Both the position numbers and the translations under genes were made by a program. The notes under the pieces are model-generated. The model was not told where the DNA came from. It worked only from the letters and a program-made list of their open reading frames with translations, and did not search any database. From positions 124,001-188,000 of the forward strand of contig NZ_BBYM01000005.1 in NCBI RefSeq assembly GCF_001570405.1: DNA of 64,000 nucleotides. The letters run 5' to 3'. Below, in pieces: positions 1 through 64,000 of the stretch (position 1 is the stretch's first letter; every line of letters starts with the position of its first letter). This DNA is from Microtetraspora niveoalba. Its GTDB lineage: Bacteria > Actinomycetota > Actinomycetes > Streptosporangiales > Streptosporangiaceae.

Positions 1-948
1 GAGCTGGACAACGTGCCCCGCCGCGTGAAGGGCGTCGGCTCCCCCGACGGCTCGGGGAACGGCTCCCGGGGCGAGCTGCACGCCATGATGCTCGACATGA
101 AGCGGACCTTCGACGAGATCATCGAAGCGCACGCCGACCCCGAGCGCGCCCGCCAGATCCTGACGAACCCCTTCTACCAGTCGCTGTCGTCGAGCTTCTC
201 CGGCACCCAGGAGTACATGGCGATGGAGAAGCTGGGCCAGCTCCGCCGGTCCGGCGACTGGGACCTGATCATCGTCGACACGCCGCCGTCCCGATCCGCG
301 CTCGACTTCCTCGACGCGCCGGAACGGCTCGGCCGCTTCCTCGACGGACGGCTCATCCGCGTCCTCATGGCCCCGGCCAAGGCCGGAGGCAGGAGCGCGT
401 TCAAGCTGCTCAACGCCGGTTTCGGCATCGTCGCCGGCGCGCTGACCAAGGTGCTCGGCGCCCAGGTGCTCAAGGACATCCAGATGTTCGTCTCGGCGCT
501 CGACGCCGTCTTCGGCGGTTTCCGCCAGCGCGCCGAGCAGACGTACAAGCTGCTGCAGGCGCCCGGGACGGCGTTCGTGGTCGTCGCCACGCCGGAACGC
601 GACGCGATCCGCGAGGCGTCGTACTTCGTGGAACGGCTGGCAGAGGAGCGCATGCCCCTGGCCGGTCTCGTGATCAACCGCCTGCACCGTTCGCCGGCGT
701 CCGCACTGTCCGCCGCCCGGAGCACCGCGGCGGCGGAGGACCTGGAGGCCCGTGGCGAGCACGAGCTGGCCGCCGCCGTCCTGCGGCTGCACGCGGGCCG
801 GATGCAGTTGGCCGCCCGCGAGCAGCGTGAGCAGGAACACTTCATGTCGGCGCACCCGACCGTGCCGATCGCCCACGTCCCGGCGATGGCCGAGGACGTG
901 CACGATCTGGACGGGCTGCGCGAGATCGGAGGACTCCTCGCCACGTGA
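1..948 (+). CDS. ArsA/GET3-family ATPase (5' end outside window)
   Basis: The reading frame is open from base 1, so the N-terminus, including the P-loop, is missing. The visible 315 residues contain a switch-II-like stretch (DLIIVDTPPSRSALDFLD) and the hydrophobic helical region typical of actinobacterial ArsA-like ATPases, followed by VVVATPERDAIREA and GLVINR, as in SIMIBI-class NTPases. In mycobacteria the homologous pair (Rv3679/Rv3680) lies beside whiB4 and ponA2, and the same order is seen here. The substrate is unknown; some family members handle oxidative or metabolite stress rather than arsenite. The stop at 946-948 is 30 bp from the stop of the convergent whiB gene. Confidence 0.85.
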   Translation, partial: ELDNVPRRVKGVGSPDGSGNGSRGELHAMMLDMKRTFDEIIEAHADPERARQILTNPFYQSLSSSFSGTQEYMAMEKLGQLRRSGDWDLIIVDTPPSRSALDFLDAPERLGRFLDGRLIRVLMAPAKAGGRSAFKLLNAGFGIVAGALTKVLGAQVLKDIQMFVSALDAVFGGFRQRAEQTYKLLQAPGTAFVVVATPERDAIREASYFVERLAEERMPLAGLVINRLHRSPASALSAARSTAAAEDLEARGEHELAAAVLRLHAGRMQLAAREQREQEHFMSAHPTVPIAHVPAMAEDVHDLDGLREIGGLLAT

Positions 949-978
949 CGGGCGGAGGAGGGAGGGGGCGACCCCGGC

Positions 979-1287
979 TCACCCGGCGATGAGCTCGTTG
1001 GTCCGCTCGTACTCTTCCTTGGCCGACTCCAGCAGGTCGCGCCAGGAGTTCACATCGGGCCGGCGCCTCAGCAGCGCGCGGCGTTCCCGCTCGGTCATCC
1101 CGCCCCACACCCCGAACTCGATGCGGTTGTCCAGCGCATCGGCGAGGCACTCGGTACGGACCGGGCATCCCCGGCAGATCAGTTTCGCCCGGTTCTGCGC
1201 GGCGCCCTGCACGAAGAGAGCGTCAGGATCCGCACCTCGACAGGCGGCACGGGAGGTCCAATCCGTGATCCACATGTTCGACCCCAC
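979..1287 (-). CDS. whiB4: WhiB-family iron-sulfur transcriptional regulator (WhiB4-like)
   Basis: This 102-residue protein has the four WhiB cluster ligands at C16, C38, C41 and C47 (CxxC plus C after five residues), the GVWGG turn at residues 59-63, and a basic RRALLRRR segment after it. WhiB proteins bind an O2- and NO-sensitive [4Fe-4S] cluster and act with the primary sigma factor. I assign the WhiB4 subtype from position, between the ArsA ATPase and ponA2 genes as in Mycobacterium tuberculosis, not from a tree. Translation may start at M1 or at M5 (1275). It points away from the PBP gene, sharing a 246-bp intergenic region. Confidence 0.9.
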   Translation of the reverse strand: MGSNMWITDWTSRAACRGADPDALFVQGAAQNRAKLICRGCPVRTECLADALDNRIEFGVWGGMTERERRALLRRRPDVNSWRDLLESAKEEYERTNELIAG

Positions 1288-1533
1288 TCCCCTTAAGGTG
1301 GTCAGTCGTCATTTCGGCCGACGGGCGCGGGCGTCGAGCCTCCTGGTTGCATTGCCGCAGAGGAGAACGTACGCAAGATGACGATCGGGCCGACAGACCC
1401 GGGCGGACCAATTTCCCGGATGGTCATGTCAGGCCATGTGGCCGGGAATGACTAGTCCTCCCGGTCAGGGTCGACAGTAAAGTGGGCGCCTCCGGTAGCG
1501 ATCGAGTGCCGCGACCCGCGTACCCTTGGTAAC

Positions 1534-3756
1534 GTGCAAGCTCAAGGCAAAGCTCAGGCAACGGCGCTCGGTACCGTCCTGCGGCTGTTCGTCGCCGCAG
1601 GCGCGGCGGGGGTGCTGGCGGCGGCCATCGCGCTACCGGCTGTCGGCGGCGCGGGCATCACGGTGAAGTCCGTCAAGGAAGAGTTGAACATCGCTCCGGA
1701 GGACCTCGACGAGCCTCCGCTTCCCGAAAAGACCACTCTGCTCGACGCGGGCGGGAAGCAGATCGCGCAGTTCTACTTCCAGAACCGCGAGTCCGTCCCG
1801 CTGGACAAGATCGCGCCGATCATGCGGAAGGCCATCGTGGCCATCGAGGACTTCCGCTTCTACGAGCACGGCGCGCTCGACCTCGAGGGCACCAGCCGCG
1901 CCCTCATCAAGAACCTCACCTCGGGGGGCGTCACCCAGGGCGGCTCCTCGATCACGCAGCAGTACGTGAAGCAGGTCATCTTCAACAAGGCCGAGACCAA
2001 AGAGGACAAGAACGCCGCCATCGCGCCGACGTTCTCGCGGAAGCTCAACGAGATCCGCTACGCGATGGCCATCGAGAAGAAGCACTCGAAGGACGAGATC
2101 CTCAACCGGTACCTCAACATCGCCTACTTCGGCGCCGGTTCCTACGGGATCGAGGCGGCGGCCAAGCGCTTCTTCGGAAAGCACGCCTCCGAGCTCGACC
2201 TCGTCCAGGCCGCCACGCTGGCGGGAGCCGTACAGAACCCGAACAACACCGACCCGAACCTGGGCAAGGCGTACCGCGACCGGCTGCTCTCCCGGCGCAA
2301 CGTCGTGCTCGACCGCATGGCCGAGTTGAAGATCATCACGACGGAAGAGGCCGCCAAGGCCAAATCCAAGAAGCTCGGCTACAAGGACAAGCCCATCCCG
2401 GGCGGGTGCGAGGAGAGCGAGTTCCCGTACTTCTGCCTGTACGTGCAGAACGAGATCCTGCACGACGAGCAGTTCGGCAAGACCGAGAAGGCCCGGCGCG
2501 AGTTCCTCAACCGGGGCGGTCTGACCATCAAGACGACGCTCGACCGCGACATGCAGAAGGCCGCCGAGAAGGCGATCAAGAAGTACGTCCACGCGTCCGA
2601 CAAGCCCGTGGCGTCCGAGGCGCTCGTCGAGCCGGGCACCGGCGCGATCCGCGCGATGGCGGCGAGCCGGAAGTTCGGCACCAACCACAAGAAGAACGAG
2701 ATGTCGTACAACGTGGTGGCCGACGCCCTGCACGGCGGCGGCACCGGCTTCCAGGCCGGCTCCACGTTCAAGATGTTCACCCTGGTCACCGCCCTCAAGG
2801 AGGGCATGAAGTTCAACGACGGCTTCAGCGTCGGCGGCACCTTCCAGGCCAACGGGTACTCGGACTTCAAGAACTGCAAGGGTGAGAACGTCGGCGACCC
2901 CACCGTCGCCCAGCACAACTCCGAGGGCGGCAACGGCGGGTTCGAGACCCTGCAGACCGGCACGTGGGGGTCGGTCAACACGTTCTTCATGACCCTGGAG
3001 CGGAAGGTCGGTCTCTGCGACGTCGTCAAGACGGCCAAGGACTTCGGCATCAAGCGGGCCGACGGCCAGAAGCTCCGCGAGTTCCAGACCTTCACCCTCG
3101 GCTTCAACGAGATGGACCCGGTGACCGTGGCGTCGGCGTACGCCACGCTCGGCGCGCGCGGCAAGGCCTGCGCGCCGATGGCGATCACGGAGATCGTCGA
3201 CCGGTTCGGCAAGGTCACCTCGTTCAAGCCCGACTGCAAGCAGGCCGTCGAGCCGGAGATCGCGGACGCCACCAGCTACATCCTGGAGGGCGTGTTCACC
3301 AAGGGCACGATGCGCGGCGTCGGCGGCATCGGCAGGGACGCCGCCGGCAAGACCGGCACCGGCGACCAGTCGCGCACCGTCTGGTTCGCCGGGTACACGC
3401 CCGACCTCGCCGGAGCGGTCAGCCTCGGCGACCCTCGTGGACCGGTCCGCTACCCGCTGAGCGGTCAGGTCATGGGCGGGCGTTCCTACGGCTCGGTGTT
3501 CGGCGCCACCATCCCGGGGCCGATCTGGAAGGACACGATGCTGGGGGCGCTCAAGGGCGTACCGGCCTCGTCGTTCGTCGGGCCCGACATGTCGCGGTTC
3601 GGCGGATGCACCCAGCAGTGCGCGCCGCGCCGTCCCGCACGTGACGACCGTGGCGGCGACCGGGGCGGCGACCGCGGCAACGGCGGCGGCCACGACCGGG
3701 GCAACGGGCGCGGCGGCTGGAACGACGACGGCGGCCCGCTCATCCTCGGCGACTGA
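1534..3756 (+). CDS. ponA2: Class A penicillin-binding protein (glycosyltransferase/transpeptidase)
   Basis: This 740-aa bifunctional peptidoglycan synthase starts at GTG 1534. Residues 15-36 form a membrane anchor. The GT51 domain has the catalytic Glu near 105 in AIEDFRFYEHG and the GGSSITQQYVKQ motif. The transpeptidase domain has the STFK active serine near 410, SVN near 480 and KTGTG near 606. It should polymerise and cross-link glycan strands outside the membrane. Mycobacterial PonA2 ends in a PASTA domain. This protein instead ends in about 35 residues of Gly/Arg/Asp repeats (RGGDRGNGGG-like), a low-complexity hydrophilic tail. The symbol rests on synteny with whiB4 and the phosphoesterase gene. 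Confidence 0.92.
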   Translation: MQAQGKAQATALGTVLRLFVAAGAAGVLAAAIALPAVGGAGITVKSVKEELNIAPEDLDEPPLPEKTTLLDAGGKQIAQFYFQNRESVPLDKIAPIMRKAIVAIEDFRFYEHGALDLEGTSRALIKNLTSGGVTQGGSSITQQYVKQVIFNKAETKEDKNAAIAPTFSRKLNEIRYAMAIEKKHSKDEILNRYLNIAYFGAGSYGIEAAAKRFFGKHASELDLVQAATLAGAVQNPNNTDPNLGKAYRDRLLSRRNVVLDRMAELKIITTEEAAKAKSKKLGYKDKPIPGGCEESEFPYFCLYVQNEILHDEQFGKTEKARREFLNRGGLTIKTTLDRDMQKAAEKAIKKYVHASDKPVASEALVEPGTGAIRAMAASRKFGTNHKKNEMSYNVVADALHGGGTGFQAGSTFKMFTLVTALKEGMKFNDGFSVGGTFQANGYSDFKNCKGENVGDPTVAQHNSEGGNGGFETLQTGTWGSVNTFFMTLERKVGLCDVVKTAKDFGIKRADGQKLREFQTFTLGFNEMDPVTVASAYATLGARGKACAPMAITEIVDRFGKVTSFKPDCKQAVEPEIADATSYILEGVFTKGTMRGVGGIGRDAAGKTGTGDQSRTVWFAGYTPDLAGAVSLGDPRGPVRYPLSGQVMGGRSYGSVFGATIPGPIWKDTMLGALKGVPASSFVGPDMSRFGGCTQQCAPRRPARDDRGGDRGGDRGNGGGHDRGNGRGGWNDDGGPLILGD

Positions 3757-3907
3757 GCCGTAGCAGGACGGCGTCCCGAGTTCGAGTCCTTCTCGGACCG
3801 ACCGGGACATCGTGGTCGCGGGCCGGCGGTTCTCACCGCCGGCCCGCGGCGCGTCCACGGCCTCGGATGCTCCTGCCGTTCGGTCGGGACGACCGGGGTG
3901 GTTCGAT

Positions 3908-4372
3908 TCAGCCGGCGAGCCGGGCGCGGACCGCCTGGGCGACCCTGCCGCCCTCCGCCCTTCCCGCGATCTTGGGGTTGAGGACCTTCATGACCTGCCC
4001 CATCGCCTTGGGCCCCTCGGCGCCGCTCTCCGCGATCGCCTCGTCGACGAGACGGTTCAGCTCGTCGTCGGAAAGCTGCGCGGGGAGGTACTCCTCAAGG
4101 ACGGCCTGCTCGTCCAGCTCGGCCTGCGCCTGCTCGGCGCGGCCGGCGTTCGCGAACGCCTCCGACGCCTCGCGACGCTTCTTCGCCTCACGGGTCAGGA
4201 CCTTGACGATCTCCTCGTCCGAGAGCTCGCGGGCCTCTTTCCCCGCCACCTCCTCGACGTTGACGGCGGCCAGGGCCATGCGGATGGTCCGGAGGCGTAC
4301 CTCGTCGCGGGCCTTCATCGAAGCCGAGAGATCGGCCTTCAGCTTGTCCTTCAACGCACTCATAGGGTCCAT
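3908..4372 (-). CDS. GatB/YqeY domain protein
   Basis: This 154-residue protein matches the YqeY family: LKDKLKADLSASMKARDEVRLRT near the N-terminus, a Glu-rich helical centre, and the C-terminal GQVMKVLNPKIAGRAEGG segment resembling the GatB tail domain that contacts tRNA. YqeY proteins are stand-alone relatives of that domain with no settled function. I place the start at the ATG at 4372, preceded by GAGGCGGCAAG; an ATG nine bases downstream (4363) is possible. The frame stays open further upstream, but that portion looks like intergenic sequence. The gene is divergent from the phosphoesterase gene, with 73 bp between starts. Confidence 0.88.
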   Translation of the reverse strand: MDPMSALKDKLKADLSASMKARDEVRLRTIRMALAAVNVEEVAGKEARELSDEEIVKVLTREAKKRREASEAFANAGRAEQAQAELDEQAVLEEYLPAQLSDDELNRLVDEAIAESGAEGPKAMGQVMKVLNPKIAGRAEGGRVAQAVRARLAG

Positions 4373-4445
4373 CTTGCCGCCTCGGCGGATCTGTTCTCGC
4401 CTCGTTAACCGCTGAGCCGCCGCCCGCGTCGGGCATGATGGCACT

Positions 4446-5348
4446 GTGAGGAAAGCTGTCGCGGTGCCCCTGTCCCTGCTCGGCCTCGGCGTGGCGGGTC
4501 TCGGTTACGCCTCCGTCGTGGAACGGAACTGGTTCCGGCTGCGGCGCTTCGACGTGCCCGTGCTCGCTCCGGGGCAACGGCCGGTGCGGATCCTGCAGAT
4601 CTCGGACCTGCATCTCACCCCGGGACGGTCCCGGCTGATCGGCTGGGTGCGCTCCCTGGCGTCCCTGCGGCCCGACCTGGTGGTGAACACCGGCGACACC
4701 CTGGCGCACCCCGACGCGATCCCCGCCTACATGCGGGCCGTCGAACCGCTGCTCGACCGGCCCGGCCTCTTCGTCTACGGGTCGAACGACCTTTACGCGC
4801 CGCGCCCCAAGAACCCCGCCAGGTACCTGTGGCGTACGTCCAAGAACGACTCCCGTCAGACCATCCCGAACCTCCCCTGGGACGAGCTGGGAGCCGCGAT
4901 GACCGCGGCCGGATGGCTGGACATGAACAACACGACGGCCCGCCTCAAAGTGGGCGAGCTGGACGTCCACGTCGGCGGCATCCACGACTCGCACATCGAC
5001 CGCGACCGCTACGACCTGATCGCCGGGCCCGCCCCGGCCGACGCCGACCTGCGGCTCGGTGTCATGCATTCACCCGAGCCGCGGAACATGTCACGGTTCG
5101 CCACCGACGGGTACCAGCTCCTGCTCGCCGGGCACACCCACGGCGGGCAGCTCTGCATCCCCTTCTACGGCGCTCTGGTGACGAACTGCGGCATCGACCG
5201 GGCCCGGGTCAAGGGCCTGAGCAGGCACGAGAGCGCATGGCTGCACGTGTCGGCCGGCCTCGGCACCTCGCCGTACGCGCCGGTCCGGTTCGCCTGCCCG
5301 CCGGAGGCGACCCTCCTCACGCTCGTCCCTCGGCGGACCGCTTCCTGA
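4446..5348 (+). CDS. Calcineurin-like metallophosphoesterase (YkuE-like)
   Basis: This 300-aa protein has the full metallophosphoesterase motif set: DLH (ILQISDLHLTPGRS), GDT (VNTGDT), the Asn motif as GSNDL, a lone His in GVMHSPEP, and GHTHGGQL. An N-terminal hydrophobic segment (about residues 3-25) suggests a membrane anchor with the domain outside. The family includes YkuE-type enzymes; the substrate cannot be read from sequence. The Rv3683 homologue follows ponA2 in mycobacteria, so the gene is part of the conserved neighbourhood. The start is GTG 4446. Confidence 0.9.
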   Translation: MRKAVAVPLSLLGLGVAGLGYASVVERNWFRLRRFDVPVLAPGQRPVRILQISDLHLTPGRSRLIGWVRSLASLRPDLVVNTGDTLAHPDAIPAYMRAVEPLLDRPGLFVYGSNDLYAPRPKNPARYLWRTSKNDSRQTIPNLPWDELGAAMTAAGWLDMNNTTARLKVGELDVHVGGIHDSHIDRDRYDLIAGPAPADADLRLGVMHSPEPRNMSRFATDGYQLLLAGHTHGGQLCIPFYGALVTNCGIDRARVKGLSRHESAWLHVSAGLGTSPYAPVRFACPPEATLLTLVPRRTAS

Positions 5349-5389
5349 TCACCCGGTCGACGGATGACACAAGCACGACCAAAGTCCGC

Positions 5390-5395
5390 TAGACT
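5390..5395 (+). promoter_or_regulatory. Possible -10 element for tRNA-Pro
   Basis: TAGACT lies 35 bp before the mature tRNA start and is the best -10-like hexamer there. The upstream ATGACA at 5364-5369 is spaced 20 bp away, which is long, so this is a weak call. Confidence 0.3.
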
Positions 5396-5429
5396 TTGCG
5401 AGGCAACAGGGCGACAAGTTCTGTAGCAC

Positions 5430-5503
5430 CGGGGTGTAGCGCAGCTTGGCAGCGCGCTTCGTTCGGGACGAAGAGGTCGTGGGTTCAAATCCCGCCACCC
5501 CGA
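5430..5503 (+). tRNA. tRNA-Pro (CGG), prophage attachment site
   Basis: This 74-nt gene folds as a standard cloverleaf. The acceptor stem is CGGGGTG paired with CACCCCG. The anticodon arm is CTTCG-TTCGGGA-CGAAG with anticodon CGG, and the T arm reads GTGGG-TTCAAAT-CCCGC. The discriminator base is A5503 and CCA is not encoded. The 3' half, from the anticodon stem onward, lies inside the attL copy, so the phage regenerates the tRNA end on integration. Confidence 0.97.
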
Positions 5504-5506
5504 CCC
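5460..5506 (+). other. attL, tRNA-side attachment site
   Basis: These 47 bp match 47632-47678 with one difference (T5477 against C47649). The last 29 bp (5478-5506) are a perfect match. The site spans the anticodon loop to just past the tRNA 3' end, the usual target of tyrosine integrases. The integrase gene ends 28 bp away. Confidence 0.93.
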
Positions 5507-5520
5507 AGAAGTACCAGGTA

Positions 5521-5550
5521 GGGCCTTGATCGGTTAGCCGGTCAAGGCCC
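5521..5550. terminator. Bidirectional terminator beside attL, overlapping the integrase stop
   Basis: GGGCCTTGATCGG and CCGGTCAAGGCCC form a 13-bp stem with one T-G wobble and a TTAG loop, followed by TTCTGCTGTT. The TAA stop of the integrase lies in the loop. After integration this phage hairpin stands 18 bp behind tRNA-Pro, where the host's own hairpin used to be. Confidence 0.75.
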
Positions 5551-7111
5551 TTCTGCTGTTCCTGGGAGAAATCTGGGAGACGATCTTTCTGGCGGTCCCC
5601 TCCCGCCACGGCGCGAGCGCGGCGTCCAGGATCGGCACGGGCGACGTCGGCCATAACCGGAACCGCTCGGCGAGCGCGTTCTCCCATAGCGCCTGCAGCA
5701 CGTCGCGCAGCTGCTCGCGCATGCCCTCGGTCACGTGGCCGTACCGGCCGGACATCGAGGTGTCCTCGTGGCCCATGCGTTCGACCTTGAGCGCCTTCTT
5801 GATCCCGGCGTCGTCCATCCACGTTTGGTGCCCGTGGCGGAATCCATGTGGGGTCAGGCCCGGCCGGATCGGCAGCCACGTCACCAGGTGCGGCCGCTCG
5901 GCCTCCGGCCAGCTCGCATAGTCCGGCCGGCCGCGGCCGCGCGGCGGCACGAACTCGACCCCAGGCTCGGCGTACGGCCACGGCACGTGCACCGGGCGGC
6001 CCGGCCACGCGTATGCGCCCTCGAGGACCTGGGCGCGGCCGCGCGCCGGCGACGGCCCGTACACCGCGGTGTCGGCCAGGACCGGGCGCGGCGGCCGCGG
6101 CCACCGCTTGTCTTCCCGCCCCGGGTACACGCCGTCCGCTGCCGGCCGCATCGTCGCCGAAGACCAGCCGCGCCCGTAGTGCGCGCCCTCCCGGGTGAGG
6201 AACAAGTACCGGCGGCGGCCACCGACGCACCACTCGACATCTTCGTCCCCGTCTACCGGTGGCCGCCCCTTCCGCCCCGTGCAGGTGCAGGTGCGGGCGC
6301 GCTTCGCCTGGGCGCGCAGCAGCAAGCCCAGGAACGGCGGGACATCGATCACCCGCAGGCTCCCGTCCTTCGGGTACCCCAGGTAGAAGCCGGACAGCTC
6401 GTAGATCTTCGTGTCGACGTCCAACGCATCGCCGTCCAGGAGCGACTCGGGACGGAGCGCCAGGATCTCCGACCAGCGGAGCCCGGTCCACGCCTTCGTG
6501 ACGTACATCAGGAAGACGTCCCAGTCATCGGCGACGAGTGCGGCCCGCTCGGCGACCAGAACGGCCTCTCCCGGGGACGGCCAGACCTTCGCGGCGCGCT
6601 GGTACGCCTCGATGCGCCGCAGCCCTTTCTTGCCTTTTCCGCGTTTCCTGGCCGCGGGGTTCGCGTCGATGTAGCGCGGTACGGCGTCACCCAGGATGTT
6701 GATCATGAGGGTTCGGGCGTCGCGTGCGGTGCGCGGTGCGTAGCCGGCGCGGACGATCGACCGCTCCCACGGGTCGAACTCGGAGTCCTCCAGGTCGTCG
6801 AGGTAGCGCTCCTCGAACACGGGCATGAGATGGCCGCTCAGGAGGCTGCGGTAGGTCCGCATCGTGCTCGGTTCCAGGGCGAGCCCGGCATACCAGGTGT
6901 TCGCCCACTCACCGAATTTGATCTTCGAGCGGTCCTTGCGCAGGCCGAGCCGGATCAGCGTCTCCTGATCTTCGCCGTACTGCCGTGCCTCGTCCTCGGT
7001 CTGGAAGGGCTCGCCGGTCTTCTCGTTGATGCTGACGCCGCCGTTGTACTTGCCGTTCGCCTGCTTCCAGCGGACGCGGATCTTGCCGTTGCGTACCTCG
7101 GTGTAGGCCAT
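5534..7111 (-). CDS. int: Tyrosine site-specific integrase
   Basis: This 525-residue recombinase catalyses integration and excision at tRNA-Pro. Catalytic residues visible are R212 in TGLRWSE, H422 and R425 in HGFRH, H448 in MGHED, and the nucleophile Y457 in GRYGHV. Residues 1-40 form an arm-binding-type beta region, followed by a SAM-like core-binding domain at about 65-165. About 150 residues, rich in Pro and Arg, separate the first Arg box from the HxxR box, longer than usual. I chose ATG 7111; the longer frame to 7507 overlaps the upstream gene and looks non-coding. The stop sits within the terminator hairpin next to attL. Confidence 0.93.
   Translation of the reverse strand: MAYTEVRNGKIRVRWKQANGKYNGGVSINEKTGEPFQTEDEARQYGEDQETLIRLGLRKDRSKIKFGEWANTWYAGLALEPSTMRTYRSLLSGHLMPVFEERYLDDLEDSEFDPWERSIVRAGYAPRTARDARTLMINILGDAVPRYIDANPAARKRGKGKKGLRRIEAYQRAAKVWPSPGEAVLVAERAALVADDWDVFLMYVTKAWTGLRWSEILALRPESLLDGDALDVDTKIYELSGFYLGYPKDGSLRVIDVPPFLGLLLRAQAKRARTCTCTGRKGRPPVDGDEDVEWCVGGRRRYLFLTREGAHYGRGWSSATMRPAADGVYPGREDKRWPRPPRPVLADTAVYGPSPARGRAQVLEGAYAWPGRPVHVPWPYAEPGVEFVPPRGRGRPDYASWPEAERPHLVTWLPIRPGLTPHGFRHGHQTWMDDAGIKKALKVERMGHEDTSMSGRYGHVTEGMREQLRDVLQALWENALAERFRLWPTSPVPILDAALAPWREGTARKIVSQISPRNSRRALTG
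5563..5580 (+). other. Integrase arm-type sites, attL side
   Basis: Two TGGGAGA heptamers (5563-5569, 5574-5580) lie 57 bp inside the core and within the 3' end of the integrase gene. The 18-bp block TGGGAGAAATCTGGGAGA recurs exactly at 47500-47517 on the attR side. Location on both phage arms suggests integrase N-domain binding sites. This is inferred from repeat pattern only. Confidence 0.6.
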
Positions 7112-7116
7112 CGGCC

Positions 7117-7542
7117 TCACGCTCCTGACGGGTTGGGGGAAGGTGGGATGAAGCGGCGCAGGTCCCTGGTACCGACGAGCGATGCGGCCTGGATGAGCTT
7201 TGGCCGGATGAATTTTTTCGGTGCGGGGATGTAGTAGCCGAAATCTTTGATCTGCCAGATCAGTTCGTCGGGGTAGATGTCCTCGGCGGTGAAGCGGAAC
7301 TCGCCCCAAGGCTCGGCTGCGGGAGGGATACGAGGAGTGAGAACGCTCGCCGCTTCGGTAGCCACCTTCCCAAGGGGTTCGAACAGCTCTTCCTCTATGA
7401 GATCGCCGTCGACCAGCCAGGCAATGCAGTCGGGCAGGTGTACGGCGGCGGCCGGCATGTCCACGCGGCGGTGAAGGAGCCAGGATTCCGAGACTGGGAT
7501 GAAGCAAATGCGAGGGGGCTGAAAGCGGTATGGGGTTTCCAT
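7117..7542 (-). CDS. Unknown protein upstream of integrase
   Basis: This 141-aa protein is not recognised. It is mixed alpha/beta in composition with acidic centre (VDGDLIEEELFEPLG) and aromatic C-terminal half (DELIWQIKDFGYYIPAPKKF). The ATG at 7542 has GGAAGG 12 bp upstream; the frame continues to 7635 with poorer coding character. Its stop is 5 bp before the integrase ATG, so the two are very likely co-translated. Position fits a recombination directionality factor or integration accessory protein, but no helix-turn-helix is obvious. Confidence 0.65.
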   Translation of the reverse strand: METPYRFQPPRICFIPVSESWLLHRRVDMPAAAVHLPDCIAWLVDGDLIEEELFEPLGKVATEAASVLTPRIPPAAEPWGEFRFTAEDIYPDELIWQIKDFGYYIPAPKKFIRPKLIQAASLVGTRDLRRFIPPSPNPSGA

Positions 7543-7659
7543 GGGGCTTTTGTGCCTTCCAAGGTGGTACTTGTGCTTACGCGCTATAAGCGTGTAACGC
7601 GTCACCATGGCACTGAAGGTCCGTTTCGTCATCAACGGACTTTGTTGGAACGAGACAAG

Positions 7660-7709
7660 TGACCTGTAAATAGGTCAAACAGCCATAGGGGTCTCACCTT
7701 TTGGTGACA
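7660..7709. promoter_or_regulatory. Two inverted repeats upstream of the integrase operon
   Basis: TGACCT-GTAAAT-AGGTCA (7660-7677) is a perfect 6-bp inverted repeat, and TCACC-TTTT-GGTGA (7694-7707) is a second. They lie in the 184-bp gap between the repressor stop and the int-operon start. The first resembles a dimer operator; the second could also act as a weak terminator for the repressor transcript. Confidence 0.5.
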
Positions 7710-7726
7710 CTTACCTAACCGTCAGG

Positions 7727-8122
7727 TCAGCCCTTCTGGCGCCCCATCAGCCGTTGGGCCATCTCTTCGGCCCAACGGACGATGGCCTGTCGGTCCCCTT
7801 CCGGCAGGTCTGGCGGGACTGCGAAGGTGACATGCCCCTGATCGATCTCGCGCTCTTCAACCTCGAACTCTGGCCCCACACCCACGCGACTGTCCGTGCC
7901 AGACAAGATCGCCTGAATGGTCCCCGGCTGCCACTCGAATGCACTTTCGAGATCGGCCATGCGCATCGGAGTCAGTGTCGCAGTCTCGTCGTTGCGCAGC
8001 CTGCGCAGGTTGGCGGTCGACATTCGCGCCCGCTTGGCCAGCTCTTCCCATCGCAGGCGAAGCTCTACCCGACGTTGCTCCATCGCCGCAGCCAGGCGAC
8101 GCCTGGGGCTGTCCTCGGTCAC
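7727..8122 (-). CDS. XRE-family phage repressor (CI-like)
   Basis: This 131-residue protein has an N-terminal lambda-repressor-type HTH (WEELAKRARMSTANLRRLRN, about residues 25-44) and a helical, acidic C-terminal part ending in IVRWAEEMAQRLMG, but no LexA-type Ser-Lys protease domain. Induction is therefore probably not by RecA-driven self-cleavage. I chose GTG 8122 because GAGGGG lies 7 bp upstream; an ATG further out (8209) would run into the operator region. It is divergent from a second small XRE gene, the classic immunity layout. Confidence 0.8.
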   Translation of the reverse strand: MTEDSPRRRLAAAMEQRRVELRLRWEELAKRARMSTANLRRLRNDETATLTPMRMADLESAFEWQPGTIQAILSGTDSRVGVGPEFEVEEREIDQGHVTFAVPPDLPEGDRQAIVRWAEEMAQRLMGRQKG

Positions 8123-8221
8123 ATCCAGTCCCCTCGCCGATCTGGGTCTGCGTGCACACCTTAGCGCACACAAGCGCACGCCATTTAGGTGCGCCTCGCC
8201 GATATACACCCGAGAACGCGA

Positions 8222-8268
8222 TTAGCGCTAGCTTGCGCTCCATGGCTTGTTAGCGCTAGCGTTCGCTC
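8222..8268. promoter_or_regulatory. Repressor/Cro operator repeats
   Basis: TTAGCGCTAGC occurs at 8222-8232 and again at 8250-8260, 28 bp apart. Each copy contains the palindrome TAGCGCTA and is followed by a related CGCTC tail. The second copy ends directly at the Cro-like ATG (8269). A partial copy (TTAGCGCAC) lies at 8161. Two or three phased palindromes in a divergent XRE/XRE gap are typical of a lysogeny switch. Confidence 0.75.
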
Positions 8269-8532
8269 ATGCCACATCCGACAACCCTTCCTTTCGATCG
8301 AAAGCGCTTACGGGAATGGCGAGAGCGGCGCGGATACCACCAGTCCGATCTCGCCCAGCGATGCACTGACCAGGGCACCCCTGTCTCGGTCTTCCAGGTC
8401 AGCCGGGCCGAGGTCGGTAAGAGCAAGCCTCAGGCACACGTCGTGGTCGCCATGGCCAGAGCGCTCCAGATCGAGCTCGACGAGCTTCTCTCCACGCCGG
8501 TGGATGAAAACCAGGAGCAGGAGAGTCCGTGA
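8269..8532 (+). CDS. Small XRE HTH protein (Cro-like)
   Basis: This 87-aa protein is almost entirely a helix-turn-helix domain: LREWRERRGYHQSDLAQRC, then VSVFQVSRAEVGKSKPQ and a final helix MARALQIELDELL. It is divergent from the larger repressor across the TTAGCGCTAGC repeats, so a Cro or early-activator role is likely. It opens the rightward early operon and overlaps the next gene by four bases (GTGA). Confidence 0.78.
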   Translation: MPHPTTLPFDRKRLREWRERRGYHQSDLAQRCTDQGTPVSVFQVSRAEVGKSKPQAHVVVAMARALQIELDELLSTPVDENQEQESP

Positions 8533-8855
8533 GCGCCATGGTCGAGGAGGAGGTACCGGAGTACCGCCTCTACAACAACGAGCAGGGCGCCGCCCGCATC
8601 AGCGGCGGCGAAAAGGTCGTCCGTGCTTCCACACTCGGCCGCCTCGCCCGCACCGGCAAGGTCACCCACACCCGCGTCGGCCGCAAGGTCCTCTGGACCG
8701 ACGCCCAACTCCGCGCCGCTGTCGCCTACCTGGCCACCCAGACGCGCGCCAAGCCGATCAAGAAGGCCAGCCCGCCCCCGGAGCCCCCGCGGCCGCGTCG
8801 CGGCGAGATTGTGCCGCTCGTGGCCAAACCGGGCCGCCGCTACAGCAACCCCTAA
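8529..8855 (+). CDS. Winged-helix DNA-binding protein (excisionase-type)
   Basis: This 108-residue protein starts at GTG 8529. Residues 25-70 (ASTLGRLARTGKVTHTRVGR, then KVLWTDAQLRAAV) match the MerR/HTH_17 winged-helix layout used by phage excisionases. The C-terminal third is a Pro/Arg-rich tail. As second gene of the early operon it is the best excisionase candidate, although far from the integrase. Confidence 0.55.
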   Translation: MSAMVEEEVPEYRLYNNEQGAARISGGEKVVRASTLGRLARTGKVTHTRVGRKVLWTDAQLRAAVAYLATQTRAKPIKKASPPPEPPRPRRGEIVPLVAKPGRRYSNP

Positions 8856-8869
8856 CCCCCGGAGTCCCT

Positions 8870-9541
8870 ATGGGCCACAACACGAACATCATCGCGGCCG
8901 TCCTGCGCCGCGCGGCCGACATCGCCCCGGCCACCTACCCCACCTTGAGCGGCCGCCCCACCGTGGTCGTCGCGATCGCGGTCGCCGCTGGTCGCCTCGC
9001 CCCCACCGATGTGGACGCCTGCGAGATCGCCGGCGAGTGCCTGACCGCTCTGGCCCAGCACCTGCGCTATGGCAGCGAGCCCGTCCGCGCGCTCACCCGC
9101 TGGAGCGACATCAGGCCGATCTCGGAGATCGTGATGCAACTGGAGCACGCGGCCGACGACATCGAGTCGGGCCAGGCCGTCGTGCCGCCGTCCGTTCCGC
9201 CCGTGACGGACACCATGCCCGTCCCGGTCGACCTGACCGACGAGACGGACGACGAGACGGACGACCGGCCGCGCTTCTACCGCATCCCCACGCCGAGCGG
9301 CGGTGCGGTGCTGGCCCGGTTCGCCGGCGAGGGCACCCCGGTCACGGTCGAGATCTCCCGCCCGCGCGCCGCCGTCGGCCGGGTCGAGGTGTCTCGGGAG
9401 GAGTCCTGGGGCGTGTGGGCGGTCCTCAACGACGCGCTGATGACCGTCGAGGACGCGGTCCCGACCTGGGCGCACGCCCCGATCGTGCCGACCGACGAGC
9501 ACGGCCGACCCTTGCCCGACCCAGTGTCTGGCCCGTTCTGA
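8870..9541 (+). CDS. Unknown early protein
   Basis: This 223-aa protein has no recognised domain. The N-terminal 95 residues are helical and Ala-rich; an acidic linker rich in Asp/Glu/Thr (about 118-138) separates a beta-rich C-terminal domain (RFYRIPTPSGGAVLARF onward). ATG 8870 has GGAG five bases upstream. A hairpin follows the stop. Confidence 0.7.
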   Translation: MGHNTNIIAAVLRRAADIAPATYPTLSGRPTVVVAIAVAAGRLAPTDVDACEIAGECLTALAQHLRYGSEPVRALTRWSDIRPISEIVMQLEHAADDIESGQAVVPPSVPPVTDTMPVPVDLTDETDDETDDRPRFYRIPTPSGGAVLARFAGEGTPVTVEISRPRAAVGRVEVSREESWGVWAVLNDALMTVEDAVPTWAHAPIVPTDEHGRPLPDPVSGPF

Positions 9542-9558
9542 CCTGCCAAAAAAGCAGA

Positions 9559-9582
9559 CCCCTGGCGCGGACACGCCAGGGG
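9559..9582. terminator. Hairpin after early gene
   Basis: CCCCTGGCG and CGCCAGGGG form a perfect 9-bp stem with a 6-nt loop, 18 bp after the preceding stop. There is no T-run, so it may attenuate transcription or protect the 3' end rather than end it. Confidence 0.5.
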
Positions 9583-9608
9583 CCCTGATCCCCGAAGGGA
9601 CCGATCAC

Positions 9609-9743
9609 ATGTACATCCTGCCGTACGAGGAGACGTTCATGCGCCACGACCCCGCCGACCTGGCGTACCTCGACCTGTGCCTCAGCGAGGCCGTGGCCAG
9701 GATCCGCGCCAGCCAGGCCGCGCAGACCGGCGGTGAGAGCTGA
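9609..9743 (+). CDS. 44-aa unknown protein
   Basis: The gene begins at ATG 9609 and ends in TGATG, coupling it to the next gene. It has strong third-position GC and a helical C-terminal half (LDLCLSEAVARIRASQAAQ). Function unknown. The coupling is the main support for a real gene. Confidence 0.55.
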   Translation: MYILPYEETFMRHDPADLAYLDLCLSEAVARIRASQAAQTGGES

Positions 9744-10039
9744 TGCCGAAGATCACCGTGAGTTTCGACATCGACACCAGCGAGCTGAAGACGCTCACCG
9801 ACACGCGCCTGGCCACGCTGTGGCACGTCGCGCAGGCCAACCCCGCCCCTCACGGCGACCGTGACGCCGGCGAGGTCGTCGAGTACATCGGCCGCGAGAT
9901 CATCCGCCGCTGGCTGCGGAGCGCGCCACCGGAGCTGTGGCACCACCAGGGCCGCGACTACTGCTGGGACGAATGGAAGAACGGCGAGTTCGTCCCGCAC
10001 GCCCCGGCGGCCGCGAGCGACGCGGACGGTGGCGAATGA
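9743..10039 (+). CDS. Unknown early protein, 98 aa
   Basis: It is coupled to both neighbours (TGATG before, ATGA after). It starts with a short beta strand (KITVSFDIDTSELKTL) and contains a Trp-rich stretch (LWHHQGRDYCWDEWKNGEF). No family recognised. Confidence 0.7.
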   Translation: MPKITVSFDIDTSELKTLTDTRLATLWHVAQANPAPHGDRDAGEVVEYIGREIIRRWLRSAPPELWHHQGRDYCWDEWKNGEFVPHAPAAASDADGGE

Positions 10040-10335
10040 GCGTCCACGACCACCTCACCGCTGCGGCGCTGATGCTGTCGGTCGCCCGTGGGGACCACCT
10101 CACGTGGACCCACCGGGAGACTGCCGGCGAGCGGACGTACGTCGGCGCCGGGCACGACGCCATCGCGCGGATCGACGACGCGATCGCCCGCCTGTACAAG
10201 GCCCGCCAGGAGCTGAGCGGCGAGCTGCGCGCCGAGGAGGACGAGCGGAACGTTCGCGTCGATGCGCTGATCGCCACGATGCGGGGCGAGCGCACGCAGG
10301 CGTCCGGCGAGCAGACGCCGGGCGGCGACTCGTGA
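10036..10335 (+). CDS. Unknown early protein, 99 aa
   Basis: Starts at ATG 10036 overlapping the previous stop, and ends overlapping the BldC-like start. Residues 45-90 form a charged amphipathic helix (IARIDDAIARLYKARQELSG), probably a coiled coil. Function unknown. Confidence 0.7.
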   Translation: MSVHDHLTAAALMLSVARGDHLTWTHRETAGERTYVGAGHDAIARIDDAIARLYKARQELSGELRAEEDERNVRVDALIATMRGERTQASGEQTPGGDS

Positions 10336-10544
10336 CCACGGCCGCCGACGACTTGATGACGCCCGGCGAGGTCGCCGTCCTCTTCCGCGTTGACCCCAAG
10401 ACCGTCGGCCGCTGGGCCGCCGCCGGGCTCATCCCGTTCATCCGTACCCCCGGCGGCCACCGCCGCTACCGCCGCACGGACGTCGACGCGTTCCTGTCCG
10501 TCGGCGGCTCCCCCACATTCCCCACCACATCGGAGACGACATGA
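10332..10544 (+). CDS. BldC-like MerR-type DNA-binding protein
   Basis: These 70 residues are nearly a single winged-helix domain. The core (TPGEVAVLFRVDPKTVGRWA then IRTPGGHRRYRRTDVDAFL) is strikingly close to Streptomyces BldC as I recall it, which binds direct repeats cooperatively and delays development. Here it sits in a prophage early operon with four-base overlaps on each side (GTGA, ATGA). It may be a phage regulator or may touch host BldC sites. The match is by eye. Confidence 0.75.
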   Translation: MTTAADDLMTPGEVAVLFRVDPKTVGRWAAAGLIPFIRTPGGHRRYRRTDVDAFLSVGGSPTFPTTSETT

Positions 10545-11254
10545 GCGTCACGAAGACCTCGCCGCCCTGGTACATCCAGCTCACGGACGGTGTGTACGCG
10601 CTCGGCGAGGCGGCCCGCCACTACCGGGCGGCCTACTGGATCGCTCGCGGGCTAGCTTCGCGCACCGCAACGGAGCACGTCCACATCCACGAGGGCAAGG
10701 TGACCGGGCAGCCCGGCCCCGACGCCCGCGGCTGGGACGCCAAGCCCACCAGCCGGGCGCCGCACGCGAAGGCTGTGTTGGAGGTCGAGCGGATCCACCG
10801 CGAGCACACGGACAAGCTGCACGGCCTCTACGAGACAGCCGCACTCCTGTACGCCTCTGGCGCCGCTTCGGCGATCCGCCTTGTGCAGGCTGGCGAGACC
10901 CCGGCCCGGCCGGTGCTCCCCCTGAACAACGACCGTCGACTGGAGTGGGGCGGTCTGGAGATCAAGGGCTTGGCCGAGGCCCGCTACGCGGGCGCCGAGA
11001 AGCTGGCCGCCGCGTACACGACCTTGTCTCGCCTGCTGGACCTGCGGGGCTACAGCGAGGAGCTGGCCTCTCAGGACTACCTCGCCGACCACGAGGTCGG
11101 CGAGATGGACGACGCGTCGGCCGAGGCCGAGGGCATCGCGGACGCCGCCTACGCGTACGGCCGGCTCGCCGAGCAGGCCGTCCACTTCGTCCTGATCGAG
11201 CCCAGGCGCCAGACCATCGCCGCCGCCCCCACCACCCCGGAGAGCACGTCATGA
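10541..11254 (+). CDS. Unknown early protein, 237 aa
   Basis: Largely alpha-helical, rich in Ala, His and Arg. It has a His/Glu-rich N-terminal third and long helices in the second half (AEARYAGAEKLAAAYTTLSR). Coupled to both neighbours. No domain recognised. Confidence 0.7.
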   Translation: MSVTKTSPPWYIQLTDGVYALGEAARHYRAAYWIARGLASRTATEHVHIHEGKVTGQPGPDARGWDAKPTSRAPHAKAVLEVERIHREHTDKLHGLYETAALLYASGAASAIRLVQAGETPARPVLPLNNDRRLEWGGLEIKGLAEARYAGAEKLAAAYTTLSRLLDLRGYSEELASQDYLADHEVGEMDDASAEAEGIADAAYAYGRLAEQAVHFVLIEPRRQTIAAAPTTPESTS

Positions 11255-11625
11255 GTGTCATGCAGGAACGCTTCACGCGGACGACCCGTCGCGGCCGCCC
11301 CCGCCCCGGCCCCGTCCACAACGTTAAGGAGGAGCGGCCTCAGGTCGCGATCGCGTTCGGCGAGGGCCTGGACCAGCTCGACTGGTACACCGACCCGGAC
11401 GACCTCAGGGATCTGATCAAGTCCGCCAGCGTCCAGCTGGACAAGCTCGTGCGGGCCATCCAGCAGCAGGCCGAGGCCACCGGCGAGAAGGCTGGCGAGG
11501 ATCACGGTTACCTCGACCCCTCCCGTCCGTACATCCCCGTCGCGACCCCGGCCCAGCCGACCGCCACCACGGCGGCCACGGCGGAGGGCGAGGCCCCGGA
11601 CCCTCAGCTGGCGGCCCGCGCCTGA
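11251..11625 (+). CDS. Unknown early protein, 124 aa
   Basis: A basic N-terminal segment (RTTRRGRPRPGP) is followed by acidic helices (LDWYTDPDDLRDLIKSASVQ) and a Thr/Ala-rich tail. The start overlaps the previous stop (ATGA). Nucleic-acid contact through the basic end is possible but unproven. Confidence 0.65.
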   Translation: MSVMQERFTRTTRRGRPRPGPVHNVKEERPQVAIAFGEGLDQLDWYTDPDDLRDLIKSASVQLDKLVRAIQQQAEATGEKAGEDHGYLDPSRPYIPVATPAQPTATTAATAEGEAPDPQLAARA

Positions 11626-11726
11626 TGGGCCGCCACCACCGCCCCCAACCGCGCACCGGCTGGCTCCGTCGCCTGTTCGATCCGGCACACGCCGACGCGT
11701 CGCCCCGTGCGGACGCCTGGACCTGA
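11625..11726 (+). CDS. 33-aa basic peptide
   Basis: TGATG-coupled to the preceding gene, and ending 15 bp before a strong hairpin. It is basic at the start (GRHHRPQPRTGWLRRLF). Support is coupling and position only. Confidence 0.4.
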   Translation: MGRHHRPQPRTGWLRRLFDPAHADASPRADAWT

Positions 11727-11741
11727 CCCAGGCCCGTGATC

Positions 11742-11785
11742 CTCTCCCGCCCGCCTGGCCCGCTCACACCGGGCGGGCGGGAGAG
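11742..11785. terminator. Strong hairpin inside the early region
   Basis: CTCTCCCGCCCGCC (11742-11755) pairs perfectly with the 3' arm ending at 11785, a stem of 14 bp with a 15-16 nt loop. No T-run follows. It divides the early operon into two blocks. Confidence 0.6.
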
Positions 11786-11851
11786 CACCAACAACTCGCC
11801 CCCTTCCGGCGGCCGCCACGCGGCGGCCGCCGTCTCTCGTATGGAGACCCG

Positions 11852-12463
11852 ATGTCCAACCTCCGTTCGACCCCCGCGCGTCGTCCTGACCCGCGCCTGC
11901 GGATCATCACCGAAGCCCTGCGCCAGCCGGTTCCCAACGTGGCTCCCGCTGACCTCATCACCGGCAGCAACATCAGCCGCTTCGACGACAACGTGGCCCA
12001 CGCGCCCGCACCATGGGCGATGCAGGTCGACATGCTCGCGAACCGGATCTACACCGCCCTGTTCGGCCGCCCCGGCGAGGAGACGAGCCCGCTGGAGCAG
12101 GCCGAGGTCGCCAAGCGCCGCCGGGATCTCGGCGGTGAGGTCGCGGCGCTCATGCTCGGCCAGCGCGCGCTCGAGCAGGCCCCGTGGTACCCAGCCCGCC
12201 CCGGAGACGTGATGCACGTCCACTACGAGGCGACCGGCTTGCTGCCCGAGTGCGGAGAGACCTACGTCGTCGAGCACTCCGACGCCGAGGGCGGCCTGAT
12301 CCTGCGGCTGGTGCACTACAGCCCCGAGATGGCCTACCCGGGGGGATGCTTCGCGCCCGGCCTAGTCGACGACCCGCTGATGGAGGCCTGGATCGAGGTG
12401 GGTCCGCACCGGCTGACGCTCGTACGGGATGGCCGAGTCGTCCACGCGGGCAGCAGGACATGA
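11852..12463 (+). CDS. Unknown early protein, 203 aa
   Basis: ATG 11852 is preceded by GGAG and by a GC-rich palindrome (GGCGGCCGCC twice, inverted). The protein has a helical middle (LEQAEVAKRRRDLGGEVAAL) and a beta-rich C-terminal domain with the look of a small barrel (GDVMHVHYEATGLLPECGET). No family recognised. Confidence 0.7.
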   Translation: MSNLRSTPARRPDPRLRIITEALRQPVPNVAPADLITGSNISRFDDNVAHAPAPWAMQVDMLANRIYTALFGRPGEETSPLEQAEVAKRRRDLGGEVAALMLGQRALEQAPWYPARPGDVMHVHYEATGLLPECGETYVVEHSDAEGGLILRLVHYSPEMAYPGGCFAPGLVDDPLMEAWIEVGPHRLTLVRDGRVVHAGSRT

Positions 12464-12765
12464 CCGCCCCCTGCCCCCACGACCTGGCCGACCCTCGCAT
12501 GTGCAAGGTCTGCCGCCGCGCCCTGCTCCTCATCGCCGGGCCGGACAGGACGGCCGAGGGCCGCGACTGGTCCGCGCGGCTGGCGGCCGACCTCGCCAAG
12601 CACCTGCGCACCGTGCAGGCGCCCGACGCTGAAACCTGGGCCGAGGCCCTGACCTGGTTCAGCCACCGCATCCGCGGCGGCACGCTCAGCGTCCTCGCCG
12701 CCGAAGGGTTCGCGGACCGGTTCGGACCCATGCCGCCCGGCCGCGGATCGGGCGGCAGCGAATGA
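12460..12765 (+). CDS. Small protein with zinc-binding-type N-terminus
   Basis: 101 residues. CPHD and MCKVC near the N-terminus (C5, H7, C15, C18) could hold one zinc ion. The rest is helical. It overlaps both neighbours by four bases. Confidence 0.65.
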   Translation: MTAPCPHDLADPRMCKVCRRALLLIAGPDRTAEGRDWSARLAADLAKHLRTVQAPDAETWAEALTWFSHRIRGGTLSVLAAEGFADRFGPMPPGRGSGGSE

Positions 12766-12944
12766 GCAGCCTCGCCTTCCTCGCCGTCTGCGCCATCGTG
12801 GCGATCGCGCTCATGCTGGCGGGGCACTGGTTGTGGTGGCGTCGGCTGTACGTCTTCGCGGTGCTCGCCGCGTTCGTCAGCGCGGTCGCGGTGTTCCTGC
12901 TCGTGGCCAGGTGGCTGCTGCTCGCCGCAGGGGCGGCATCATGA
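12762..12944 (+). CDS. Small membrane protein, two TM segments
   Basis: 60 residues with two hydrophobic helices (about 3-21 and 31-57) separated by WWRR. Its place among early genes argues against a holin. Candidate roles are superinfection exclusion or membrane anchoring; neither is shown by sequence. Confidence 0.65.
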   Translation: MSSLAFLAVCAIVAIALMLAGHWLWWRRLYVFAVLAAFVSAVAVFLLVARWLLLAAGAAS

Positions 12945-13546
12945 CGACGACCACCGCGCAGCCCGCGCCCCGACGCCGCCTGTTGACCGGTCCCGAGCTG
13001 ACGTTGCTCGCCGACCAGGTGGACCGTCACCTCTCCACCACGGCCCCCTTCTTCCGCACCCGCGGCATCACCTACACGGTGGGCCGTCCCCGCGCTTACA
13101 GGGATCACGTGGTCGTCATCGCCGTCCTGCACGAGCGGCGGCCGGCCACTGCGGCCGACGGGCCGATCGTGAGCGACGCGCTCGCGCACTGGGCCCGGCA
13201 GCTCACCGGCGCGGGCTACGTGGTCGATCCACGACCGGCGCGGCTGATCGTCCGCCCGCGCCCCCAGCTGACCCCGCACGAGCTGTACGACGCGGTCGAC
13301 GCCCGGCGGCGCGCGCTCGGCCTGTCCTGGGGCCAGCTCGCCGCCCAGGCGCTCCTATCCCAAGAGCAGCTGATCCGCTTCCAGGCCCGGGCCATACGCC
13401 GCGGCTTACGCGGCCGCCTCGAGGCCTGGCTCCGACATACCTCATCGCCCCCCACTTCTGCCCCGACAACACCCCTGAAAGGCGCTCAGCATGATGGCGG
13501 CGGCGTACCCCCGACCCTCCGACACGATCCCGCACAACCTGACTAG
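12941..13546 (+). CDS. Unknown protein with C-terminal HTH-like region
   Basis: 201 residues starting at ATG 12941. The first 110 residues are alpha/beta. Residues 125-165 (LGLSWGQLAAQALLSQEQLI) resemble a degenerate XRE helix-turn-helix. Possibly DNA-binding; not assigned. Confidence 0.65.
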   Translation: MTTTTAQPAPRRRLLTGPELTLLADQVDRHLSTTAPFFRTRGITYTVGRPRAYRDHVVVIAVLHERRPATAADGPIVSDALAHWARQLTGAGYVVDPRPARLIVRPRPQLTPHELYDAVDARRRALGLSWGQLAAQALLSQEQLIRFQARAIRRGLRGRLEAWLRHTSSPPTSAPTTPLKGAQHDGGGVPPTLRHDPAQPD

Positions 13547-13573
13547 CGCGACCGGCGCGCGGCGGGCGGCCCG

Positions 13574-14533
13574 ATGACAATGGTCATGACCGGCACCGCG
13601 GTGCTGGCGATCCCGCACGGCGATGTCCTGACCGCGCTGACTCAGGCGGTCCAGCTCGGCACGGCCGCGCTCGGCCTCCTCGTGCGGTACCTGACGTGCC
13701 CGCCTCCTCCCGGCATCGGCCGGGAGGAGCTGGCCGCGTCCTACAACCTGAGCGTCGGCGAGCTGCGCCAGGGCAACCGGCAGCTCGCCGAGGCCGGCTA
13801 CCTGATGCAGGCCCGCCGCCCGAGCGGCAAGAGCTGGCAACACCTGATCGTCGTCACCGACACCCCTGGCCGCCTGCCCGCCGATCACGAGGCATGGGTG
13901 CTGCTGGACGCGGCCCTGGCCGCCGAGCAGGCCACCACCTCGCCAGAGGGCGCACATGTTGCGACCAGCGGCAACGCCGCCGAGGACCAGGTCGCAACAT
14001 CTCCCGAAAAGTCGCACATAGAACCGGTTAACCCCTTCCCTGCACACGATGAGGATCACAAGCCGTCGGTGGTGGCCACCGTCGCGGAGCTGCGGCGCCT
14101 CGCCCAGCTCCCGCCGTTACCGGCACCGAAGGAGCAGGGGGACATGTGGCTCACCCCGGGCCAGGTCCTCGCCCTGGCCACCCGGTACCCGCCCAGGTAC
14201 GGCGACATGGCGCTCGGCGTCCTGTCACGGGAGAACCTGCCGTTCTATCTCGCACCGCGGGTCATGGCGTTGCTGATGCAGGGCTACGACACGCGGCAAC
14301 TCGCCCGGACACTCCAGGGCGTCGGCGAGGGCGACCACCCGGCCGCGCTCGCCCGGTGGCGGCTGGACCAGCTGCTGCTGGCTCCCGAGCCGGATCACGT
14401 CCCGTGGCGGGCGCCGTCCACCGTCCTGGACGGCCCGCCCGCCCCGGCCGACCTGACGACGCGCAGCGGCAGCGGCGCCGCGGCCTGCCGTGCGATCGCC
14501 CTGCGCGTGCGAGCGGAGGGCAAGCACAGATGA
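13574..14533 (+). CDS. Winged-helix protein, possible replication or regulatory factor
   Basis: 319 residues. Residues 28-95 form a GntR/MarR-like winged helix (GIGREELAASYNLSVGELRQ then RQLAEAGYLMQARRPSGKSW). A flexible linker (about 120-160) leads to a helical domain with PGQVLALATRYPPRYGDMAL and the ending PAALARWRLDQLLL. Actinophage genomes often place such a protein in the early operon, sometimes annotated as replication initiator. No helicase or polymerase gene lies nearby, so it is the best candidate for origin binding. Confidence 0.6.
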   Translation: MTMVMTGTAVLAIPHGDVLTALTQAVQLGTAALGLLVRYLTCPPPPGIGREELAASYNLSVGELRQGNRQLAEAGYLMQARRPSGKSWQHLIVVTDTPGRLPADHEAWVLLDAALAAEQATTSPEGAHVATSGNAAEDQVATSPEKSHIEPVNPFPAHDEDHKPSVVATVAELRRLAQLPPLPAPKEQGDMWLTPGQVLALATRYPPRYGDMALGVLSRENLPFYLAPRVMALLMQGYDTRQLARTLQGVGEGDHPAALARWRLDQLLLAPEPDHVPWRAPSTVLDGPPAPADLTTRSGSGAAACRAIALRVRAEGKHR

Positions 14534-14772
14534 GCTCTCACCGTCCCCGCTGGATGCCCCTCGTGCAGCTCGGCGACCTGCTGGTCGAGCAGTGTGGCCG
14601 CATCCGGACCACCGTCGTCGGCGGCCCGGCGCCCGACCCGTACGACGTCGCCCGGGCGGGCATCACCGCGGCGCTCGCCCGGGCCTGGCCCGAGCTCACC
14701 CGTGACCCCGCCTACCTCGAAGCCATGGCCGACGTCGCGCTCGACGCGGTCGCGCCCGAGCTCCGCCGCTAA
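14530..14772 (+). CDS. Unknown early protein, 80 aa
   Basis: ATG 14530 overlaps the previous stop. Helical, Ala/Asp-rich (VARAGITAALARAWPELTRD). Not recognised. Confidence 0.6.
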   Translation: MSSHRPRWMPLVQLGDLLVEQCGRIRTTVVGGPAPDPYDVARAGITAALARAWPELTRDPAYLEAMADVALDAVAPELRR

Positions 14773-14790
14773 CCCTCCTGAGAGACGACC

Positions 14791-15138
14791 ATGAGGCCCA
14801 CCCGCCACGACCTGACGCCCTGCCCGAACGGATGCGGCGAGCGCATCCTGTGGACCCGCACCGAGCACGGTGAGCGGCTCGCCGTCGACGCCCAGCCGAG
14901 CGCCGACGGCAACCAGGCCGTGATGAAGAACGGGCTCGGCCGGTGGATCTCCCGTTCCCTGGACGGCGCTGGCGCCCTGCCGCCGAGCCCGTACGAACAC
15001 ACGTTCAAGCCACACTTCCGCAAGTCCGGATGCGCCAAGCTCCGGCCCGCGCAGCCCGAACTACCGGGCCTACTCCCCACCAACGTCGTCCGGATCGGCG
15101 CACGCCGCGCGAGCGCGCGGCGCCGGACCCGACGCTGA
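14791..15138 (+). CDS. Small protein with CPNGC motif
   Basis: 115 residues. CPNGCGERILW near the N-terminus and an H-x6-C in the middle (HFRKSGC) give a plausible zinc site. The C-terminus is strongly basic (RRASARRRTRR). Such proteins recur in actinophage early regions without known function. Confidence 0.65.
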   Translation: MRPTRHDLTPCPNGCGERILWTRTEHGERLAVDAQPSADGNQAVMKNGLGRWISRSLDGAGALPPSPYEHTFKPHFRKSGCAKLRPAQPELPGLLPTNVVRIGARRASARRRTRR

Positions 15139-15153
15139 CCAACGAGAGAGACC

Positions 15154-15858
15154 ATGTCCCCTGAACTAACCACCAGAATTCGAACGCTTATCGAACGGAG
15201 GCAAGCCGCCGGCCGCCTCGTCATGGTCCCCGGCGAGGAGGTCCTGATCCTGCTCGCCGAGCTCGACCAGCAGCGCGACGCGCGAGCCCTCGCCGAGCAC
15301 CGCCTGGCCGCCGTCGCCCGCGCCCGCACCGACTGGTCCCGCCGCCGCACCGAGTACGAACAGCAGATCCACACCCGCGACGGCGGCTCCACCACCGCCC
15401 TGGCCAGCGAGCGCACCCTGGCGCTCGTCCTACGCGAGGCCGATCAGGCCCTGGCCGCGCACCTGCCCGGCGTGGAGGTGGAGGAGGCCGTGCTCAATGG
15501 AGACAGAGGAAACCTCGGCAGGCAGGAGCTGGCCGAGTTCTTCGGCAGCGACGCGTTCACCGGCGGCGCCGAGTCAGTCGCCGGCTGGGCAGACCTCGGC
15601 ATCACCGCAACCCGCCATGGGGACCGGGTGCAGGTCTGGAACGGCGAGACGTTGGTCGGCCTGACCAAGCGATCAAGGGAGTTCCCCGGCCTCGGCGTGT
15701 TCCACGCGGTCCTGTTCGTCCACGACGACGGCACCCCACAGACTGTCGGGTTCCCAGCCGGGTTCGTACCGCCGGACCCAATCGCTGCGCGGCGTCGCGA
15801 GCAGCTGCGCTGGCTGCCTGAGGGGCATCCGGAGCGCCCGTCCGGGGGTGACCGGTGA
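15154..15858 (+). CDS. Unknown protein with N-terminal coiled coil
   Basis: 234 residues. Residues 25-110 are a long charged helix (LLAELDQQRDARALAEHRLA). The second half is beta-rich with VQVWNGETLVGLTKRS and FHAVLFVHDDGTPQTVGF. Overlaps the next start by four bases (GTGA). Confidence 0.68.
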   Translation: MSPELTTRIRTLIERRQAAGRLVMVPGEEVLILLAELDQQRDARALAEHRLAAVARARTDWSRRRTEYEQQIHTRDGGSTTALASERTLALVLREADQALAAHLPGVEVEEAVLNGDRGNLGRQELAEFFGSDAFTGGAESVAGWADLGITATRHGDRVQVWNGETLVGLTKRSREFPGLGVFHAVLFVHDDGTPQTVGFPAGFVPPDPIAARRREQLRWLPEGHPERPSGGDR

Positions 15859-16373
15859 CCTCATCCGTAGCTGCCGCCGTTCGCGCCGTCCTCGCCCACC
15901 CATGGGGCTCCGGGCCCTGGACAGCGCACACCGAGCACCGGTACGACGCCGAGTGCGCCGTCTGCCAGGGGGACGTGGCCCGGGTGCTCGCGATCGCCGC
16001 ACCGGTCATTGCCCAGCGAGCCGAGGCCGAGCGGGACGAGGCCCGTGCCGTGGCCGAGCGCGACATCACGATCGACTCGTGGCTGTACCGCCGCACCGAG
16101 CGGGCCGAGGCTGACGCTCTGGAAGCCCGTGAAGCACTGGTCGTCCAGGAAGGCGAGATGGCCGCAGCACTACAGCTCGCCGAGGAGGCCGAGGACGCCA
16201 TCGCGTGCGTCCGCGCGTTGGCCAACCTGCCTGAGCGTCCGGACACCTACGACGAGGCGGTCGCCGAGTACCAGGCCGTCGTGGGCTCCACCTGGGACGA
16301 GGCGTATTGGCACGCCGCCATGAGTCATGTTGCCGCGGCGCTCGGCGAGCAGCCCAGGGGCGGCGATGGTTGA
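15855..16373 (+). CDS. Unknown coiled-coil protein
   Basis: 172 residues starting at GTG 15855. A CAVC motif near residue 35 precedes about 80 residues of acidic heptad-like helix (AEAERDEARAVAERDI, then EADALEAREALVVQEGEMAA). Not recognised. Confidence 0.65.
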   Translation: MTSSVAAAVRAVLAHPWGSGPWTAHTEHRYDAECAVCQGDVARVLAIAAPVIAQRAEAERDEARAVAERDITIDSWLYRRTERAEADALEAREALVVQEGEMAAALQLAEEAEDAIACVRALANLPERPDTYDEAVAEYQAVVGSTWDEAYWHAAMSHVAAALGEQPRGGDG

Positions 16374-16584
16374 GCGTCGGTTACCACCCCAGCCGACCGG
16401 CGGACGGGCCTGCAGCCACGGGGACGGCAAGCCGTCCGAGGGCTGGCGCTGGTACAAGGCCCTCGGCGCGTGGGCGGCCGTCTGTCATGGGCACAGCGGC
16501 GGCACCCGGGCACTCCAGATCGGCGACTTCGTTCCTGACATTGCCAGGGTCGAGCGCGCCCCGTCACCAACCCCGAAGGAATAG
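16366..16584 (+). CDS. Unknown early protein, 72 aa
   Basis: ATG 16366 lies within the end of the previous gene. It contains CSHGDGKPSEGWRWYKALGAW and a second Cys-His pair (VCHGH), possibly a metal site. Function unknown. Confidence 0.55.
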   Translation: MVERRLPPQPTGGRACSHGDGKPSEGWRWYKALGAWAAVCHGHSGGTRALQIGDFVPDIARVERAPSPTPKE

Positions 16585-16587
16585 ATC

Positions 16588-17118
16588 ATGACCGCCATCT
16601 GGGTCCAGTCCGACCTGCTACCGGACGGCACGTACGTCGTCGCCATCCACTACGACGACGACCAATCCCGCGTTCTGAACCACGAGGCGGCGCTCCGCTA
16701 CGCCGCCGCCGTCCACGCGGCGGCTACCCGCGCGGAGCACGACGCCGCGGTGGTCGCCCAACTGGTCAAGATCGGCCTCCCGAAGGCGATCGTCGCCCAG
16801 GCCCTCCACGACCTCCGCAACGACCGGCCCCCGCACACCGCGACGATTACTGCGCCCCTCCAGCTCGAGCCCTGCGTTTCGGCCCACCGAGGCGTCGGCT
16901 ACCTGGAGGTGTACGTCGCGGGCCGCCTCGTGGGCCAGTGGGACCCGGATGACGCCCGCGACCACGCCGCCAACGTGCTCGCCGTACTCGCTGCCGTCGA
17001 CCTCGACGCCGCGTACCGCCGCTACCTGATCGGCACCGTCGGCCTGGACCGAGCCCGCGCGGAAGCCGCCGTCGGAGGCCTCGCCGCCCACCTCAACGGG
17101 GAGACCCGGAGGACATGA
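16588..17118 (+). CDS. Unknown early protein, 176 aa
   Basis: Starts 3 bp after the previous stop. It has an N-terminal beta region, then Ala-rich helices. A stretch VSAHRGVGYLEVYVAGRLVG is followed by WDPDDARDHAANVLAVLAAV. Not assigned. Confidence 0.65.
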   Translation: MTAIWVQSDLLPDGTYVVAIHYDDDQSRVLNHEAALRYAAAVHAAATRAEHDAAVVAQLVKIGLPKAIVAQALHDLRNDRPPHTATITAPLQLEPCVSAHRGVGYLEVYVAGRLVGQWDPDDARDHAANVLAVLAAVDLDAAYRRYLIGTVGLDRARAEAAVGGLAAHLNGETRRT

Positions 17119-17215
17119 TGACGTAGATTCGGCGCCCGCGACCACAGCACATGAAGACGATCATGGGAGGTGGCCGCCTCCGCTGACGGCCCCAGGAACC
17201 CAGGAGGAGCTGCCC

Positions 17216-18127
17216 ATGCCGCGGCTGCACTGCCCCACATGCAGCGGCACCATGCCCGGCCACCTGCAAGTGTGCCGGTCCTGCGCCGCTGGCACGCTAC
17301 GGGACCTGGCCGACGTGCCCAGCCTCACCATGGAACTCGATCGTGCTCTCGCCCGGCAGAACGTGTTCGGCGACCGCGCGGGCGGCCGCTCCGCCGAGAC
17401 GGCGCTCCCCTGGGACCAGCGAGCGCGCGAGGCTCGGCACGTCCTGCGCAGCGCGCTCTCCGGGTGGACGCACTACCTCGCCGACGGCATCCGCCCGATG
17501 GCAGGCCCGATCTGCCGGGCCAGATGCGAGCACCAGACCTGCACCTACATCAGCCTCGGCCGCCCCCCTCGGCGCGATGCCACGCCGGGAGCGATGGCCG
17601 TCTGGCTGCTGCGCCACCAGCGTCAGCTCCTCGGCCGGGCCACCGCCGATGAAGCCGTCGACGAGATCCGCGAGGCCGTACGGCTCGCGCGGCGCGCGAT
17701 CGACCGGCCGCCCAGCCTCTGGTACGCCGGACCGTGCGGCGTGGGCGGCTGCGATGCCGACCTGTATGCCCGCCACGGCTCGGCGATCATCCGGTGCCGT
17801 GCCTGCTACGCCACGCACGACACCGCGGCGCGCGAGACGTGGCTGCTGCGGCAGGCCACCCATCACCTCGGTACCGCCACCGAGATCGCGCGGGCACTGA
17901 CCGGGTTCGGGTACGAGGTCACCCCCGCCCGGATCTGGCAATGGGCACACCGCGGCCGCCTCGCCGCGCGCGGCCGCGGCAGGCGTGGCCCGCTGTACCG
18001 GGTCGGCGATGTCCTGGACCTCCTGACCGGTGCCGAGCCTCTCGCGGTGCTCGGCCCGGCCTGCGCGAAAGACTGTAAGCACCCCACCTGCAAACTCCTC
18101 CGCACACGCCCGAGAAAGGCAGCATGA
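17216..18127 (+). CDS. Zinc-ribbon plus HTH DNA-binding protein
   Basis: 303 residues. The N-terminus has CPTC and CRSC knuckles (residues 6-9 and 20-23). A second Cys-rich region near 175-200 has CGVGGC and CRACYATH. Residues 215-265 (GTATEIARALTGFGYEVTPARIWQWAHRG) form a MerR-like HTH ending in a basic wing (RGRGRRGPLYRVGDVLDLL). Proteins of this build occur in actinophage early regions and probably bind DNA. It is preceded by a 97-bp gap, with AGGAGGAG at the RBS position. Confidence 0.7.
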   Translation: MPRLHCPTCSGTMPGHLQVCRSCAAGTLRDLADVPSLTMELDRALARQNVFGDRAGGRSAETALPWDQRAREARHVLRSALSGWTHYLADGIRPMAGPICRARCEHQTCTYISLGRPPRRDATPGAMAVWLLRHQRQLLGRATADEAVDEIREAVRLARRAIDRPPSLWYAGPCGVGGCDADLYARHGSAIIRCRACYATHDTAARETWLLRQATHHLGTATEIARALTGFGYEVTPARIWQWAHRGRLAARGRGRRGPLYRVGDVLDLLTGAEPLAVLGPACAKDCKHPTCKLLRTRPRKAA

Positions 18128-18357
18128 CCATGTCGAACCAGACCAGCACTGTCCTTGTCCTGCTCACGGTCGGCGACCAGGCCGAGCTCGTCACCGACCT
18201 GCACCCCAAGTCGGCCCCGCTGCGGGTGCCCGCCGCGCGGATCGCTGAGCAGGCTGGCCTCCCTGCCAACGAGCTGCCCGGCCGGCGCTTCACCGTGACC
18301 CGGCTCACCGAGGACGACGCCAACGGCTTCACCCTGCTCAACGACCCGCGACGCTGA
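18124..18357 (+). CDS. Unknown small protein, 77 aa
   Basis: Overlaps the preceding stop by four bases. Mixed beta/alpha (TVLVLLTVGDQAELVTDL), converging on the opposite-strand HTH gene, with 14 bp between stops. Confidence 0.65.
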   Translation: MTMSNQTSTVLVLLTVGDQAELVTDLHPKSAPLRVPAARIAEQAGLPANELPGRRFTVTRLTEDDANGFTLLNDPRR

Positions 18358-18371
18358 CCAGCCAGCCGGGC

Positions 18372-18764
18372 TTACTGCGCCTTTCGAGGCCGCCCGGCCC
18401 GGCGGTCCCACCGCTTGTCGAACGCGATGATGTCCGCGCGCGCCCACAGCTTCCCGGCCGCGAGTTCGTATCGCGGCTTCGGGAAGTCTGGGCGCTGCGC
18501 GAGCTGCTGGACGCGCTGCCGCGTGACGCCGAGGATCTCGCCCGCCTCGACCGCGCCGACCAGGTCACGCCGTTCGGGTTCGCGCTTGGCAAGCTCGGCC
18601 AGGGCGAGCAGCAGCAGATCGGTGGTGTTCCAGTCCTCGCGGCCTTCCTGTTCCAGCTCGTGGGCGAGACGGGCGGCTTCGCTGTCGTCGTAGCCGAGGG
18701 CGACGGCGACGCGTCGGGCCGCGTTGAGCATGGCGTGGGAGTGGCTGAGGTTCTCGTTACTCAT
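18372..18764 (-). CDS. HTH regulator, AlpA/MerR-like, opposing strand
   Basis: 130 residues on the minus strand, alone among rightward genes. Residues 68-115 (AGEILGVTRQRVQQLAQ, then FPKPRYELAAGKLWARADI) are a typical phage winged-helix. The N-terminal half is helical and may dimerise. It is divergent from the 18885 gene across a promoter region with palindromes, so autoregulation is likely. It may gate the switch from early to late expression. Confidence 0.78.
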   Translation of the reverse strand: MSNENLSHSHAMLNAARRVAVALGYDDSEAARLAHELEQEGREDWNTTDLLLLALAELAKREPERRDLVGAVEAGEILGVTRQRVQQLAQRPDFPKPRYELAAGKLWARADIIAFDKRWDRRAGRPRKAQ

Positions 18765-18785
18765 GAATCCAGCATGGCAAAACTA

Positions 18786-18815
18786 TTGCAGGATCGCAAG
18801 GGTTTATGCCATAAT
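18786..18815 (+). promoter_or_regulatory. Promoter with embedded palindromes
   Basis: TTGCAG (18786-18791) and CATAAT (18810-18815) are 18 bp apart and fit a sigma-70-type promoter reading right. TTGC-AGGATC-GCAA (18786-18799) covers the -35 box and TTATG-C-CATAA (18804-18814) covers the -10 box. Both are inverted repeats, so a repressor, probably the divergent HTH protein, could shut it. Confidence 0.65.
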
Positions 18816-18854
18816 GGAGATGTCGGCAAGGGGGTCGGACCCCGAACCGGCAAG

Positions 18855-18877
18855 CAGGTTGAAAACTCAAGAGAGGA
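18855..18877 (+). repeat. Direct repeat copy 1 (second at 19411-19432)
   Basis: CAGGTTGAAAACTC followed by AAGAGAGGAG here, and by CGAGAGGAG at 19411-19432. The first copy holds the RBS of the 18885 gene; the second forms a small hairpin after it. The two copies bracket that gene. Confidence 0.6.
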
Positions 18878-18884
18878 GAACACG

Positions 18885-19265
18885 GTGGACAACCACCACG
18901 AGGACCCGCTCGATGCGCTGGGCCACGCACTGCTGGGGGCTTACGTCCTCATCGGCAAGCTGCTCGGCTGGCTCCCCCTCCCGATCGGACTCCCCCCGAT
19001 CGACGAGGAGGACTGGGACGGACTGGTCGCCGTCGCCGCCATCGACCGGGCGAGGATCGCGGTGAGGGACCTTCCCCTGGACTCCCTCACCGCGTCGATC
19101 ATGGACAAGCTGCTCTTGGAGTGGCTGACCGCCCACGATCTGGGCGTGATCACGGAAGTCGTCGGCCGTGACCGGTGGCGACTGGAGGCGCTGTCCTACG
19201 CACTCAGCAGGATCACGTCCCTCGCGCAACTCGCGGAATCCCGGCTCCGACCCTACGAGGACTGA
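18885..19265 (+). CDS. Unknown protein, 126 aa
   Basis: GTG 18885 lies 7 bp after GAGAGGAGAA, a good RBS, 69 bp after the -10 box. Residues 10-35 include a hydrophobic stretch (LGHALLGAYVLIGKLLGWLP), perhaps one membrane helix, and the remainder is helical and acidic. It has its own promoter and is followed by terminator hairpins, so it is an independent unit. Unknown function. Confidence 0.68.
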   Translation: MDNHHEDPLDALGHALLGAYVLIGKLLGWLPLPIGLPPIDEEDWDGLVAVAAIDRARIAVRDLPLDSLTASIMDKLLLEWLTAHDLGVITEVVGRDRWRLEALSYALSRITSLAQLAESRLRPYED

Positions 19266-19271
19266 GCCACC

Positions 19272-19304
19272 CCACCGCCCCGGGCAGCCAGCTCGGGGCG
19301 GTGG
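19272..19304. terminator. Hairpin after the 18885 gene
   Basis: CCACCGCCCCG pairs with CGGGGCGGTGG, a perfect 11-bp stem with an 11-nt loop, 6 bp after the stop. No clear T-run. Confidence 0.6.
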
Positions 19305-19353
19305 CCCCACCGTCTCCCGCTCTTGAGCCTCGGCCTGGCATCTGCAGACAAAA

Positions 19354-19409
19354 GGACCGGCGAGGCGGAGCGCCCCAAAGGGCACTCTGATTCGGAACCT
19401 CGCCGGTCC
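19354..19409. other. 12-bp inverted repeat, structured RNA candidate
   Basis: GGACCGGCGAGG (19354-19365) pairs perfectly with CCTCGCCGGTCC (19398-19409). The 32-nt interior contains GCCCC-AAAG-GGGC, which can form a second stem on top. It lies in a 449-bp gene-free gap between the 18885 gene and HNH, directly before the second repeat copy. It could be a small RNA or a double terminator. Confidence 0.5.
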
Positions 19410-19527
19410 GCAGGTTGAAAACTCCGAGAGGAGTTTCAGCCGCCATCGTACCGCTGGCCTGCCGACTTGCGGCCCCTGATCACTCCTGTCATGCTGAAGA
19501 TCCGCGGACACACGTATGCCCGCAGCC

Positions 19528-19556
19528 AGCCCCGCCAGTGCGGGGCTTTCGTATTT
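19528..19556 (+). terminator. Rho-independent terminator ahead of the late operon
   Basis: AGCCCCGC-CAGT-GCGGGGCT followed by TTCGTATTT is a compact 8-bp hairpin with a T-rich tail. It insulates the late genes from early transcription. Confidence 0.75.
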
Positions 19557-19714
19557 CCGGGACATGGGGAAGTGGATCCGGAGATCGCAGGGGGGAGGGC
19601 GGCAGGGGTCGGCGGCCCCTGCCGCCTCACCCGCGCCGCCCCCCGGGGGCGGCGTAGCCCTCAGAGGCCCTCCGTGGACGGGAGAAGCGGGCCCCGCTTG
19701 GAGAGGAGGGCCCC

Positions 19715-20068
19715 GTGCCGGTCAGCCCCCCGTCCCGGTGCACCGCCCCCCAGTCGCCCCCGTGCCCGGCCCTGGCCGAGCGCGACGGCCGCTGCGGCGA
19801 CCATCAGCGCAAGCCATGGCAGGGCAAGCAGGGTGCATGGGCGGGCGGCTCCACCCGCCGGTGGCGCCGGGTCCGGGGACAGCATTTGCGAGCCGAGCCC
19901 ACCTGCCGCCGCTGCGGCGCGCCAGCTGACGAGGTCGATCACATCGTGCGGCTCGAAGACGGCGGCGCGCGATTCGATCACCGCAACCTGCAGAGCTTGT
20001 GCGCGCCTTGTCATCAGCTCAAGTCGGCTGAGGACCATCGCAGCGCGCGTGCGCGCGCACAGCGCTGA
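19715..20068 (+). CDS. HNH endonuclease
   Basis: 117 residues starting at GTG 19715, with AGGAGGG just upstream. The HNH core is clear: CRRCGAPADEVDHIVRLEDG, then HRNLQSLCAPCHQLKS, with two CxxC zinc knuckles around the DH catalytic pair. HNH proteins beside terminase are required for specific cos cleavage in HK97-like phages, so this is the first gene of the packaging operon. Confidence 0.9.
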   Translation: MPVSPPSRCTAPQSPPCPALAERDGRCGDHQRKPWQGKQGAWAGGSTRRWRRVRGQHLRAEPTCRRCGAPADEVDHIVRLEDGGARFDHRNLQSLCAPCHQLKSAEDHRSARARAQR

Positions 20069-20175
20069 ACGATCGCAAGGCGAAGCATCAGCATCGCGCA
20101 GACGAGCGGCTGCTTCGTCAGCGTCAGCGCAGCGACGTTCAGCAGCGGCGCCGCCGCGCCGAGGGGCGCCCGCCG

Positions 20176-20201
20176 CGAACTCCCGGGGGAAGGGGAGTTC
20201 G
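20176..20201. other. Inverted repeat before terS, possible cos-region element
   Basis: CGAACTCCC and GGGAGTTCG form a perfect 9-bp inverted repeat with an 8-nt loop, in the 214-bp gap between HNH and terS, where cos sites of such phages often lie. It could equally be a terminator. I cannot place the cohesive ends. Confidence 0.4.
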
Positions 20202-20282
20202 GATTTCACGCGCCCGGAGGAACGGACACCGGCGCGGTAATTCCGCTTTTCCCCAGTCAGAATCAGCGATAGGGGGTCTGCC

Positions 20283-20738
20283 ATGGGTCGCACCCCGCGG
20301 CCAGTCGCGCTGAAGCTGCTGAACGGCACCTCCGAGGGGCGCGACTCCGGCGGCCGCAAGGTCACACCGCCTCCGGCGTTCCGGCGGCTGCCACCCAAGC
20401 CGCCGACGTGGCTCACTCGGGAGGCCCGCGCGGAGTGGCGGCGTGTCGCCCCGGAGCTGACCCGGCTGGACCTGCTCAAGGAAGGTGACCGCGCGACGCT
20501 CGCGGTGTACTGCGAGACGTGGGCGCGGTTCGTCGAGGCCACCCGGACGATCCAGCGCGAGGGCCTGACCATCGAGGCGAAACAGGGGCTGCTCGCGCAT
20601 CCCGCGGTGGCGATCGCCCGGTCCGCCGGCCGGGAGCTGCGCGCGTTCGCTGTCCAGTTCGGTCTGACCCCGGCGAGCGAGGGGGCGGTGGCGAAGGGGG
20701 CCGACGATGGCGAGGAGGACAACAACCCGTTCGCCTGA
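20283..20738 (+). CDS. terS: Phage terminase small subunit, P27 family
   Basis: 151 residues. The N-terminus GRTPRPVALKLLNGTSEGRD is the P27-family signature; helical DNA-binding and oligomerisation segments follow (REARAEWRRVAPELTRLDLL). It recognises the packaging site and loads the large subunit. Overlaps terL by 32 bp. Confidence 0.9.
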   Translation: MGRTPRPVALKLLNGTSEGRDSGGRKVTPPPAFRRLPPKPPTWLTREARAEWRRVAPELTRLDLLKEGDRATLAVYCETWARFVEATRTIQREGLTIEAKQGLLAHPAVAIARSAGRELRAFAVQFGLTPASEGAVAKGADDGEEDNNPFA

Positions 20739-22476
20739 CGCCGACGTCGAGCTGCCGGACGCCGAGGAGCTCGAGCGGCTCAAGCTCTCGCCCGAGGTCG
20801 CCTGGTATCTGCTGTCGCGCGGTATCCCGCTGCCGGACTGCCCGCCGCGGTGGAAGACACCGGAGCCGCGGACCGTGCCCGGCGCCCGGTTCGACCCGGC
20901 CCGGGTCGACAAGGTACTCGTCTCCTTCTCGATGCTCCGGCACACGCAAGGGCAGTGGGCCGGGCAGCCGCTTCGGCCGGACCCGTGGCAGATCGCCTAC
21001 ATCCTCGCGCCGGTGTTCGGGTGGGTGCGCTGGGATGACGACGCCGGCGACTACGTCCGGATCGTCAACAGCTTGTACGTGGAGCTGCCGCGCAAGAACG
21101 GCAAGAGCACGTTGCTCGGCGGGATCGCGATCTACCTCACCGCGGCTGATGGTGAGCGCGGCGCGCAGGTCGTCGCTGCGGCGACCAACGAGCGTCAGGC
21201 GGGTTTCGTCTTCGCGCCGATCAAGCAGCTTGCCGAGCGCGCTCCGGCGCTGAAGAAGCACGTCAAGCCGTTCAAGAAGCGGATCGTCCATCCGAAGTCC
21301 GGCAGCTACTTCGAGGTCGTCGCGGCCGTCGCCGACGCCCAGCACGGCGCGAACCTGCACGGCGGCGTGATCGACGAGCTGCACGTCCACAAGGACCCCG
21401 AACTCGTCGAGACGATTGAGACCGGCACCGGCTCACGCACGCAGCCGCTGATCGCGATCATCACGACGGCCGACAAGGGCAAGCGGAACACGATCTACGA
21501 CCGCAAGCGGCGCCGGATCGAGCAGCTCGCCCGCGGCGTGCTCACCGACGCGAGCACGTACGGCGTGGTGTGGTGCGCGGACTGGGAGGACCAGTACGGC
21601 GAGGCCCCATTCCAGGAGGAGACCTGGCGCAAGGCCAACCCGGGGTACGGGATCTCCCCGACCCGGGCGTACATGATGCGGGCCGCGACCGAGGCGCGGC
21701 AGTCGCCGGCGGACCTGGCGAAGTTCCTGCGGCTGCACCTCGGCATCCGGACCAAGCAGGAAACCCGCTACATCAGCCTGGAGTCCTGGGACCGCAACGC
21801 CGGCCTGGTCGACGAGGCGGCGCTGGCCGGGCGGGAGACGTACGGCGGGCTCGACCTGGCGAGCACCTCGGACCTGTCCGCGCTCTGCTGGCTCTTCCCC
21901 GACGACGGCACCGGCGGCTATGACGTGCTGTGGCGGATCTGGACGCCGGAGGCCAACCTCGAGGCCCTTGATAAGCGGACCGCGGGCATGGCGAGCGTGT
22001 GGGTGCGGCAGGGCTACCTGACCGCCACGCCGGGCAACGTCGCCGACTACGACTGGATCCGGCAGCAGATCGACCGGGACATGTCCGCCTTCAACGTCCG
22101 GTCGGTCGGGTTCGACCCGTGGAACGCGACGCAGCTCACCAACGACCTGGCCGCGGCCGGCGCCCCGCTTATCAAGGTCCGGCAGGGCTTCATCACGCTC
22201 TCGCCGCCGCTGAAGGAGCTGCAGCGGCTGCTGCTGAAGGGCAGCGCGGAGGAGCCGCTGGTCCGGCACGGCGGGAACCCAGTCGCCCGCTGGTGCGTGG
22301 ACAACCTGGCGGTGGCCATGGACCCGAGCGAGAACGTCAAGCCGGACAAGGCGAGCTCGGCGGAGAAGATCGACGCGGTCGCGGCCATGGTGACCGCGAT
22401 GGCCGAGGCGATGGTGCGCGAGCCCGTCAAGACGTCGGCCTACGCCGATGAGAACGCTGAACTGATCGTGATCTGA
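20707..22476 (+). CDS. terL: Phage terminase large subunit
   Basis: 589 residues. The ATPase domain has Walker A PRKNGKST (128-135) and Walker B VIDELH with D223/E224. The RNase H-like nuclease begins with GGLDLASTSDLSALCW, where D383 is the first metal ligand. The protein pumps DNA into the prohead and cuts it. Length and motifs are typical of cos-type HK97/phiC31-group terminases. Confidence 0.95.
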   Translation: MARRTTTRSPDADVELPDAEELERLKLSPEVAWYLLSRGIPLPDCPPRWKTPEPRTVPGARFDPARVDKVLVSFSMLRHTQGQWAGQPLRPDPWQIAYILAPVFGWVRWDDDAGDYVRIVNSLYVELPRKNGKSTLLGGIAIYLTAADGERGAQVVAAATNERQAGFVFAPIKQLAERAPALKKHVKPFKKRIVHPKSGSYFEVVAAVADAQHGANLHGGVIDELHVHKDPELVETIETGTGSRTQPLIAIITTADKGKRNTIYDRKRRRIEQLARGVLTDASTYGVVWCADWEDQYGEAPFQEETWRKANPGYGISPTRAYMMRAATEARQSPADLAKFLRLHLGIRTKQETRYISLESWDRNAGLVDEAALAGRETYGGLDLASTSDLSALCWLFPDDGTGGYDVLWRIWTPEANLEALDKRTAGMASVWVRQGYLTATPGNVADYDWIRQQIDRDMSAFNVRSVGFDPWNATQLTNDLAAAGAPLIKVRQGFITLSPPLKELQRLLLKGSAEEPLVRHGGNPVARWCVDNLAVAMDPSENVKPDKASSAEKIDAVAAMVTAMAEAMVREPVKTSAYADENAELIVI

Positions 22477-22487
22477 AGGGGGCCGAT

Positions 22488-22685
22488 GTGGGCTATCGAC
22501 GGCATGTCGGCCGGCGGCTGATCGTGCAGCTGGACGGCGAGACGCTCGACGGCGTGCTGCAGCGCGCCGACCGGCGCACGCTGACCCTGCGCGAGACCGC
22601 CCTCGTCGCCGGGGACCGGCGCACGCCGATCGACGGCCTGGTCGTCATCGAGCGGGCCCGCATCGCCTGGGCTCAGGTGCCGTGA
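22488..22685 (+). CDS. Small head-region protein, 65 aa
   Basis: GTG 22488. Short, beta-rich and basic (GRRLIVQLDGETLDGVLQRA). A small gene of this type between terL and portal is common in actinophages; function unknown. Stop overlaps the portal ATG (TGATG). Confidence 0.7.
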   Translation: MGYRRHVGRRLIVQLDGETLDGVLQRADRRTLTLRETALVAGDRRTPIDGLVVIERARIAWAQVP

Positions 22686-24607
22686 TGGCTCGCACGTTCC
22701 AGAGTCTCGGGGAGCTGGGCAGCTACCTGGAAGCCGCCGGCGTCCGCGTGGTCGACCCGGGTTACCCGCTGACAGACCTGGCCGACGACGGATGCGCCTA
22801 CGACGTGTGGCGCTCCCAACCCAGCGTCCGGAAGGTCGTCGACTTCGTCGCGCGCAACGTCGCCAGCGTGCCGCTGCACGTGTACGAGCGGGTGAGTGAC
22901 CTCGACCGGCAGCGGGTCATCGACCACCCGCTCGCGCGGCTGCTCGCCGCGCCGGCGCCGCGCATGGTGCCGTTCCGGCTCTGGCACGCGCTCCTGGCCG
23001 ACTGGCTGATCTACGACCGGTGGTGCGCCGCCAAGAAGATCACCGACACCGGCGTGTTGCAGCTCGTCCGCGTGCCGGCGCGGCGTTTCCGGTTCGTCGA
23101 CGACGGCCTGGACCAGGTCGCCAAGATCGCGATCTGGACGCGCGAGGGCCACTACGACGAGCACGACCCGGACGGCTTCGTCTACGACCACGGGTACTCC
23201 CAGCGCGGCGCGAACGGCACGAGCCCGATGGAGACCCTGCGGGACCTGCTCGCCGAGGCCCGCGAAGCGGTGGAGTACCGGCGGGCCGTCTGGGCCAACG
23301 GGGCCCGGGTGCCGGCGGTGATCGAGCGTCCGGCTGATGCTCCGTCGTGGGACGACACGGCTCGAGGTCGTTTCGTCTCCAGCATGCGCGCCTTCATCCG
23401 TAAGGGCGGCCGCGAGGGCGGCGTGCCGGTGCTCGAGGACGGCATGACCATGAAGGTGGTCAATGCGTTCTCGCCGCGCGACACCGGGGACCTCGAGGGC
23501 CGTCGGCTGACCGACGCCGAGGTGGCCAGCGCGTACCACATCGCTCCGGAGCTGGTCGGCGCCCGCGCGGGCACCTACAGCAACATCGAGGCGTACCGGC
23601 AGATGCTCTACCGGGACGCGCTCGGCCCGCTGATTGTCGCGGTCGAGCAGGTCCTGAACGCGATGCTGACGCCCGATCTCGCCGGCGGCCGCGCACTGTA
23701 CGTCGAGGCCAACATCGAGGCCAAGCTCCGCGGCAGCTTCGAGGAGCAGGCCCGCGTCCTGTCGAGCGCGGTGGGCGCGCCGTGGATGCTGCGTTCGGAG
23801 GCCCGGGCCCGGGCGAACCTGCCGGCGATCGAGCACGCTGACGAGCTCGTGGTGCCGCTGAACGTCACGGTGGGCGGGCTCGCCTCGCCGAGGGACACGG
23901 CGCCGCCCCCAAAAGCGGGCCGCCTCGCCAAGGCGGCGAGGCCTGACGATCTCGGGACGTTCGCGGCCGAGCGGGACGCCTTCGAGCGCGCGCTGACCCA
24001 CCACCTGGAGGGCCTGGCCGCCGAGCTCACCCGCCGCCTGGAGCTGAAGGCGGCCGACGACCTGGCGGAGGTGTGGGGCACCGAGCGCGCGGAGCGCGAG
24101 GCGGCGCTGGCCGAGCTCGTGCTGGCGTGGGGGTATCGCCTCGCTCAGGTCGGCGCGTGGGAGGTCCTCACGAGCTGGAACCCGGAGGCGGACGGCTGGT
24201 CGGCCGAGGTGATGTTGGCGTGGCTGGCCAAGGCCGCCGCCACCTACGCCGCGGAGATCGAGCAGGCCACCTATGACCGGGTCGCCGAGGCGGCCGATCA
24301 GGGGGATCAGGCGATCCGCGACGCGCTGGCCGGTTGGGCGGAGGTCGCCGCGCTGCACGCGCTGACCGCCAGCACGGAGTTCCGTGGCTTCGGTGGCCAC
24401 GACGCCGCCAAGGCCTCCGGACTGGCCCGCAAGACCTGGCACGCGCGAGGCCGTAGCAGCCGGCCGACGCACGCGGCCCTGTCCGGCACGAGCGTCGAGA
24501 TCTGGGACGTGTTCGGCAACGGGGCGCGCTGGCCCGGGGACCGGCGGGCCGGCGCCAAGGAGACCGCGCGCTGCCGGTGCCATCTGACCTACTCGAGGAG
24601 CGAGTGA
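22685..24607 (+). CDS. Portal protein fused to MuF-like C-terminal domain
   Basis: 640 residues. Residues 1-410 are an HK97-type portal (YDVWRSQPSVRKVVDFVARN; SYHIAPELVGA-type region near 280). After a Pro-rich linker, residues 420-640 are helical and end in HAALSGTSVEIWDVFGNGAR and ETARCRCHLTY, the signature of phage Mu F-type head-morphogenesis proteins. Normally these are two genes; here they are one open frame. The dodecameric portal is the DNA gate, and MuF domains are thought to enter the capsid. A GTG three bases upstream could also start it. Confidence 0.9.
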   Translation: MARTFQSLGELGSYLEAAGVRVVDPGYPLTDLADDGCAYDVWRSQPSVRKVVDFVARNVASVPLHVYERVSDLDRQRVIDHPLARLLAAPAPRMVPFRLWHALLADWLIYDRWCAAKKITDTGVLQLVRVPARRFRFVDDGLDQVAKIAIWTREGHYDEHDPDGFVYDHGYSQRGANGTSPMETLRDLLAEAREAVEYRRAVWANGARVPAVIERPADAPSWDDTARGRFVSSMRAFIRKGGREGGVPVLEDGMTMKVVNAFSPRDTGDLEGRRLTDAEVASAYHIAPELVGARAGTYSNIEAYRQMLYRDALGPLIVAVEQVLNAMLTPDLAGGRALYVEANIEAKLRGSFEEQARVLSSAVGAPWMLRSEARARANLPAIEHADELVVPLNVTVGGLASPRDTAPPPKAGRLAKAARPDDLGTFAAERDAFERALTHHLEGLAAELTRRLELKAADDLAEVWGTERAEREAALAELVLAWGYRLAQVGAWEVLTSWNPEADGWSAEVMLAWLAKAAATYAAEIEQATYDRVAEAADQGDQAIRDALAGWAEVAALHALTASTEFRGFGGHDAAKASGLARKTWHARGRSSRPTHAALSGTSVEIWDVFGNGARWPGDRRAGAKETARCRCHLTYSRSE

Positions 24608-25374
24608 TGCTGACCAAGGAGTGTCCCGCACGCATCAAGGCGGCCGGCACCGCCGACGGGCTCGCCGAGGGCCAGTTCGTCGCGCTCGTGTCGGTGTTCG
24701 GCAACATCGACAGCGTCGGCGACGTCGTCGTGCCGGGCGCGTTCGCCGATGACCTGGCCCGATGGGTGGCCAAGGGCGACCCGATCCCGGTGATCTGGTC
24801 GCACGACTGGCGCGACCCCTTCAGCCACATCGGCACCGTGTTGGAGGCCGAGGAGACCGTCGACGGCCTGGTGGTGAAGGCCCAGATCGAGGACCTGGAC
24901 ACCAACGCGAAGGCCGCGCAGGTGTACCGGCTGCTGAAGGGCCGCCGCGTCACCCAGTTCTCTTTCGCCTACGACATCGACGAGGGCGCGTGGGTCGACG
25001 CGAAGGAGGGCCGCAGCTACTACGAGCTGCGCAAGCTCCGGCTGCACGAGGTCGGCCCCTGCCTGGTGGGCGCGAACCAGGAGACCGAACTTCTCGCCGC
25101 CAAGGCCGCGACGCTGGCCGAGGCGGTCAAGGGCGGCCGGACGCTGGCCGACGCCCACTATGAGCGGCTCGCGCGAGCCCGGGACGCCATCACCGGCGTC
25201 CTGGACGCGCGGCCCACCAAGACCCCCGCGCGCGACGCCGGCCAGCCGCCTGCCGCCGACAACGACGATGCGGCCCGCGCGCCGAAGTCGTCGTCCGCCG
25301 ATCGGCCGCAGTCACGGACCGCCCAGGCAGCCGCACGGCTCACCCTGATGACGATCACGGACGGAGACTCATGA
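24607..25374 (+). CDS. HK97-type prohead protease
   Basis: 255 residues. The S78 protease fold is visible: GQFVALVSVFGNIDSVGDVV, then PVIWSHDW with the catalytic His, and FSFAYDI with the Ser. The C-terminal 70 residues are low complexity. It removes capsid scaffold domains and itself during maturation. ATG 24607 overlaps the portal stop. Confidence 0.92.
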   Translation: MLTKECPARIKAAGTADGLAEGQFVALVSVFGNIDSVGDVVVPGAFADDLARWVAKGDPIPVIWSHDWRDPFSHIGTVLEAEETVDGLVVKAQIEDLDTNAKAAQVYRLLKGRRVTQFSFAYDIDEGAWVDAKEGRSYYELRKLRLHEVGPCLVGANQETELLAAKAATLAEAVKGGRTLADAHYERLARARDAITGVLDARPTKTPARDAGQPPAADNDDAARAPKSSSADRPQSRTAQAAARLTLMTITDGDS

Positions 25375-26633
25375 CACTGCGTGAGCAGCTGAAGGCCGCG
25401 CTGGCGCGCGCGTCCGAGCTGGCCAAGGCCCTTGCCGAGCGCGACCTTACCGACGAGGAGCTGGAGGAGGTCGCCACCCTCGACGGGCAGGTCAAGGACC
25501 TGCGGGTGAAGATCGCCAAGGCGGACGCGTCCCAGAAGATGCTCAAGGAGCTCGCCGACACCGACGCCGACGCGCCGGACGACGATGACGAGGGCGTGCC
25601 GCGGCTGAAGACGGCCGACCGGACCGACCGGCAGATGGCCCGGTCGTTCGGCGAGGAGTTCACCAAGTCCGCCGCGTACAAGGCGTTCCGCGAGGCGCAC
25701 CCGGGCGGGGTCGGCCAGGGCACGCCCATCAACATCGGCCGCGTCAAGGTCGGCACGATGGACGACTGGTTCGCCCGCCGCAAGGCCACCCTCGACACCA
25801 CGGTGGCGCGGATCCAGCCCATCCGGATGCCGATGGTCGACATGGTCGACCGGCAGGCACTCACCATCCTGGACCTCATCAGCCGCGGCCAGACCGGCGG
25901 CAACTTCGAGTACGTACAGGTCACGGAGGTCACCCGCAACGCGGCAATCGTCGCCGAGGGAGCACTCAAGCCCGTCAGCGACATGAAGACCACCATCGCT
26001 GATGCGAAGGTGTACACCTACGCCGACGGTTACGACGTCACCAACCAGCTCCTGGCGGACGCGCCCGCGTTCGCCTCGTACATGAACGGCGAGCTGGCGT
26101 ACTCCCTCGACTACGTGGTCGAGGACAAGCTGCTGAACGGCACCGGAACCGGCGGCGAGCCGAAGGGCCTCCTGCACACCACCGGCGTGCAGGAGGTCAC
26201 CTACACCCCCGGCTCGGACGCGATGGAGCAGGTCAAGGCGATCCGGCACGCGATCACGAAGGTGACCACGCTGCCCGGCGGGCAGGTCACCGCGGTGCTC
26301 ATGAGCCCGGAGGACGACGAGGCGTGGGACCTGCTGCAGGACACCACCGACCGGTTCATGGGGCAGGGCCCGTTCGGCTCAGGTCCCGCCACCAGCTGGG
26401 GGCGGCCGCGGGCGCTGTCGCAGCGGCTGGCGCCGGGCACGTGCATCCTGGGCGACTGGCGGCAGATCGCGCTGCTGGACCGCGAGGGCCTGTCGGTGAT
26501 GGCGTTCAACCAGCACAAGGACTACGCCCAGAAGAACATGACCTACGTCCGCGCCGAGCTGCGCGCCGCGCAGGTCATCTGGAAGCCGAACCGGCTCGTC
26601 GTCGTCAAGCCGGCCGCGGGCGGCGGGAGCTGA
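25371..26633 (+). CDS. Major capsid protein, HK97 fold
   Basis: 420 residues. The N-terminal 110 residues are a charged coiled-coil delta (scaffold) domain (LRVKIAKADASQKMLKELAD), expected to be cut off by the protease. The mature domain has VARIQPIRMPMVDMVDRQAL, an E-loop region TEVTRNAAIVAEGALKPVSD, and the LLNGTGTGGEPKGLL loop. Overlaps the protease gene by four bases. Confidence 0.95.
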   Translation: MTLREQLKAALARASELAKALAERDLTDEELEEVATLDGQVKDLRVKIAKADASQKMLKELADTDADAPDDDDEGVPRLKTADRTDRQMARSFGEEFTKSAAYKAFREAHPGGVGQGTPINIGRVKVGTMDDWFARRKATLDTTVARIQPIRMPMVDMVDRQALTILDLISRGQTGGNFEYVQVTEVTRNAAIVAEGALKPVSDMKTTIADAKVYTYADGYDVTNQLLADAPAFASYMNGELAYSLDYVVEDKLLNGTGTGGEPKGLLHTTGVQEVTYTPGSDAMEQVKAIRHAITKVTTLPGGQVTAVLMSPEDDEAWDLLQDTTDRFMGQGPFGSGPATSWGRPRALSQRLAPGTCILGDWRQIALLDREGLSVMAFNQHKDYAQKNMTYVRAELRAAQVIWKPNRLVVVKPAAGGGS

Positions 26634-26635
26634 CG

Positions 26636-26878
26636 ATGGCCGAGCACAAGATGGTGACCATCGGCGGGGTGCGCTACCGGATCGAGGACGCGCCCCGCGT
26701 GGTCGAAACAGCCCCGAGCGGATCCGCCTCGGAGCCGAAGCCGGAGCCCAAGCCCGACCCGGAGCCCAAGCCCGACCCGGAGCCGGAGCCGGAGTCGGAG
26801 CCGGAGAAGACCAGCCGCAAGCGGCGTCCGAAGGGCGGTACCGATGCCGATCCCGCCGGGACTGCTGGCCGATCCTGA
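26636..26878 (+). CDS. Small protein with PEPKPDPEPKP repeats
   Basis: 80 residues. An N-terminal beta hairpin (MVTIGGVRYRIEDAPRVV) is followed by a Pro-Glu-Lys-Asp repeat of about 30 residues and a basic SRKRRPKGG tail. Probably a capsid-associated or linker protein; the repeat is likely extended. Overlaps the connector gene by 35 bp. Confidence 0.7.
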   Translation: MAEHKMVTIGGVRYRIEDAPRVVETAPSGSASEPKPEPKPDPEPKPDPEPEPESEPEKTSRKRRPKGGTDADPAGTAGRS

Positions 26879-27395
26879 AGAACTCGCCGAAACCCTCGGC
26901 GTACCTGCCGACAACCGGCGGATGCTGGACGCCCTGCGGAACGCCTCCCGCCGGTTCATCGGCGACGTCCGCCACCCGGTCGCGCTCGTCACCAGCGACG
27001 AGGTGTGGCTGGACTGCGACGGCAGCGCCTCCCTGCTGCTGCCCGCCGCTCCGGTACTCGCCCGCCCACGGGTCGAGCTCGACGGCCAGGCCCTCGAGGA
27101 GGGCGAGTTCGACTGGTCGGAGAAGGGCATCCTGGAGCGGCGGCGGGGGTGCTGGCCGCGGCGGCTGCGCTGCGTCCGGGTGGTCTACGACCACGGGTAC
27201 GACCCGATCCCCGTCGATATCCAGGCCGCCGTGCTGGCCCAGGCCGAGTCCGCGTTCCGGTCCGTGCCCGGGGTCAGCAGCATGCAGGTGGGCGGGATGA
27301 CCGTCTCCTACGGCGCGGCGGCCGCCATCGGGGTCACCCAGCAATGGGCCGATGCCGTCACCCGGTACACACTGAACCGCGGAGACCGGGCATGA
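26844..27395 (+). CDS. Head-tail connector (gp6-like)
   Basis: 183 residues. Its N-terminal helices (LRNASRRFIGDVRH) and the middle strand region (VRVVYDHGYDPIPVDIQAAV) match the gp6/gp15-type adaptor that docks on the portal. Position right after the capsid gene agrees. Confidence 0.8.
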   Translation: MPIPPGLLADPEELAETLGVPADNRRMLDALRNASRRFIGDVRHPVALVTSDEVWLDCDGSASLLLPAAPVLARPRVELDGQALEEGEFDWSEKGILERRRGCWPRRLRCVRVVYDHGYDPIPVDIQAAVLAQAESAFRSVPGVSSMQVGGMTVSYGAAAAIGVTQQWADAVTRYTLNRGDRA

Positions 27396-27760
27396 GCTGG
27401 CCTCAGATGTTCAACGCCACGGCGACCCTGGTTCGGCCCGCCTGGCAGGCCGACCGGTACGGCGACCAGATCCCCGACTGGTCCGCCGCAGAACGGCGCG
27501 AGCTGTCCGGGCTGTGCATCCAGCCGTCCGCCCAGGTGCTCGTCGCCAACGAGCAGATCGGCAGCGACGGGCGTGACGTACGGATGACCCACTGGCGCGT
27601 CTACACCGCCCCGGGCACCGACGCCGACGTGCTCGCGACCGACCGCATCGAGTGGCAAGGCCTGACCTTCGAGGTCGTCGGGGAGGTCGCCCGCTGGCCC
27701 AACCCGCTCGGCGGCGGCGTGCACCACATCGAGTTCACCATCGAACGCGTCCAGGGATAG
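27392..27760 (+). CDS. Head-tail stopper protein
   Basis: 122 residues, all-beta (ATLVRPAWQADRYGDQIPDW; DRIEWQGLTFEVVGEVARWP). The layout fits phage head closure proteins of the gp16/gpFII group. Overlaps the adaptor gene by four bases. Confidence 0.72.
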   Translation: MSWPQMFNATATLVRPAWQADRYGDQIPDWSAAERRELSGLCIQPSAQVLVANEQIGSDGRDVRMTHWRVYTAPGTDADVLATDRIEWQGLTFEVVGEVARWPNPLGGGVHHIEFTIERVQG

Positions 27761-27770
27761 AGGTGATCTC

Positions 27771-28052
27771 GTGGCCGGTTTCGCAGCGTTCGAGCTGGAC
27801 CACAAGGGCGTCGGTGAGGTCCTCGCCTCGCCGGAGATACACGCGGTCATCAACGGCCTGGCCGGGCAGATCGCCGCGACCGTCCGCGCCGCGCTGCCCG
27901 GCCGGACCGAGGTCGTGGTGGAGTCCTACACCACCGACCGCGGCGCCGCCGCAGTGGTGATCAAGGACCGGCGCGGGATGGGCTGGCAGGCGCGCGACGG
28001 CGTGCTCACCCGCGCCGCCGGCGCAGCCGGCCTCGAGGTGCGCGCGCGGTGA
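27771..28052 (+). CDS. HK97 gp10-like tail-completion protein
   Basis: 93 residues from GTG 27771. The order (after stopper, before terminator) and the pattern of one N-terminal helix and a beta sheet (TEVVVESYTTDRGAAAVVIK) suggest the neck protein family HK97 gp10. Moderate call. Confidence 0.6.
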   Translation: MAGFAAFELDHKGVGEVLASPEIHAVINGLAGQIAATVRAALPGRTEVVVESYTTDRGAAAVVIKDRRGMGWQARDGVLTRAAGAAGLEVRAR

Positions 28053-28483
28053 AGCCGCTCGTGGTGTTCGGCGACGCGCGCGCCGCCGCGGTCGACGTGC
28101 TGCGCGCAGGCCTCGCCGGACGGCCGGAGCCGTACGCCAAGGGCGTGACGTACGGTGCGCGGCCGCCGGTCGACCGCGGCCCGGAGCGGCCGCGGCTGCC
28201 GTTCGTGCTCGTCGCCCTCGACGTCGACCTGCCGCAGTACCCGGTCAACAGCCGGGCCACCGTGCGCGTCACGGTCTGGCACCGCACCTCGCAAGACGCC
28301 GTCGACCTCGCGCAGCTGTGCCAGGGCCTGCTGTGTGTGCACTCCGGTCCGGTGATCCGCGGCGTGCGGCCGCTCACCGGCCCCGTCCCGGCGGTTGACC
28401 CGCTGACCGCCATCGATCTCGCCACGTTCACCGTGGCCGCGAACGTGCGACCAAAGGTGGTCGCCCCGACACGTGAGGAGTAG
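28049..28483 (+). CDS. Tail terminator protein
   Basis: 144 residues. The alpha/beta fold (LPFVLVALDVDLPQYPVNSR, ATVRVTVWHRTSQDAVDLAQ) and position before the tail tube gene match gpU/tail terminator proteins that cap the tail. Confidence 0.7.
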   Translation: MKPLVVFGDARAAAVDVLRAGLAGRPEPYAKGVTYGARPPVDRGPERPRLPFVLVALDVDLPQYPVNSRATVRVTVWHRTSQDAVDLAQLCQGLLCVHSGPVIRGVRPLTGPVPAVDPLTAIDLATFTVAANVRPKVVAPTREE

Positions 28484-28485
28484 CC

Positions 28486-29025
28486 ATGGCCGGTAACCCG
28501 GAGGCAGCAGCCATCTGGACCGACGCCGACGTCTACGTGGGCCCGCTGACCGCGGTCAATCCCACCAGCGTCACCGACCCGTTCCCCGCCACCTGGGGGC
28601 TGGTCGGCCTCCTGGACGGCGGCAAGGGCTTCACCGAGAAGCGTGAGGAACAGGTGTCCGACCACTACGCGTGGGGCGGGATCCTGGTCCGCACCTCCCG
28701 CTCGCGCTTCAAACTGACCAGGTCGTTCACCGTTTTGGAGGACAACGAGCAGACGCGCAAGCTGATCTGGCCGGGCTCGACAGCGACGCAGATCATCGTG
28801 CCGCGCCCGACCCCGGTCAAGCTCGCGTTCGAGGCCCGCGAGGGCGACAAGATCAAGCGACTGATCACCCGGCGGTACGCCGAGGTCTCCGTCGACGGCG
28901 ACATCACCGAGAACGAGGAGGACCTGGCCGCGGTCACCCTCGTCGCGACGATCTTCCCCGACTCCTCAGGTGTGCTTTTCGACCGCCAGCACACCGAAGA
29001 AGACGAGCCCGGCGCAGGCGAGTGA
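28486..29025 (+). CDS. Major tail (tube) protein
   Basis: 179 residues, beta-rich, with KGFTEKREEQVSDHYAWGGI and a typical DGDITENEEDLAAVTLVATI end. Position, size and fold pattern fit siphovirus tail tube subunits, which polymerise around the tape measure. Confidence 0.85.
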   Translation: MAGNPEAAAIWTDADVYVGPLTAVNPTSVTDPFPATWGLVGLLDGGKGFTEKREEQVSDHYAWGGILVRTSRSRFKLTRSFTVLEDNEQTRKLIWPGSTATQIIVPRPTPVKLAFEAREGDKIKRLITRRYAEVSVDGDITENEEDLAAVTLVATIFPDSSGVLFDRQHTEEDEPGAGE

Positions 29026-29026
29026 G

Positions 29027-29371
29027 GTGTACCAGTTCGCAGAGCCGGAGATCACCGCGAAGGCGGTCCAACTCGGGCTGATCGCCGATGGCGAGGCCCT
29101 GCCGGCGAACCTGCGGTCCAAGGCCGTCAAGGCGCTGGCCGCCGCCCTCCAGCAGCAGCAGCCGGCCGAGCCTGCCCTCGAGGTCGGCCACCTCGTCCTC
29201 ACCCCTGACCGGCGCGTGCTCCTGGACGGTCACGCGCTGCCGCTCCAGGTACTCGACGCCGACCCGATCCACGTGGTGCTGCACGGGGAGGTGGCCACGA
29301 TCCGCCTGACCGTCGCCGCCCGCACCATCACCGTTCATCAGAAGGAGAACCAGACCAGTGGCCAAGCCTGA
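29027..29371 (+). CDS. Unknown tail-region protein
   Basis: 114 residues from GTG 29027 (1 bp after the previous stop); an upstream ATG at 28970 would overlap the tube gene. It has a helical N-terminal half with poly-Gln (ALQQQQPAEP) and a beta C-terminal half. Overlaps the chaperone start by 14 bp. Not recognised. Confidence 0.6.
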   Translation: MYQFAEPEITAKAVQLGLIADGEALPANLRSKAVKALAAALQQQQPAEPALEVGHLVLTPDRRVLLDGHALPLQVLDADPIHVVLHGEVATIRLTVAARTITVHQKENQTSGQA

Positions 29372-29684
29372 CACGCCCCCGACGATCGATTTCAACCTCG
29401 ACGCCGCGATCGCCGAGGCGACCGGAGCGCCGTTCACGTTCGCCTTCAAGGGGAAGCCCTGGACGCTGCCGGCGATGCGAGACCTGGACGTGTGGCCCAT
29501 GCTGGACGCCGCTCCGCAGGGCGACCTCGCGGTGGTGCAGGTCGTGCTGAAGGCCGCGTTCGGCGACCGGTGGGAGGAGTTCCGATCCCATCCGATGCCC
29601 CGCAAGGGCCTGTCCGGCCTGTTTGAGGCCTACCGCAAGCACAGTGACGCGGATCTGGGGGAATCCTCGGCCTCGTCGAGCTGA
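29358..29684 (+). CDS. Tail assembly chaperone, short form (gpG-like)
   Basis: 108 residues from GTG 29358. Position before the tape measure gene, an alpha/beta core (FTFAFKGKPWTLPAMRDLDV) and an acidic, slippery end identify the unshifted chaperone. It coats the tape measure protein during tail assembly. Confidence 0.85.
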   Translation: MAKPDTPPTIDFNLDAAIAEATGAPFTFAFKGKPWTLPAMRDLDVWPMLDAAPQGDLAVVQVVLKAAFGDRWEEFRSHPMPRKGLSGLFEAYRKHSDADLGESSASSS

Positions 29685-30040
29685 TCCGCCGCCACGGCGA
29701 CGCCGTCGAGGCTGACCTCGCCCACTACTACCCGCGCGACGCCGACCAACTGGACGCGCTGCTGCGCGGCGAGATGACCTGGCGCAGGTTCAAGGTCCTG
29801 CTCAAGCACCTTCCGGCCGACTCGGCCACCGCGCGCGCCGTCGGCCAAAGCGGCCACACCACGACAGACCTTCTGATCATGGACGTGTGGTCCGCGCTGA
29901 CGGGCAAGCCGCACCCGGCCAGGCCCAAGCCCTCAGCGCAGCGGCCGGCTTCCTCACCGGAGCGTGAGGCGCGCCTGGCGGACGCGCGGCGCCGAGCGGC
30001 GGCGCGCCAGGCCGCGATCGTCGCCGGCCAGATCGCCTGA
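29358..30040 (+). CDS. Tail assembly chaperone, frameshifted long form (gpGT-like)
   Basis: A -1 shift at GGGGGAA (29657-29663) joins the short form to an overlapping frame that has no good start of its own until 29774. The extension begins ILGLVELIRRHGDAVEADLA and continues through LRGEMTWRRFKVLLKHLPAD, a standard gpT-type domain, ending at 30040. The fused product would be about 227 residues. The arrangement is conserved in nearly all long-tailed phages. Confidence 0.85.
29657..29663 (+). other. Programmed -1 frameshift site
   Basis: In frame the codons read CTG-GGG-GAA; slipping back one base reads GGG-GGA. The next codon in the new frame is ATC at 29663. The zero frame stops 21 bases later at 29682-29684, which limits the window for the shift to this G run. 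Confidence 0.75.
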
Positions 30041-30076
30041 CACCGATCCACAAATTCACAGCGGGGGTGATGTGCT

Positions 30077-33000
30077 GTGCCGAGCGTCGGCTACGCGACC
30101 TTGCAGGTCATCCCCTCGGTGAAGGGCATCGGCGCTCAGCTGCGCGACCAGCTGGTCGGGCCAGCGGCCAGCGCAGGCGTACTGGCGGGCGAGCAGGCCG
30201 GCCGCGGTTTCGCCGGCGCGTTCGACTCGCTCGCCGGCGGTTTCTCCCGCGTCGGCCAGGCGGTCACCGGTGTCGGGCAGACGGTCACCACCCACCTGTC
30301 GCTGCCGGTCGCCGCTCTCGGCGGCCTGGCCATCAAGACGGCGGGCGACTTCGAGGCCGGCATGAACCGGGTCCGCGCCATCAGCGGGGCGACGGGCGAG
30401 GAGTTCACGCAGCTGCGTGACCTCGCCAAGGAGCTCGGCGCGACCACCCAGTACTCGGCCAGCGAGGCGGCCGACGCCATGGGCTTCCTGGCGATGGCCG
30501 GCTTCAAAACGACCGACATCATGGGCGCCCTGCCCGGGGTGCTGAACCTGGCGGCCGCCGGCGCGATCGACCTGGGGACCGCGGCCGACATCGCCTCCAA
30601 CATCCTGTCTGGCTACGGCATGCAGGTGGCCGAGCTGGGGCGTGTGAACGACATCCTGGCCAAAACGTTCACCAGCACGAACGTCGACATGCGGATGCTG
30701 GGCGAGTCGTTCAAGTACGTCGGCCCCGTCGCAGCCTCGGCCGGCCTGCAATTCGAAGAGGTCAGCGCCGCCATCGGTCTGCTCGGTAACGCCGGCATCC
30801 AGGGGTCGGAGGCCGGTACGGCGCTGCGCGGCGCGATCGGCCGGCTGCTGAAGCCCACGAACGAGGTCCAAGAGACCCTCACCAGGCTCGGCGTGTCGGT
30901 GGCCGACTCCAGCGGCAAGATGCTGCCACTGATCGACATCATCACCCAGCTGGAGAAGTCCGGCGCCAGCACCGCCGACATGCTCACGATCTTCGGTCTG
31001 GAGGCCGGGCCCGGCATGCAGGCCCTGGTCTCCCAAGGGTCGGCCGCGCTGCGGGACCTGACGAAAGAGCTGGAGAACTCCGGCGGTACCGCAGCGAACA
31101 TCGCCGCGGTCCAGATGGAGGGCTTCAACGGCGCTGTCAAAAACCTGCAGTCGGCCTTCGAGGGCCTGATGATCGCCGTCGCCGATACCGGGCTCCTGGA
31201 CTGGGCGACCAAGGCCGTCAACAAGCTCACCGAGTGGGTGTCCACCCTCGGCGAGGCCGACAAGGAGACGATGAAGTGGGCCGTGGCCATCGGCGGGGCC
31301 GTAGCCGCGCTCGGCCCGCTGCTGATCGTCACCGGTCACGCGGTCTCCTCCATCGGATCGATCATCACCGGCGTCCGGCTGCTCAGCACCGTGCTGCTGG
31401 CCAGCCCGATCGGCTGGGTGGTCGGGCTCATCGCCCTGCTCGCCTACGGCCTGTATGAGGCCTGGCAGCGGTCGGAGACGTTCCGGAACGCGGTTACCGG
31501 CCTGTGGGACGGCATCGTCTCGGCGGCGGGCCCGGCCGTCGACTGGTTCAAGGAGACGGTCTGGCCGGTCCTGATCGACGGCTGGAACTGGCTGCTGGAC
31601 GCCGCTACCCAGGCCGTCGACTGGTTCGAGAGCAGCATCTGGCCCAAGCTGTCGGCCGGGTTCGGCCGGCTGGTCGAGGCCGCCAAGCCGATCGCCGCCT
31701 GGTTCAAGGATGAGTTCCTGCCCGGAGTGGTCGAGATCTGGGGCGGCCTCATGGACGCGGCCGGGCCGGTGCTGTCCTGGCTCGGCGGGACCGCGCTACC
31801 GGCCGTGATCGACGCGCTGGTGTGGCTGCTGGAACAGGCCATGGCCGTCGCCGGCTGGTTCACCGAGACCCTGTGGCCCGTCGTCGTGGGCGGCTGGCAG
31901 TGGCTGATCGACGCCGCCGGGCCCGTGGTCGAGGCGGTCGTCGGCTTCTTCTCCAGCATGACCGAGGGCGGCTCGGAGTTCTCCGACACCTTCGGTGGCA
32001 TCGGCGACTTCATCTCCGAGGTGGTCGGCACCATCAGCGACATCGTGTCCGAGGTCGTCGAGTTCATCGGCTGGGTGTGGCGGGAGCACGGCGACACGAT
32101 CGTGTCGGTCATCAAGACCGCGTGGGATCTGATCGTCAGCGTCATCGGCACGGCCTTGGAGCTGATCTGGGGCGTCATCCAGGGCGTGTGGACCGCCGTG
32201 CAGGGCATCATCACCGGCGTCCTCCAGGTGATCCTCGGCGTGATCCGCGTGGTCACCGGCATCATCATGGGCGACTGGGACAAGGTCTGGCAGGGCATCA
32301 AGGACATCTTCGAGGGCGTCTGGAAGGCGATCCGCGGAATCGTCGAAGGCGCCCTCAAGATCATCGCGAGCATCTTGAGCGCCGCCTGGGATCTGATCGC
32401 CGCAGCCGTGAAGGCGGTATGGGACTGGATCGTCGACATCGTCAAGGCCGCCGTGAAGTGGCTGCTGGACATGTTCCTGAACTGGACCCTCCCGGGCCTG
32501 ATCATCAAGCACTGGAACTCGATCAAGGACACCGCCGGCAAGGCTCTGGACGGTGTGATCACGTTCTTCCGGGAACTGCCCGGAAAGATCATCACCGCGC
32601 TCGGCAACCTCGGCTCGCTGCTGGTCGACTCCGGGAAGAAGATCGTCCAAGGCCTGATCGACGGCCTGAAGTCGATGCTCGGCGCGGTCGGCGACACCGC
32701 CGCGGCCATCGTGGACAAGATCAAGGGATTCCTGCCGTTCTCGCCGGCGAAGGAGGGCCCCTTCTCCGGGTGGGGGAACCCGCTCTACTCCGGCCGGTCC
32801 ATCGCCCGCCTGCTCGCCGCCGGCCTGGACGACGGGCAAAGCCTGGTGACCGCGGCCGCGGACCGTCTGGCATCCTCCGCCGCGGTCGCCGTTTCTCCGA
32901 CCGTTGCCGTGGGCGGACGCTCCACCGGCCCGCACGACCTGGCCCTCGCGCAGGCCGGGGCCGGCATCGGCGGCGGCACACTCGAGGTCAACTTCGCCGG

Positions 33001-33109
33001 CCGCCCGCTGGTGAGCGAGGACGACATCTTCCGGCTGCTGATCGCCGCGCTCAACCAGGCCAAGGCACGCGGCTTCAACCTCGGGAACCTGGCGGCGGTG
33101 CCTCGATGA
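30077..33109 (+). CDS. Tape measure protein
   Basis: 1010 residues from GTG 30077. The N-terminal 330 residues hold the TP901-type minor tail core (EFTQLRDLAKELGATTQYSA; ASEAADAMGFLAMAGFKTTD). Residues about 470-620 contain repeats with WP at intervals (ETVWPVLIDGWNWLLDAA; SSIWPKLSAGFGRLVEAA). Several membrane-like helices follow (380-470, 690-800). At about 1.5 angstroms per residue, the length predicts a tail near 150 nm. Confidence 0.92.
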   Translation: MPSVGYATLQVIPSVKGIGAQLRDQLVGPAASAGVLAGEQAGRGFAGAFDSLAGGFSRVGQAVTGVGQTVTTHLSLPVAALGGLAIKTAGDFEAGMNRVRAISGATGEEFTQLRDLAKELGATTQYSASEAADAMGFLAMAGFKTTDIMGALPGVLNLAAAGAIDLGTAADIASNILSGYGMQVAELGRVNDILAKTFTSTNVDMRMLGESFKYVGPVAASAGLQFEEVSAAIGLLGNAGIQGSEAGTALRGAIGRLLKPTNEVQETLTRLGVSVADSSGKMLPLIDIITQLEKSGASTADMLTIFGLEAGPGMQALVSQGSAALRDLTKELENSGGTAANIAAVQMEGFNGAVKNLQSAFEGLMIAVADTGLLDWATKAVNKLTEWVSTLGEADKETMKWAVAIGGAVAALGPLLIVTGHAVSSIGSIITGVRLLSTVLLASPIGWVVGLIALLAYGLYEAWQRSETFRNAVTGLWDGIVSAAGPAVDWFKETVWPVLIDGWNWLLDAATQAVDWFESSIWPKLSAGFGRLVEAAKPIAAWFKDEFLPGVVEIWGGLMDAAGPVLSWLGGTALPAVIDALVWLLEQAMAVAGWFTETLWPVVVGGWQWLIDAAGPVVEAVVGFFSSMTEGGSEFSDTFGGIGDFISEVVGTISDIVSEVVEFIGWVWREHGDTIVSVIKTAWDLIVSVIGTALELIWGVIQGVWTAVQGIITGVLQVILGVIRVVTGIIMGDWDKVWQGIKDIFEGVWKAIRGIVEGALKIIASILSAAWDLIAAAVKAVWDWIVDIVKAAVKWLLDMFLNWTLPGLIIKHWNSIKDTAGKALDGVITFFRELPGKIITALGNLGSLLVDSGKKIVQGLIDGLKSMLGAVGDTAAAIVDKIKGFLPFSPAKEGPFSGWGNPLYSGRSIARLLAAGLDDGQSLVTAAADRLASSAAVAVSPTVAVGGRSTGPHDLALAQAGAGIGGGTLEVNFAGRPLVSEDDIFRLLIAALNQAKARGFNLGNLAAVPR

Positions 33110-35496
33110 TCGACATGCCTCAGATCGCGGTGGAGATCGCCTTCACCCGGGACCCCGACGACGGGACGCCACTGTGGCAGGACGTCACCGACGACGTCGA
33201 CTGGGACCAGAAGATCCGGATCTCCCGCCGCCGCAGCCACGAGCTCGACGAGGTGGCCCCCGGCACGCTGGCGCTCACCCTGTTCAACGAGGACGGCCGA
33301 TACACCGCCGACAACGCCGCGGGCGCGAACTACCCGAACGTGAAGCTGAACCGCATGATCCGCGTGCGGGCCCGCTGGCCCGGAGGCCCCAACCGCCTGG
33401 CCAGCGGCCAGGCCACAGCGAGCGACGCCAGCCTCTTCTCCGGCAGCCAGGGCAGCGTGACCATCGATACGAACACCTTCCCGCCCGGCCAGACCAGCTC
33501 GATCCGATGGGCGGCCAGCACCCTGTCCAACGGCACCATCTTGCGCGTCGGTGCGAAATCGACGTCCTCTCCGACCGATCAGGCGTTCCACGTCAAGCCT
33601 GGCGACATCTGGTCGTTCCAGTGCCAGGCCCGCCGCGACACCGTCGCGGCCACCATGGCGCTACGGGTCCGCTGGTACGACAAGGCCGCCCGCCAGCTGG
33701 GGGACACGACCGGCCCCGCAGTCACGCTCACCACGGCCTGGCAGCCGATCGTCTACTCGCCGACCGTGCCCGCGGGTGCCGCATGGGCGCGTCTCATGCT
33801 GGTGTCGACGACCAGCTCAAGCGGAGCGGCCGTCATCTACACCTCCGCGTGGCAGGCCGAGCGGGCGGCGGCGCCCTCGAGGTGGATGGATCCCGGCCGC
33901 CAGCACATCCGGTTCACCGGGTTCGTCGACCGGTGGCCGCTGTCCTGGGACAACTGGCACGGCCGCGCGCAGGTCACGGCGACAGACCGGCAAAAGCTCC
34001 TGTCCCGCGCCACGATCAGAGGGGCGCTGATGGAGGAGACACTCGCCACCGGCCCGATCGCGCTGTACCCGCTGTCCGAACCACAGAACGCCAGCCAGGC
34101 CGGCAACGTCGCCGCCACCTCCCAGCCGGACATGGTGATTCAAAGCGTCGGCAACGGCGGCGCGCTCGTGTTCGGCAAAGAAGGCGGACCCGACGACTCC
34201 GCCACCGCGTTCCTCACGCCGATCGGCAGCGGTGCAGTCGGCAAATTCCTGGCGGTCCCGCTGTTGCACACACCGCTCGGCGGGGTGGCGGGCATCTCCC
34301 TGGCCGCATGGGTGCGGTTCACTACCGACGTCACCGCCGACCAGCGGATCCTCTACGTCGACGACGGCAGCGACACCGTGCACGTACGCGTCAACTACCA
34401 GCCGTCCAACAACACCTTGACCGTCGGCGTCCGCCACCCCAGCCGCGACTATGTCGCCACCGCCGCCACGCCGCTGGGCACCGGCCTGCACCTGGTGGTG
34501 GTCACACTCCAGTTCACCGCCGGCACGTTGGCGATCCGTGCGTACGTGGACGGCGACACCGTCATCAACACCAGTGGAGCGGCGACCGTCACCACCTGGC
34601 CGTCGCTGAAGCGGCTGCGCGCAGGCGGCGTTCCCGCCTCAGCGCTGGACCCGCCCCAGCTCATGTCCGGCGCTCTGGCGATGGTGGGCGCCTGGCGCAG
34701 CGTGCTGACCCAGACGCAGGCCTCCACCCTGAGCAACGCGCGCGACGGATTCGCCGGCGAGTTGTCCGGCGCGCGGGCCCGACGAATCGCCGCCTGGGCG
34801 GGCATCCCGGCGATATCGGCCGACACCGGCTCCAGCATGATGGACCGCCACCCGAACCGCGAGCAGAGCCCGCTGGCGGCGCTGAAGCTCATCGCAGTGT
34901 CGGAGGCGGGTGTCCTATTCGTCGCCGGCGATGATTCCGTGACCCTGCACGGCCGTGGCCGCCGTCAACTACCGGGACCGCCGTCCATCGTGCTCACCGC
35001 GGACGACTGCGCCGGCGAACTGGGGTTCACGATGGATGACCAGCTGCTCGTCAACGATGTGACGGTCAACAGGTCCGGGCGCACGGCCACCCGCGTGATC
35101 GACCAGGCGTCGATCGAGGAGAGCGGCGGTGTCTACACCGGCTCAATCGACACGCTGCTCTACACCGACACCGAAGCGCTGGACCGGGCCGCCTACACCG
35201 TCGCGACCTACGGGCATCCACACCCGCGGGCCGGCCAGATCGTTGTGGACGCCCACCACCTGGACATGTGGCCCCAACTGCTCGGCAGCGAGATCGGCCA
35301 GCGAATGCGGCTGTCCGGCCTGCCGCCCGAAGCATCGGCCAGCACGCTGGAGTTGTGGTGCGAGGGCATCCAAGACGAGATCAGCGATTCCACCTGGCGG
35401 GTCACGTTCGACGCCTCACCAGTGCGGCAGATGCCGCTCTTCATTCTGGACGACCCCGCCTACGGAACGCTCGACAACAACTACCTGGGATGGTGA
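33106..35496 (+). CDS. Minor tail protein with LamG-like domain
   Basis: 796 residues from ATG 33106, overlapping the tape measure stop. The start (VEIAFTRDPDDGTPLWQDVT) resembles baseplate-type distal tail proteins. Residues 310-540 look like a concanavalin/LamG jelly roll (GISLAAWVRFTTDVTADQRI; LVVVTLQFTAGTLAIRAYVD), often a sugar-binding module. A C-terminal hub-like region follows. Likely part of the tail tip. Confidence 0.82.
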   Translation: MIDMPQIAVEIAFTRDPDDGTPLWQDVTDDVDWDQKIRISRRRSHELDEVAPGTLALTLFNEDGRYTADNAAGANYPNVKLNRMIRVRARWPGGPNRLASGQATASDASLFSGSQGSVTIDTNTFPPGQTSSIRWAASTLSNGTILRVGAKSTSSPTDQAFHVKPGDIWSFQCQARRDTVAATMALRVRWYDKAARQLGDTTGPAVTLTTAWQPIVYSPTVPAGAAWARLMLVSTTSSSGAAVIYTSAWQAERAAAPSRWMDPGRQHIRFTGFVDRWPLSWDNWHGRAQVTATDRQKLLSRATIRGALMEETLATGPIALYPLSEPQNASQAGNVAATSQPDMVIQSVGNGGALVFGKEGGPDDSATAFLTPIGSGAVGKFLAVPLLHTPLGGVAGISLAAWVRFTTDVTADQRILYVDDGSDTVHVRVNYQPSNNTLTVGVRHPSRDYVATAATPLGTGLHLVVVTLQFTAGTLAIRAYVDGDTVINTSGAATVTTWPSLKRLRAGGVPASALDPPQLMSGALAMVGAWRSVLTQTQASTLSNARDGFAGELSGARARRIAAWAGIPAISADTGSSMMDRHPNREQSPLAALKLIAVSEAGVLFVAGDDSVTLHGRGRRQLPGPPSIVLTADDCAGELGFTMDDQLLVNDVTVNRSGRTATRVIDQASIEESGGVYTGSIDTLLYTDTEALDRAAYTVATYGHPHPRAGQIVVDAHHLDMWPQLLGSEIGQRMRLSGLPPEASASTLELWCEGIQDEISDSTWRVTFDASPVRQMPLFILDDPAYGTLDNNYLGW

Positions 35497-35951
35497 ATGT
35501 GGCAGTTCGCGCGCAGTTGCGGTTTCTGGAACAGGCGCTCCCGGCTCCGGCGCCACTTCGCTCGTGGGAGGCGTACTGGCAGCTCGCGGACTCCCGCAAG
35601 GCCCTCGGCGGTCAGCCTCCGGTCCCTCGGCCAACAGGCCACGACCCCACGGTTACGGCGTTCGCCCGGGTGGATGACGGGCGCTGGATCGCGGACTGCC
35701 CATGGATGTGCGGCGCCGCCTTCAACCTCCCCCAGGGGGTCGACTGGTTCTGGTGTACGGAGTGCGCGGGCGCAGGACTGGGCCGCACGGCCCGCCTGGT
35801 CTGGCCGCAGCATATGGACCAGCTGACGGTGAACCTGGAGAGCCTGCCCGCCGCCCTGCAGTTCTGGCCGTGCAGCGACTGCCGCCCCCGCTTCCTCGCC
35901 GGCCGGGACATGTGCGAGTCCTGCCGAGGGATGCAAGGACAGGTGGCGTAG
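35493..35951 (+). CDS. Small tail-region protein with four CxxC-type knuckles
   Basis: 152 residues from GTG 35493 (or GTG 35499). Cysteines in WMCGA, CTEC, CSDC and CESC could bind two zinc ions. Such rubredoxin-like proteins occur in actinophage tail operons; function unknown. Confidence 0.65.
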   Translation: MNVAVRAQLRFLEQALPAPAPLRSWEAYWQLADSRKALGGQPPVPRPTGHDPTVTAFARVDDGRWIADCPWMCGAAFNLPQGVDWFWCTECAGAGLGRTARLVWPQHMDQLTVNLESLPAALQFWPCSDCRPRFLAGRDMCESCRGMQGQVA

Positions 35952-36467
35952 GTGGCTGTGCTCCCCGCCCCGCGCACCTGGACGGTCGGCGAACTCGTCA
36001 CAGCAGCCAAGCTCAACAACGACGTCCGGGACGGGATCAACTTCCTCCTGTCCCCGCCCATGGCCGTGCTGCTGCCTGACGGGGGCCAGTATGCGAATGA
36101 CACCGATACGGTCGTGCGGTGGAGCTCTGAGGCCCTGGACCGGGACGGCGGGCACGACAACACCACCAACAACACCCGGTACACCGCGCAGACGGCCGGC
36201 TGGTACGACTTCGACTTCTCGGCCTTCATCTTCGGTGGGCAGAGCAGCGGAATCCTCTTCCTCGGCTTCACGAAGAACGCCAACGTCAGCTGGGCGGCCG
36301 GAAGCGGGTTCCCACTGGCCCTCAACCGCCTATCCGGGCAGCTGAGCACCACGTTGCAGATGTCGGTGGGCGACTACATCCAGGCATGGGTGCGGCACAC
36401 GACCGGCGGGAGCAAGACGCTCGACTCCACAGGCACACGCTTCGCTATCCGGTGGGTGTCAACGTGA
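35952..36467 (+). CDS. Tail-tip protein, beta-sandwich type
   Basis: 171 residues from GTG 35952. It begins [20 protein letters not shown], a common anchor in phage tail-spike adaptors, and continues as a beta sandwich with [20 protein letters not shown], reminiscent of C1q/TNF-like heads. Probably part of the receptor-binding apparatus. Confidence 0.7.
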
Positions 36468-38503
36468 CCACAACCGTTATCGGCACCCTGGCCGCGGCCG
36501 GCGGCGGCCGCCCGTACGGCGCCGAGCTCGCGATCGACCTCGTCGACCAGGCCGGAATCGCCGTACCCGGGTTCACCACCGGCCACGAGGTCGTCGGCAG
36601 GACGTGCGTACCCATTGGTGAGGGCGGGACGTGGAAGGCCGACCTGGTCCCCAACGACGACATCGTCTCGCCGCGCGGCCCCACGCTGTACCGGGTCATG
36701 GCCAACGTCGCGGCCGGGGCCTCCGCCGTCTACTTCATCAAGGTGCCCGAGTCGGCCGAGCCGCGCTGGGCGGGCGATCTGCGAGTAAGCCTGCCCGGCG
36801 AGGCGCCCGAGCTGCCGTACGGCTACCTCCCTCTGGCGGGTGGCATCCTGACCGGCCCGCTCGTCCTGCAGGACGGCACACCTGCCACGTCCCAGCAGTA
36901 CGTGGCCGAGTACGTCGCCGAGCACGGCGGGGAAGGCAACCAGGGCCCGCCCGGCCCAGAAGGACCCCAGGGACCGGAAGGACCCCAGGGACCACGCGGC
37001 GATCAGGGCATTCCGGGGCCGAATGGCGACAAGGGCGATCCCGGCCCTCGAGGCCCGAAAGGTGACCCCGGCGATCAGGGCCCGGCCGGTATTGAAGGCC
37101 CGCAGGGGCCGAAGGGCGACCCCGGCGAGCGAGGCCCACAGGGACCGCAGGGTGAGCGAGGCCTCGACGGCCCGCAAGGCCCGAAGGGCGACACCGGCCC
37201 GGAAGGACCGCGTGGCGCGCAAGGGCCGAAGGGCGACCCCGGCGAACAGGGCATCCAAGGCCCGATGGGACCGCAGGGCCCCCAGGGAGACCCAGGCGCG
37301 CCCGGGACGCAGCTCGGCTGGCACATCGTCACCGACTACGGCGCGGCCGGCGACGGCGTGGCCGACGACACCGCCGCCATCCAAGCCGCGATCGACGCGG
37401 TCCCGGCCCAAGGCGGGACCGTCTACCTCCCGGCCGGGACCTACCGGCTCACCGGCCCGCTCACGCTGTGCTCCTCGCTGACACTCACAGGGGCGGGGCT
37501 CGGGTCGACGATCCTCTACCAGTCGTCCACCTCAGCCGACGCGCTCGCGGCCACCGACGTCCGCAGCATCACCGTGAACGACCTTCAGGTGTTCGGCCCC
37601 GGCGAGGGAACGGGAACCGGCCTCCGGCTGCTCCGGTCCGCAGCGGACGCCACGCCGTACATCAACATGCGGAACGTCTACATCCATTCGTTCGGCGTGG
37701 ACGGCATCGAGATATCGAACGGGATCGTCTCCTCGTTCGCGTCGGTCAACTGCGAGGCGAACGGCCGCTACGGGTTCAACTTCCACGGCGTCCCAAACGG
37801 TCCCGCCGGCACGTCGCTCGCCATGACCTCGTGCTACGCGAACACGAACGGCGTCGCTGGTTTCCGCATCTTCAACATGGCGTATGCGGCGCTGGTGGGT
37901 TGCGCATCGGAAGGGCAAGCCACGAACTACCTCCTGGAGAAATGCCAGTCGGTAACGCTTAACGGTTGCGGCTCGGAGATGATGGCCGAAGGCGGAACCG
38001 GGTTGAAGATCGACGGCGGTTTCGGGCACGCGATCATCTCGTGCTGGGACCTGAACAGCCGCGGCCGCGCGTACTGGATCACCGGCGGGGCTTACTCGAT
38101 CAACCTCATCGGCCTGGTCGAGAACACCCCGCTCGCCGGGGCGATCAGCTCGCTGACCGTCGACGCCGGCAGTATCGGCATCAACCTGCACGCGATCAGC
38201 AACACGACTCGGCTGGAGCTGGCGGCCGGCACCACCAACGTGCTCAACGACGGCGCCAACGGCGTCACCCTGAACGGCTTCCTGTACACAGACGCCGGAA
38301 GCGAATTCAACGGCAACGTGACGTTCGACAAGCAGGCCGCGTTCTGGGGCGATGTCACCTTCGGCGGAAGCGTCGGATTCTTCGGAGCCGCACCGGTCTG
38401 GAAGCCGAGCGTTTCCGGTTCCCGGGGCGGCAACGCCGCTCTCGCCTCCCTGCTTTCAGCGTTGGCAACCCTGGGGCTCATCACCGACGACACGAGCACG
38501 TAA
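36464..38503 (+). CDS. Tail fibre: collagen-like stalk plus pectate-lyase-type beta-helix
   Basis: 679 residues from GTG 36464. Residues 1-155 form the tail attachment part. Residues 158-281 are about 41 uninterrupted Gly-X-Y triplets ([16 protein letters not shown] and onward). Residues 285-620 are a right-handed beta-helix starting with [20 protein letters not shown] and PAGTYRL, as in tail spikes that bind or cut surface polysaccharide. The end ([17 protein letters not shown]) resembles a trimerisation foot. Trimeric host-recognition fibre inferred. Confidence 0.88.
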
Positions 38504-38814
38504 TGACCGACCCCGACCTCGCGGCCGCGCTCACAGACCTACGCGTCGTCGTGGTCACCGGCCTTACCGAGATCCGCGGCCAGTACGCCGTCGTCATCCA
38601 GCGCCTGGAGTACGTCGATACGCGGCACGCCGAGCTCGTCCGCCGGATGGAGACCGAGCTCGCCGAACACGAGGCGCGACTGGACGAACTCGGGAAGGGC
38701 CAACAGAAGTTCGTCACCAAGGACGAGCACGCCGAGCGGAATCGCCGGCTCCTCGCGATCATCGGCCTGATGCTCACCGCGGCCAGTCTGGTGATCACCT
38801 TCTTCAAGCCGTAA
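38503..38814 (+). CDS. Coiled-coil protein with C-terminal TM (XhlA/holin-like)
   Basis: 103 residues, start overlapping the fibre stop (TAATG). A long charged helix (VRRMETELAEHEARLDELGK) ends in one TM segment (LLAIIGLMLTAASLVITFF). This build and position resemble XhlA-type lysis accessory proteins. Confidence 0.65.
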   Translation: MTDPDLAAALTDLRVVVVTGLTEIRGQYAVVIQRLEYVDTRHAELVRRMETELAEHEARLDELGKGQQKFVTKDEHAERNRRLLAIIGLMLTAASLVITFFKP

Positions 38815-38947
38815 GAGGGCTCCTTGGCTCACTCCTTGGCCTGGCCTCGGGGGGTGGCCACGGCCAGGGCGCACCACCGCATCCGACCCCCTCCCTACCG
38901 ACCCGCTCGCCCATCACCTCCGGGCGCACGCGGCCCAGGGAGACACG

Positions 38948-39679
38948 TTGTTCCACGTTCATCATGGCGACGCGCTCGCCGTCCTGCCCACCATCACCAC
39001 CGGCTCCGCTGATCTCGTCCTGACCGACCCGCCGTACAACAGCGGCGGCCGCACCAACGCCGAGCGCACCGCCCAGGGCGCGCGCGGGAAGTACGTCACC
39101 GGCACCGCTGGCCACGACCTCGCAGACTTCGCCGGCGACAACCGAGACCAGCGCTCCTACACCCGCTGGCTCGCCCTCGTCCTGATCGAATGCCTACGCA
39201 TCAGCCGCCCAGGGGCCTCGGCCCTAGTCTTCTGCGACTGGCGGCAGCTACCCGCGACCTCCGACGCGCTGCAGGCTGCCGGGTGGACCTGGCGCGGCAT
39301 CATTCCTTGGCGCAAGCCGATCAGCCGACCACAGCGCGACGGGTTCCGGCGCGAGTGCGAGTACGTGCTGTGGGGCAGCAACGGCCAGCCGTACCGGCAC
39401 GCCGAACCGATCTATCTACCCGGCCTGGTGCAGGGTTCACAGCCGCGCGGCCGCGGGCGTGTCCACATCACCCAGAAGCCTGTCGACATCCTGCGCCAGC
39501 TCGTGCAGGTGTGCCCGCCCGCTGGCGTCGTCCTGGATCCGTTCGCCGGCAGCGGGTCCACCGGCGTCGCCGCGGTGCTCGAGGGCCGCAGCTTCGTTGG
39601 CAGCGAGATCACCGAGCACTACGCGGCGATCGCTCGGGAGCGGATCGCCGCGGCCGTCGAACAGGAAGGAAGCGCATGA
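38948..39679 (+). CDS. DNA methyltransferase (N4/N6, beta-class order)
   Basis: 243 residues from TTG 38948 with AGGGAGA upstream. Catalytic motif IV is DPPY at 27-30 (LVLTDPPYNSGG); the SAM-binding motif I FAGSGSTG is at 199-206, so the order is that of the beta group (amino-methyltransferases). No restriction enzyme is adjacent. It lies in the late operon between tail and lysis genes, so it should modify phage DNA late in infection, probably against host restriction. Recognition sequence unknown. Confidence 0.88.
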   Translation: MFHVHHGDALAVLPTITTGSADLVLTDPPYNSGGRTNAERTAQGARGKYVTGTAGHDLADFAGDNRDQRSYTRWLALVLIECLRISRPGASALVFCDWRQLPATSDALQAAGWTWRGIIPWRKPISRPQRDGFRRECEYVLWGSNGQPYRHAEPIYLPGLVQGSQPRGRGRVHITQKPVDILRQLVQVCPPAGVVLDPFAGSGSTGVAAVLEGRSFVGSEITEHYAAIARERIAAAVEQEGSA

Positions 39680-40476
39680 AGATCATCACGCGCGAGGGCT
39701 GGGGCGCCCGCGCCCCACGCAACGCTCGCGATGTTGTCCGGGTCAGCTGGGCAGACCGCACGGAGTTCGTCGTTCATCACACCGCCGGGCCGAAGGGGCA
39801 GCGAGTTCGCGCGATCCAGGACTTCCACATCACGGGTCGCGGGTGGAACGACATCGGCTACAACTTCCTCGTCGACGCGGAGGGCGCGATCTACGAGGGC
39901 CGCGGCTGGCTCGTCGTCGGCGCGCACTGCCCAGACCACAACCGGATCGGGATCGGGGTTGCCTTCATCGGCAGCAACAACCCCACGGCGGCCGCGATGC
40001 AGAGCATCCGGGGCCTGTATGACGAGGCGTGTCGGCGGGCCGGACGGGCGCTGCGGAAGCGTGGCCACGGTCAGCTCTTCTCGACCAGCTGCCCCGGGCC
40101 ACGGCTGCAGGCCTGGGTCAACGCCGGTATGCCGCTCGACCAGGAGCAGACGCCGGCGCCAGAACCGCCGCTGAAGATCGTGTGGCGTAGCGATGTGCCG
40201 ACGTGGCCGGGCCGGGCGCTGAAGGTGGCCGAGCCGATGATGACCGGCGAGGATATTCGGCTCTGGCAAGAACGGCTGGCCAGGCGTGGCTGGCGGATCG
40301 ACGTCGACTCCTGGTACGGCCCCAAGTCGCGCACGGTGTGCCGTGGTTACCAGCGCGCCACTGGCCTGCCCGATACCGGCATCGTCGATCGGGCGACCTG
40401 GGACATGACCTGGTCTTGGCGGCCGCCGGCGGAGGAGCCCGCGGCCGCCGAGCAGTCCACCCCCACCACCCCGTAA
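39676..40476 (+). CDS. Endolysin: PGRP-type N-acetylmuramoyl-L-alanine amidase
   Basis: 266 residues from ATG 39676. The amidase-2/PGRP domain has the zinc His in EFVVHHTAG (34-35), a Tyr/His region (GYNFLVDAEGAIYEGRGW), H131 and C139 (STSCPGP). Residues 190-250 are a peptidoglycan-binding domain (GEDIRLWQERLARRGWRIDV; YGPKSRTVCRGYQRATGL). No signal peptide, so release relies on the downstream holin. Confidence 0.92.
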   Translation: MKIITREGWGARAPRNARDVVRVSWADRTEFVVHHTAGPKGQRVRAIQDFHITGRGWNDIGYNFLVDAEGAIYEGRGWLVVGAHCPDHNRIGIGVAFIGSNNPTAAAMQSIRGLYDEACRRAGRALRKRGHGQLFSTSCPGPRLQAWVNAGMPLDQEQTPAPEPPLKIVWRSDVPTWPGRALKVAEPMMTGEDIRLWQERLARRGWRIDVDSWYGPKSRTVCRGYQRATGLPDTGIVDRATWDMTWSWRPPAEEPAAAEQSTPTTP

Positions 40477-40486
40477 GGAGATCGCT

Positions 40487-40753
40487 TTGCTCACGTCCTT
40501 CGCAGCTCGCCAGCCGCTCCTGATCCGGATCGCGATCGCCGCGGTGCTCGCCGCGGTCGGTCGGCTCCTGGTCCTCGTCGGCTGGCTGCCGCCGGACTGG
40601 GTCGTCAGCGACGACGCGGTGCAGGACGGCCTGGACGGCTTGCTCGCCTTGTGGGCGTTCTGGTCGGCGCACCGCCGCGTCACGCCGGTCGCGGCCCCGC
40701 GGGACGATCTCGGCCGCCAGCTCATCCCCGCGCCACACCCGCGCGAGCTGTAG
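40487..40753 (+). CDS. Holin candidate
   Basis: 88 residues from TTG 40487, with AAGGAG upstream. Two hydrophobic helices (about 12-33 and 45-62) and a charged C-terminal tail (RRVTPVAAPRDDLGRQ), right after the endolysin. Fits a class II holin by position and topology. Confidence 0.75.
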   Translation: MLTSFAARQPLLIRIAIAAVLAAVGRLLVLVGWLPPDWVVSDDAVQDGLDGLLALWAFWSAHRRVTPVAAPRDDLGRQLIPAPHPREL

Positions 40754-40775
40754 GAATCCACCAGGTACTTCGAGA

Positions 40776-40815
40776 CGCCCCCGCTCATTCCTCCTCGGAG
40801 GGGTGAGCGGGGGCG
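40776..40815 (+). terminator. Late-operon terminator
   Basis: CGCCCCCGCTCA and TGAGCGGGGGCG form a perfect 12-bp stem with a 16-nt loop, followed by ATTTCGCGTTT. Lies 23 bp after the holin stop. Confidence 0.8.
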
Positions 40816-40872
40816 ATTTCGCGTTTCTGTCGGTGTCCTCGTCTACCGTGGCCTGGGTCTGTTGGAGACCGG

Positions 40873-40910
40873 AAGCGCCGCCCATCCCGCGCAAGGGATG
40901 GGCGGCGCTT
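40873..40910. terminator. Second, bidirectional terminator
   Basis: AAGCGCCGCCCATCCC and GGGATGGGCGGCGCTT form a perfect 16-bp stem with a 6-nt loop and a short T tail on the plus strand. On the minus strand it ends the leftward transcript of the two genes at 40919-41650. Confidence 0.82.
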
Positions 40911-40918
40911 TTCGTGTG

Positions 40919-41020
40919 TTACGAGGCGGAGGCGGTCAGCCGCTCGGCTTCCTCGTGCAGCGCCGTGATCAGGAGGAGCTCGAGGCGTAGCTCCTCGGCG
41001 AGACGGTCCAGAACATTCAT
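40919..41020 (-). CDS. 33-aa small protein
   Basis: ATG 41020 has GGGAGG five bases upstream, an excellent RBS. The product (start MNVLDRLAEELRLELLLITA) is one amphipathic helix. It lies between the 41063 gene and the bidirectional terminator, so it is the last gene of a short leftward unit. Unknown function. Confidence 0.6.
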   Translation of the reverse strand: MNVLDRLAEELRLELLLITALHEEAERLTASAS

Positions 41021-41062
41021 CGGGCCTCCCTGACCAAAGGACGCATCAGCTGCCACATGCGT

Positions 41063-41650
41063 TCACAGTCGGGCGTATCCGGCGTATCGCTCGGGATGGT
41101 GCGCTCGGCTCCCGGCGTACTTCTTGAGGTACGCGCGTACCTCGCCGGCGCGGTCCTGGCCGCAGCCGAGGAGCCGCTTGATCGCGCGGAAGGTGGGCTC
41201 CTGCTTGAGACTGCCCTCGGGGGTGACGAACTCCTCCAGCGCTTTGAGGTACACCTCCTGTGGCTCAGGCAACTCGGGCGTTACAGCCACGGGCGCGGGT
41301 ACGGGGGCAGGGTCATCCTCGGGTACGCGCGGCGCGGCCGTCTGCTCGTGCGCCCCGCCAGCGTCCAGGTTTCCCGGACCCTGAACGGGCATGACGGCGG
41401 CGGCCGGCGTGGGCTCGGGCACGTCGCGCGCCTCGCGCACGGCTCCTACGTTGGGCGCGGAGCCGAGCGCGGCGCGGTCCCGTTCGATGAGTACGGTGGC
41501 GCGGTCGAAGGTCTCCGGTGAAAGCCCTGCAATGTAGGTGGCCATCATCAGCGCTTCGTCTCCGGACAGGCTGTTGAGGAACTCGTATCGAGCGTCCCGG
41601 GCGGTCTCGGCGGCGGACACGTCGGCGCGGGCGGTTGTAGGGTCAGCCAT
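41063..41650 (-). CDS. Unknown protein, leftward accessory gene
   Basis: 195 residues. Helical N-terminal 80 residues (DARYEFLNSLSGDEALMMAT), a Pro/Ala-rich middle, and a C-terminal basic helix-turn-helix-like part (PTFRAIKRLLGCGQDRAGEV, RAYLKKYAGS). The tail resembles SpdB-type regions of actinomycete mobile elements, where a HTH reads sequence during transfer or regulation; this is only an impression. Confidence 0.65.
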   Translation of the reverse strand: MADPTTARADVSAAETARDARYEFLNSLSGDEALMMATYIAGLSPETFDRATVLIERDRAALGSAPNVGAVREARDVPEPTPAAAVMPVQGPGNLDAGGAHEQTAAPRVPEDDPAPVPAPVAVTPELPEPQEVYLKALEEFVTPEGSLKQEPTFRAIKRLLGCGQDRAGEVRAYLKKYAGSRAHHPERYAGYARL

Positions 41651-42042
41651 GTTGTTCGGTCTCCCAGCGGCAATGGGCGATCGGGTGGCGGGCCCCGCAG
41701 GCGTGACAGCGTCGGCGGGGCTGCGTCGTTCTGGGCGAGGTACGCGCGGCTGTGCGTGTACCTGTCGGGCTCCCGGGCGAGGTCACGGGAGGGTCCGGCC
41801 GCGTGCCGGACGGGGGCGCCGTACCGCTGGGCGTACCCGGGCGGGAGGCGCTGCGAGGGGAAGGGTACACGGCGTGCGTCGCCAAGTACGGCGTATCAGG
41901 TATGCCGCGGTGTGGGCCTCGGCTCCGGACCGGCGTATTGCAAGCGGCGAAGCCAAGATCGGCTGAACCGCTGACGCGCGTGTGGTCTACGTCATAGCCT
42001 CGACGTCGTACGCCATCCGACCCGGGCGACCGGAGGCACAGC
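41651..42042. other. Gap of 392 bp without a convincing gene
   Basis: A minus-strand frame ending at 41643 finishes with CHACGARHPIAHC, a plausible zinc knuckle. Upstream of it, good coding character moves to another frame that has no start codon. This could be a frameshifted small gene overlapping the 41650 start. I see no promoter or repeat of note. Confidence 0.4.
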
Positions 42043-42306
42043 GTGGACGTATGGATCACCTACCGCCTGCTCGACGACACCGGCGGCGATGCTGGCGAGC
42101 AGCAGCGGCACTTGTTCTCTTTCCCGGACACCGGTGAGGGCTTCGAGCTGAAGAACGGCCAGCGGATCGGCTACGGGCCGAGCATCGGCCAGATGCTCGC
42201 CGCCGTTCGGGCCCGCCATGCCGGTGACGCCGTCATCGTCAGAACTGAACGCGTTGACGGGGCGACCGCGTCTGCGCCTCAGTCTCCGACCGGTGCCGCG
42301 TCGTAG
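42043..42306 (+). CDS. Unknown small protein, 87 aa
   Basis: GTG 42043. It has a beta-rich start (VWITYRLLDDTGGDAGEQQR) and helical end. Short spacing to the following regulatory module and good third-position GC support it. Confidence 0.5.
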   Translation: MDVWITYRLLDDTGGDAGEQQRHLFSFPDTGEGFELKNGQRIGYGPSIGQMLAAVRARHAGDAVIVRTERVDGATASAPQSPTGAAS

Positions 42307-42382
42307 GCGGCGGCATTAAGTCGCCAAGCCCTTGAATCTAACGAAGCCGCTTGACGGCTCCTCAGCTCAGCTTGACCATCGA

Positions 42383-42399
42383 GAGCAATGTCGAGCAAT
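42383..42399. promoter_or_regulatory. Operator candidate: GAGCAAT-N3-GAGCAAT (copy 1)
   Basis: Two GAGCAAT heptamers start exactly 10 bp apart (42383, 42393), so they face the same side of the helix. TTGACC (42372-42377) lies just upstream. The same element recurs at 44007-44023. The two copies flank the three-gene regulatory module. Confidence 0.65.
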
Positions 42400-42421
42400 C
42401 CACTACCCCGAGGAGCCCGTG

Positions 42422-42628
42422 ATGCGGCTAACCTATCTCGGCAAGACCGGCGGATCCGCCGATGGCAACTGCCCGGCTCTCTACAGGACCGACCGCAACA
42501 CCTACGTCGTGCAGGGATGGCAAGTGACTGACCCTCAAGCTCTCGCCGACGTACGCGACCTCGCCCCCGGCGAGGCTGTCGTCGAGGTCCCGGCCGACGT
42601 GCTCGACCTCGCGCGGAGCGCACGGTGA
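42422..42628 (+). CDS. Small companion protein of the DUF6879/DUF5753 module
   Basis: 68 residues from ATG 42422, GAGGAG 7 bp upstream. Begins MRLTYLGKTGGSADGNCPAL and ends with an acidic helix. Small proteins of this kind occupy the DUF397 position beside Scr1/WhiJ-type regulators in actinomycetes. Overlaps the next gene by four bases. Confidence 0.75.
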   Translation: MRLTYLGKTGGSADGNCPALYRTDRNTYVVQGWQVTDPQALADVRDLAPGEAVVEVPADVLDLARSAR

Positions 42629-43161
42629 CCAAGCTCGTCACTGGGGATGAGTTCCTCGACCTGTTCACCCGCTTCCAGGACGTCGCGTTCCGGCTGGAAG
42701 TCCGCGACCGCTACAACGTGCTCGAGGAGCAGGAACGGCTTGCGCTGTTCCTCGCCGACGACCTGGACGAGCTGGACCGTCGCAACAAGGTCGAGCGGGC
42801 ACCGTGGCTGTCGCGGATCAGCGCCGCCACAACAGCGGGGAAGCGGGTCGAGCGGGTCCGCGTCTTCACCGAGCCGCCCAGCGATTACGTGCGGTTTGAA
42901 CTGCACCTCAACGCGGGCAACGCCGAGGCTGGGGAGGACATCCGCTACCTGCCCCGCACGCACCCCGCCGCAGCCGACCTGCCGTCGTGGGACTACTGGT
43001 TGTTCGACTCGACGCTGCTCGCTGTGATGCGGTTCGGTCCCGATGATGCGATCATCTCCACCGAGCTGGTCGACGACCCGGATGTGGTGCGGCAGCACTG
43101 CACGTGGCGGGACGCTGTCTGGCCGCACGCTGTGCCGTACGCCTCCTACGTCGCGAGCTAA
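42625..43161 (+). CDS. DUF6879 family protein
   Basis: 178 residues. DEFLDLFTRFQDVAFRLEVR at the N-terminus and WDYWLFDSTLLAVMRFGPDD with HCTWRDAVWPHAVPY near the end match the DUF6879 family that travels with DUF5753 regulators. It may act as the toxin or effector of a toxin-antitoxin-like pair; the activity is not known. Confidence 0.85.
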   Translation: MTKLVTGDEFLDLFTRFQDVAFRLEVRDRYNVLEEQERLALFLADDLDELDRRNKVERAPWLSRISAATTAGKRVERVRVFTEPPSDYVRFELHLNAGNAEAGEDIRYLPRTHPAAADLPSWDYWLFDSTLLAVMRFGPDDAIISTELVDDPDVVRQHCTWRDAVWPHAVPYASYVAS

Positions 43162-43164
43162 TTC

Positions 43165-44031
43165 GTGGCAGGCGTGCGGCAGTCCCGGGAGGCGCTTGGA
43201 GCGCGCCTCAAGGAGCTACGGGTGGACGCGCGCCTGAACGGCAAGCAGCTCGCCGAGCGAGTGGGCTGGCTGGCCACGAAGGTCTCCAAACTCGAGCACG
43301 GCAAGCAGACCCCGACCGAGGATGACATCCGCGCCTGGGTCGCCGCGACCGGCGCGGAGCGCGAGCTGGGCTCGCTCCTTGCCCAGCTCCTCAGCCTCGA
43401 ACTTGCCTACTCCGAGTGGCGGCGGCAGCTTCGCGACGGGCTGCGCGCCCGGCAGATGCAGATCGGAGCCATCGAGACCGAAACCGGACTGTTCCGCATG
43501 TTCGAGCCCGCCGTGGTGCCCGGCCTGCTCCAGACCGGGGAGTACGCACGAGCCATGATGCGGCTGTCCGTCGCGGTGCATCGGATCCCCAACGATCTGG
43601 ATGCCGGCGTAGCGGCGCGCCTTGCCCGCCAGCAAGTCCTCTACGAGGCGGGCAAGCGCTTCCACTTCATCATCTCGGAGGCGACGCTGCGGTACCTGTT
43701 CGGGCCACCGGAGGTGTCGATGGGTCAGATCGAGCGGCTGGTCGCCACGGCGACGCTGCCCAACGTCGCGCTCGGGGTGATCCCGTTCACCGCCCGACTG
43801 CCCAAGCATCTCGCGCACGGATTCGCCATCTACGACGAACGGCTCGTCCTCGTCGAGTCGTTCGGCGCGGAGCTGTCACTCACACAGCCACAGGAGATCG
43901 AGCTGTACGGGCGAATCTTCGGGATCATGCATGAGGTGGCCGTGTACGGACGTGAGGCCCACGCGCTCATGATGCGGGTCATGGAAGATCTCGCTGGGAT
44001 GATTTCGAGCAATACCGAGCAATCTCCTTGA
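43165..44031 (+). CDS. XRE regulator with DUF5753 domain (Scr1/WhiJ-like)
   Basis: 288 residues. HTH at about 10-60 (LKELRVDARLNGKQLAERVG; KVSKLEHGKQTPTEDDIRAW). The DUF5753 domain covers about 100-280 with FEPAVVPGLLQTGEYARAMM and NVALGVIPFTARLPKHLAHG. In Streptomyces, WhiJ-type proteins with this architecture control development and antibiotics together with small partners. Start GTG 43168 or TTC-adjacent GTG near 43165. The GAGCAAT repeats before 42422 and at its own end are likely operators. Confidence 0.9.
   Translation: MAGVRQSREALGARLKELRVDARLNGKQLAERVGWLATKVSKLEHGKQTPTEDDIRAWVAATGAERELGSLLAQLLSLELAYSEWRRQLRDGLRARQMQIGAIETETGLFRMFEPAVVPGLLQTGEYARAMMRLSVAVHRIPNDLDAGVAARLARQQVLYEAGKRFHFIISEATLRYLFGPPEVSMGQIERLVATATLPNVALGVIPFTARLPKHLAHGFAIYDERLVLVESFGAELSLTQPQEIELYGRIFGIMHEVAVYGREAHALMMRVMEDLAGMISSNTEQSP
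44007..44023. promoter_or_regulatory. Operator candidate: GAGCAAT-N3-GAGCAAT (copy 2)
   Basis: GAGCAAT at 44007 and 44017, again 10 bp apart, lie within the last codons of the DUF5753 gene. This copy precedes the 44100 gene and, beyond it, the graspetide genes, so the same regulator could control the downstream cargo. Confidence 0.65.
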
Positions 44032-44053
44032 GCCTCTAGCCGTCCACTCCGTA

Positions 44054-44084
44054 CCGTCACGAACGACCCCCGAATCAGTGACGG
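44054..44084. promoter_or_regulatory. Inverted repeat CCGTCAC/GTGACGG
   Basis: CCGTCAC (44054-44060) and GTGACGG (44078-44084) are inverted with a 17-bp spacer, 16 bp before the next start codon. Could be an operator or a weak hairpin over the RBS region. Confidence 0.4.
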
Positions 44085-44099
44085 AGAAGGGGACCGGAC

Positions 44100-44534
44100 G
44101 TGCAACCCCCCAGACCCCATGCGGCGCGTACGGCGGGCCGCGTCAACGTCAGCTCGGCCGACGTGTACCGGGCCATCCACAACGAACTGGCCAGCGTCCC
44201 GCAGCAGCCGAAGGTGCAATCGCCGGCGGCGGCCGCCGCAAGGCAGCTCCAGGCGGTGCTCGCCGAACGCCACCAGATCCTCGCGGACGTCAACCAGGAC
44301 GAGCGGCTCGCGTTCGTCTCCGTCGCACCGGGCCTGCTCGTCCTCAGCAACGGCCTGACATTCCAGTGGCTGAGCGGCGAGCGCGACGCGCGCGGCCCTC
44401 TGATGGCGTACGGCCCCGCGAGCGACCCGATCACCGCCGGGCTGCGGATCGCCGCTCGCTACGACCAGATCATGAAGGACCGGCCCCCGCACCCGCTCGA
44501 TCGGGTGCCGCGCGAACTCATCAACCCGATCTGA
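44100..44534 (+). CDS. Unknown protein, 144 aa
   Basis: GTG 44100 with GAGAAGGGGA upstream. Helical N-terminal half (ADVYRAIHNELASVPQQP), then beta/alpha (DERLAFVSVAPGLLVLSNGL). It sits between the regulator and the RiPP cluster; no family recognised. Confidence 0.65.
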   Translation: MQPPRPHAARTAGRVNVSSADVYRAIHNELASVPQQPKVQSPAAAAARQLQAVLAERHQILADVNQDERLAFVSVAPGLLVLSNGLTFQWLSGERDARGPLMAYGPASDPITAGLRIAARYDQIMKDRPPHPLDRVPRELINPI

Positions 44535-44555
44535 CGAGAGACGAGGACCACCCGG

Positions 44556-44699
44556 ATGGACTCGCTCATGCTCCTGATGCACCGGGTGGGGGCGCAGCGC
44601 GATAGCGCGCATCAGCCGTCGCCCACCGCCCCGAACGACCGCCCCGGCGCCGCTGACGCGCCAGAGGCCGCACCGGGCGGGGACACCCCCGCCACCTAA
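44556..44699 (+). CDS. 47-aa small protein, uncertain
   Basis: ATG 44556 with a weak GAGGA upstream. A short hydrophobic start (MDSLMLLMHRVGA) and a Pro/Ala/Asp-rich end. Weak evidence, retained because it fills the space before the cluster. Confidence 0.35.
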   Translation: MDSLMLLMHRVGAQRDSAHQPSPTAPNDRPGAADAPEAAPGGDTPAT

Positions 44700-44710
44700 C
44701 CACCGAGACT

Positions 44711-44780
44711 TCTGGCAGGCCCCGCAGCGTTCTCCCGCGTCAGGCCCACACCCCCGTGCCTGGTGCCGGGGTCTGCCAGA
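44711..44780. terminator. Inverted repeat upstream of the graspetide cluster
   Basis: TCTGGCAGGCCCCG (44711-44724) pairs with CGGGGTCTGCCAGA (44767-44780) with a single G-U pair. The 42-nt interior is long for a terminator, so it may be a terminator of the upstream unit or a structured leader. It lies 163 bp before the precursor ATG. Confidence 0.45.
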
Positions 44781-44943
44781 TGCAAGCCCCCGCGACCCCG
44801 GGCTGGATCTCGGCCCCCGTCCAGCAGGTTCATCACCAGAGTTCCAGCCACGACGGGCCGACATGCCTCCCCGGGGCCGCGGGCACCACCCGGGCCGCCA
44901 CCTGGCCACCCGGGAACCCCCTTCACCAGGAAGGAACGACGCG

Positions 44944-45195
44944 ATGAACACCGGAACTCCCTGGGCGCTCGGCCGCATGGTTCCCCAGGCGACGAGCTTC
45001 CTCCCCCACACCAGCGTCCACCTGGACCCTGACACGCAGCAGGGCGTCTACGTCGGCCCCGGTGGCACGCCCATCGAGGCCGGCAAGCATGGCACCAACA
45101 GGCAGACCGCGGGCTGCCTGGCCACCGGCGGCAGCGACGGCAACGCGCCGGCGCCCGCTGACGACACCGCCAGCACGGACTACGACAAGGACTGA
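44944..45195 (+). CDS. tgmA: Graspetide precursor peptide (ATP-grasp-modified RiPP)
   Basis: 83 residues from ATG 44944 with GGAAGGA 7 bp upstream. The leader holds PWALGRM (6-12), the counterpart of the PFxLRx recognition motif for the ligase, then DPDTQQGVYVGPGG and KHGT (48-51), typical of the TgmA family. The likely core is about residues 52-83. It combines Thr/Ser with Asp in TGGSDGN and DDTASTDYDKD, giving donors for ester bonds and an Asp-Gly pair (65-66) prone to aspartimide formation. The ligase gene begins 2 bp after its stop. Confidence 0.88.
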   Translation: MNTGTPWALGRMVPQATSFLPHTSVHLDPDTQQGVYVGPGGTPIEAGKHGTNRQTAGCLATGGSDGNAPAPADDTASTDYDKD

Positions 45196-45197
45196 CC

Positions 45198-46142
45198 GTG
45201 GGCGAGGTGCTGGTCCTCACCTGCCTGGACGACCCGACCGCTGACATGGTCATCGGCCACCTGAACCGGCGAGGGGCGCAGGTTGCCCGGCTCGACCCCG
45301 GGGCCGACTTCCCGGCCGCCGCGTCGTTCTCCGCCCACTTTGGTGGGCGGCCAGGCGGGTCACTCACCACTGCCTCGCGGCACGTCGATCTGGAAGGGGT
45401 GCGGGCCGTCTACTACAGGCGGCCCACGCCCTACCTTCCCGACGACCCGTCGCAGGCAGAGCACTTTGCAGGTGTCCAGGCCCGGTACGGGCTCGGCGGG
45501 GTGCTGGCGTCGCTGCCGTGCCGGTACGTGAACCATCCGTGGAAGGTGATGGCGGCCGAGCACAAGCCGGTCCAGTTCGCCATCGCCCGCCGGGTCGGGT
45601 TCGCGATCCCCCCGACGCTGATCACGAACCGGCCCGACGACGCGCGAGAGTTCGCGGCCGCGCACGAACCCGTCATCTACAAGCCGCTCAGGCTCACCCC
45701 GTACACCAGCCCGTCTGGAGAGCCGTCCACCATCTGGGCGACCCCGGTGGACCCGGCCACGCTGGACGAGACCGTCAGCCACACGGCGCACCTGTTCCAG
45801 GCCCGCGTGGACAAGGTCGCCGACCTGCGCGTGACCGTGGCGGGAGAGCGCGTGTTCTGCATCCGGATCGGGTCGCCTCTGCTCGACTGGCGGCAGGACT
45901 ACGGCCGCATCACCTACACGCTGGTGGATCCGCCGCCGGGGCTCGCCGACGCCGCCCGCGCCTTCCTCGGCATGCTCGACCTGTCGTTCGGCGCGTTCGA
46001 CTTCGCCGTCGCCCGCAACGGCGTGCCGCTGTTCCTGGAGTGCAACCCGAATGGTCAGTGGGGTTGGCTGGAGGAAGCCACCGGCGCCCCGATCGCGGCG
46101 GCCATCGCCGACCTGCTACTGGAGGATCATGAACGTCCGTAA
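45198..46142 (+). CDS. tgmB: ATP-grasp peptide ligase (graspetide maturase)
   Basis: 314 residues from GTG 45198. ATP-grasp features: VNHPWKVMAAEHKPVQFAIA (111-130), the ATP-binding Lys162 in VIYKPLR, and the metal-binding block FDFAV with LFLECNPNGQWGW (279-290). MvdD/PsnB/TgmB enzymes phosphorylate Asp/Glu side chains of a precursor and join them to Thr/Ser/Lys side chains, forming omega-ester or amide rings. The N-terminal 105 residues would bind the leader. It overlaps the methyltransferase gene by 14 bp. Confidence 0.93.
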   Translation: MGEVLVLTCLDDPTADMVIGHLNRRGAQVARLDPGADFPAAASFSAHFGGRPGGSLTTASRHVDLEGVRAVYYRRPTPYLPDDPSQAEHFAGVQARYGLGGVLASLPCRYVNHPWKVMAAEHKPVQFAIARRVGFAIPPTLITNRPDDAREFAAAHEPVIYKPLRLTPYTSPSGEPSTIWATPVDPATLDETVSHTAHLFQARVDKVADLRVTVAGERVFCIRIGSPLLDWRQDYGRITYTLVDPPPGLADAARAFLGMLDLSFGAFDFAVARNGVPLFLECNPNGQWGWLEEATGAPIAAAIADLLLEDHERP

Positions 46143-47301
46143 TGACGACATCGCCGCCCAGCTCCGCCGCCACCTGGGCGCCGAACTCACCCGCGAAGGC
46201 GACCTTCGCACCGCCGAGTGGAGGCAGTCCGTCGAGATGGTGCCCCGGGAGGTGTTCCTCGGCGACCACTTCTTCCGGCGGATCGACGGCGCCTCCGGCA
46301 CGATGTGGGAGCCGATCACCCCATCCGATGGGAAGCAGTGGCTCAGCTTGGCCTACGAGAACGTCACGTGGGTGACGCAGCTCGACGGCCAGAACACGTC
46401 GGCACCGTCCGGGCCGGTCGCCGGCGCGCCGACGTCGTCCTCGACCCTTCCGGGACTGGTCGTGCGGATGCTGGAAGACCTCCAGGTGGACGACGACTCG
46501 CGCGTGTTGGAGATCGGCACCGGCACCGGCTACTCGACCGCGCTGCTCGCCGAACGTCTCGGCGCGGACCGGGTCACCTCCATTGAGGTGGACCCGCACG
46601 TCGCGGATCGCGCCCGCGAGGCGCTGCACCGGGCGGGATACCGGCCGCGCCTCGTGGTCGGGGATGGTCTGGTTGGCCACGAGGAGGGCGGGCCGTACGA
46701 CAGGGTCATCGCGACCTGCTCCGTCCGGTACATCCCGGCCGCGTGGCTGGTCCAGGCCCGGCGGGGCGGGATCGTCCTCGCCACTTTGTCTGGGTGGCTG
46801 TTCGGGTCGGGGCTTGCCCGGCTGACTGTGACCGGCCCCTCCTCGGCCGAGGGGGAGTTCCTACCGGGCACGGTCTCGTTCATGTCCGCTCGGCCGCATG
46901 CCGGGCCGCCGCTCGGCGAGCTTCCGGATCGGGAGGACGGCGAGGAGCGGGCGGCGGTGTACGGGGGCGAGGTGCTGGAGGAGTGGACGTCGCGGTGGAT
47001 CGCGCAGCTCGCCGCACCTGGCGCGCAGCAGTTCAGCATGCGGTACGAGGACGGCCCGATGACGCACTGGCTGATCGACCAGGCCGCCGGGTCATGGGCG
47101 TGGCTGGCCCCGGCCGGTGACGGGTGGACGGTGCGGCAAGGCGGGCCGCGTCGGCTGTGGGACGACATCGAGTCCGCGATCGGCGGATGGCGTAGGGCCT
47201 CATCGCCGCCTCAGCAGGCGTTCCGCATCCGCATCACCAGCGGCGAACAGGTCGTGTTCTTGCCCGGCGCGCGGACCCTGCGGTGGGTCCTTCCAGGCTG
47301 A
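46129..47301 (+). CDS. tgmC: PIMT-like methyltransferase of graspetide system
   Basis: 390 residues from ATG 46129, GGAGG 3 bp upstream. The PIMT core has TSSSTLPGLVVRMLEDL (102-118) and the SAM motif VLEIGTGTGYSTALL (126-140). About 170 further residues form a C-terminal domain absent from housekeeping PIMT. In the characterised graspetides fuscimiditide and relatives, such enzymes methylate an Asp of the ring-closed peptide, which then collapses to aspartimide. The same product type is inferred here. Confidence 0.9.
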   Translation: MNVRNDDIAAQLRRHLGAELTREGDLRTAEWRQSVEMVPREVFLGDHFFRRIDGASGTMWEPITPSDGKQWLSLAYENVTWVTQLDGQNTSAPSGPVAGAPTSSSTLPGLVVRMLEDLQVDDDSRVLEIGTGTGYSTALLAERLGADRVTSIEVDPHVADRAREALHRAGYRPRLVVGDGLVGHEEGGPYDRVIATCSVRYIPAAWLVQARRGGIVLATLSGWLFGSGLARLTVTGPSSAEGEFLPGTVSFMSARPHAGPPLGELPDREDGEERAAVYGGEVLEEWTSRWIAQLAAPGAQQFSMRYEDGPMTHWLIDQAAGSWAWLAPAGDGWTVRQGGPRRLWDDIESAIGGWRRASSPPQQAFRIRITSGEQVVFLPGARTLRWVLPG

Positions 47302-47318
47302 CCGGCGACGCCGCGACA

Positions 47319-47355
47319 GGGGCGGGGTTGGGGGAGTTTCCCCCAACCCCGTCCC
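47319..47355 (+). terminator. Terminator of the graspetide operon
   Basis: CGGGGTTGGGGG and CCCCCAACCCCG form a perfect 12-bp stem extended by four more pairs (one wobble), loop AGTTT, followed by TTGTGTTG. It ends the last prophage operon. Confidence 0.8.
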
Positions 47356-47489
47356 TTGTGTTGCGGCGGGAGATGCGGACCGGTCAGCCGTTCAGGCGTG
47401 CGGCCGGTTCGGTCTTGGCATGCGCGAGGGCGTCGTGCGCGCGCGGCCCCTTTGATGCGGGCAAAGAGGCTGCCGGGGCGCTGAGCTGC

Positions 47490-47542
47490 TGGGAGAGCTT
47501 GGGAGAAATCTGGGAGAGACGATCTTGAGCGAGGCTCTCCCA
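47490..47542 (+). other. Integrase arm-type sites, attR side
   Basis: TGGGAGA occurs at 47490, 47500 and 47511 in direct orientation, and inverted (TCTCCCA) at 47536-47542. The block 47500-47517 is identical to 5563-5580 at the other end. This cluster of four sites about 90-140 bp from the core looks like the longer attP arm. Confidence 0.62.
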
Positions 47543-47550
47543 AAATCACT

Positions 47551-47580
47551 GAGATTCACCGAGGCTCACGGAGATTCACC
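47551..47580 (+). repeat. Three 10-bp iterons next to attR
   Basis: GAGATTCACC, GAGGCTCACG, GAGATTCACC in tandem. Ten-base phasing between arm sites and core is typical of excisionase or integrase accessory binding. Confidence 0.6.
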
Positions 47581-47631
47581 ACCTGACCAGGGCAATCCTT
47601 GATCGCCCTGGTCACCAAGATCGGCTGGCCC

Positions 47632-47678
47632 CGTTCGGGACGAAGAGGCCGTGGGTTCAAATCCCGCCACCCCGACCC
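47632..47678 (+). other. attR
   Basis: 47-bp copy of the tRNA-Pro 3' end, one mismatch (C47649). Only the anticodon-arm-to-3'-end half is present, so this is not a functional tRNA gene. Confidence 0.93.
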
Positions 47679-47687
47679 GATAGGTTC

Positions 47688-47723
47688 AAGGGCCTGATCG
47701 CTGGAGACAGCGGTCAGGCCCTT
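47688..47723. terminator. Original host terminator of tRNA-Pro, displaced by the prophage
   Basis: AAGGGCCTGATCGCT and AGCGGTCAGGCCCTT form a 15-bp stem with one wobble and a 6-nt loop, ending in TTGGTCGTTTGTT, 10 bp beyond attR. Its design mirrors the phage hairpin at 5521-5550. Confidence 0.7.
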
Positions 47724-48418
47724 GGTCGTTTGTTGGCGTGGCGTCAGTGGTTTGAACCCGAACCCGGTCCTTCCGCAGAGGGGCCGCGGTGGCGAAGAAG
47801 CGGGGGCCGAACCAGCGGGCGAAGCGCTCCGGCCGGGTCCATGCAGCCTGCACCTGCTCGCGCCGCGCGGCGGATTCACGGAAGGCCTCCGAACTCGGCG
47901 GTCTTCGTCATGGCTTCCCTCACAGGGTTTCGTGGATCGCTTCCGACGAGACCCACACACTGCCGGGCGTCCCTTACGGTCCCCTCCTGGTGTCCTTAAG
48001 GCCCCTGTCGCGAGTTTTCGAAGCGGTATCGGTGACCGGGTGTGTTCGCTTCGAGGCTGAAGGCTCGATCTTGACACGAACTCTCGGTCCATTGAACATG
48101 AGCTCAGTCAGCTAACGAGGCACTGAACGGGGCCGTCGGCAGAGGGGCGGCCACCCCGGACCGGAATGGACCGGTGGGCATTTCCGCCTTCATTTGGAGT
48201 GGGCGAGTTCGTGCTGTCCCGGCGCCGACGGAAAGGACCGCAGGAAGACCTACTTGACATTTGCGGCAGGCGCCACCATCACCTTCGCGCCGTGAGGCTT
48301 TAAAGGCTGGAGTCAGGGCGGCTGTCCGCTGGCCATCGGGCCGGCCTCGATGCCGGCGTTGTCACTACAAAGGCGATCGGAGAACAAGGTTTTTCGGGCC
48401 AGATGACGGCGCAAGACA
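47724..48418. other. Intergenic region, 695 bp, no gene identified
   Basis: No frame shows convincing coding character on either strand. TTGACA occurs at 48254-48259, but no good -10 lies at 16-18 bp; GGACCGGAATGGACCGG (near 48157) is a short direct repeat of GGACCGG. The region probably holds the control sequences of the LuxR-type gene. Confidence 0.5.
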
Positions 48419-48748
48419 GTGAAGGCGGAGGGAATGTCCGTTGATTTGCCGTTGGGTTTCGATGTCGAGTCGGCGCTGTCGCGGATCACCGCTCTTTCCG
48501 AGCGCGAGCAAGAAGTGCTGATGCTGCTTGCCCACGGGCTCACAGATCAGCAGATAGCCGAGCATCTTTCCATTACTCATCGCACCGCGCGCGCCCACAC
48601 GGCCAGCATCCTCTGCAAACTACAGGTGACAGGGCGCATACAGGCCGCAATGGTCGGATTCACTGTGCATCGCGGATCGGAAATCGTCAATTGGCTGACC
48701 CGCCATGGCGGAACGGCCAATGGTCAGGGAATCGCCGGTAGCTCATGA
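48419..48748 (+). CDS. LuxR-type HTH regulator, single domain
   Basis: 109 residues from GTG 48419, or 104 from ATG 48434. The HTH covers about 24-80: LSEREQEVLMLLAHGLTDQQ, IAEHLSITHRTARAHTASIL and CKLQVTGRIQAAM. There is no receiver or sensor domain. It immediately precedes the Cys-rich peptide genes in the same direction, 39 bp away, and is probably their activator. Confidence 0.85.
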   Translation: MKAEGMSVDLPLGFDVESALSRITALSEREQEVLMLLAHGLTDQQIAEHLSITHRTARAHTASILCKLQVTGRIQAAMVGFTVHRGSEIVNWLTRHGGTANGQGIAGSS

Positions 48749-48787
48749 TGACTCCCAACGTCACTGACGGAGAAAGGGGGTGTTTCG

Positions 48788-48994
48788 ATGAAGACGGCGT
48801 TGGCGTTGGGGGACCGTGTCCTGTCCGCCCTCGTGCCGAGAGCTCGAGCCGCGGCGACGGAATGCGACTACCTGACCTGCACGGTGTACGCGACCTGCTG
48901 CTCGGGTGGCTACTGCTGGTCCTGCTGGCGCACCGGCCAGCAGTACTGCTGCTCGTACCCCAACGGACAGTACTCCTGCGGGAGTTGCAACTAG
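48788..48994 (+). CDS. Cysteine-rich secreted peptide 1
   Basis: 68 residues. The 23-residue leader (KTALALGDRVLSALVPRARA) is an amphipathic helix ending in ARAAA, a type I signal-peptidase-like AxA site, but lacks a classic hydrophobic Sec core. The mature part has ten Cys at 26, 31, 37, 38, 43, 46, 54, 55, 64 and 67 (CDYLTC, CCSGGYCWSC, CC, CGSC). CDY-x2-C followed by CSGG recalls the disulfide-rich methylamine dehydrogenase light chain. The associated thioredoxin-like, MauE-like, exporter and peptidase genes suggest secretion and oxidative folding. Confidence 0.8.
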   Translation: MKTALALGDRVLSALVPRARAAATECDYLTCTVYATCCSGGYCWSCWRTGQQYCCSYPNGQYSCGSCN

Positions 48995-49006
48995 GGAGGC
49001 ATTGCG

Positions 49007-49210
49007 ATGACAACGATGCTGAACCTGGCTGACCGGGTCCTGGCGGCGCTGGTCCCGAAGGCCAGAGCCGCGGCCGCTGAATGCGACTACGTGACCTGCA
49101 CGGTGTACGCGACCTGCTGCTCGGGCGGTTGGTGCTGGTCCTGCTCTCGTCCCGGTCATCAGACCTGCTGCTACCGCTCGGGAACGATGACCTGCACCAC
49201 CTGTGCGTAG
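49007..49210 (+). CDS. Cysteine-rich secreted peptide 2 (tandem paralogue)
   Basis: 67 residues, GGGAGG 8 bp before ATG 49007. It aligns with peptide 1 throughout: leader MTTMLNLADRVLAALVPKAR, then Cys 26, 31, 37, 38, 43, 46, 54, 55, 63 and 66. CTVYATCCSGG is identical; residues between later cysteines vary (RPGH, YRSGTMT). The leader is as conserved as the Cys core, as in peptide families processed by a dedicated system. Arose by duplication. Confidence 0.8.
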   Translation: MTTMLNLADRVLAALVPKARAAAAECDYVTCTVYATCCSGGWCWSCSRPGHQTCCYRSGTMTCTTCA

Positions 49211-49223
49211 CTGAGCATGTCGA

Positions 49224-49258
49224 GGCGTGTCGGCCTGCTCTCATCAAGCCGACACGCC
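49224..49258 (+). terminator. Hairpin between peptide genes and machinery genes
   Basis: GGCGTGTCGGC and GCCGACACGCC form a perfect 11-bp stem with a 13-nt loop, followed by GTCATCATTTTA. A partial terminator here would give high peptide and low machinery expression from one promoter. Confidence 0.68.
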
Positions 49259-49287
49259 GTCATCATTTTATTGAGGATGGTTTGCCG

Positions 49288-49839
49288 ATGACATGGAACG
49301 TGGCTGCCCTGGTCCTGCTCGGAGCGCTCTGCCTGGTGAATCTGCTCTTGACGGTCGCCGTCATCCGGCGACTCAAGGAGCACACGGAGCTGTTGAGCGA
49401 GCGGGCGAGGCCCGAGATGTTCTCCAAATCGGCCGGCGATCCCGTCGGCGAGTTCACAGCGGTCACCACGGCGGGTGAGACCCTCTCATCGAGTGAGCTG
49501 CCTCCCCTGGTCGTCGCGGCGTTCTTCGCGCCCGGCTGCCAGCCATGTGAGGAGCAGATTCCGCAGCTCACGGCCTACGCTGCCAGGTATCCGGCGGACG
49601 GACCCCGATTCTGGGCCGTCGTGTTCGACACCGGCGCCGATCCCGAGGCCGTCCGGGAGAAGGTCGCGGCGCTGGACGGCAATGTGAACGTGATCCTGGA
49701 GCCGCCGGGCGGTCCGGTGGCCAGGGCCTTCGGGGTCAACACGGTCGTGCCCGCGTTCGTCGTGGCGGGTGACGGCGTCGTCCGGGGGACCGAGGGCAGG
49801 GTGGACATGCTGCCGGACTTCAAGCCCGCGGGCGTGTGA
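49288..49839 (+). CDS. MauD/TlpA-like thioredoxin-fold protein
   Basis: 183 residues from ATG 49288 (GAGGA 9 bp upstream). N-terminal TM helix (LVLLGALCLVNLLLTVAVI), then a thioredoxin fold with the redox pair C84-Q-P-C87 (FFAPGCQPCEEQIPQLTAYA) and the cis-Pro loop NTVVPAFVVAGDG. Domain faces outside. MauD, its best-known relative, is needed for disulfide formation in methylamine dehydrogenase. Presumed substrate: the Cys-rich peptides. Overlaps the ABC gene (TGATG). Confidence 0.87.
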   Translation: MTWNVAALVLLGALCLVNLLLTVAVIRRLKEHTELLSERARPEMFSKSAGDPVGEFTAVTTAGETLSSSELPPLVVAAFFAPGCQPCEEQIPQLTAYAARYPADGPRFWAVVFDTGADPEAVREKVAALDGNVNVILEPPGGPVARAFGVNTVVPAFVVAGDGVVRGTEGRVDMLPDFKPAGV

Positions 49840-51617
49840 TGGTCCTTGCCGTCGCGCTGGCGTGGCGGTCCGGACCACTGCGGGTGCTGGTCTATCTGCT
49901 GGCCACCCTGTGTTCCGCCACCGTGCCGTTGAGCGTCGCCTGGCTGACCAAGCTGACGATCGACGAGGTGGCGGCGGGTACGGTCTGGCAGCGGCTCGCT
50001 CCGTTGGCGATCGGCCTGGCCGTCGTCGGCGTGATCTCCAGCCTCATGCCCGGCGTGCTGAAGTATGTCCGGACCGCTTTGGACCGGGCGACCGGCCTGG
50101 TGGCCCAGGAGCGGTTGTTCGGCGCGGTCAACCGGCTGTCGGGGCTGGCACGCTTCGAAGACCCGGCGTTCCTGGACCGGCTGCAACTCGCCCGCCAGTC
50201 CGGAGGGCTGACCCCGGGACAGGTGGTCGACACGGGCCTGCAGGTGGTCCGCGGCACGCTGGTCGTCGGCGGCTTCCTGACCGGTTTGTTCGTCATGAGC
50301 CCGCTGATCGCCGGGATCGTCGTGCTCTCCGCGGTCCCCGTGCTGGTCTCCGAGGTCTGGCTGTCCCGGCGCAGGGCCGCGATGATGTGGCAGGTCGCGC
50401 CCATGCAGCGCTGGGAGATCTTCTACGGCATGCTGCTGAGCGACGACCGGGCGGCCAAGGAGGTCCGGCTCTTCGGCCTGGGCGCCTGGCTGCAGACCCG
50501 GATGTTGCGCGAGCGGCGGCTTGTCAACGCGGCGCAGCAGCGGATGGACCGGCGCGGGCTCGCCGTGGAGACCTGCCTGGCGCCGCTGTCCGCCGTGGTC
50601 GCGGGCGCCGGCCTGCTGTGGGCGATCGCGGAGGCCGGGAGCGGCCGGCTGACCCCGGGCGACGTCGCCATGTTCGTCGCGGCGGTCGGCGGGGTGCAGA
50701 CCGGTCTGGCCCAGATGGCGGGTGACGTGGCCGCCGCCCACCAGCAACTGCTGTTGTTCGCGCACTTCCGGGCGGTGGTGGACGCGCCACAGGATCTCCC
50801 GGTCCCCGAGCGGCCCACACCTGTCCCCCCGCTCCGGCACGGCATCGAGCTGAAGGACGTCTGGTTCCGCTACTCGCCCGACCACCCCTGGGCCCTCCGC
50901 GGGGTCGACCTCACCATCCCGTACGGCGCCGCCGTCGCGTTGGTCGGCCGGAACGGTGCGGGCAAGAGCACCCTGGTCAAGCTGCTCTGCCGGTTCTACG
51001 ACCCCACACGCGGCACGATCCTGTGGGACGGCGTCGACCTGCGTGACATGGATCCCACGGCGTTGCGCCGGCGGCTGGGCGTGCTGTTCCAGGACTTCAT
51101 GGAGTACGACCTGACCGCCGGGGAGAACATCGGCCTGGGCGACCTCGCGCTGATGGACGATCGGCGCCGGCTGGAGCAGGCGGCGCGGGACGCGGGCGTG
51201 CACGACGACCTGGCCGCGCTGCCGGGCGGTTACGGCACCCCGCTGACGCGTGTCTTCCTGCCCGCGGAGGAGGGGACCGGCGTGATGCTCTCCGGTGGCC
51301 AGTGGCAGCGGGTGGCCCTGGCCAGAGCGCTGCTGCGCGGCGACCGCGACCTGCTGATCCTGGACGAGCCCAGCTCCGGTCTGGACGCCGAGTCCGAACA
51401 CGCCATCCACACCAGGCTCAGAACGCTCCGGCAGGGCCGTACCAGCGTGTTGATCTCCCATCGGCTCAACGCGGTCCGCGACGCCGACCACCTGATCGTG
51501 CTGGACGCCGGGCAGGTGGTGGAGCAGGGCACGCACGAGGAGCTGATGTCGGCCGGCGGCCGCTACGCGGACCTCTTCACCTTGCAGGCATCCGGCTACC
51601 GGGAGCCGGTCAGGTGA
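49839..51617 (+). CDS. ABC exporter, fused TMD-NBD
   Basis: 592 residues. Six-helix exporter TMD (about 1-320) and NBD with Walker A GRNGAGKST, signature LSGGQWQRVALARALL, Walker B LLILDEPSSGLD and H-loop SHRLNAV. No C39 peptidase domain is present, so leader removal must be done by another enzyme, for which the adjacent S26 peptidase is available. Related exporters lie beside actinomycete peptide clusters. Confidence 0.9.
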   Translation: MVLAVALAWRSGPLRVLVYLLATLCSATVPLSVAWLTKLTIDEVAAGTVWQRLAPLAIGLAVVGVISSLMPGVLKYVRTALDRATGLVAQERLFGAVNRLSGLARFEDPAFLDRLQLARQSGGLTPGQVVDTGLQVVRGTLVVGGFLTGLFVMSPLIAGIVVLSAVPVLVSEVWLSRRRAAMMWQVAPMQRWEIFYGMLLSDDRAAKEVRLFGLGAWLQTRMLRERRLVNAAQQRMDRRGLAVETCLAPLSAVVAGAGLLWAIAEAGSGRLTPGDVAMFVAAVGGVQTGLAQMAGDVAAAHQQLLLFAHFRAVVDAPQDLPVPERPTPVPPLRHGIELKDVWFRYSPDHPWALRGVDLTIPYGAAVALVGRNGAGKSTLVKLLCRFYDPTRGTILWDGVDLRDMDPTALRRRLGVLFQDFMEYDLTAGENIGLGDLALMDDRRRLEQAARDAGVHDDLAALPGGYGTPLTRVFLPAEEGTGVMLSGGQWQRVALARALLRGDRDLLILDEPSSGLDAESEHAIHTRLRTLRQGRTSVLISHRLNAVRDADHLIVLDAGQVVEQGTHEELMSAGGRYADLFTLQASGYREPVR

Positions 51618-52093
51618 TCGTCTTCCTGTGGGTCGTCGTGGTGTGCGCGGTCGCCGGTCTGGTCGCCGGTCTGATCGCGCGGCGGCGGTTGCTGATCATC
51701 GAAGTGGAGGGCGGCAGCATGGAGCCGACGTACCGCGACGGGGACCGGCTGCTCGTCGTCCGTACGCCGGGTGTCGCGCGTACGGGGCGGGTGGTGGTGC
51801 TCGACCGCAGGCGGCTCGGCCGCTGGGGAGCCGGAGCGCCGCCCGATGCGCCGGCGACCGCGCCGCTGATCGTCAAACGGGTCGCAGGGGTGGCGGGCGA
51901 CACGATCTCCGCAGAACTCGCAGAGCGGGCGAATCTCCCCTCAGGCGCTCAGGTCCCTGCCGGTCATCTCATCATTTTGGGTGATAACTCTGATGGAAGC
52001 CTTGATTCTCGGTGTATGGGTTACATTCCTGTAAGGCCGGTTGTAGGCACCGTAGTGGGCCGACTATCCCAGAGCCGATGGCAGGGCCAATGA
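51614..52093 (+). CDS. S26-family signal peptidase
   Basis: 159 residues from GTG 51614. One N-terminal TM (VFLWVVVVCAVAGLVAGLIA), then the Ser35/Lys88 dyad (EGGSMEPTYRDGDRLLV; LIVKRVAGVAGD) and GDNSDGSLDSR. Shorter than housekeeping LepB, as in cluster-specific peptidases. It could cut the peptides after ARA or AAA. Overlaps the ABC gene by four bases. Confidence 0.88.
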   Translation: MIVFLWVVVVCAVAGLVAGLIARRRLLIIEVEGGSMEPTYRDGDRLLVVRTPGVARTGRVVVLDRRRLGRWGAGAPPDAPATAPLIVKRVAGVAGDTISAELAERANLPSGAQVPAGHLIILGDNSDGSLDSRCMGYIPVRPVVGTVVGRLSQSRWQGQ

Positions 52094-52117
52094 CAGGGCC
52101 AATGACAGGGCTGATGA
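52082..52117 (+). repeat. Three tandem 12-bp repeats before the MauE-like gene
   Basis: CAGGGCCAATGA, CAGGGCCAATGA, CAGGGCTGATGA. The first contains the stop of the peptidase gene; the last ends 4 bp before the next ATG. Each unit brings a TGA, so copy-number change would not extend the protein. Confidence 0.7.
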
Positions 52118-52121
52118 CCAG

Positions 52122-52631
52122 ATGAGCTATCTGACCCTGGCCTCACGGTTGTTACTGATGGCGGTCTTCGTGCTTTCCTCCGTCGGAAAGCTGCGCGACC
52201 TCGGATCCTTCGCGAGGTCGTTGGTTTCACTGAAGTTGGCGCCGGCACGGCTGGCCGGGCATATGGCGGCGTCCGTGGTCGCCGCCGAGGCCGCCGTGGT
52301 GTCTCTGCTGGCCCTGGCTCCCCGGTTGGGCCTGGCGTCGGCCGCCGCCCTGCTCCTGGCGTTCACCGTGGTCATCGTGCGGGCGATGTCGCGCGGGCAG
52401 CGGGCTTCCTGTAACTGCTTCGGCAAGCAGGGCGCGAACCTCGGTGGGCGTCAAGTCGTACGCAATGTCCTGCTGATGGGCGCCGCGCTGCTGGGAGCCG
52501 TCGGGGAGGCGTTCTCGTCCGGCTCGCTGAAATTCGAAGGAATTGTGATTGTCGCGGTCGCGGTGGCGGCATTGACAACTATTGTCTACTTCTGGGATGA
52601 CCTTGTGGACCTGTTGGTCCCTATTCGGTGA
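52122..52631 (+). CDS. MauE/DoxX-like membrane redox protein
   Basis: 169 residues, four TM segments (about 5-22, 45-65, 72-90, 108-155). A cytoplasmic/periplasmic loop holds C97-N-C99 in RASCNCFGKQ, the conserved CxCFG motif of MauE proteins. MauE works with MauD to make disulfides in the Mau system, probably passing electrons through the membrane. Its presence beside peptides with ten Cys supports an oxidative folding role. Confidence 0.85.
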   Translation: MSYLTLASRLLLMAVFVLSSVGKLRDLGSFARSLVSLKLAPARLAGHMAASVVAAEAAVVSLLALAPRLGLASAAALLLAFTVVIVRAMSRGQRASCNCFGKQGANLGGRQVVRNVLLMGAALLGAVGEAFSSGSLKFEGIVIVAVAVAALTTIVYFWDDLVDLLVPIR

Positions 52632-52641
52632 GGCAGGAACG

Positions 52642-53130
52642 ATGAGGTTCTGGTTGGGCGGTCTGGCGCTCCTCCTGGTGGCAGGCTGTGCGGCGGGCGG
52701 GCCCGATGACGCCGCTGCGCGGAAAGCGTTCGAAGACGGTCCGCTGAAGTTCGCCAAATGCATGCGGGAGAACGGGATCGACATGAAGGATCCGGTTCTC
52801 GGAGAGCCTGTCAAGCTGGGGCCGGAAAACGCCAAGAAAGAGGATCAGCCGAAGATCAACGCGGCGATGGAGAAGTGCGGCAAGCTCACCGGCTTCACGG
52901 AGAGCGGCAAGGAACTCACGCCCGATGAGCTGGACAAGGTCCGAGCGCTGGTCCGCTGCCTACGCGAGAAGACCGGGCTGCGGGTCGGGGATCCCGATGA
53001 GACGGGAAAGTATGAGGTCACCGGGCTGACCTTGGACGGGAAGAAGCTGTCCGACGACGAGTTCCGCGCCAAGGTAGAGGCCGCCAGGCGGGTCTGCGAC
53101 AGCGGTGGCGTGAAGGCGAACAATTCATGA
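52642..53130 (+). CDS. Secreted lipoprotein, unknown
   Basis: 162 residues from ATG 52642. Signal peptide with lipobox LVAGC (Cys16). The mature part is charged and helical, with four Cys (KCMRENGIDM, MEKCGKL, VRCLREKTGL, RRVCDSGG) that could form two disulfides. The FAKCMRENG motif is common in actinomycete lipoproteins found beside MacAB-type ABC systems. Overlaps the adaptor gene by four bases. Confidence 0.8.
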   Translation: MRFWLGGLALLLVAGCAAGGPDDAAARKAFEDGPLKFAKCMRENGIDMKDPVLGEPVKLGPENAKKEDQPKINAAMEKCGKLTGFTESGKELTPDELDKVRALVRCLREKTGLRVGDPDETGKYEVTGLTLDGKKLSDDEFRAKVEAARRVCDSGGVKANNS

Positions 53131-54158
53131 GATGGGCCTGGGCGGGCGGGGGCTTCCTGGCGCTGGGCTGCGTGGCCGTCACCGTCTGGGCGATGGTGCC
53201 CACCACCGCCGCGGAAAAGCCCACAACGGTGCGGCCGCCGCTGTCCACGGTGGCCGTCGAGCGGACGACTCTGACCGAGACGACCACGGTCGACGGCCGG
53301 CTCGGCTACGGACCGGCCACGGTCGTGCGCGGGCGCGCGACCGGCACGTTGACGTGGGTGGCGGGCGACGGCGCGGTGGTGAAGCGGGGGAGACCGCTGT
53401 ACCGGGTGGACGACCACGCGGTCGTCGCGCTCTGGGGCCGAACGCCGCTGTGGCGGCCCCTCACGACGGGCGTCAAGGGCAAGGACGTCGCGCTGCTCGA
53501 ACGCAATCTGGCCGCGCTCGGCTACGACGGCTTCACCAGGGACGATTCCTACACCTGGGAGACGGCGCGGGCCGTCAAGCGCTGGCAGAGGTCGCTGCGA
53601 CTCCCGCAGACCGGCGTCGTCACCGCGGACCAGGCGGTCGTCGTGGCGGGGCCGGTGCGGATCGCCCGGCAGGTGGGTGAGCTGGGTGGACCCGCGTCCG
53701 GGGCGATCCTGGAGTACACCGGCACCGGCAAGGTGGTCAGCTTCGACCTCCCCGCCGATCAGCGGAGGATGGCGAAGGTCGGCGGCGGGGTCCAGGTGGA
53801 ACTGCCCGACGGGAAAACGGTCCAGGGCGTCGTGAGCCAGGTGGGCAGAGTAGCCGTGGCCGATCCCCAGAAGGGGGATGCGCGGATTCCGGTCACCGTA
53901 CGGCTGAAGAAGCCCGTTCGCGGCTTGGACGAGGGGCCCGTCCGGGTCGAACTCGCGGCCGGTGGCAAGAAGGATGTGCTCGCCGTACCCGTGGAGGCCC
54001 TGGTCGCGACGGCGGGCGACGGGTACGGCGTGCAGGTCGTCGCAGGCACGCAGGTCAAGCTGGTCGTCGTACAGGTCGGCATGTTCGCGCAGGGCAAGGT
54101 GGAGATCAGCGGCGCCGAGGTGACGGAGGGAACGCGAGTCGGGGTACCCGCGGCATGA
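53127..54158 (+). CDS. Membrane-fusion/adaptor protein with peptidoglycan-binding domain
   Basis: 343 residues. N-terminal TM anchor (about 4-25), a lipoyl/barrel-sandwich half ([20 protein letters not shown]), a PG-binding domain near 115-170 ([40 protein letters not shown]), then beta-barrel and a second half ([13 protein letters not shown]). In actinomycetes such MacA/HlyD-like proteins pair with MacB-type ABC transporters. Confidence 0.85.
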
Positions 54159-54844
54159 CACCCGTCGCAAGCAGTGGTACGGCGGGCGTTCCGGCGGTGG
54201 AGTTCGACCGGGTGTCCCGGGTCTATCCCGACGGCACGGTGGGCCTCGGCGAGGTGAGCCTGCGGATCGGGCGTGGCGAACTGGTGGCCGTCGTGGGGCC
54301 GTCGGGATCCGGCAAGTCCACGATGCTGCATCTGATGGGGACGCTGGACCAGCCCAGCTCGGGCACGGTGCGCATCGACGGGCACGATGTGGCCGCGCTG
54401 AGCGACCGGCAGGTGTCCGGGCTGCGCGGCGGGCTGATCGGCTTCGTGTTCCAGCAGTTCCACCTGACGCCCGGCGTCAGCGCAGTGGACAGCGTGGCCG
54501 ACGGGCTGCTGTATCGGGGCATCGCGCCGTCGGAGCGCAGGAGGCGCGCCGAGCGGGCGCTGGAACGGGTCGGTCTGGGACACCGGCTGACCCACCGGCC
54601 GAACGAGCTGTCGGGAGGAGAGCGCCAGCGGGTCGCGGTGGCGCGCGCGGTGGTCGGTGAACCCCTGCTGCTGCTGGCCGACGAACCCACCGGGAACCTG
54701 GACTCCGTCGCCGGTCAGGCCGTGGTCGAGCTGCTCAACGAGCTGCACGCCGACGGCACCACGGTCGTGGTGATCACCCACGACCGTGAGCTGGCCGCTG
54801 CCCTGCCACGCCGGATCGAGCTGCGGGACGGGAAGATCGTATGA
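54155..54844 (+). CDS. MacB-type ABC transporter ATP-binding protein
   Basis: 229 residues. Walker [10 protein letters not shown] (48-56), signature [16 protein letters not shown], Walker [15 protein letters not shown]-loop ITHDREL. LolD/MacB subgroup. Four-base overlaps with adaptor and permease genes. Confidence 0.93.
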
Positions 54845-56085
54845 GCGTGCACGTCTCGTGGTCGCGCGAGGAGGATGCGGCCCGCACGGGCGGGGCGGGC
54901 CTGCCGGTCTCCCGGTTGCGCGGGCGGGATGTCGTGCGGGTGGGGCTGCACGGGCTGCGGGCCCGTGCGCTGCGGGTGGCGCTGTCCGTGCTGGGCATCG
55001 CGATCGGGATCGCGGCCATGGTCGCCGTGGTGGGGATCTCCGCCTCCAGCCGCGCCGAGTTGGAGCGCACGCTGGACCGGCTCGGCACCGGCATGCTCAC
55101 CGTCAGCCCCGGCGACAAGTTGGCCGGAGGTCAGGCGGAGCTGCCGACCGGCTCGGTCGGCATGATCGGCAGACTGACCGCGGTGGCACAGGTCTCCGCC
55201 GCCGCCCGGCTGGCCGATGTCAACGTCTACCGCAACGACCGGATCCCGGCAGGCGAGAGCAAGGGGCTCAGCGTCCGCGCCGCCCGCCTGAACTTGCTGG
55301 AGGTCACGAAGGCCCGGCTGGCGCAGGGCACCTGGCTGAACCCGGCCACCGCCCGCTATCCGGTCACCGTGCTGGGCGCGCACGCGGCCGAGCTGCTCGG
55401 CGTGCCGAGCCCCGGGATGCGGGTTTGGCTGGGCGGACGCTGGTTCGCCGTGGCCGGGATACTCGAATCGGCGCCGCTCGCCCCCGAACTGGATGTCAGC
55501 GCTCTCATCGGGGAACAGATCGCGACCACCCTGGGCTTCGAGGGCCACCCCACGACGATCTACGTTCAGGTGGGCTCATCCGATCAGGTCCTCGATGTCC
55601 GTGACCTGCTGGCGGCGACCGCCAATCCCGAGGACCCGCACGAGGTCAAGGTCAGCCGCCCGTCGGAGGCGCTCGCCGCCCAGCGAGCGGCCGACATGGC
55701 GTTCACCGGGCTCCTGCTCGGCCTGGGCGGGGTCGCGCTGCTGGTGGGCGGGGTCGGCGTCGCCAACACGATGATCATCTCCGTGCTGGAGCGGCGGGGT
55801 GAGATCGGACTGCGCCGCTCGCTCGGCGCCACCCGTGGCCACATCCGGGTGCAGTTCCTGGTGGAGTCGCAACTCCTGGCCGGGCTCGGCGGGCTGGGCG
55901 GCATACTGCTGGGCACCGCGGTCACCGCCGTCTACGCCCTGGCCCAGGGCTGGCCCGCCGTGCTGCCCGTCTGGGCCACAGGAGGAGCACTGGCGGCGAC
56001 CCTGATCATCGGCGGAATCGCCGGCCTCTACCCGGCCATCAGAGCGGCCCGCACGCCGCCCACTCAGGCACTGGCCAGTCTTTGA
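54841..56085 (+). CDS. MacB-type ABC transporter permease (FtsX-like)
   Basis: 414 residues. TM1 at about 45-70 ([20 protein letters not shown]), a large extracytoplasmic MacB core domain (75-265), then three TM helices in an FtsX domain with [20 protein letters not shown]. The set probably moves a peptide or lipid out of the membrane, or provides immunity to the cluster's own product. Ends 12 bp from the convergent TetR stop. Confidence 0.92.
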
Positions 56086-56097
56086 CGCCGGCCCGCC

Positions 56098-56763
56098 TCA
56101 CCTGTCCATGACGGTCAGCAGGTCGTCCAGCTCGGCCGCGAAGAGCAGGGCGGGGTCGAATCCCATCCCGGTGAAGTGGCCGGCGAGTTCCAGGGACAGG
56201 ACGCCGTGCAGCCGGGTCCAGAAGCTCAGGGCCCGGTGCAGGACCGCGGGCGGGGCGGGGTGGCCGTCCGCCCAGTCGCGGTGGTCGGCCAGGTGTGCGT
56301 CGAACGGCGTCGCGGGACCGTCCGAGGGCAGCGCTGCGCAGGCGTCGAGCAGGATCGCCATGGTCTCGGACGAGATGAGCGTGATGTCGTCGGGCGCGTG
56401 GTAGCCGGGGACGGGGGTGCCGTAGATGAGGAGGTACCGCTGGGGGTCCTCCAGCGCCCAGGCACGCAGGGTGTGCGCCAGCACGGCCAGGTCGGCACCG
56501 GCGGCGGAGGCCGAGCGGAGCGTGTCGGCGAGGCTTCGGTAGGCGTCCCTGACGAGCTCGGTGATCAGCTCGTCGCGGCCGGCGTAGTAGCGGTAGAGCG
56601 CGGGCCCGCTCATGCCCATCCGCTTGGCGATCGCGTTGAGGGAGAGCGCGGACGCGCCCGTCGTGGCGATCTGCTCCCACGCCAGTTCCTTGATCTCCGC
56701 GCGCACCTGAGTCCGGTAGCGCTCGCGAGGGGTCTTCGCGTCCGTCCCCGCCACCTCCCCCAC
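56098..56763 (-). CDS. TetR-family regulator with WHG-type C-terminal domain
   Basis: 221 residues from GTG 56763 (or GTG 56754). HTH at about 33-55 (ALSLNAIAKRMGMSGPALYR, YYAGRDELITELV). The ligand domain ends with LSFWTRLHGVLSLELAGHFT, typical of TetR_C WHG proteins. Divergent from a small membrane protein and the oxidoreductase, across a pair of inverted 15-bp repeats that overlap a promoter. Confidence 0.9.
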   Translation of the reverse strand: MGEVAGTDAKTPRERYRTQVRAEIKELAWEQIATTGASALSLNAIAKRMGMSGPALYRYYAGRDELITELVRDAYRSLADTLRSASAAGADLAVLAHTLRAWALEDPQRYLLIYGTPVPGYHAPDDITLISSETMAILLDACAALPSDGPATPFDAHLADHRDWADGHPAPPAVLHRALSFWTRLHGVLSLELAGHFTGMGFDPALLFAAELDDLLTVMDR

Positions 56764-56789
56764 CCGCGGAGCTACACCATGAAGATTCC

Positions 56790-56849
56790 GTTAGAGGGTA
56801 TCACGAACCGTATTGACACTCCCTTTCTTGGGCAGTTATAACCTCTAAC
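56790..56849 (+). promoter_or_regulatory. Promoter flanked by inverted TetR operator candidates
   Basis: TTGACA (56813-56818), 17-bp spacer, TTATAA (56836-56841) is near-consensus. GTTAGAGGGTATCAC (56790-56804) and GTTATAACCTCTAAC (56835-56849) are inverted copies (13 of 15 matches), the second covering the -10. The TetR protein encoded next door is the obvious ligand. Confidence 0.78.
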
Positions 56850-56931
56850 GTACGCATGATGCTCTAGCTCGTCGTCGGCGACCGGGTGCGCGGCTTCGCG
56901 GCCGCGCACCCGGCGGACGAAGGGAAATCCC

Positions 56932-57279
56932 ATGACAACCACGTCCACGTCACTCGCCCGCACCGACCGGCGCACTCCCCTGGCGGTGACCGTCTCCTCC
57001 TGGGCGGTCCCCGTCATGGTGCTCGGCCAGTTCGCCCTGCTGGCGATCGTCCCGGTCGCGATCGCGCTGGTCGGCGCTCTCCGCCACGCCCGCGACCGGA
57101 CGGTTCGCCGGGTGGCCGCGCTTCTCGCCGTCACGTACGCGATCCCGCTCGCCATATGGCTGACGCGACCCGACGGTGCGCCGAGCCTGTCCAAGGACAT
57201 TCACCCCGCTTCGGTCGGATTGATCGGCGCCGCGTCCGCCGCGCTCATCGTGGCAATCCTCCGAGCCCGTCAGCGCTGA
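56932..57279 (+). CDS. Small membrane protein, 115 aa
   Basis: ATG 56932 with GAAGGGAAA upstream. Three TM segments (about 24-47, 60-76, 92-110). Unknown function; co-transcribed with the following oxidoreductase and likely repressed by the divergent TetR. Confidence 0.78.
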   Translation: MTTTSTSLARTDRRTPLAVTVSSWAVPVMVLGQFALLAIVPVAIALVGALRHARDRTVRRVAALLAVTYAIPLAIWLTRPDGAPSLSKDIHPASVGLIGAASAALIVAILRARQR

Positions 57280-57335
57280 AGGAGCGTGCCGCCGTGTCCC
57301 CAAGCAACCGTCACCGGAGCACAGTGGAGGTCGAT

Positions 57336-58367
57336 ATGAACGCCGAAGAACTCGTGGAGGTCGTCCTGCCGGGCGAGGTCGAGCCGGAAGGGCTGCAGAT
57401 CCGGCACGGAGAGGTCCCGGCCGCGGGCCCGGGCCAGGTCCTCATCCGAATGGAGGCGACGGGCGTCTCCTTCGCCGAGCAGCAGATGCGCCGCGGCCGC
57501 TACTACGACCAGCCGGCGTTCCCGTTCGTGCCCGGCTACGACCTCGTCGGCACCGTGCTGGCGACCGGCGAGGGCGTCGAGCCCGGCCTGGCGGGCACCC
57601 GGGTCGCCGCGCTGGTCAAGGTCGGCGGCTGGGCCAGCCACGTGCTCGTCGACGCCGCCGACGTGGTGCCGGTCCCCGACGGGATCGGCGCGGCGGAGGC
57701 GGAGGCCCTCGTCGTCAACGGCATCACCGCCTGGCAGATGCTGCACCGCAAGGCACGCGTACGCGCCGGGCAGACCATCCTCGTGCACGGAGCCAACGGC
57801 GGCGTCGGCTCGGTCCTGGTCCAGCTCGCCCACGCCGCGGGCGTGAAGGTCATCGGCACGGCCTCCGCCCGCCACCACGACACCCTGCGGGACCAGGGCG
57901 TCACCCCCGTCGACTACCGCACCGGGCACGTCGCCGCACGGGTCCACCGACTCGCCCCCGGCGGGGTGGACGCCGTCTTCGACCACGTCGGAGGCCGCGG
58001 CATCGTCGACTCCTGGCGCCTCCTGGCCCCCGGCGGCACGCTCGTCTCCTACGGCAGCGCCTCCACCCGGGACGACGAGGGGTCCAGGCAGTGGCCCGTC
58101 ATCAAACTGCTCGGCCGGGTCTGGCTGTGGCACGCCCTGCCCAACCGGCGCCGCGCCTACTTCTTCAACGTCTGGGCCGGACGAGCCCTGGCCAAGAACC
58201 GGTTCCGGGCCCGGCTGCGCGCCGACCTCGGCCAGGTCTTCGCCGCCCTCCAGCGCGGTGACATCACCGTCCGGATCGCCGCCCGGCTGCCCCTCACCCG
58301 CGTCGCCGACGCCCTGCGGCTGGCCGAATCCGGCACCGTCGCCGGGAAGGTCGTGCTGACCCCATAG
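57336..58367 (+). CDS. Quinone oxidoreductase-like MDR dehydrogenase
   Basis: 343 residues from ATG 57336 (GGAGG 6 bp upstream). MDR fold: N-terminal GroES-like domain (ATGVSFAEQQMRRGRYYDQP; FPFVPGYDLVGTVLATG) and a Rossmann domain with the NADPH motif HGANGGVGSVLVQLAHAAG. No zinc-binding Cys/His set, as in QOR-type enzymes. Reduces an alpha,beta-unsaturated carbonyl or quinone with NADPH; substrate unknown. Confidence 0.9.
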   Translation: MNAEELVEVVLPGEVEPEGLQIRHGEVPAAGPGQVLIRMEATGVSFAEQQMRRGRYYDQPAFPFVPGYDLVGTVLATGEGVEPGLAGTRVAALVKVGGWASHVLVDAADVVPVPDGIGAAEAEALVVNGITAWQMLHRKARVRAGQTILVHGANGGVGSVLVQLAHAAGVKVIGTASARHHDTLRDQGVTPVDYRTGHVAARVHRLAPGGVDAVFDHVGGRGIVDSWRLLAPGGTLVSYGSASTRDDEGSRQWPVIKLLGRVWLWHALPNRRRAYFFNVWAGRALAKNRFRARLRADLGQVFAALQRGDITVRIAARLPLTRVADALRLAESGTVAGKVVLTP

Positions 58368-58419
58368 GGCACGGCGCCCACAGCCTGGGCCGGACGATCC
58401 ACGGGCCGGGGACGCCGCC

Positions 58420-58690
58420 CTACCGGGCGTCATCCAGCCGCCGCAGTTCCTCCTCCGTCAGCGTCAGGGCCGCGGCCCGCGCCGACGAGGTCGCGCAGGG
58501 CGCCCACTGAGTCCGACCAGGGGACGGCCGGGTCGGGCTTGTGGAGCTGGTAGAGGCCGATCGCCTCGACACCCAGGCGGCGCAGGGAGCCCTCGCAGGC
58601 GCTTCTGAAGTGGCCGAAGCTGCCGTCGACCGTCCAACTGGCGTCGCCGAGGCGGGCGCGTCCGCCCTTGGTGGCGATCAGTACGTCGGA
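58420..58690 (-). pseudogene. Aldo/keto reductase remnant
   Basis: A minus-strand segment encodes SDVLIATKGGRARLGDASWT, SLRRLGVEAIGLYQLHKPDP and VPWSDSVGALRDLV, the strand-4-to-helix-5 part of an aldo/keto reductase, with the KxxxxR and H (YQLHKPD) motifs. After RDLVGAG the sequence jumps to AALTLTEEELRRLDDAR-stop, the usual C-terminus, in a different frame. N-terminus and about 150 residues of the middle are missing. Its 5' end overlaps the ROK kinase 3' end. Confidence 0.8.
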
Positions 58691-59652
58691 GCCGGCGCCG
58701 GGCCATTCTGCGCGCCCCAGCCCTCCGGTACGGCCAGGCCCGCCGCGCGGCGGGCCAGGATGGCGGCACCCACCTGCGCGGCCCGGGCCCCGAAGGCGGA
58801 AGGAAGCACCTCCGGCGCCGTACGCCAGGCGAGGGCCGACCGCAGCGTGTCGCGTACCGGGTCGAACAACCGCGCGCCGGCCTCGGCGAGTCCGCCCCCG
58901 AGAACGATGCGAGCCGGGTCGAGGGCGAGGGTGAGGGTGGCCAGGGCGGTCCCCAGCGCGTGAGTCGCGGTGTCCCACACCGAGCGGGCGAGCGGGTCCG
59001 TGCCCGTGGCCTCGGCGATGGCCCTGCTGTCCAGCCCCGGCGTGCCGCCGAGCCGGATGTAGCGCCGGGCCACACCGCCGGCGGAGGCGTACACCTCCAG
59101 ACATCCGCGCTGCCCGCACGCGCACGGCTCGCCGCCGGGATGGACCGGCATGTGGCCGACCTCCCCCGCCGACCAGTCCGCGCCCGCCACCGGTTCGCCG
59201 TTCAGCACCACAGTGGCGGCGATGCCCGTTCCCAGCGGCAACAGCAGGAAGTTGTCCAGGCCGCGGGCCGCCCCGGAGACCGCCTCGGCGATGCCCGCGG
59301 CGCGCGCGTCGTGGCCGACCGCGACCGGCAGTCCGAGGTCGTCGCGGATGAGCGTCCGCAGCGGCACGTCGCGGAACCTGATGTTCGACGCGTACCGCAC
59401 CACCCCGGCGGTCTCGTCGACGATCCCCGGCGCGACCACCCCGATCCCGGCGGGGGCGACCCCGAGGGCCAGTGCTTCACCGTGCAGCAGCCGGCACAGG
59501 CGCCGTAACTCCTCGACCGGGTTCGTGTCGGACTCCGCGGGGGACGGCACGACCGCGGAGTGCCGGATCCGGCCCTCCTCGCCGACCACCACCCCTTTCA
59601 TCGTCGTTCCTCCGACATCCACGGCGAGCACGCAGGCACCCGCGGACGGCAT
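58678..59652 (-). CDS. ROK-family sugar kinase
   Basis: 324 residues from ATG 59652. ATP motif LAVDVGGTTMKG at the N-terminus, GIVDETAGVVRYASN sugar-binding region, catalytic VGHDARAAGIAEA with DxxA, GTGIAATVV, GEVGHMPV and the ROK zinc site CACGQRGCLEVYAS. Likely phosphorylates glucose, GlcNAc, ManNAc or an anhydro sugar. Start overlaps the M81 peptidase stop (ATGA). The C-terminal residues (QNGPAPAPTY) overlap the AKR remnant and may be altered. Confidence 0.9.
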   Translation of the reverse strand: MPSAGACVLAVDVGGTTMKGVVVGEEGRIRHSAVVPSPAESDTNPVEELRRLCRLLHGEALALGVAPAGIGVVAPGIVDETAGVVRYASNIRFRDVPLRTLIRDDLGLPVAVGHDARAAGIAEAVSGAARGLDNFLLLPLGTGIAATVVLNGEPVAGADWSAGEVGHMPVHPGGEPCACGQRGCLEVYASAGGVARRYIRLGGTPGLDSRAIAEATGTDPLARSVWDTATHALGTALATLTLALDPARIVLGGGLAEAGARLFDPVRDTLRSALAWRTAPEVLPSAFGARAAQVGAAILARRAAGLAVPEGWGAQNGPAPAPTY

Positions 59653-61121
59653 CACCGGGTCACCGCGGTGAGGTCCGCGGCGAAGTCGCGGTCCAGGGGG
59701 AACACCGGTCGCACCAGACGCCGGTACGGCAGGCGCCCGAGGTCCTGGTCGACGCCGCCCGGCGTCAGCGCGAGCAGCCAGTCTCCCGCCGCGTCGAACA
59801 ACTCGGGTTCGAGATAGCCGATCTTCACGACGACGAGATCCACGTCGCGGACCGTGATGCCGAGACGGGCGTAGGAGGCGAGCTCGCTGTACTGCATGCG
59901 ACGGGATGTGACGAACACGCTGAGCCCGCCGACCCGCACGCTCGCGCACCGCCCGCCGGCGGGGTCCTCGGCGACCGCCTCCAGAACGCCGTCGAGCTGG
60001 AGCGGGCCCGGGTCGCGCGGGTCGATGCGGCCGCCGACGCGTACCCGGACCGGTGAACCGAGCGGCCGGCCGGCGATCCGCGCCACCGCCTCCGGGTCGA
60101 CCAGCGAGGCGTACACCGCCCGGAGGGAGCCGTCGCGGATCGGCGGGCGGGCCAGCATCCGTTCGAGGGCGAAGGTGACGTCGTCGGCCCCGCCGGCTCC
60201 CGGGTTGTCTCCGGAGTCGCTGATGAAGAACGGGCGGCGGGAGGGGTCCGCGACCGCGGCGAGCGCGACGTCGAGGCACTCGTCCATCGAGCCGGTCGGG
60301 GCGACGAACGAGAACTCCTCGCGCGCCGACCAGAAGTGCTCGGCGAGCTGGCATGCCGCCTTCTCCGCGGCCGCGGCGTCGGTGCCCGTCACGACCACCG
60401 CTCCGCGGCAGCGGGGCTGGTCGGCCCAGGCGAACCCGATCCAGACCGCCGCGTCGATCACTCCTTCCCGGACTTCGACCTCGGGGATGCGCGCGTACAG
60501 TCCCCGGGCGGGTTCGAGCCGGGTGCTGGTCATCTCGCCGGGCAGCAGGATCGGCACGTGGACGAGGGCCTTGTGCGGGCGCCGTCCGCGGCGCAGCGCG
60601 TCGACGAGGTTGCGCGCCGCGCGCTCGCGGGTCTCCCAGACGTCGACATGGGGAGCGGTGCGGTAGCAGGTGAGCAGGTCGCAGCCCTCGAACAGGACGT
60701 GTGAGACGTTGCCGTGCAGGTCCATGGCGGCGGAGACGAACGGCTTCGGCCCGATCAGCGATCGGATGGCGGTGACGAGGTCGCCCTCGGCGTCCTCGTG
60801 CCCGACGACGCTCATCGCCCCGTGGATGTCGAGCAGGACGCCGTCCACGGGGCCGGCTTCGGCCAGCCTGTCCAGGATCTCCGCCGACCAGGCGTCGTAG
60901 GCGGCGGGGTCGACCACGCCGCCGGGGAGAGCCCGTGCGTGCAGGAGAGGCACCCACTCGACATCCGCGGCCCACGGCCGGGCGGGCGAGAGCCAGTCGT
61001 AGCGCGCCAGCAGCGCGTCGCCGCGGGTGACGTGGAAGTCGTCGGCGGTGCTCAGGTGGGGCGAGAAGGTGCTGGACTCGATGTGTATGCCGCCGATGGC
61101 GATGCGGAGGGAACGGGGCAC
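59652..61121 (-). CDS. M81-family metallopeptidase (MlrC-like)
   Basis: 489 residues from GTG 61121 (GAGGAG upstream). The MlrC fold shows GGIHIESSTFSP at the start, VDGVLLDIHGAM, SAAMDLHGNVS and CYRTAPHVDVWET, which carry the zinc-binding Asp/His residues, and SDSGDNPGAGGADD at the domain boundary. MlrC acts on linear microcystin fragments; actinomycete relatives probably hydrolyse or deacylate small peptides. The divergent peptide-binding protein supports a peptide or muropeptide substrate. Confidence 0.9.
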   Translation of the reverse strand: MPRSLRIAIGGIHIESSTFSPHLSTADDFHVTRGDALLARYDWLSPARPWAADVEWVPLLHARALPGGVVDPAAYDAWSAEILDRLAEAGPVDGVLLDIHGAMSVVGHEDAEGDLVTAIRSLIGPKPFVSAAMDLHGNVSHVLFEGCDLLTCYRTAPHVDVWETRERAARNLVDALRRGRRPHKALVHVPILLPGEMTSTRLEPARGLYARIPEVEVREGVIDAAVWIGFAWADQPRCRGAVVVTGTDAAAAEKAACQLAEHFWSAREEFSFVAPTGSMDECLDVALAAVADPSRRPFFISDSGDNPGAGGADDVTFALERMLARPPIRDGSLRAVYASLVDPEAVARIAGRPLGSPVRVRVGGRIDPRDPGPLQLDGVLEAVAEDPAGGRCASVRVGGLSVFVTSRRMQYSELASYARLGITVRDVDLVVVKIGYLEPELFDAAGDWLLALTPGGVDQDLGRLPYRRLVRPVFPLDRDFAADLTAVTR

Positions 61122-61134
61122 CGGTGGGGTCTCC

Positions 61135-62283
61135 TCAGGAAAGCCGGACATCGGCCACCGTGCGCGCCAGATGCCCGAGGCCGACGAGGGCCGCATCCGG
61201 GCCCGCGACACTGGCCTCGATGGACAGAGACTGGGTCATGGACGGCAGGCAGCACTCGTAGAGCACTCCTCGGGCCGCCGCCATGTAGACGTCGAGGCTG
61301 GAGAGCGCTCCACCGATGACGACCGCGTCGGGGTTGAGGAAGTTGACCAGGCCGGACAGGGCCACACCGAGCAGTCCGCCGGCGCGGCGCACCATCGTCA
61401 CCACGGTCGGGTCGGCGTCCACGGCGGCGGCGATGACGTCACGGGTCGTGGTCACCGGGAGGCCCTGCTCCTTCAACTGCTGGACCAGGGCGGCGCCGCT
61501 CGCGACGGTTTCCAGGCAGCCGCGTCTGCCGCAGGAGCAGTGGCGCTCGCCGCTGTCGGCCACCCGTACGTGGGTGAGGTCGCCGCTGAGCCCTCGGCCG
61601 CCGCGGTGGACATGGCCGCCGCTGACCAGGGAGCCGCCGATGCCGGTGCCGGCCTTGACGTAGATCATGTCGCCGGTGTCCCGGCCGCGGACGATGTGTT
61701 CGCCGATCGCCGCGGCTTTGGCGTCGTTCTCGACGACCACGGGCACGTCGAAGCGTTCCTTGAGGTCGGCCTGCGCGTCGACGCCGCTCCAGCCGGGCAT
61801 CCGCGCGGGGCCGACCAGCCGGCCGCTCGGGAACCCGACCGGACCCGGGAGGGCCACGCCGACCCCGAGCAACACCTGACCGGGGGCCGCCTCCGCGCGC
61901 ATCCGCGTGAACGCCTGGGCGATCACGCCGAAGACCTCCTTGGGCCCGGCGGCGATGTCGATGGCGATCTCCTCGGCCGCGAGCAGCCGCCCGTCGAGTG
62001 AGGAAAGTCCGATGCGGGCATGCCGGCCGCCCAGCTCGGAGACGGCGAAGACGCCGTCGGTCTCGCGCAGCCGCAGGATCCGCGGCCGTCGTCCCCCGGT
62101 GGAGCGGCCCGCGCCCTCCTCCAGGATGACGCCCTCGTCCAGCAGGCGCCGCACCAGCCCGGAGACCGTCGAGGGGGCGACCCGCAACGCCTCGACGAGG
62201 TCGGCGCGGGAGGTGGCCTCGCCGCTGGCCAGCAGGCTGAGGGTCTGCTCACGCAAGCTGGCGGAGATCGACGGGTCCGACAT
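61135..62283 (-). CDS. ROK-family transcriptional repressor
   Basis: 382 residues from ATG 62283, AAGGAGAGG just upstream. N-terminal winged HTH (SLLASGEATSRADLVEALRV, APSTVSGLVRRLLDEGVILE), then a ROK sugar-binding domain with VAVALPG-like LGVGVALPGPVG, ENDAKAAAIGEH and zinc motif CSCGRRGCLETVAS. Probably senses the sugar or muropeptide handled by the operon and controls the divergent transporter. Confidence 0.92.
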   Translation of the reverse strand: MSDPSISASLREQTLSLLASGEATSRADLVEALRVAPSTVSGLVRRLLDEGVILEEGAGRSTGGRRPRILRLRETDGVFAVSELGGRHARIGLSSLDGRLLAAEEIAIDIAAGPKEVFGVIAQAFTRMRAEAAPGQVLLGVGVALPGPVGFPSGRLVGPARMPGWSGVDAQADLKERFDVPVVVENDAKAAAIGEHIVRGRDTGDMIYVKAGTGIGGSLVSGGHVHRGGRGLSGDLTHVRVADSGERHCSCGRRGCLETVASGAALVQQLKEQGLPVTTTRDVIAAAVDADPTVVTMVRRAGGLLGVALSGLVNFLNPDAVVIGGALSSLDVYMAAARGVLYECCLPSMTQSLSIEASVAGPDAALVGLGHLARTVADVRLS

Positions 62284-62434
62284 ACCTCTCCTTCTCGTGG
62301 CCGGTCTTCCGGCGCTGCCCACCGCAGGGCCGCCGCGGTCCCCAATCATGGACCAGGCGTACGGGCATCGAAAGAACTTCGGCAACTTCCATCGTGACCG
62401 AAACAAACAAGCGAAACAAGTCCACTTATTTTCG

Positions 62435-62463
62435 TTGACTGCCCACATTCTACGTAATACATT
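62435..62463 (+). promoter_or_regulatory. Promoter candidate for the solute-binding protein gene
   Basis: TTGACT (62435-62440), 17 bp, TACATT (62458-62463). It lies in the 304-bp divergent region, AT-richer than its surroundings (AAACAAACAAGCGAAACAAG at 62401). ROK operators are expected here, but I cannot mark one with confidence. Confidence 0.5.
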
Positions 62464-62587
62464 CTGCGAACCATCGCTCCAAGCGCCCAGCGGCGGGACA
62501 TCACTTCCCAGCCCCCCGACGCTCGCGACAGCCGAGCGAGGCATCCCCCGGCGTGCCCGGTCACGTGCACATCATTCGAGGAGACCC

Positions 62588-64000
62588 ATGAGGAGTAGAT
62601 TCCACTGGCGCGCGCTCCGCGGCACCGCGGTCACCGCCGGCGCGATCGCCGTCGGGCTCGGCCTGGCCGCCTGCGGCGGCGCAGGTTCACCGAAGGGCGC
62701 TCAGAGTGGGGGCCAGGGCAAGGACGCGGTGACCGTCGCCTTTCGCACTCCCAACTGGATCCTGCCCATCTCGGCGCCCGGCTTCACCCAGGGTGAGAAC
62801 GCCATCTTCAGCATGGCGCAGTACCGCCACCTGTACGAGTACCGGCTGGACGGCTCGGCGAAGTACAACATCGACAACGAGCGCTCGATGGCCGAGCCGC
62901 CCGAGGTGAGCGACGGCGGCAAGACTCTGACGATCACGCTGAAGGACAACACGTGGTCGGACGGCAAGCCGATCACCACCCGTGACGTGCGCTTCTGGTA
63001 CGACCTCGTCAGCGCGAACAAGGACAAGTGGGCGTCCTACCGGGCCGGCGGCTTCCCCGACAACATCGCCGAGTTCACGGTCAAGGACGAGAAGACCTTC
63101 TCGCTGACGACGACGAAGGTCTACAACACCGCCTGGTTCGTGGGGAACCAGCTCAACCGCATCGTGCCCCTTCCGCAGCACGCCTGGGACAAGGACTCCG
63201 CGACGGCGAGCGTGGGCGAACTCGCCGGTACCGAGGCCGGCGCGCGCAAGGTCTTCGACTTCCTCACCGCGGCGTCCAAGGATCCGAAGACCTACGCGTC
63301 CAACGAGCTGTGGAAGGTGAACAGCGGCGCGTGGAAGCTCGAGAAGTACGTGCCGAACGGCGAGGTCGTCCTCAGCGCGCAGAAGAACTACTCCGGCGTC
63401 GACAAGCCGAAGCTGTCCAAGGTGGTGCTGCGGCCCTTCACGAGTGACGACTCGGAGTTCAACGTGCTGCGCGCCGGCGAGATCGACTACGGGTACGTCC
63501 CCCCGGGCAACCTGTCGCAGCAGAAGTACCTCGAGTCCAAGGGCTACACGATCTCGCCCTGGTACGGGTGGTCCATCACCTATCTGCAGCTGAACTACAA
63601 CAACCCCGAGTCGGGGCCGCTGTTCAAGCAGCCGTACCTGCGCCAGGCGATGCAGATGCTCATCGACCAGCCGACGATCAGCAAGGTCATCTGGTCCGGC
63701 ATGGCGGCGCCGACGTGCGGTCCCGTGCCGCCCAAGCCGGGCGCCGGCGGGGCCGGCGAGGGATGTGTCTACGCGTTCGACCCGGCGAAGGCCGAGCAAC
63801 TGCTGGAGAGCCACGGCTGGAAGGTGGTCCCGGACGGGGAGACCACGTGCCAGAAGCCCGGCACCGGCGCCGACCAGTGCGGGGAGGGCATCGCCGCCGG
63901 CACTCCGCTGCGCCTGACGGTCACCAGCCAGACCGGCTTCACCGCGACGACGAAGATGTTCGCCGAGATCAAGTCGCAGATGGCCAAGGTCGGCATCCGG
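62588..64000 (+). CDS. Peptide ABC transporter substrate-binding protein, family 5 (3' end outside window)
   Basis: 471 codons are visible from ATG 62588 and the frame is open at the window end. Lipoprotein signal with lipobox GLAAC near residue 25. The SBP_bac_5 hallmarks follow: LYEYRLDGSAKYNIDNERSM, PPEVSDGGKTLTITLKDNTW, WSDGKPITTRDVRFWYD, and SITYLQLNYNNPESGPLFKQ with PYLRQAMQML. It should deliver oligopeptides or muropeptides to a Dpp/Opp-type importer encoded downstream. Confidence 0.93.
   Translation, partial: MRSRFHWRALRGTAVTAGAIAVGLGLAACGGAGSPKGAQSGGQGKDAVTVAFRTPNWILPISAPGFTQGENAIFSMAQYRHLYEYRLDGSAKYNIDNERSMAEPPEVSDGGKTLTITLKDNTWSDGKPITTRDVRFWYDLVSANKDKWASYRAGGFPDNIAEFTVKDEKTFSLTTTKVYNTAWFVGNQLNRIVPLPQHAWDKDSATASVGELAGTEAGARKVFDFLTAASKDPKTYASNELWKVNSGAWKLEKYVPNGEVVLSAQKNYSGVDKPKLSKVVLRPFTSDDSEFNVLRAGEIDYGYVPPGNLSQQKYLESKGYTISPWYGWSITYLQLNYNNPESGPLFKQPYLRQAMQMLIDQPTISKVIWSGMAAPTCGPVPPKPGAGGAGEGCVYAFDPAKAEQLLESHGWKVVPDGETTCQKPGTGADQCGEGIAAGTPLRLTVTSQTGFTATTKMFAEIKSQMAKVGIR

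Follow-up and report, generated by a model that had tools for sequence, protein, structure and literature searches.

A recurrent actinomycete gene cassette predicted to export, oxidise and process leader-bearing cysteine-rich peptides

A gene cassette of Actinomycetota is likely to form a leader-directed line for the export, oxidative folding and processing of disulfide-rich ribosomal peptides, which are probably antimicrobial. This reading comes from sequence comparison, and its least supported step, that the product is a secreted, bacteriocin-like antimicrobial, has roughly an even chance of being right. The cassette was found in a window of 64,000 nucleotides from Microtetraspora niveoalba, where the genes for two small precursors, P1 and P2, are followed by MauD/TlpA-like, ABC exporter, S26 protease and MauE genes in a single tight run on the + strand. 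The ORF list and domain matches place the genes where a first-pass annotation of this DNA had put them:

48419..48748, + strand: LuxR/GerE regulator, helix-turn-helix (HTH) only (PF00196, 56 bits; start position uncertain)
48788..48994, + strand: precursor P1, 68 aa, 10 Cys (ORF, RBS-like sequence, homologues, leader family)
49007..49210, + strand: precursor P2, 67 aa, 10 Cys, paralogue of P1 (ORF, RBS-like sequence, kept in genome G061)
49224..49258, + strand: hairpin with an 11-bp perfect stem and a 13-nt loop (centroid stem, in the gap between precursors and machinery)
49288..49839, + strand: MauD/TlpA-like membrane-anchored thiol oxidoreductase, CQPC (PF00578, 35.9 bits)
49836..51617, + strand: ABC exporter, 593 aa, without C39 peptidase domain (PF00005, 107 bits)
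51614..52093, + strand: S26 signal-peptidase-like protease, GTG start, Ser/Lys dyad (PF10502, 75.9 bits; TIGR02227, 70.3 bits, above cut-off)
52122..52631, + strand: MauE-like membrane protein, CxCFG motif (PF07291, 96 bits)
52642..53130, + strand: small lipoprotein-like protein (without Pfam match; hydrophobic N-terminus ending GC)
53127..54158, + strand: MacA-like adaptor with peptidoglycan-binding domain (PF01471, PG_binding_1, 45.9 bits; TIGR01730, 33.3 bits, below cut-off)
54155..54844, + strand: MacB/LolD-like ATPase (PF00005, 114.5 bits)
54841..56085, + strand: MacB-like permease (ORF overlapping the ATPase stop, with a G061 homologue; outside the Pfam scan)

The domain assignments proposed earlier were borne out: the CQPC protein matches the AhpC-TSA/Redoxin profiles, the exporter matches ABC_tran and leaves Peptidase_C39 unmatched, and the MauE-like protein carries its CNC motif as C97-N-C99. 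The catalytic Ser35 and Lys88 named for the S26 protease are Ser37 and Lys90 of the longer frame, once the GTG at 51614 is taken as the start. Among ten operon proteins scanned against Pfam, a set that excludes the permease at 54841-56085, no Lan synthetase, radical SAM, ATP-grasp or glycosyltransferase was found, and PADLOC gave no match for four window proteins. A promoter scan of the window returned a single weak promoter-like site, on the opposite strand, and a terminator scan two terminator-like sites, a smaller number than shuffled sequence gave; the loop of the 49224..49258 hairpin is too long for that scan. A graspetide cluster at 44938-47298 adjoins the peptide cassette but is separate from it.

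P1 and P2 had been described as sharing leader, AxA site and all ten cysteine positions. They do have leader and AxA site in common and agree in spacing up to the eighth cysteine (C-x4-C-x5-CC-x4-C-x2-C-x7-CC), but eight residues separate the eighth and ninth cysteines of P1 and seven those of P2 (x8 and x7), which offsets the last pair by one. The P1 leader spans residues 1-23, with a predicted cut after A23 (AxA), and the predicted mature P1 and P2, of 44-47 residues, are neutral to slightly acidic (net charge -1 and 0), unlike their mostly cationic relatives. RBS-like sequences (GGAGAAAGGGGG, GGGAGG) lie 5' of both genes. The same-genus genome G061 holds both peptides with all ten cysteines kept (93% and 67% identity to P1); conservation and gene context together rule out chance ORFs. 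Two other same-genus genomes, G096 and G118, gave no peptide match at E<=0.01, so that presence is patchy within the genus. Neither P1 nor P2 has a Pfam match at E<=1. Among 19 aligned peptides, these two included, the best Pfam E value was 0.025 and the best NCBIfam E value 0.016, each for one of the 19, and a profile search of the PDB with the family returned a best E of 0.25, to an unrelated protein. No current Pfam or NCBIfam model covers the 19 scanned peptides convincingly.

The family is recognised by its leader, with the consensus LxDRLLxxxVPxxxAxAxxC followed by a hypervariable core. The 10-Cys spacing, proposed earlier as a search pattern, was dropped as a signature because cysteine number varies from 4 to 12. 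Of 116 distinct relatives, 110 have AxA or SxA ahead of the first cysteine and 113 have an even number of cysteines (40/40, 34/34 and 39/42 by set), each relative being counted a single time and P1 and P2 excluded; some leader seeds had been chosen for at least five cysteines, none for parity. A clipped core definition, which drops early cysteines in a few peptides, lowers the even count to 110/116, and with it 62 of 68 clusters at 50% identity are even. A start-codon rule excluded the true peptides of L199 and L203, already counted through L059 and L057, and a variant at L209. We regard the even number as strong sequence evidence of cysteine pairing. Three relatives (L175, L200, L202) have odd numbers, and a peptide found with a looser pattern at L201 has nine, so pairing is not absolute. 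Cysteine richness, mostly even numbers and the CC motifs of 74/116 cores would also suit a metallothionein-like protein, intracellular or at the surface, whose paired cysteines bind metal, but leader, AxA site, exporter, signal-peptidase-like protease and intact oxidoreductase indicate an oxidised, exported product, and we give metal binding almost no credence.

Conservation of the peptide genes with MauD, MauE and S26 genes in relatives, on which the first-pass annotation had staked its proposal, was found in dozens of loci. A set of 69 loci was assembled from peptide or leader matches, except for L052, which came in through MauE. TlpA was present in 62 of them, the ABC exporter in 60, S26 in 59 and MauE in 54, with all four in 49, at bit thresholds that we set ourselves (TlpA 40, ABC 450, S26 40, MauE 20); control regions placed arbitrarily in five of these genomes scored 0/20 for each gene. 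In 15 of the 69 loci no neighbouring MauE was found. These counts retain three weak, empty loci (L120, L121, L122). The peptide search had given 42 places, two of them the window's own; eight were left without flanks (G200, G266, G063, G017, G203, G160, G114, G036), and inspection by eye, which covered the 3-kb loci of all but G036, showed no leader-like short frame. The first locus set was chosen by leader and not by neighbours, though the ORFs of the 3-kb loci had been seen beforehand. A further 38 leader-match stretches were hand-picked for short-frame matches, some as weak as E 0.03, with most long-frame matches omitted. Two loci, L040 and L041, are peptide arrays without a nearby cassette, and each of their genomes has two cassette exporters elsewhere.

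Approached from the other side, 80 loci picked by exporter alone, among the matches listed, contained TlpA in 73, S26 in 72, MauE in 63 and a leader-HMM peptide in 45, with all five genes in 33. The looser pattern, which gave two false matches in the 20 control regions, adds peptides in 28 of these loci, bringing those with a leader-like Cys peptide to 73/80 and leaving seven without any, again among the matches listed; its secondary matches in L199, L203 and L214 look spurious, a true peptide being present in all three. The 69- and 80-locus sets overlap and were not merged (L203, for example, is the L057 place). Within the machinery, the catalytic residues are invariant: both cysteines of the MauD-like CxxC in 63/63, Ser and Lys of S26 in 60/60 and the MauE CxC in 55/55. 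Across 37 loci the four machinery genes are correlated in similarity (Mantel r 0.64-0.84; none of 2000 permutations as high).

The usual substrates of S26 enzymes are Sec signal peptides, whose cleavage sites the AxA site resembles. The exporter and protease could then handle another substrate while the peptides leave through the general secretion pathway. Against this, the family leader is apparently non-Sec, with no Sec-like hydrophobic stretch: by a crude hydropathy measure the maximal 12-residue window has a median of 0.77, none of 116 leaders exceeds 1.8, and all 116 fall below the level of a Sec h-region. Choice by exporter alone, moreover, yields peptides in 73/80 of the loci among the matches listed, and core and leader similarity both track exporter similarity (Mantel r 0.55 and 0.51). 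We therefore hold exit through general secretion to be very unlikely. Since the core tracks the exporter as much as the leader does, the Mantel test is no demonstration that the exporter recognises the leader.

Distribution was examined in 394 genomes of the class, searched separately for leader and exporter in apparently the same draw. A leader match at E<=1e-4 occurs in 17 genomes, every one within the 30 that have an exporter at E<=1e-60. Presence is patchy in this sample, with up to five exporters per genome. At least 488 exporter relatives were found, and the Actinomycetota in which the cassette was seen span at least 20 genera. A wider sample of 198 genomes from the phylum gave leader matches at E<=0.05 in 26, none better than E 0.002 except the window's own genome; these matches were treated as chance because their E values are weak and most lie inside long frames.

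The proposed oxidative folding is an analogy with the maturation of methylamine dehydrogenase (MADH), in which MauD and MauE proteins likewise stand beside a Cys-rich exported polypeptide. The cassette differs in pairing a short peptide substrate with a dedicated ABC exporter and S26 protease. The earlier annotation saw no dehydrogenase gene, and the MADH light chain model PF02975 gave nothing above cut-off in the genome (best E 0.29, 14.3 bits, cut-off 25), in an assembly 99.86% complete, the search being confined to the light chain. A light-chain kinship of P1 and P2 themselves, suspected from CDY...CC motifs, is unsupported by any profile. The peptides might still be redox or cofactor-bearing proteins, such as a miniature MADH light chain or tryptophylquinone carrier, with MauD and MauE in their usual role; the CDY...CC...C-W-x-C patterns of P1 and P2 and the tryptophan of 92/116 relatives would fit this. 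PF02975, however, matches neither P1 nor P2 nor any other of the 19 aligned members, and CWxC is found in just 6/116. Apart from a regulator, moreover, no extra family exceeds 11 of 146 loci (minor clusters unannotated), so that no enzyme of cofactor synthesis accompanies the cassette consistently. We consider such a carrier highly improbable.

A conserved leader, a variable core and export and leader-removal genes alongside give the cassette the marks of a RiPP system. Double-glycine bacteriocins have a leader and a dedicated peptidase-containing ABC exporter, and glycocins have a leader, a dedicated exporter and dedicated BdbA/B-type thiol oxidoreductases. The cassette resembles both in leader and dedicated exporter, and the glycocins also in dedicated thiol oxidoreductases. 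It differs from double-glycine systems in its separate S26 protease and in having no C39 domain and no GG motif (AxA, and not GG/GA, closes the leaders of P1 and P2), and from glycocins in the MauD/MauE type of its oxidoreductases and the lack of a glycosyltransferase among the ten scanned proteins. The nickel superoxide dismutase maturation protease is likewise a private S26 for one small substrate, yet the window's S26 scores 33.9 bits against its model TIGR02754, below the cut-off of 63.25. In the pathway of the quinohemoprotein amine dehydrogenase gamma-subunit (QhpC/QhpE/QhpF), the protease QhpE is subtilisin-like and cleaves before export, thioether cross-links are made by a radical SAM enzyme, and the parts of the source considered do not mention MauD or MauE (PMC7876137).

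The system had been called possibly undescribed, which holds in that no product experiment was found and fails in that decRiPPter, a computational study of 2020, had already named three candidate RiPP families with mauE, one of them also with mauD, from Streptomyces (PMC7794033). That article was the only relevant one in a search that covered the MauE literature in part and so does not prove absence from print. In the parts considered here, it gives these candidates a single paragraph, with precursors of at least eight cysteines and no other mau genes, and terms the exact roles of MauD and MauE speculative or unclear (PMC7794033). Like the cassette, they combine mauE with a small Cys-rich precursor, under transporter, peptidase and regulator filters. 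The main text contains neither 'S26' nor 'signal peptidase', unlike the present account, and its section 7 does not mention a common leader, cysteine parity or genera beyond Streptomyces (PMC7794033). Held against that description, the window has mauE and 10-Cys precursors and its genome shows no MADH light chain above cut-off, other mau genes lying outside the search. Streptomyces viridosporus NRRL 2414, of the same species as decRiPPter strain T7A, has a cassette with a 6-Cys peptide (L217). The mauE families are likely the same as those described here, compared by description only.

The MacAB-like genes announced after MauE are present, with PG_binding_1 in the MacA-like protein and ABC_tran in the MacB-like ATPase, but their proposed membership of the system did not hold: the MacA-like gene and the lipoprotein occur in 2 of 31 loci (L051, same-genus, and L062) and in none of 38 others, and the set and lipoprotein were rejected as conserved members for this poor conservation. 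By its distribution the set is a local addition; as an efflux set of MacAB type, encoded within the cassette's run of genes, it may shield the producer or hand the product onward.

Regulators bear on whether the products, made on the same maturation line, serve as developmental or quorum signals and not as antimicrobials. An HTH-only LuxR gene lies immediately 5' of the peptides both in the window and in G061 (L051). A recurrent regulator cluster is found in 65 of 146 loci, a set that includes duplicate places, and in 48 by BLASTP; of four members checked, three were SARP/NB-ARC and one XRE/AAA/TPR, and a tblastn search of the window with one XRE/AAA/TPR member gave no relative. Response-regulator and kinase-like clusters, each named by eye from the beginning of a single sequence, occur in 11/146 and 9/146. 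Yet the cores are very diverse (mean pairwise identity 0.25, 37 loci), genomes hold multiple cassettes, and no receptor-like family is as frequent as the cassette genes among the top 40 clusters, taken without profile annotation. Signalling is unlikely, though the least so of the alternatives considered. There is likewise no recurrent immunity family: beyond TlpA, ABC, MauE, regulator and S26, none exceeds 11/146, with a filter that misses many short genes and caught S26 in just 20.

The hairpin at 49224..49258 is a candidate attenuator or 3' stabiliser, although its fold is unexceptional against shuffles (z -1.63; 14/200 equally good). Stems of at least 10 bp lie 3' of 45/116 family peptides and in 9/1000 random 120-mers, which are mostly coding and not intergenic-matched. 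This inverted repeat after the precursor, the regulator cluster, several exporters per genome, patchy presence and positive cores (mean net charge +1.5; positive in 92/116) may be read as signs of a natural product.

The proposed secreted-peptide system with MauD/MauE oxidative folding, private exporter and private S26 protease is strongly supported by co-occurrence. In the maturation line that we favour, the reduced precursor would dock, through its leader, on the ABC exporter; once it is across the membrane, the MauD/TlpA protein would form or reshuffle disulfides and be recycled by MauE; and the dedicated S26 protease would cut after AxA, mostly two residues ahead of the first cysteine. The released peptide would have about 30 to 75 residues and 2 to 6 disulfides, five each in P1 and P2.

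On balance we lean towards an as yet unnamed ribosomal peptide class, spread over at least 20 actinobacterial genera, in which a fixed cassette makes disulfide-locked secreted mini-proteins of 4 to 12 cysteines from hypervariable sequences; with similar, modest confidence we see in it a bacterial parallel to the making of defensins or knottins, with room for nearly any core. If this is true, actinomycetes hold a large unexplored stock of disulfide-rich peptides, many of which a simple leader search could find, and a curated leader model would expose such clusters to genome-mining tools. One cassette might then be reusable to make many such peptides, and MauD and MauE would gain small, readily assayed substrates.

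Genes for the two 10-Cys peptide precursors, P1 and P2, adjoin a cassette coding for a TlpA/MauD-like protein, an ABC exporter, an S26 peptidase and a MauE protein, in the following order in the window:

48788-48994, + strand: P1 precursor gene (ORF, 68 aa, ten Cys)
49007-49210, + strand: P2 precursor gene (ORF, 67 aa, ten Cys)
49288-49839, + strand: TlpA/MauD-like protein gene (family match)
49836-51617, + strand: ABC exporter gene, without a C39 domain (family match)
51614-52093, + strand: S26 peptidase gene (family match)
52122-52631, + strand: MauE protein gene (family match)
52642-56085, + strand: lipoprotein-like gene and MacA/MacB-like set, continuing the same run

The precursor genes are 12 bases apart and their products are paralogous, with leader, AxA site and ten cysteines common to both. 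The first-pass annotation had all ten cysteine positions coincide; the spacing is indeed identical through eight cysteines, and the last pair is offset by one residue. Junctions of the four cassette genes vary between a 4-base overlap and a gap of 28 bases, there are overlaps between the last four genes of the run, and an HTH-only LuxR gene lies upstream of the peptide genes. Searches of Pfam and NCBIfam gave no match for P1 or P2 at E<=1.

With full-length P1 as query, matches (E<=0.01) were found in 37 of 297 same-family genomes. On reading these loci, close copies of P1 and P2 were seen only in the genome itself and in a same-genus sister genome (G061); many other matched genomes have short frames in which a common leader, LxDRLLxxxVPxxxAxAxxC, precedes Cys-rich cores that differ greatly. 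A second complete system is present on another contig of M. niveoalba (G000:C38), where a 77-79 aa peptide adjoins MauE, TlpA, ABC and S26 genes. A leader-only profile recovered further copies among 394 genomes of the class, and no leader match among 198 genomes of the phylum was convincing outside M. niveoalba itself. Scanning named genomes with the exporter membrane domain gave at least 488 relatives, of which the best 80 were taken forward; these represent 22 named genera, among them Streptomyces, Nonomuraea, Micromonospora, Nocardia, Nocardiopsis, Microbispora, Actinoplanes and Thermobifida, and part of the 80 loci lack the full cassette. At E<=1e-60 the exporter is found in 30 of the 394 class genomes, with up to five matches per genome as counted by this cut-off, so that the system is unevenly distributed and often present in several copies.

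Peptides and cassette occur together from whichever side the loci are chosen. Of 69 loci selected through a peptide or leader match (one through MauE), 62 have TlpA, 60 the exporter, 59 S26 and 54 MauE. The complete set of four is found in 49; the others have three genes (ten loci), two (four), one (one) or none (five). At the same thresholds, 20 control regions of 16 kb, placed arbitrarily in five of these genomes, gave 0/20 for any cassette gene. Conversely, the 80 exporter-picked loci have TlpA in 73, S26 in 72 and MauE in 63, with a leader-profile peptide in 45 and all four genes plus peptide in 33. A looser pattern adds a peptide in 28 more, with 2 chance matches in 20 control regions, and seven of the 80 have no peptide by either search. 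Furthermore, each of the 17 genomes in which the leader is matched at E<=1e-4 belongs to the 30 exporter-bearing genomes. Across 37 loci, the four machinery genes have strongly correlated similarity matrices (Mantel r 0.64-0.84), and the matrices of leader and core correlate more weakly with the machinery (r 0.39-0.57), the leader no higher than the core; in both cases 0/2000 permutations were as high. Two arrays of leader-bearing precursors with differing cores, four in L041 (G214, 7316-8162) and two in L040 (G224, 7959-8346), have no cassette in the 16-kb region analysed. Each of these genomes has two cassette exporters elsewhere, which suggests that the machinery may act on the arrays in trans.

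Cysteine parity is a second common property. Leaving aside P1 and P2, the count is even in 113 of 116 distinct relatives (40/40, 34/34 and 39/42 in the first, second and third sets); peptides were never chosen by parity, and some seeds were chosen with a minimum Cys number. When cores were clustered at 50% identity to account for relatedness, 62 of 68 clusters were all even, with cores delimited in a way that drops some early cysteines. The exceptions are L175, L200 and L202 in the third set and L201 from the looser pattern. L175 (Micromonospora, 11 Cys) and L201 (Actinoplanes, 9 Cys) have similar-looking cores despite their odd counts, and possibly form dimers or keep a free thiol. The CxxC of the TlpA protein (63/63), the CxC of MauE (55/55) and the Ser/Lys pair of S26 (60/60) are invariant. 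Together with the even counts, these residues are most naturally read as a sign that the peptides are oxidatively folded and cleaved outside the membrane; the assignment of what TlpA and MauE would each oxidise is by analogy with the Mau system.

Kyte-Doolittle values for the most hydrophobic 12-residue stretch of each of the 116 leaders have a median of 0.77 and never exceed 1.8, compared with 2.36 for the lipoprotein of the same gene run, a crude measure that counts against a Sec signal peptide. In 110 of 116 peptides an AxA or SxA site lies ahead of the first core Cys, most commonly at a distance of two residues (59). This placement fits a scheme in which the ABC exporter, having no protease domain, would export the precursor, and the cassette's own S26 enzyme would then cut at the AxA/SxA site. 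For products with five disulfides the calculated monoisotopic masses are 5006.74 (P1 starting at residue 24), 5148.82 (P1 starting at 22), 4744.70 (P2 starting at 24) and 4886.77 (P2 starting at 22). Between P1 and its sister-genome copy the leader has 0 amino-acid changes and the remainder five. Another type of leader, LxxxGSRLLGxFVPxVDAxA, occurs in the looser-pattern set, ahead of cores that have 8-10 Cys and a CWQC motif (L145, L147, L149, L151, L152, L173, L189, L196 and others), many from Streptomyces and Micromonospora.

In a combined set of 146 loci, which contains duplicate places, a recurrent regulator family adjoins the cassette, as one cluster in 65 and by direct BLASTP in 48. Pfam searches with four members identified three as SARP (BTAD)-NB-ARC proteins and one as XRE-AAA-TPR. 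The window and the sister genome have the small LuxR gene in its place, and tblastn with the XRE-AAA-TPR member gave no match in either. Beyond machinery and regulator, every other family is confined to 11 or fewer of the 146 loci, short genes being under-counted. A strong inverted repeat (stem >=10) follows the precursor within 120 bases in 45 of 116 cases, compared with 9 in 1000 random stretches; these consist largely of coding DNA and hence are no matched control. The window has an 11-bp stem between P2 and the TlpA gene, with a folding energy unremarkable against shuffles (z -1.63). Such a repeat could permit an excess of precursor over machinery.

Directly upstream (44938-47298, + strand) lies a graspetide-type RiPP cluster, in which the GRASP_targ precursor (TIGR04186), the ATP-grasp maturase (TIGR04187) and its methyltransferase (TIGR04188) each exceed the cut-off, so that two unrelated peptide clusters stand side by side. 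Between them, at about 47640-47680 (+ strand), a stretch resembling a tRNA 3' half (GTGGGTTCAAATCCCGCCACCCCGACC), with no ARAGORN call, is possibly an integration-site remnant. An XRE-type regulator gene (43165-44028, + strand) precedes the graspetide cluster, its Sco1979 family match being below cut-off (101.9 bits vs 350).

The idea of MauE/MauD-modified peptides has prior art in decRiPPter (PMC7794033), the available text of which describes three mauE candidate families in Streptomyces, one also with mauD, all with precursors of at least 8 Cys, and proposes MauE/MauD as RiPP precursor modifiers. S. viridosporus T7A is among its strains, and the S. viridosporus genome in our exporter-picked set carries the cassette with a 6-Cys peptide (L217), so the decRiPPter families are probably the same as ours. 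Relative to that text, what is new is the common leader, the cysteine parity, the fixed S26/ABC/MauD/MauE cassette, the reach over many genera, the additional type of leader and the precursor arrays located apart from a cassette. The system, known here from its genes, would combine the workings of a bacteriocin export line with those of methylamine dehydrogenase (MADH) maturation. However, it differs from the former in having neither C39 domain nor GG leader, and from the latter in that the M. niveoalba genome has no MADH light chain above cut-off. The nearest analogy, from the available part of PMC7876137, is the Qhp pathway, with its small Cys-containing polypeptide, private protease and exporter. 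Cores are cationic in 92 of the 116 relatives, P1 and P2 not being so. Taken together, the regulators, the inverted repeats, the constancy of the P1 leader against the rest and the core charge make this look like a natural-product system, the most likely candidate product being an antimicrobial.
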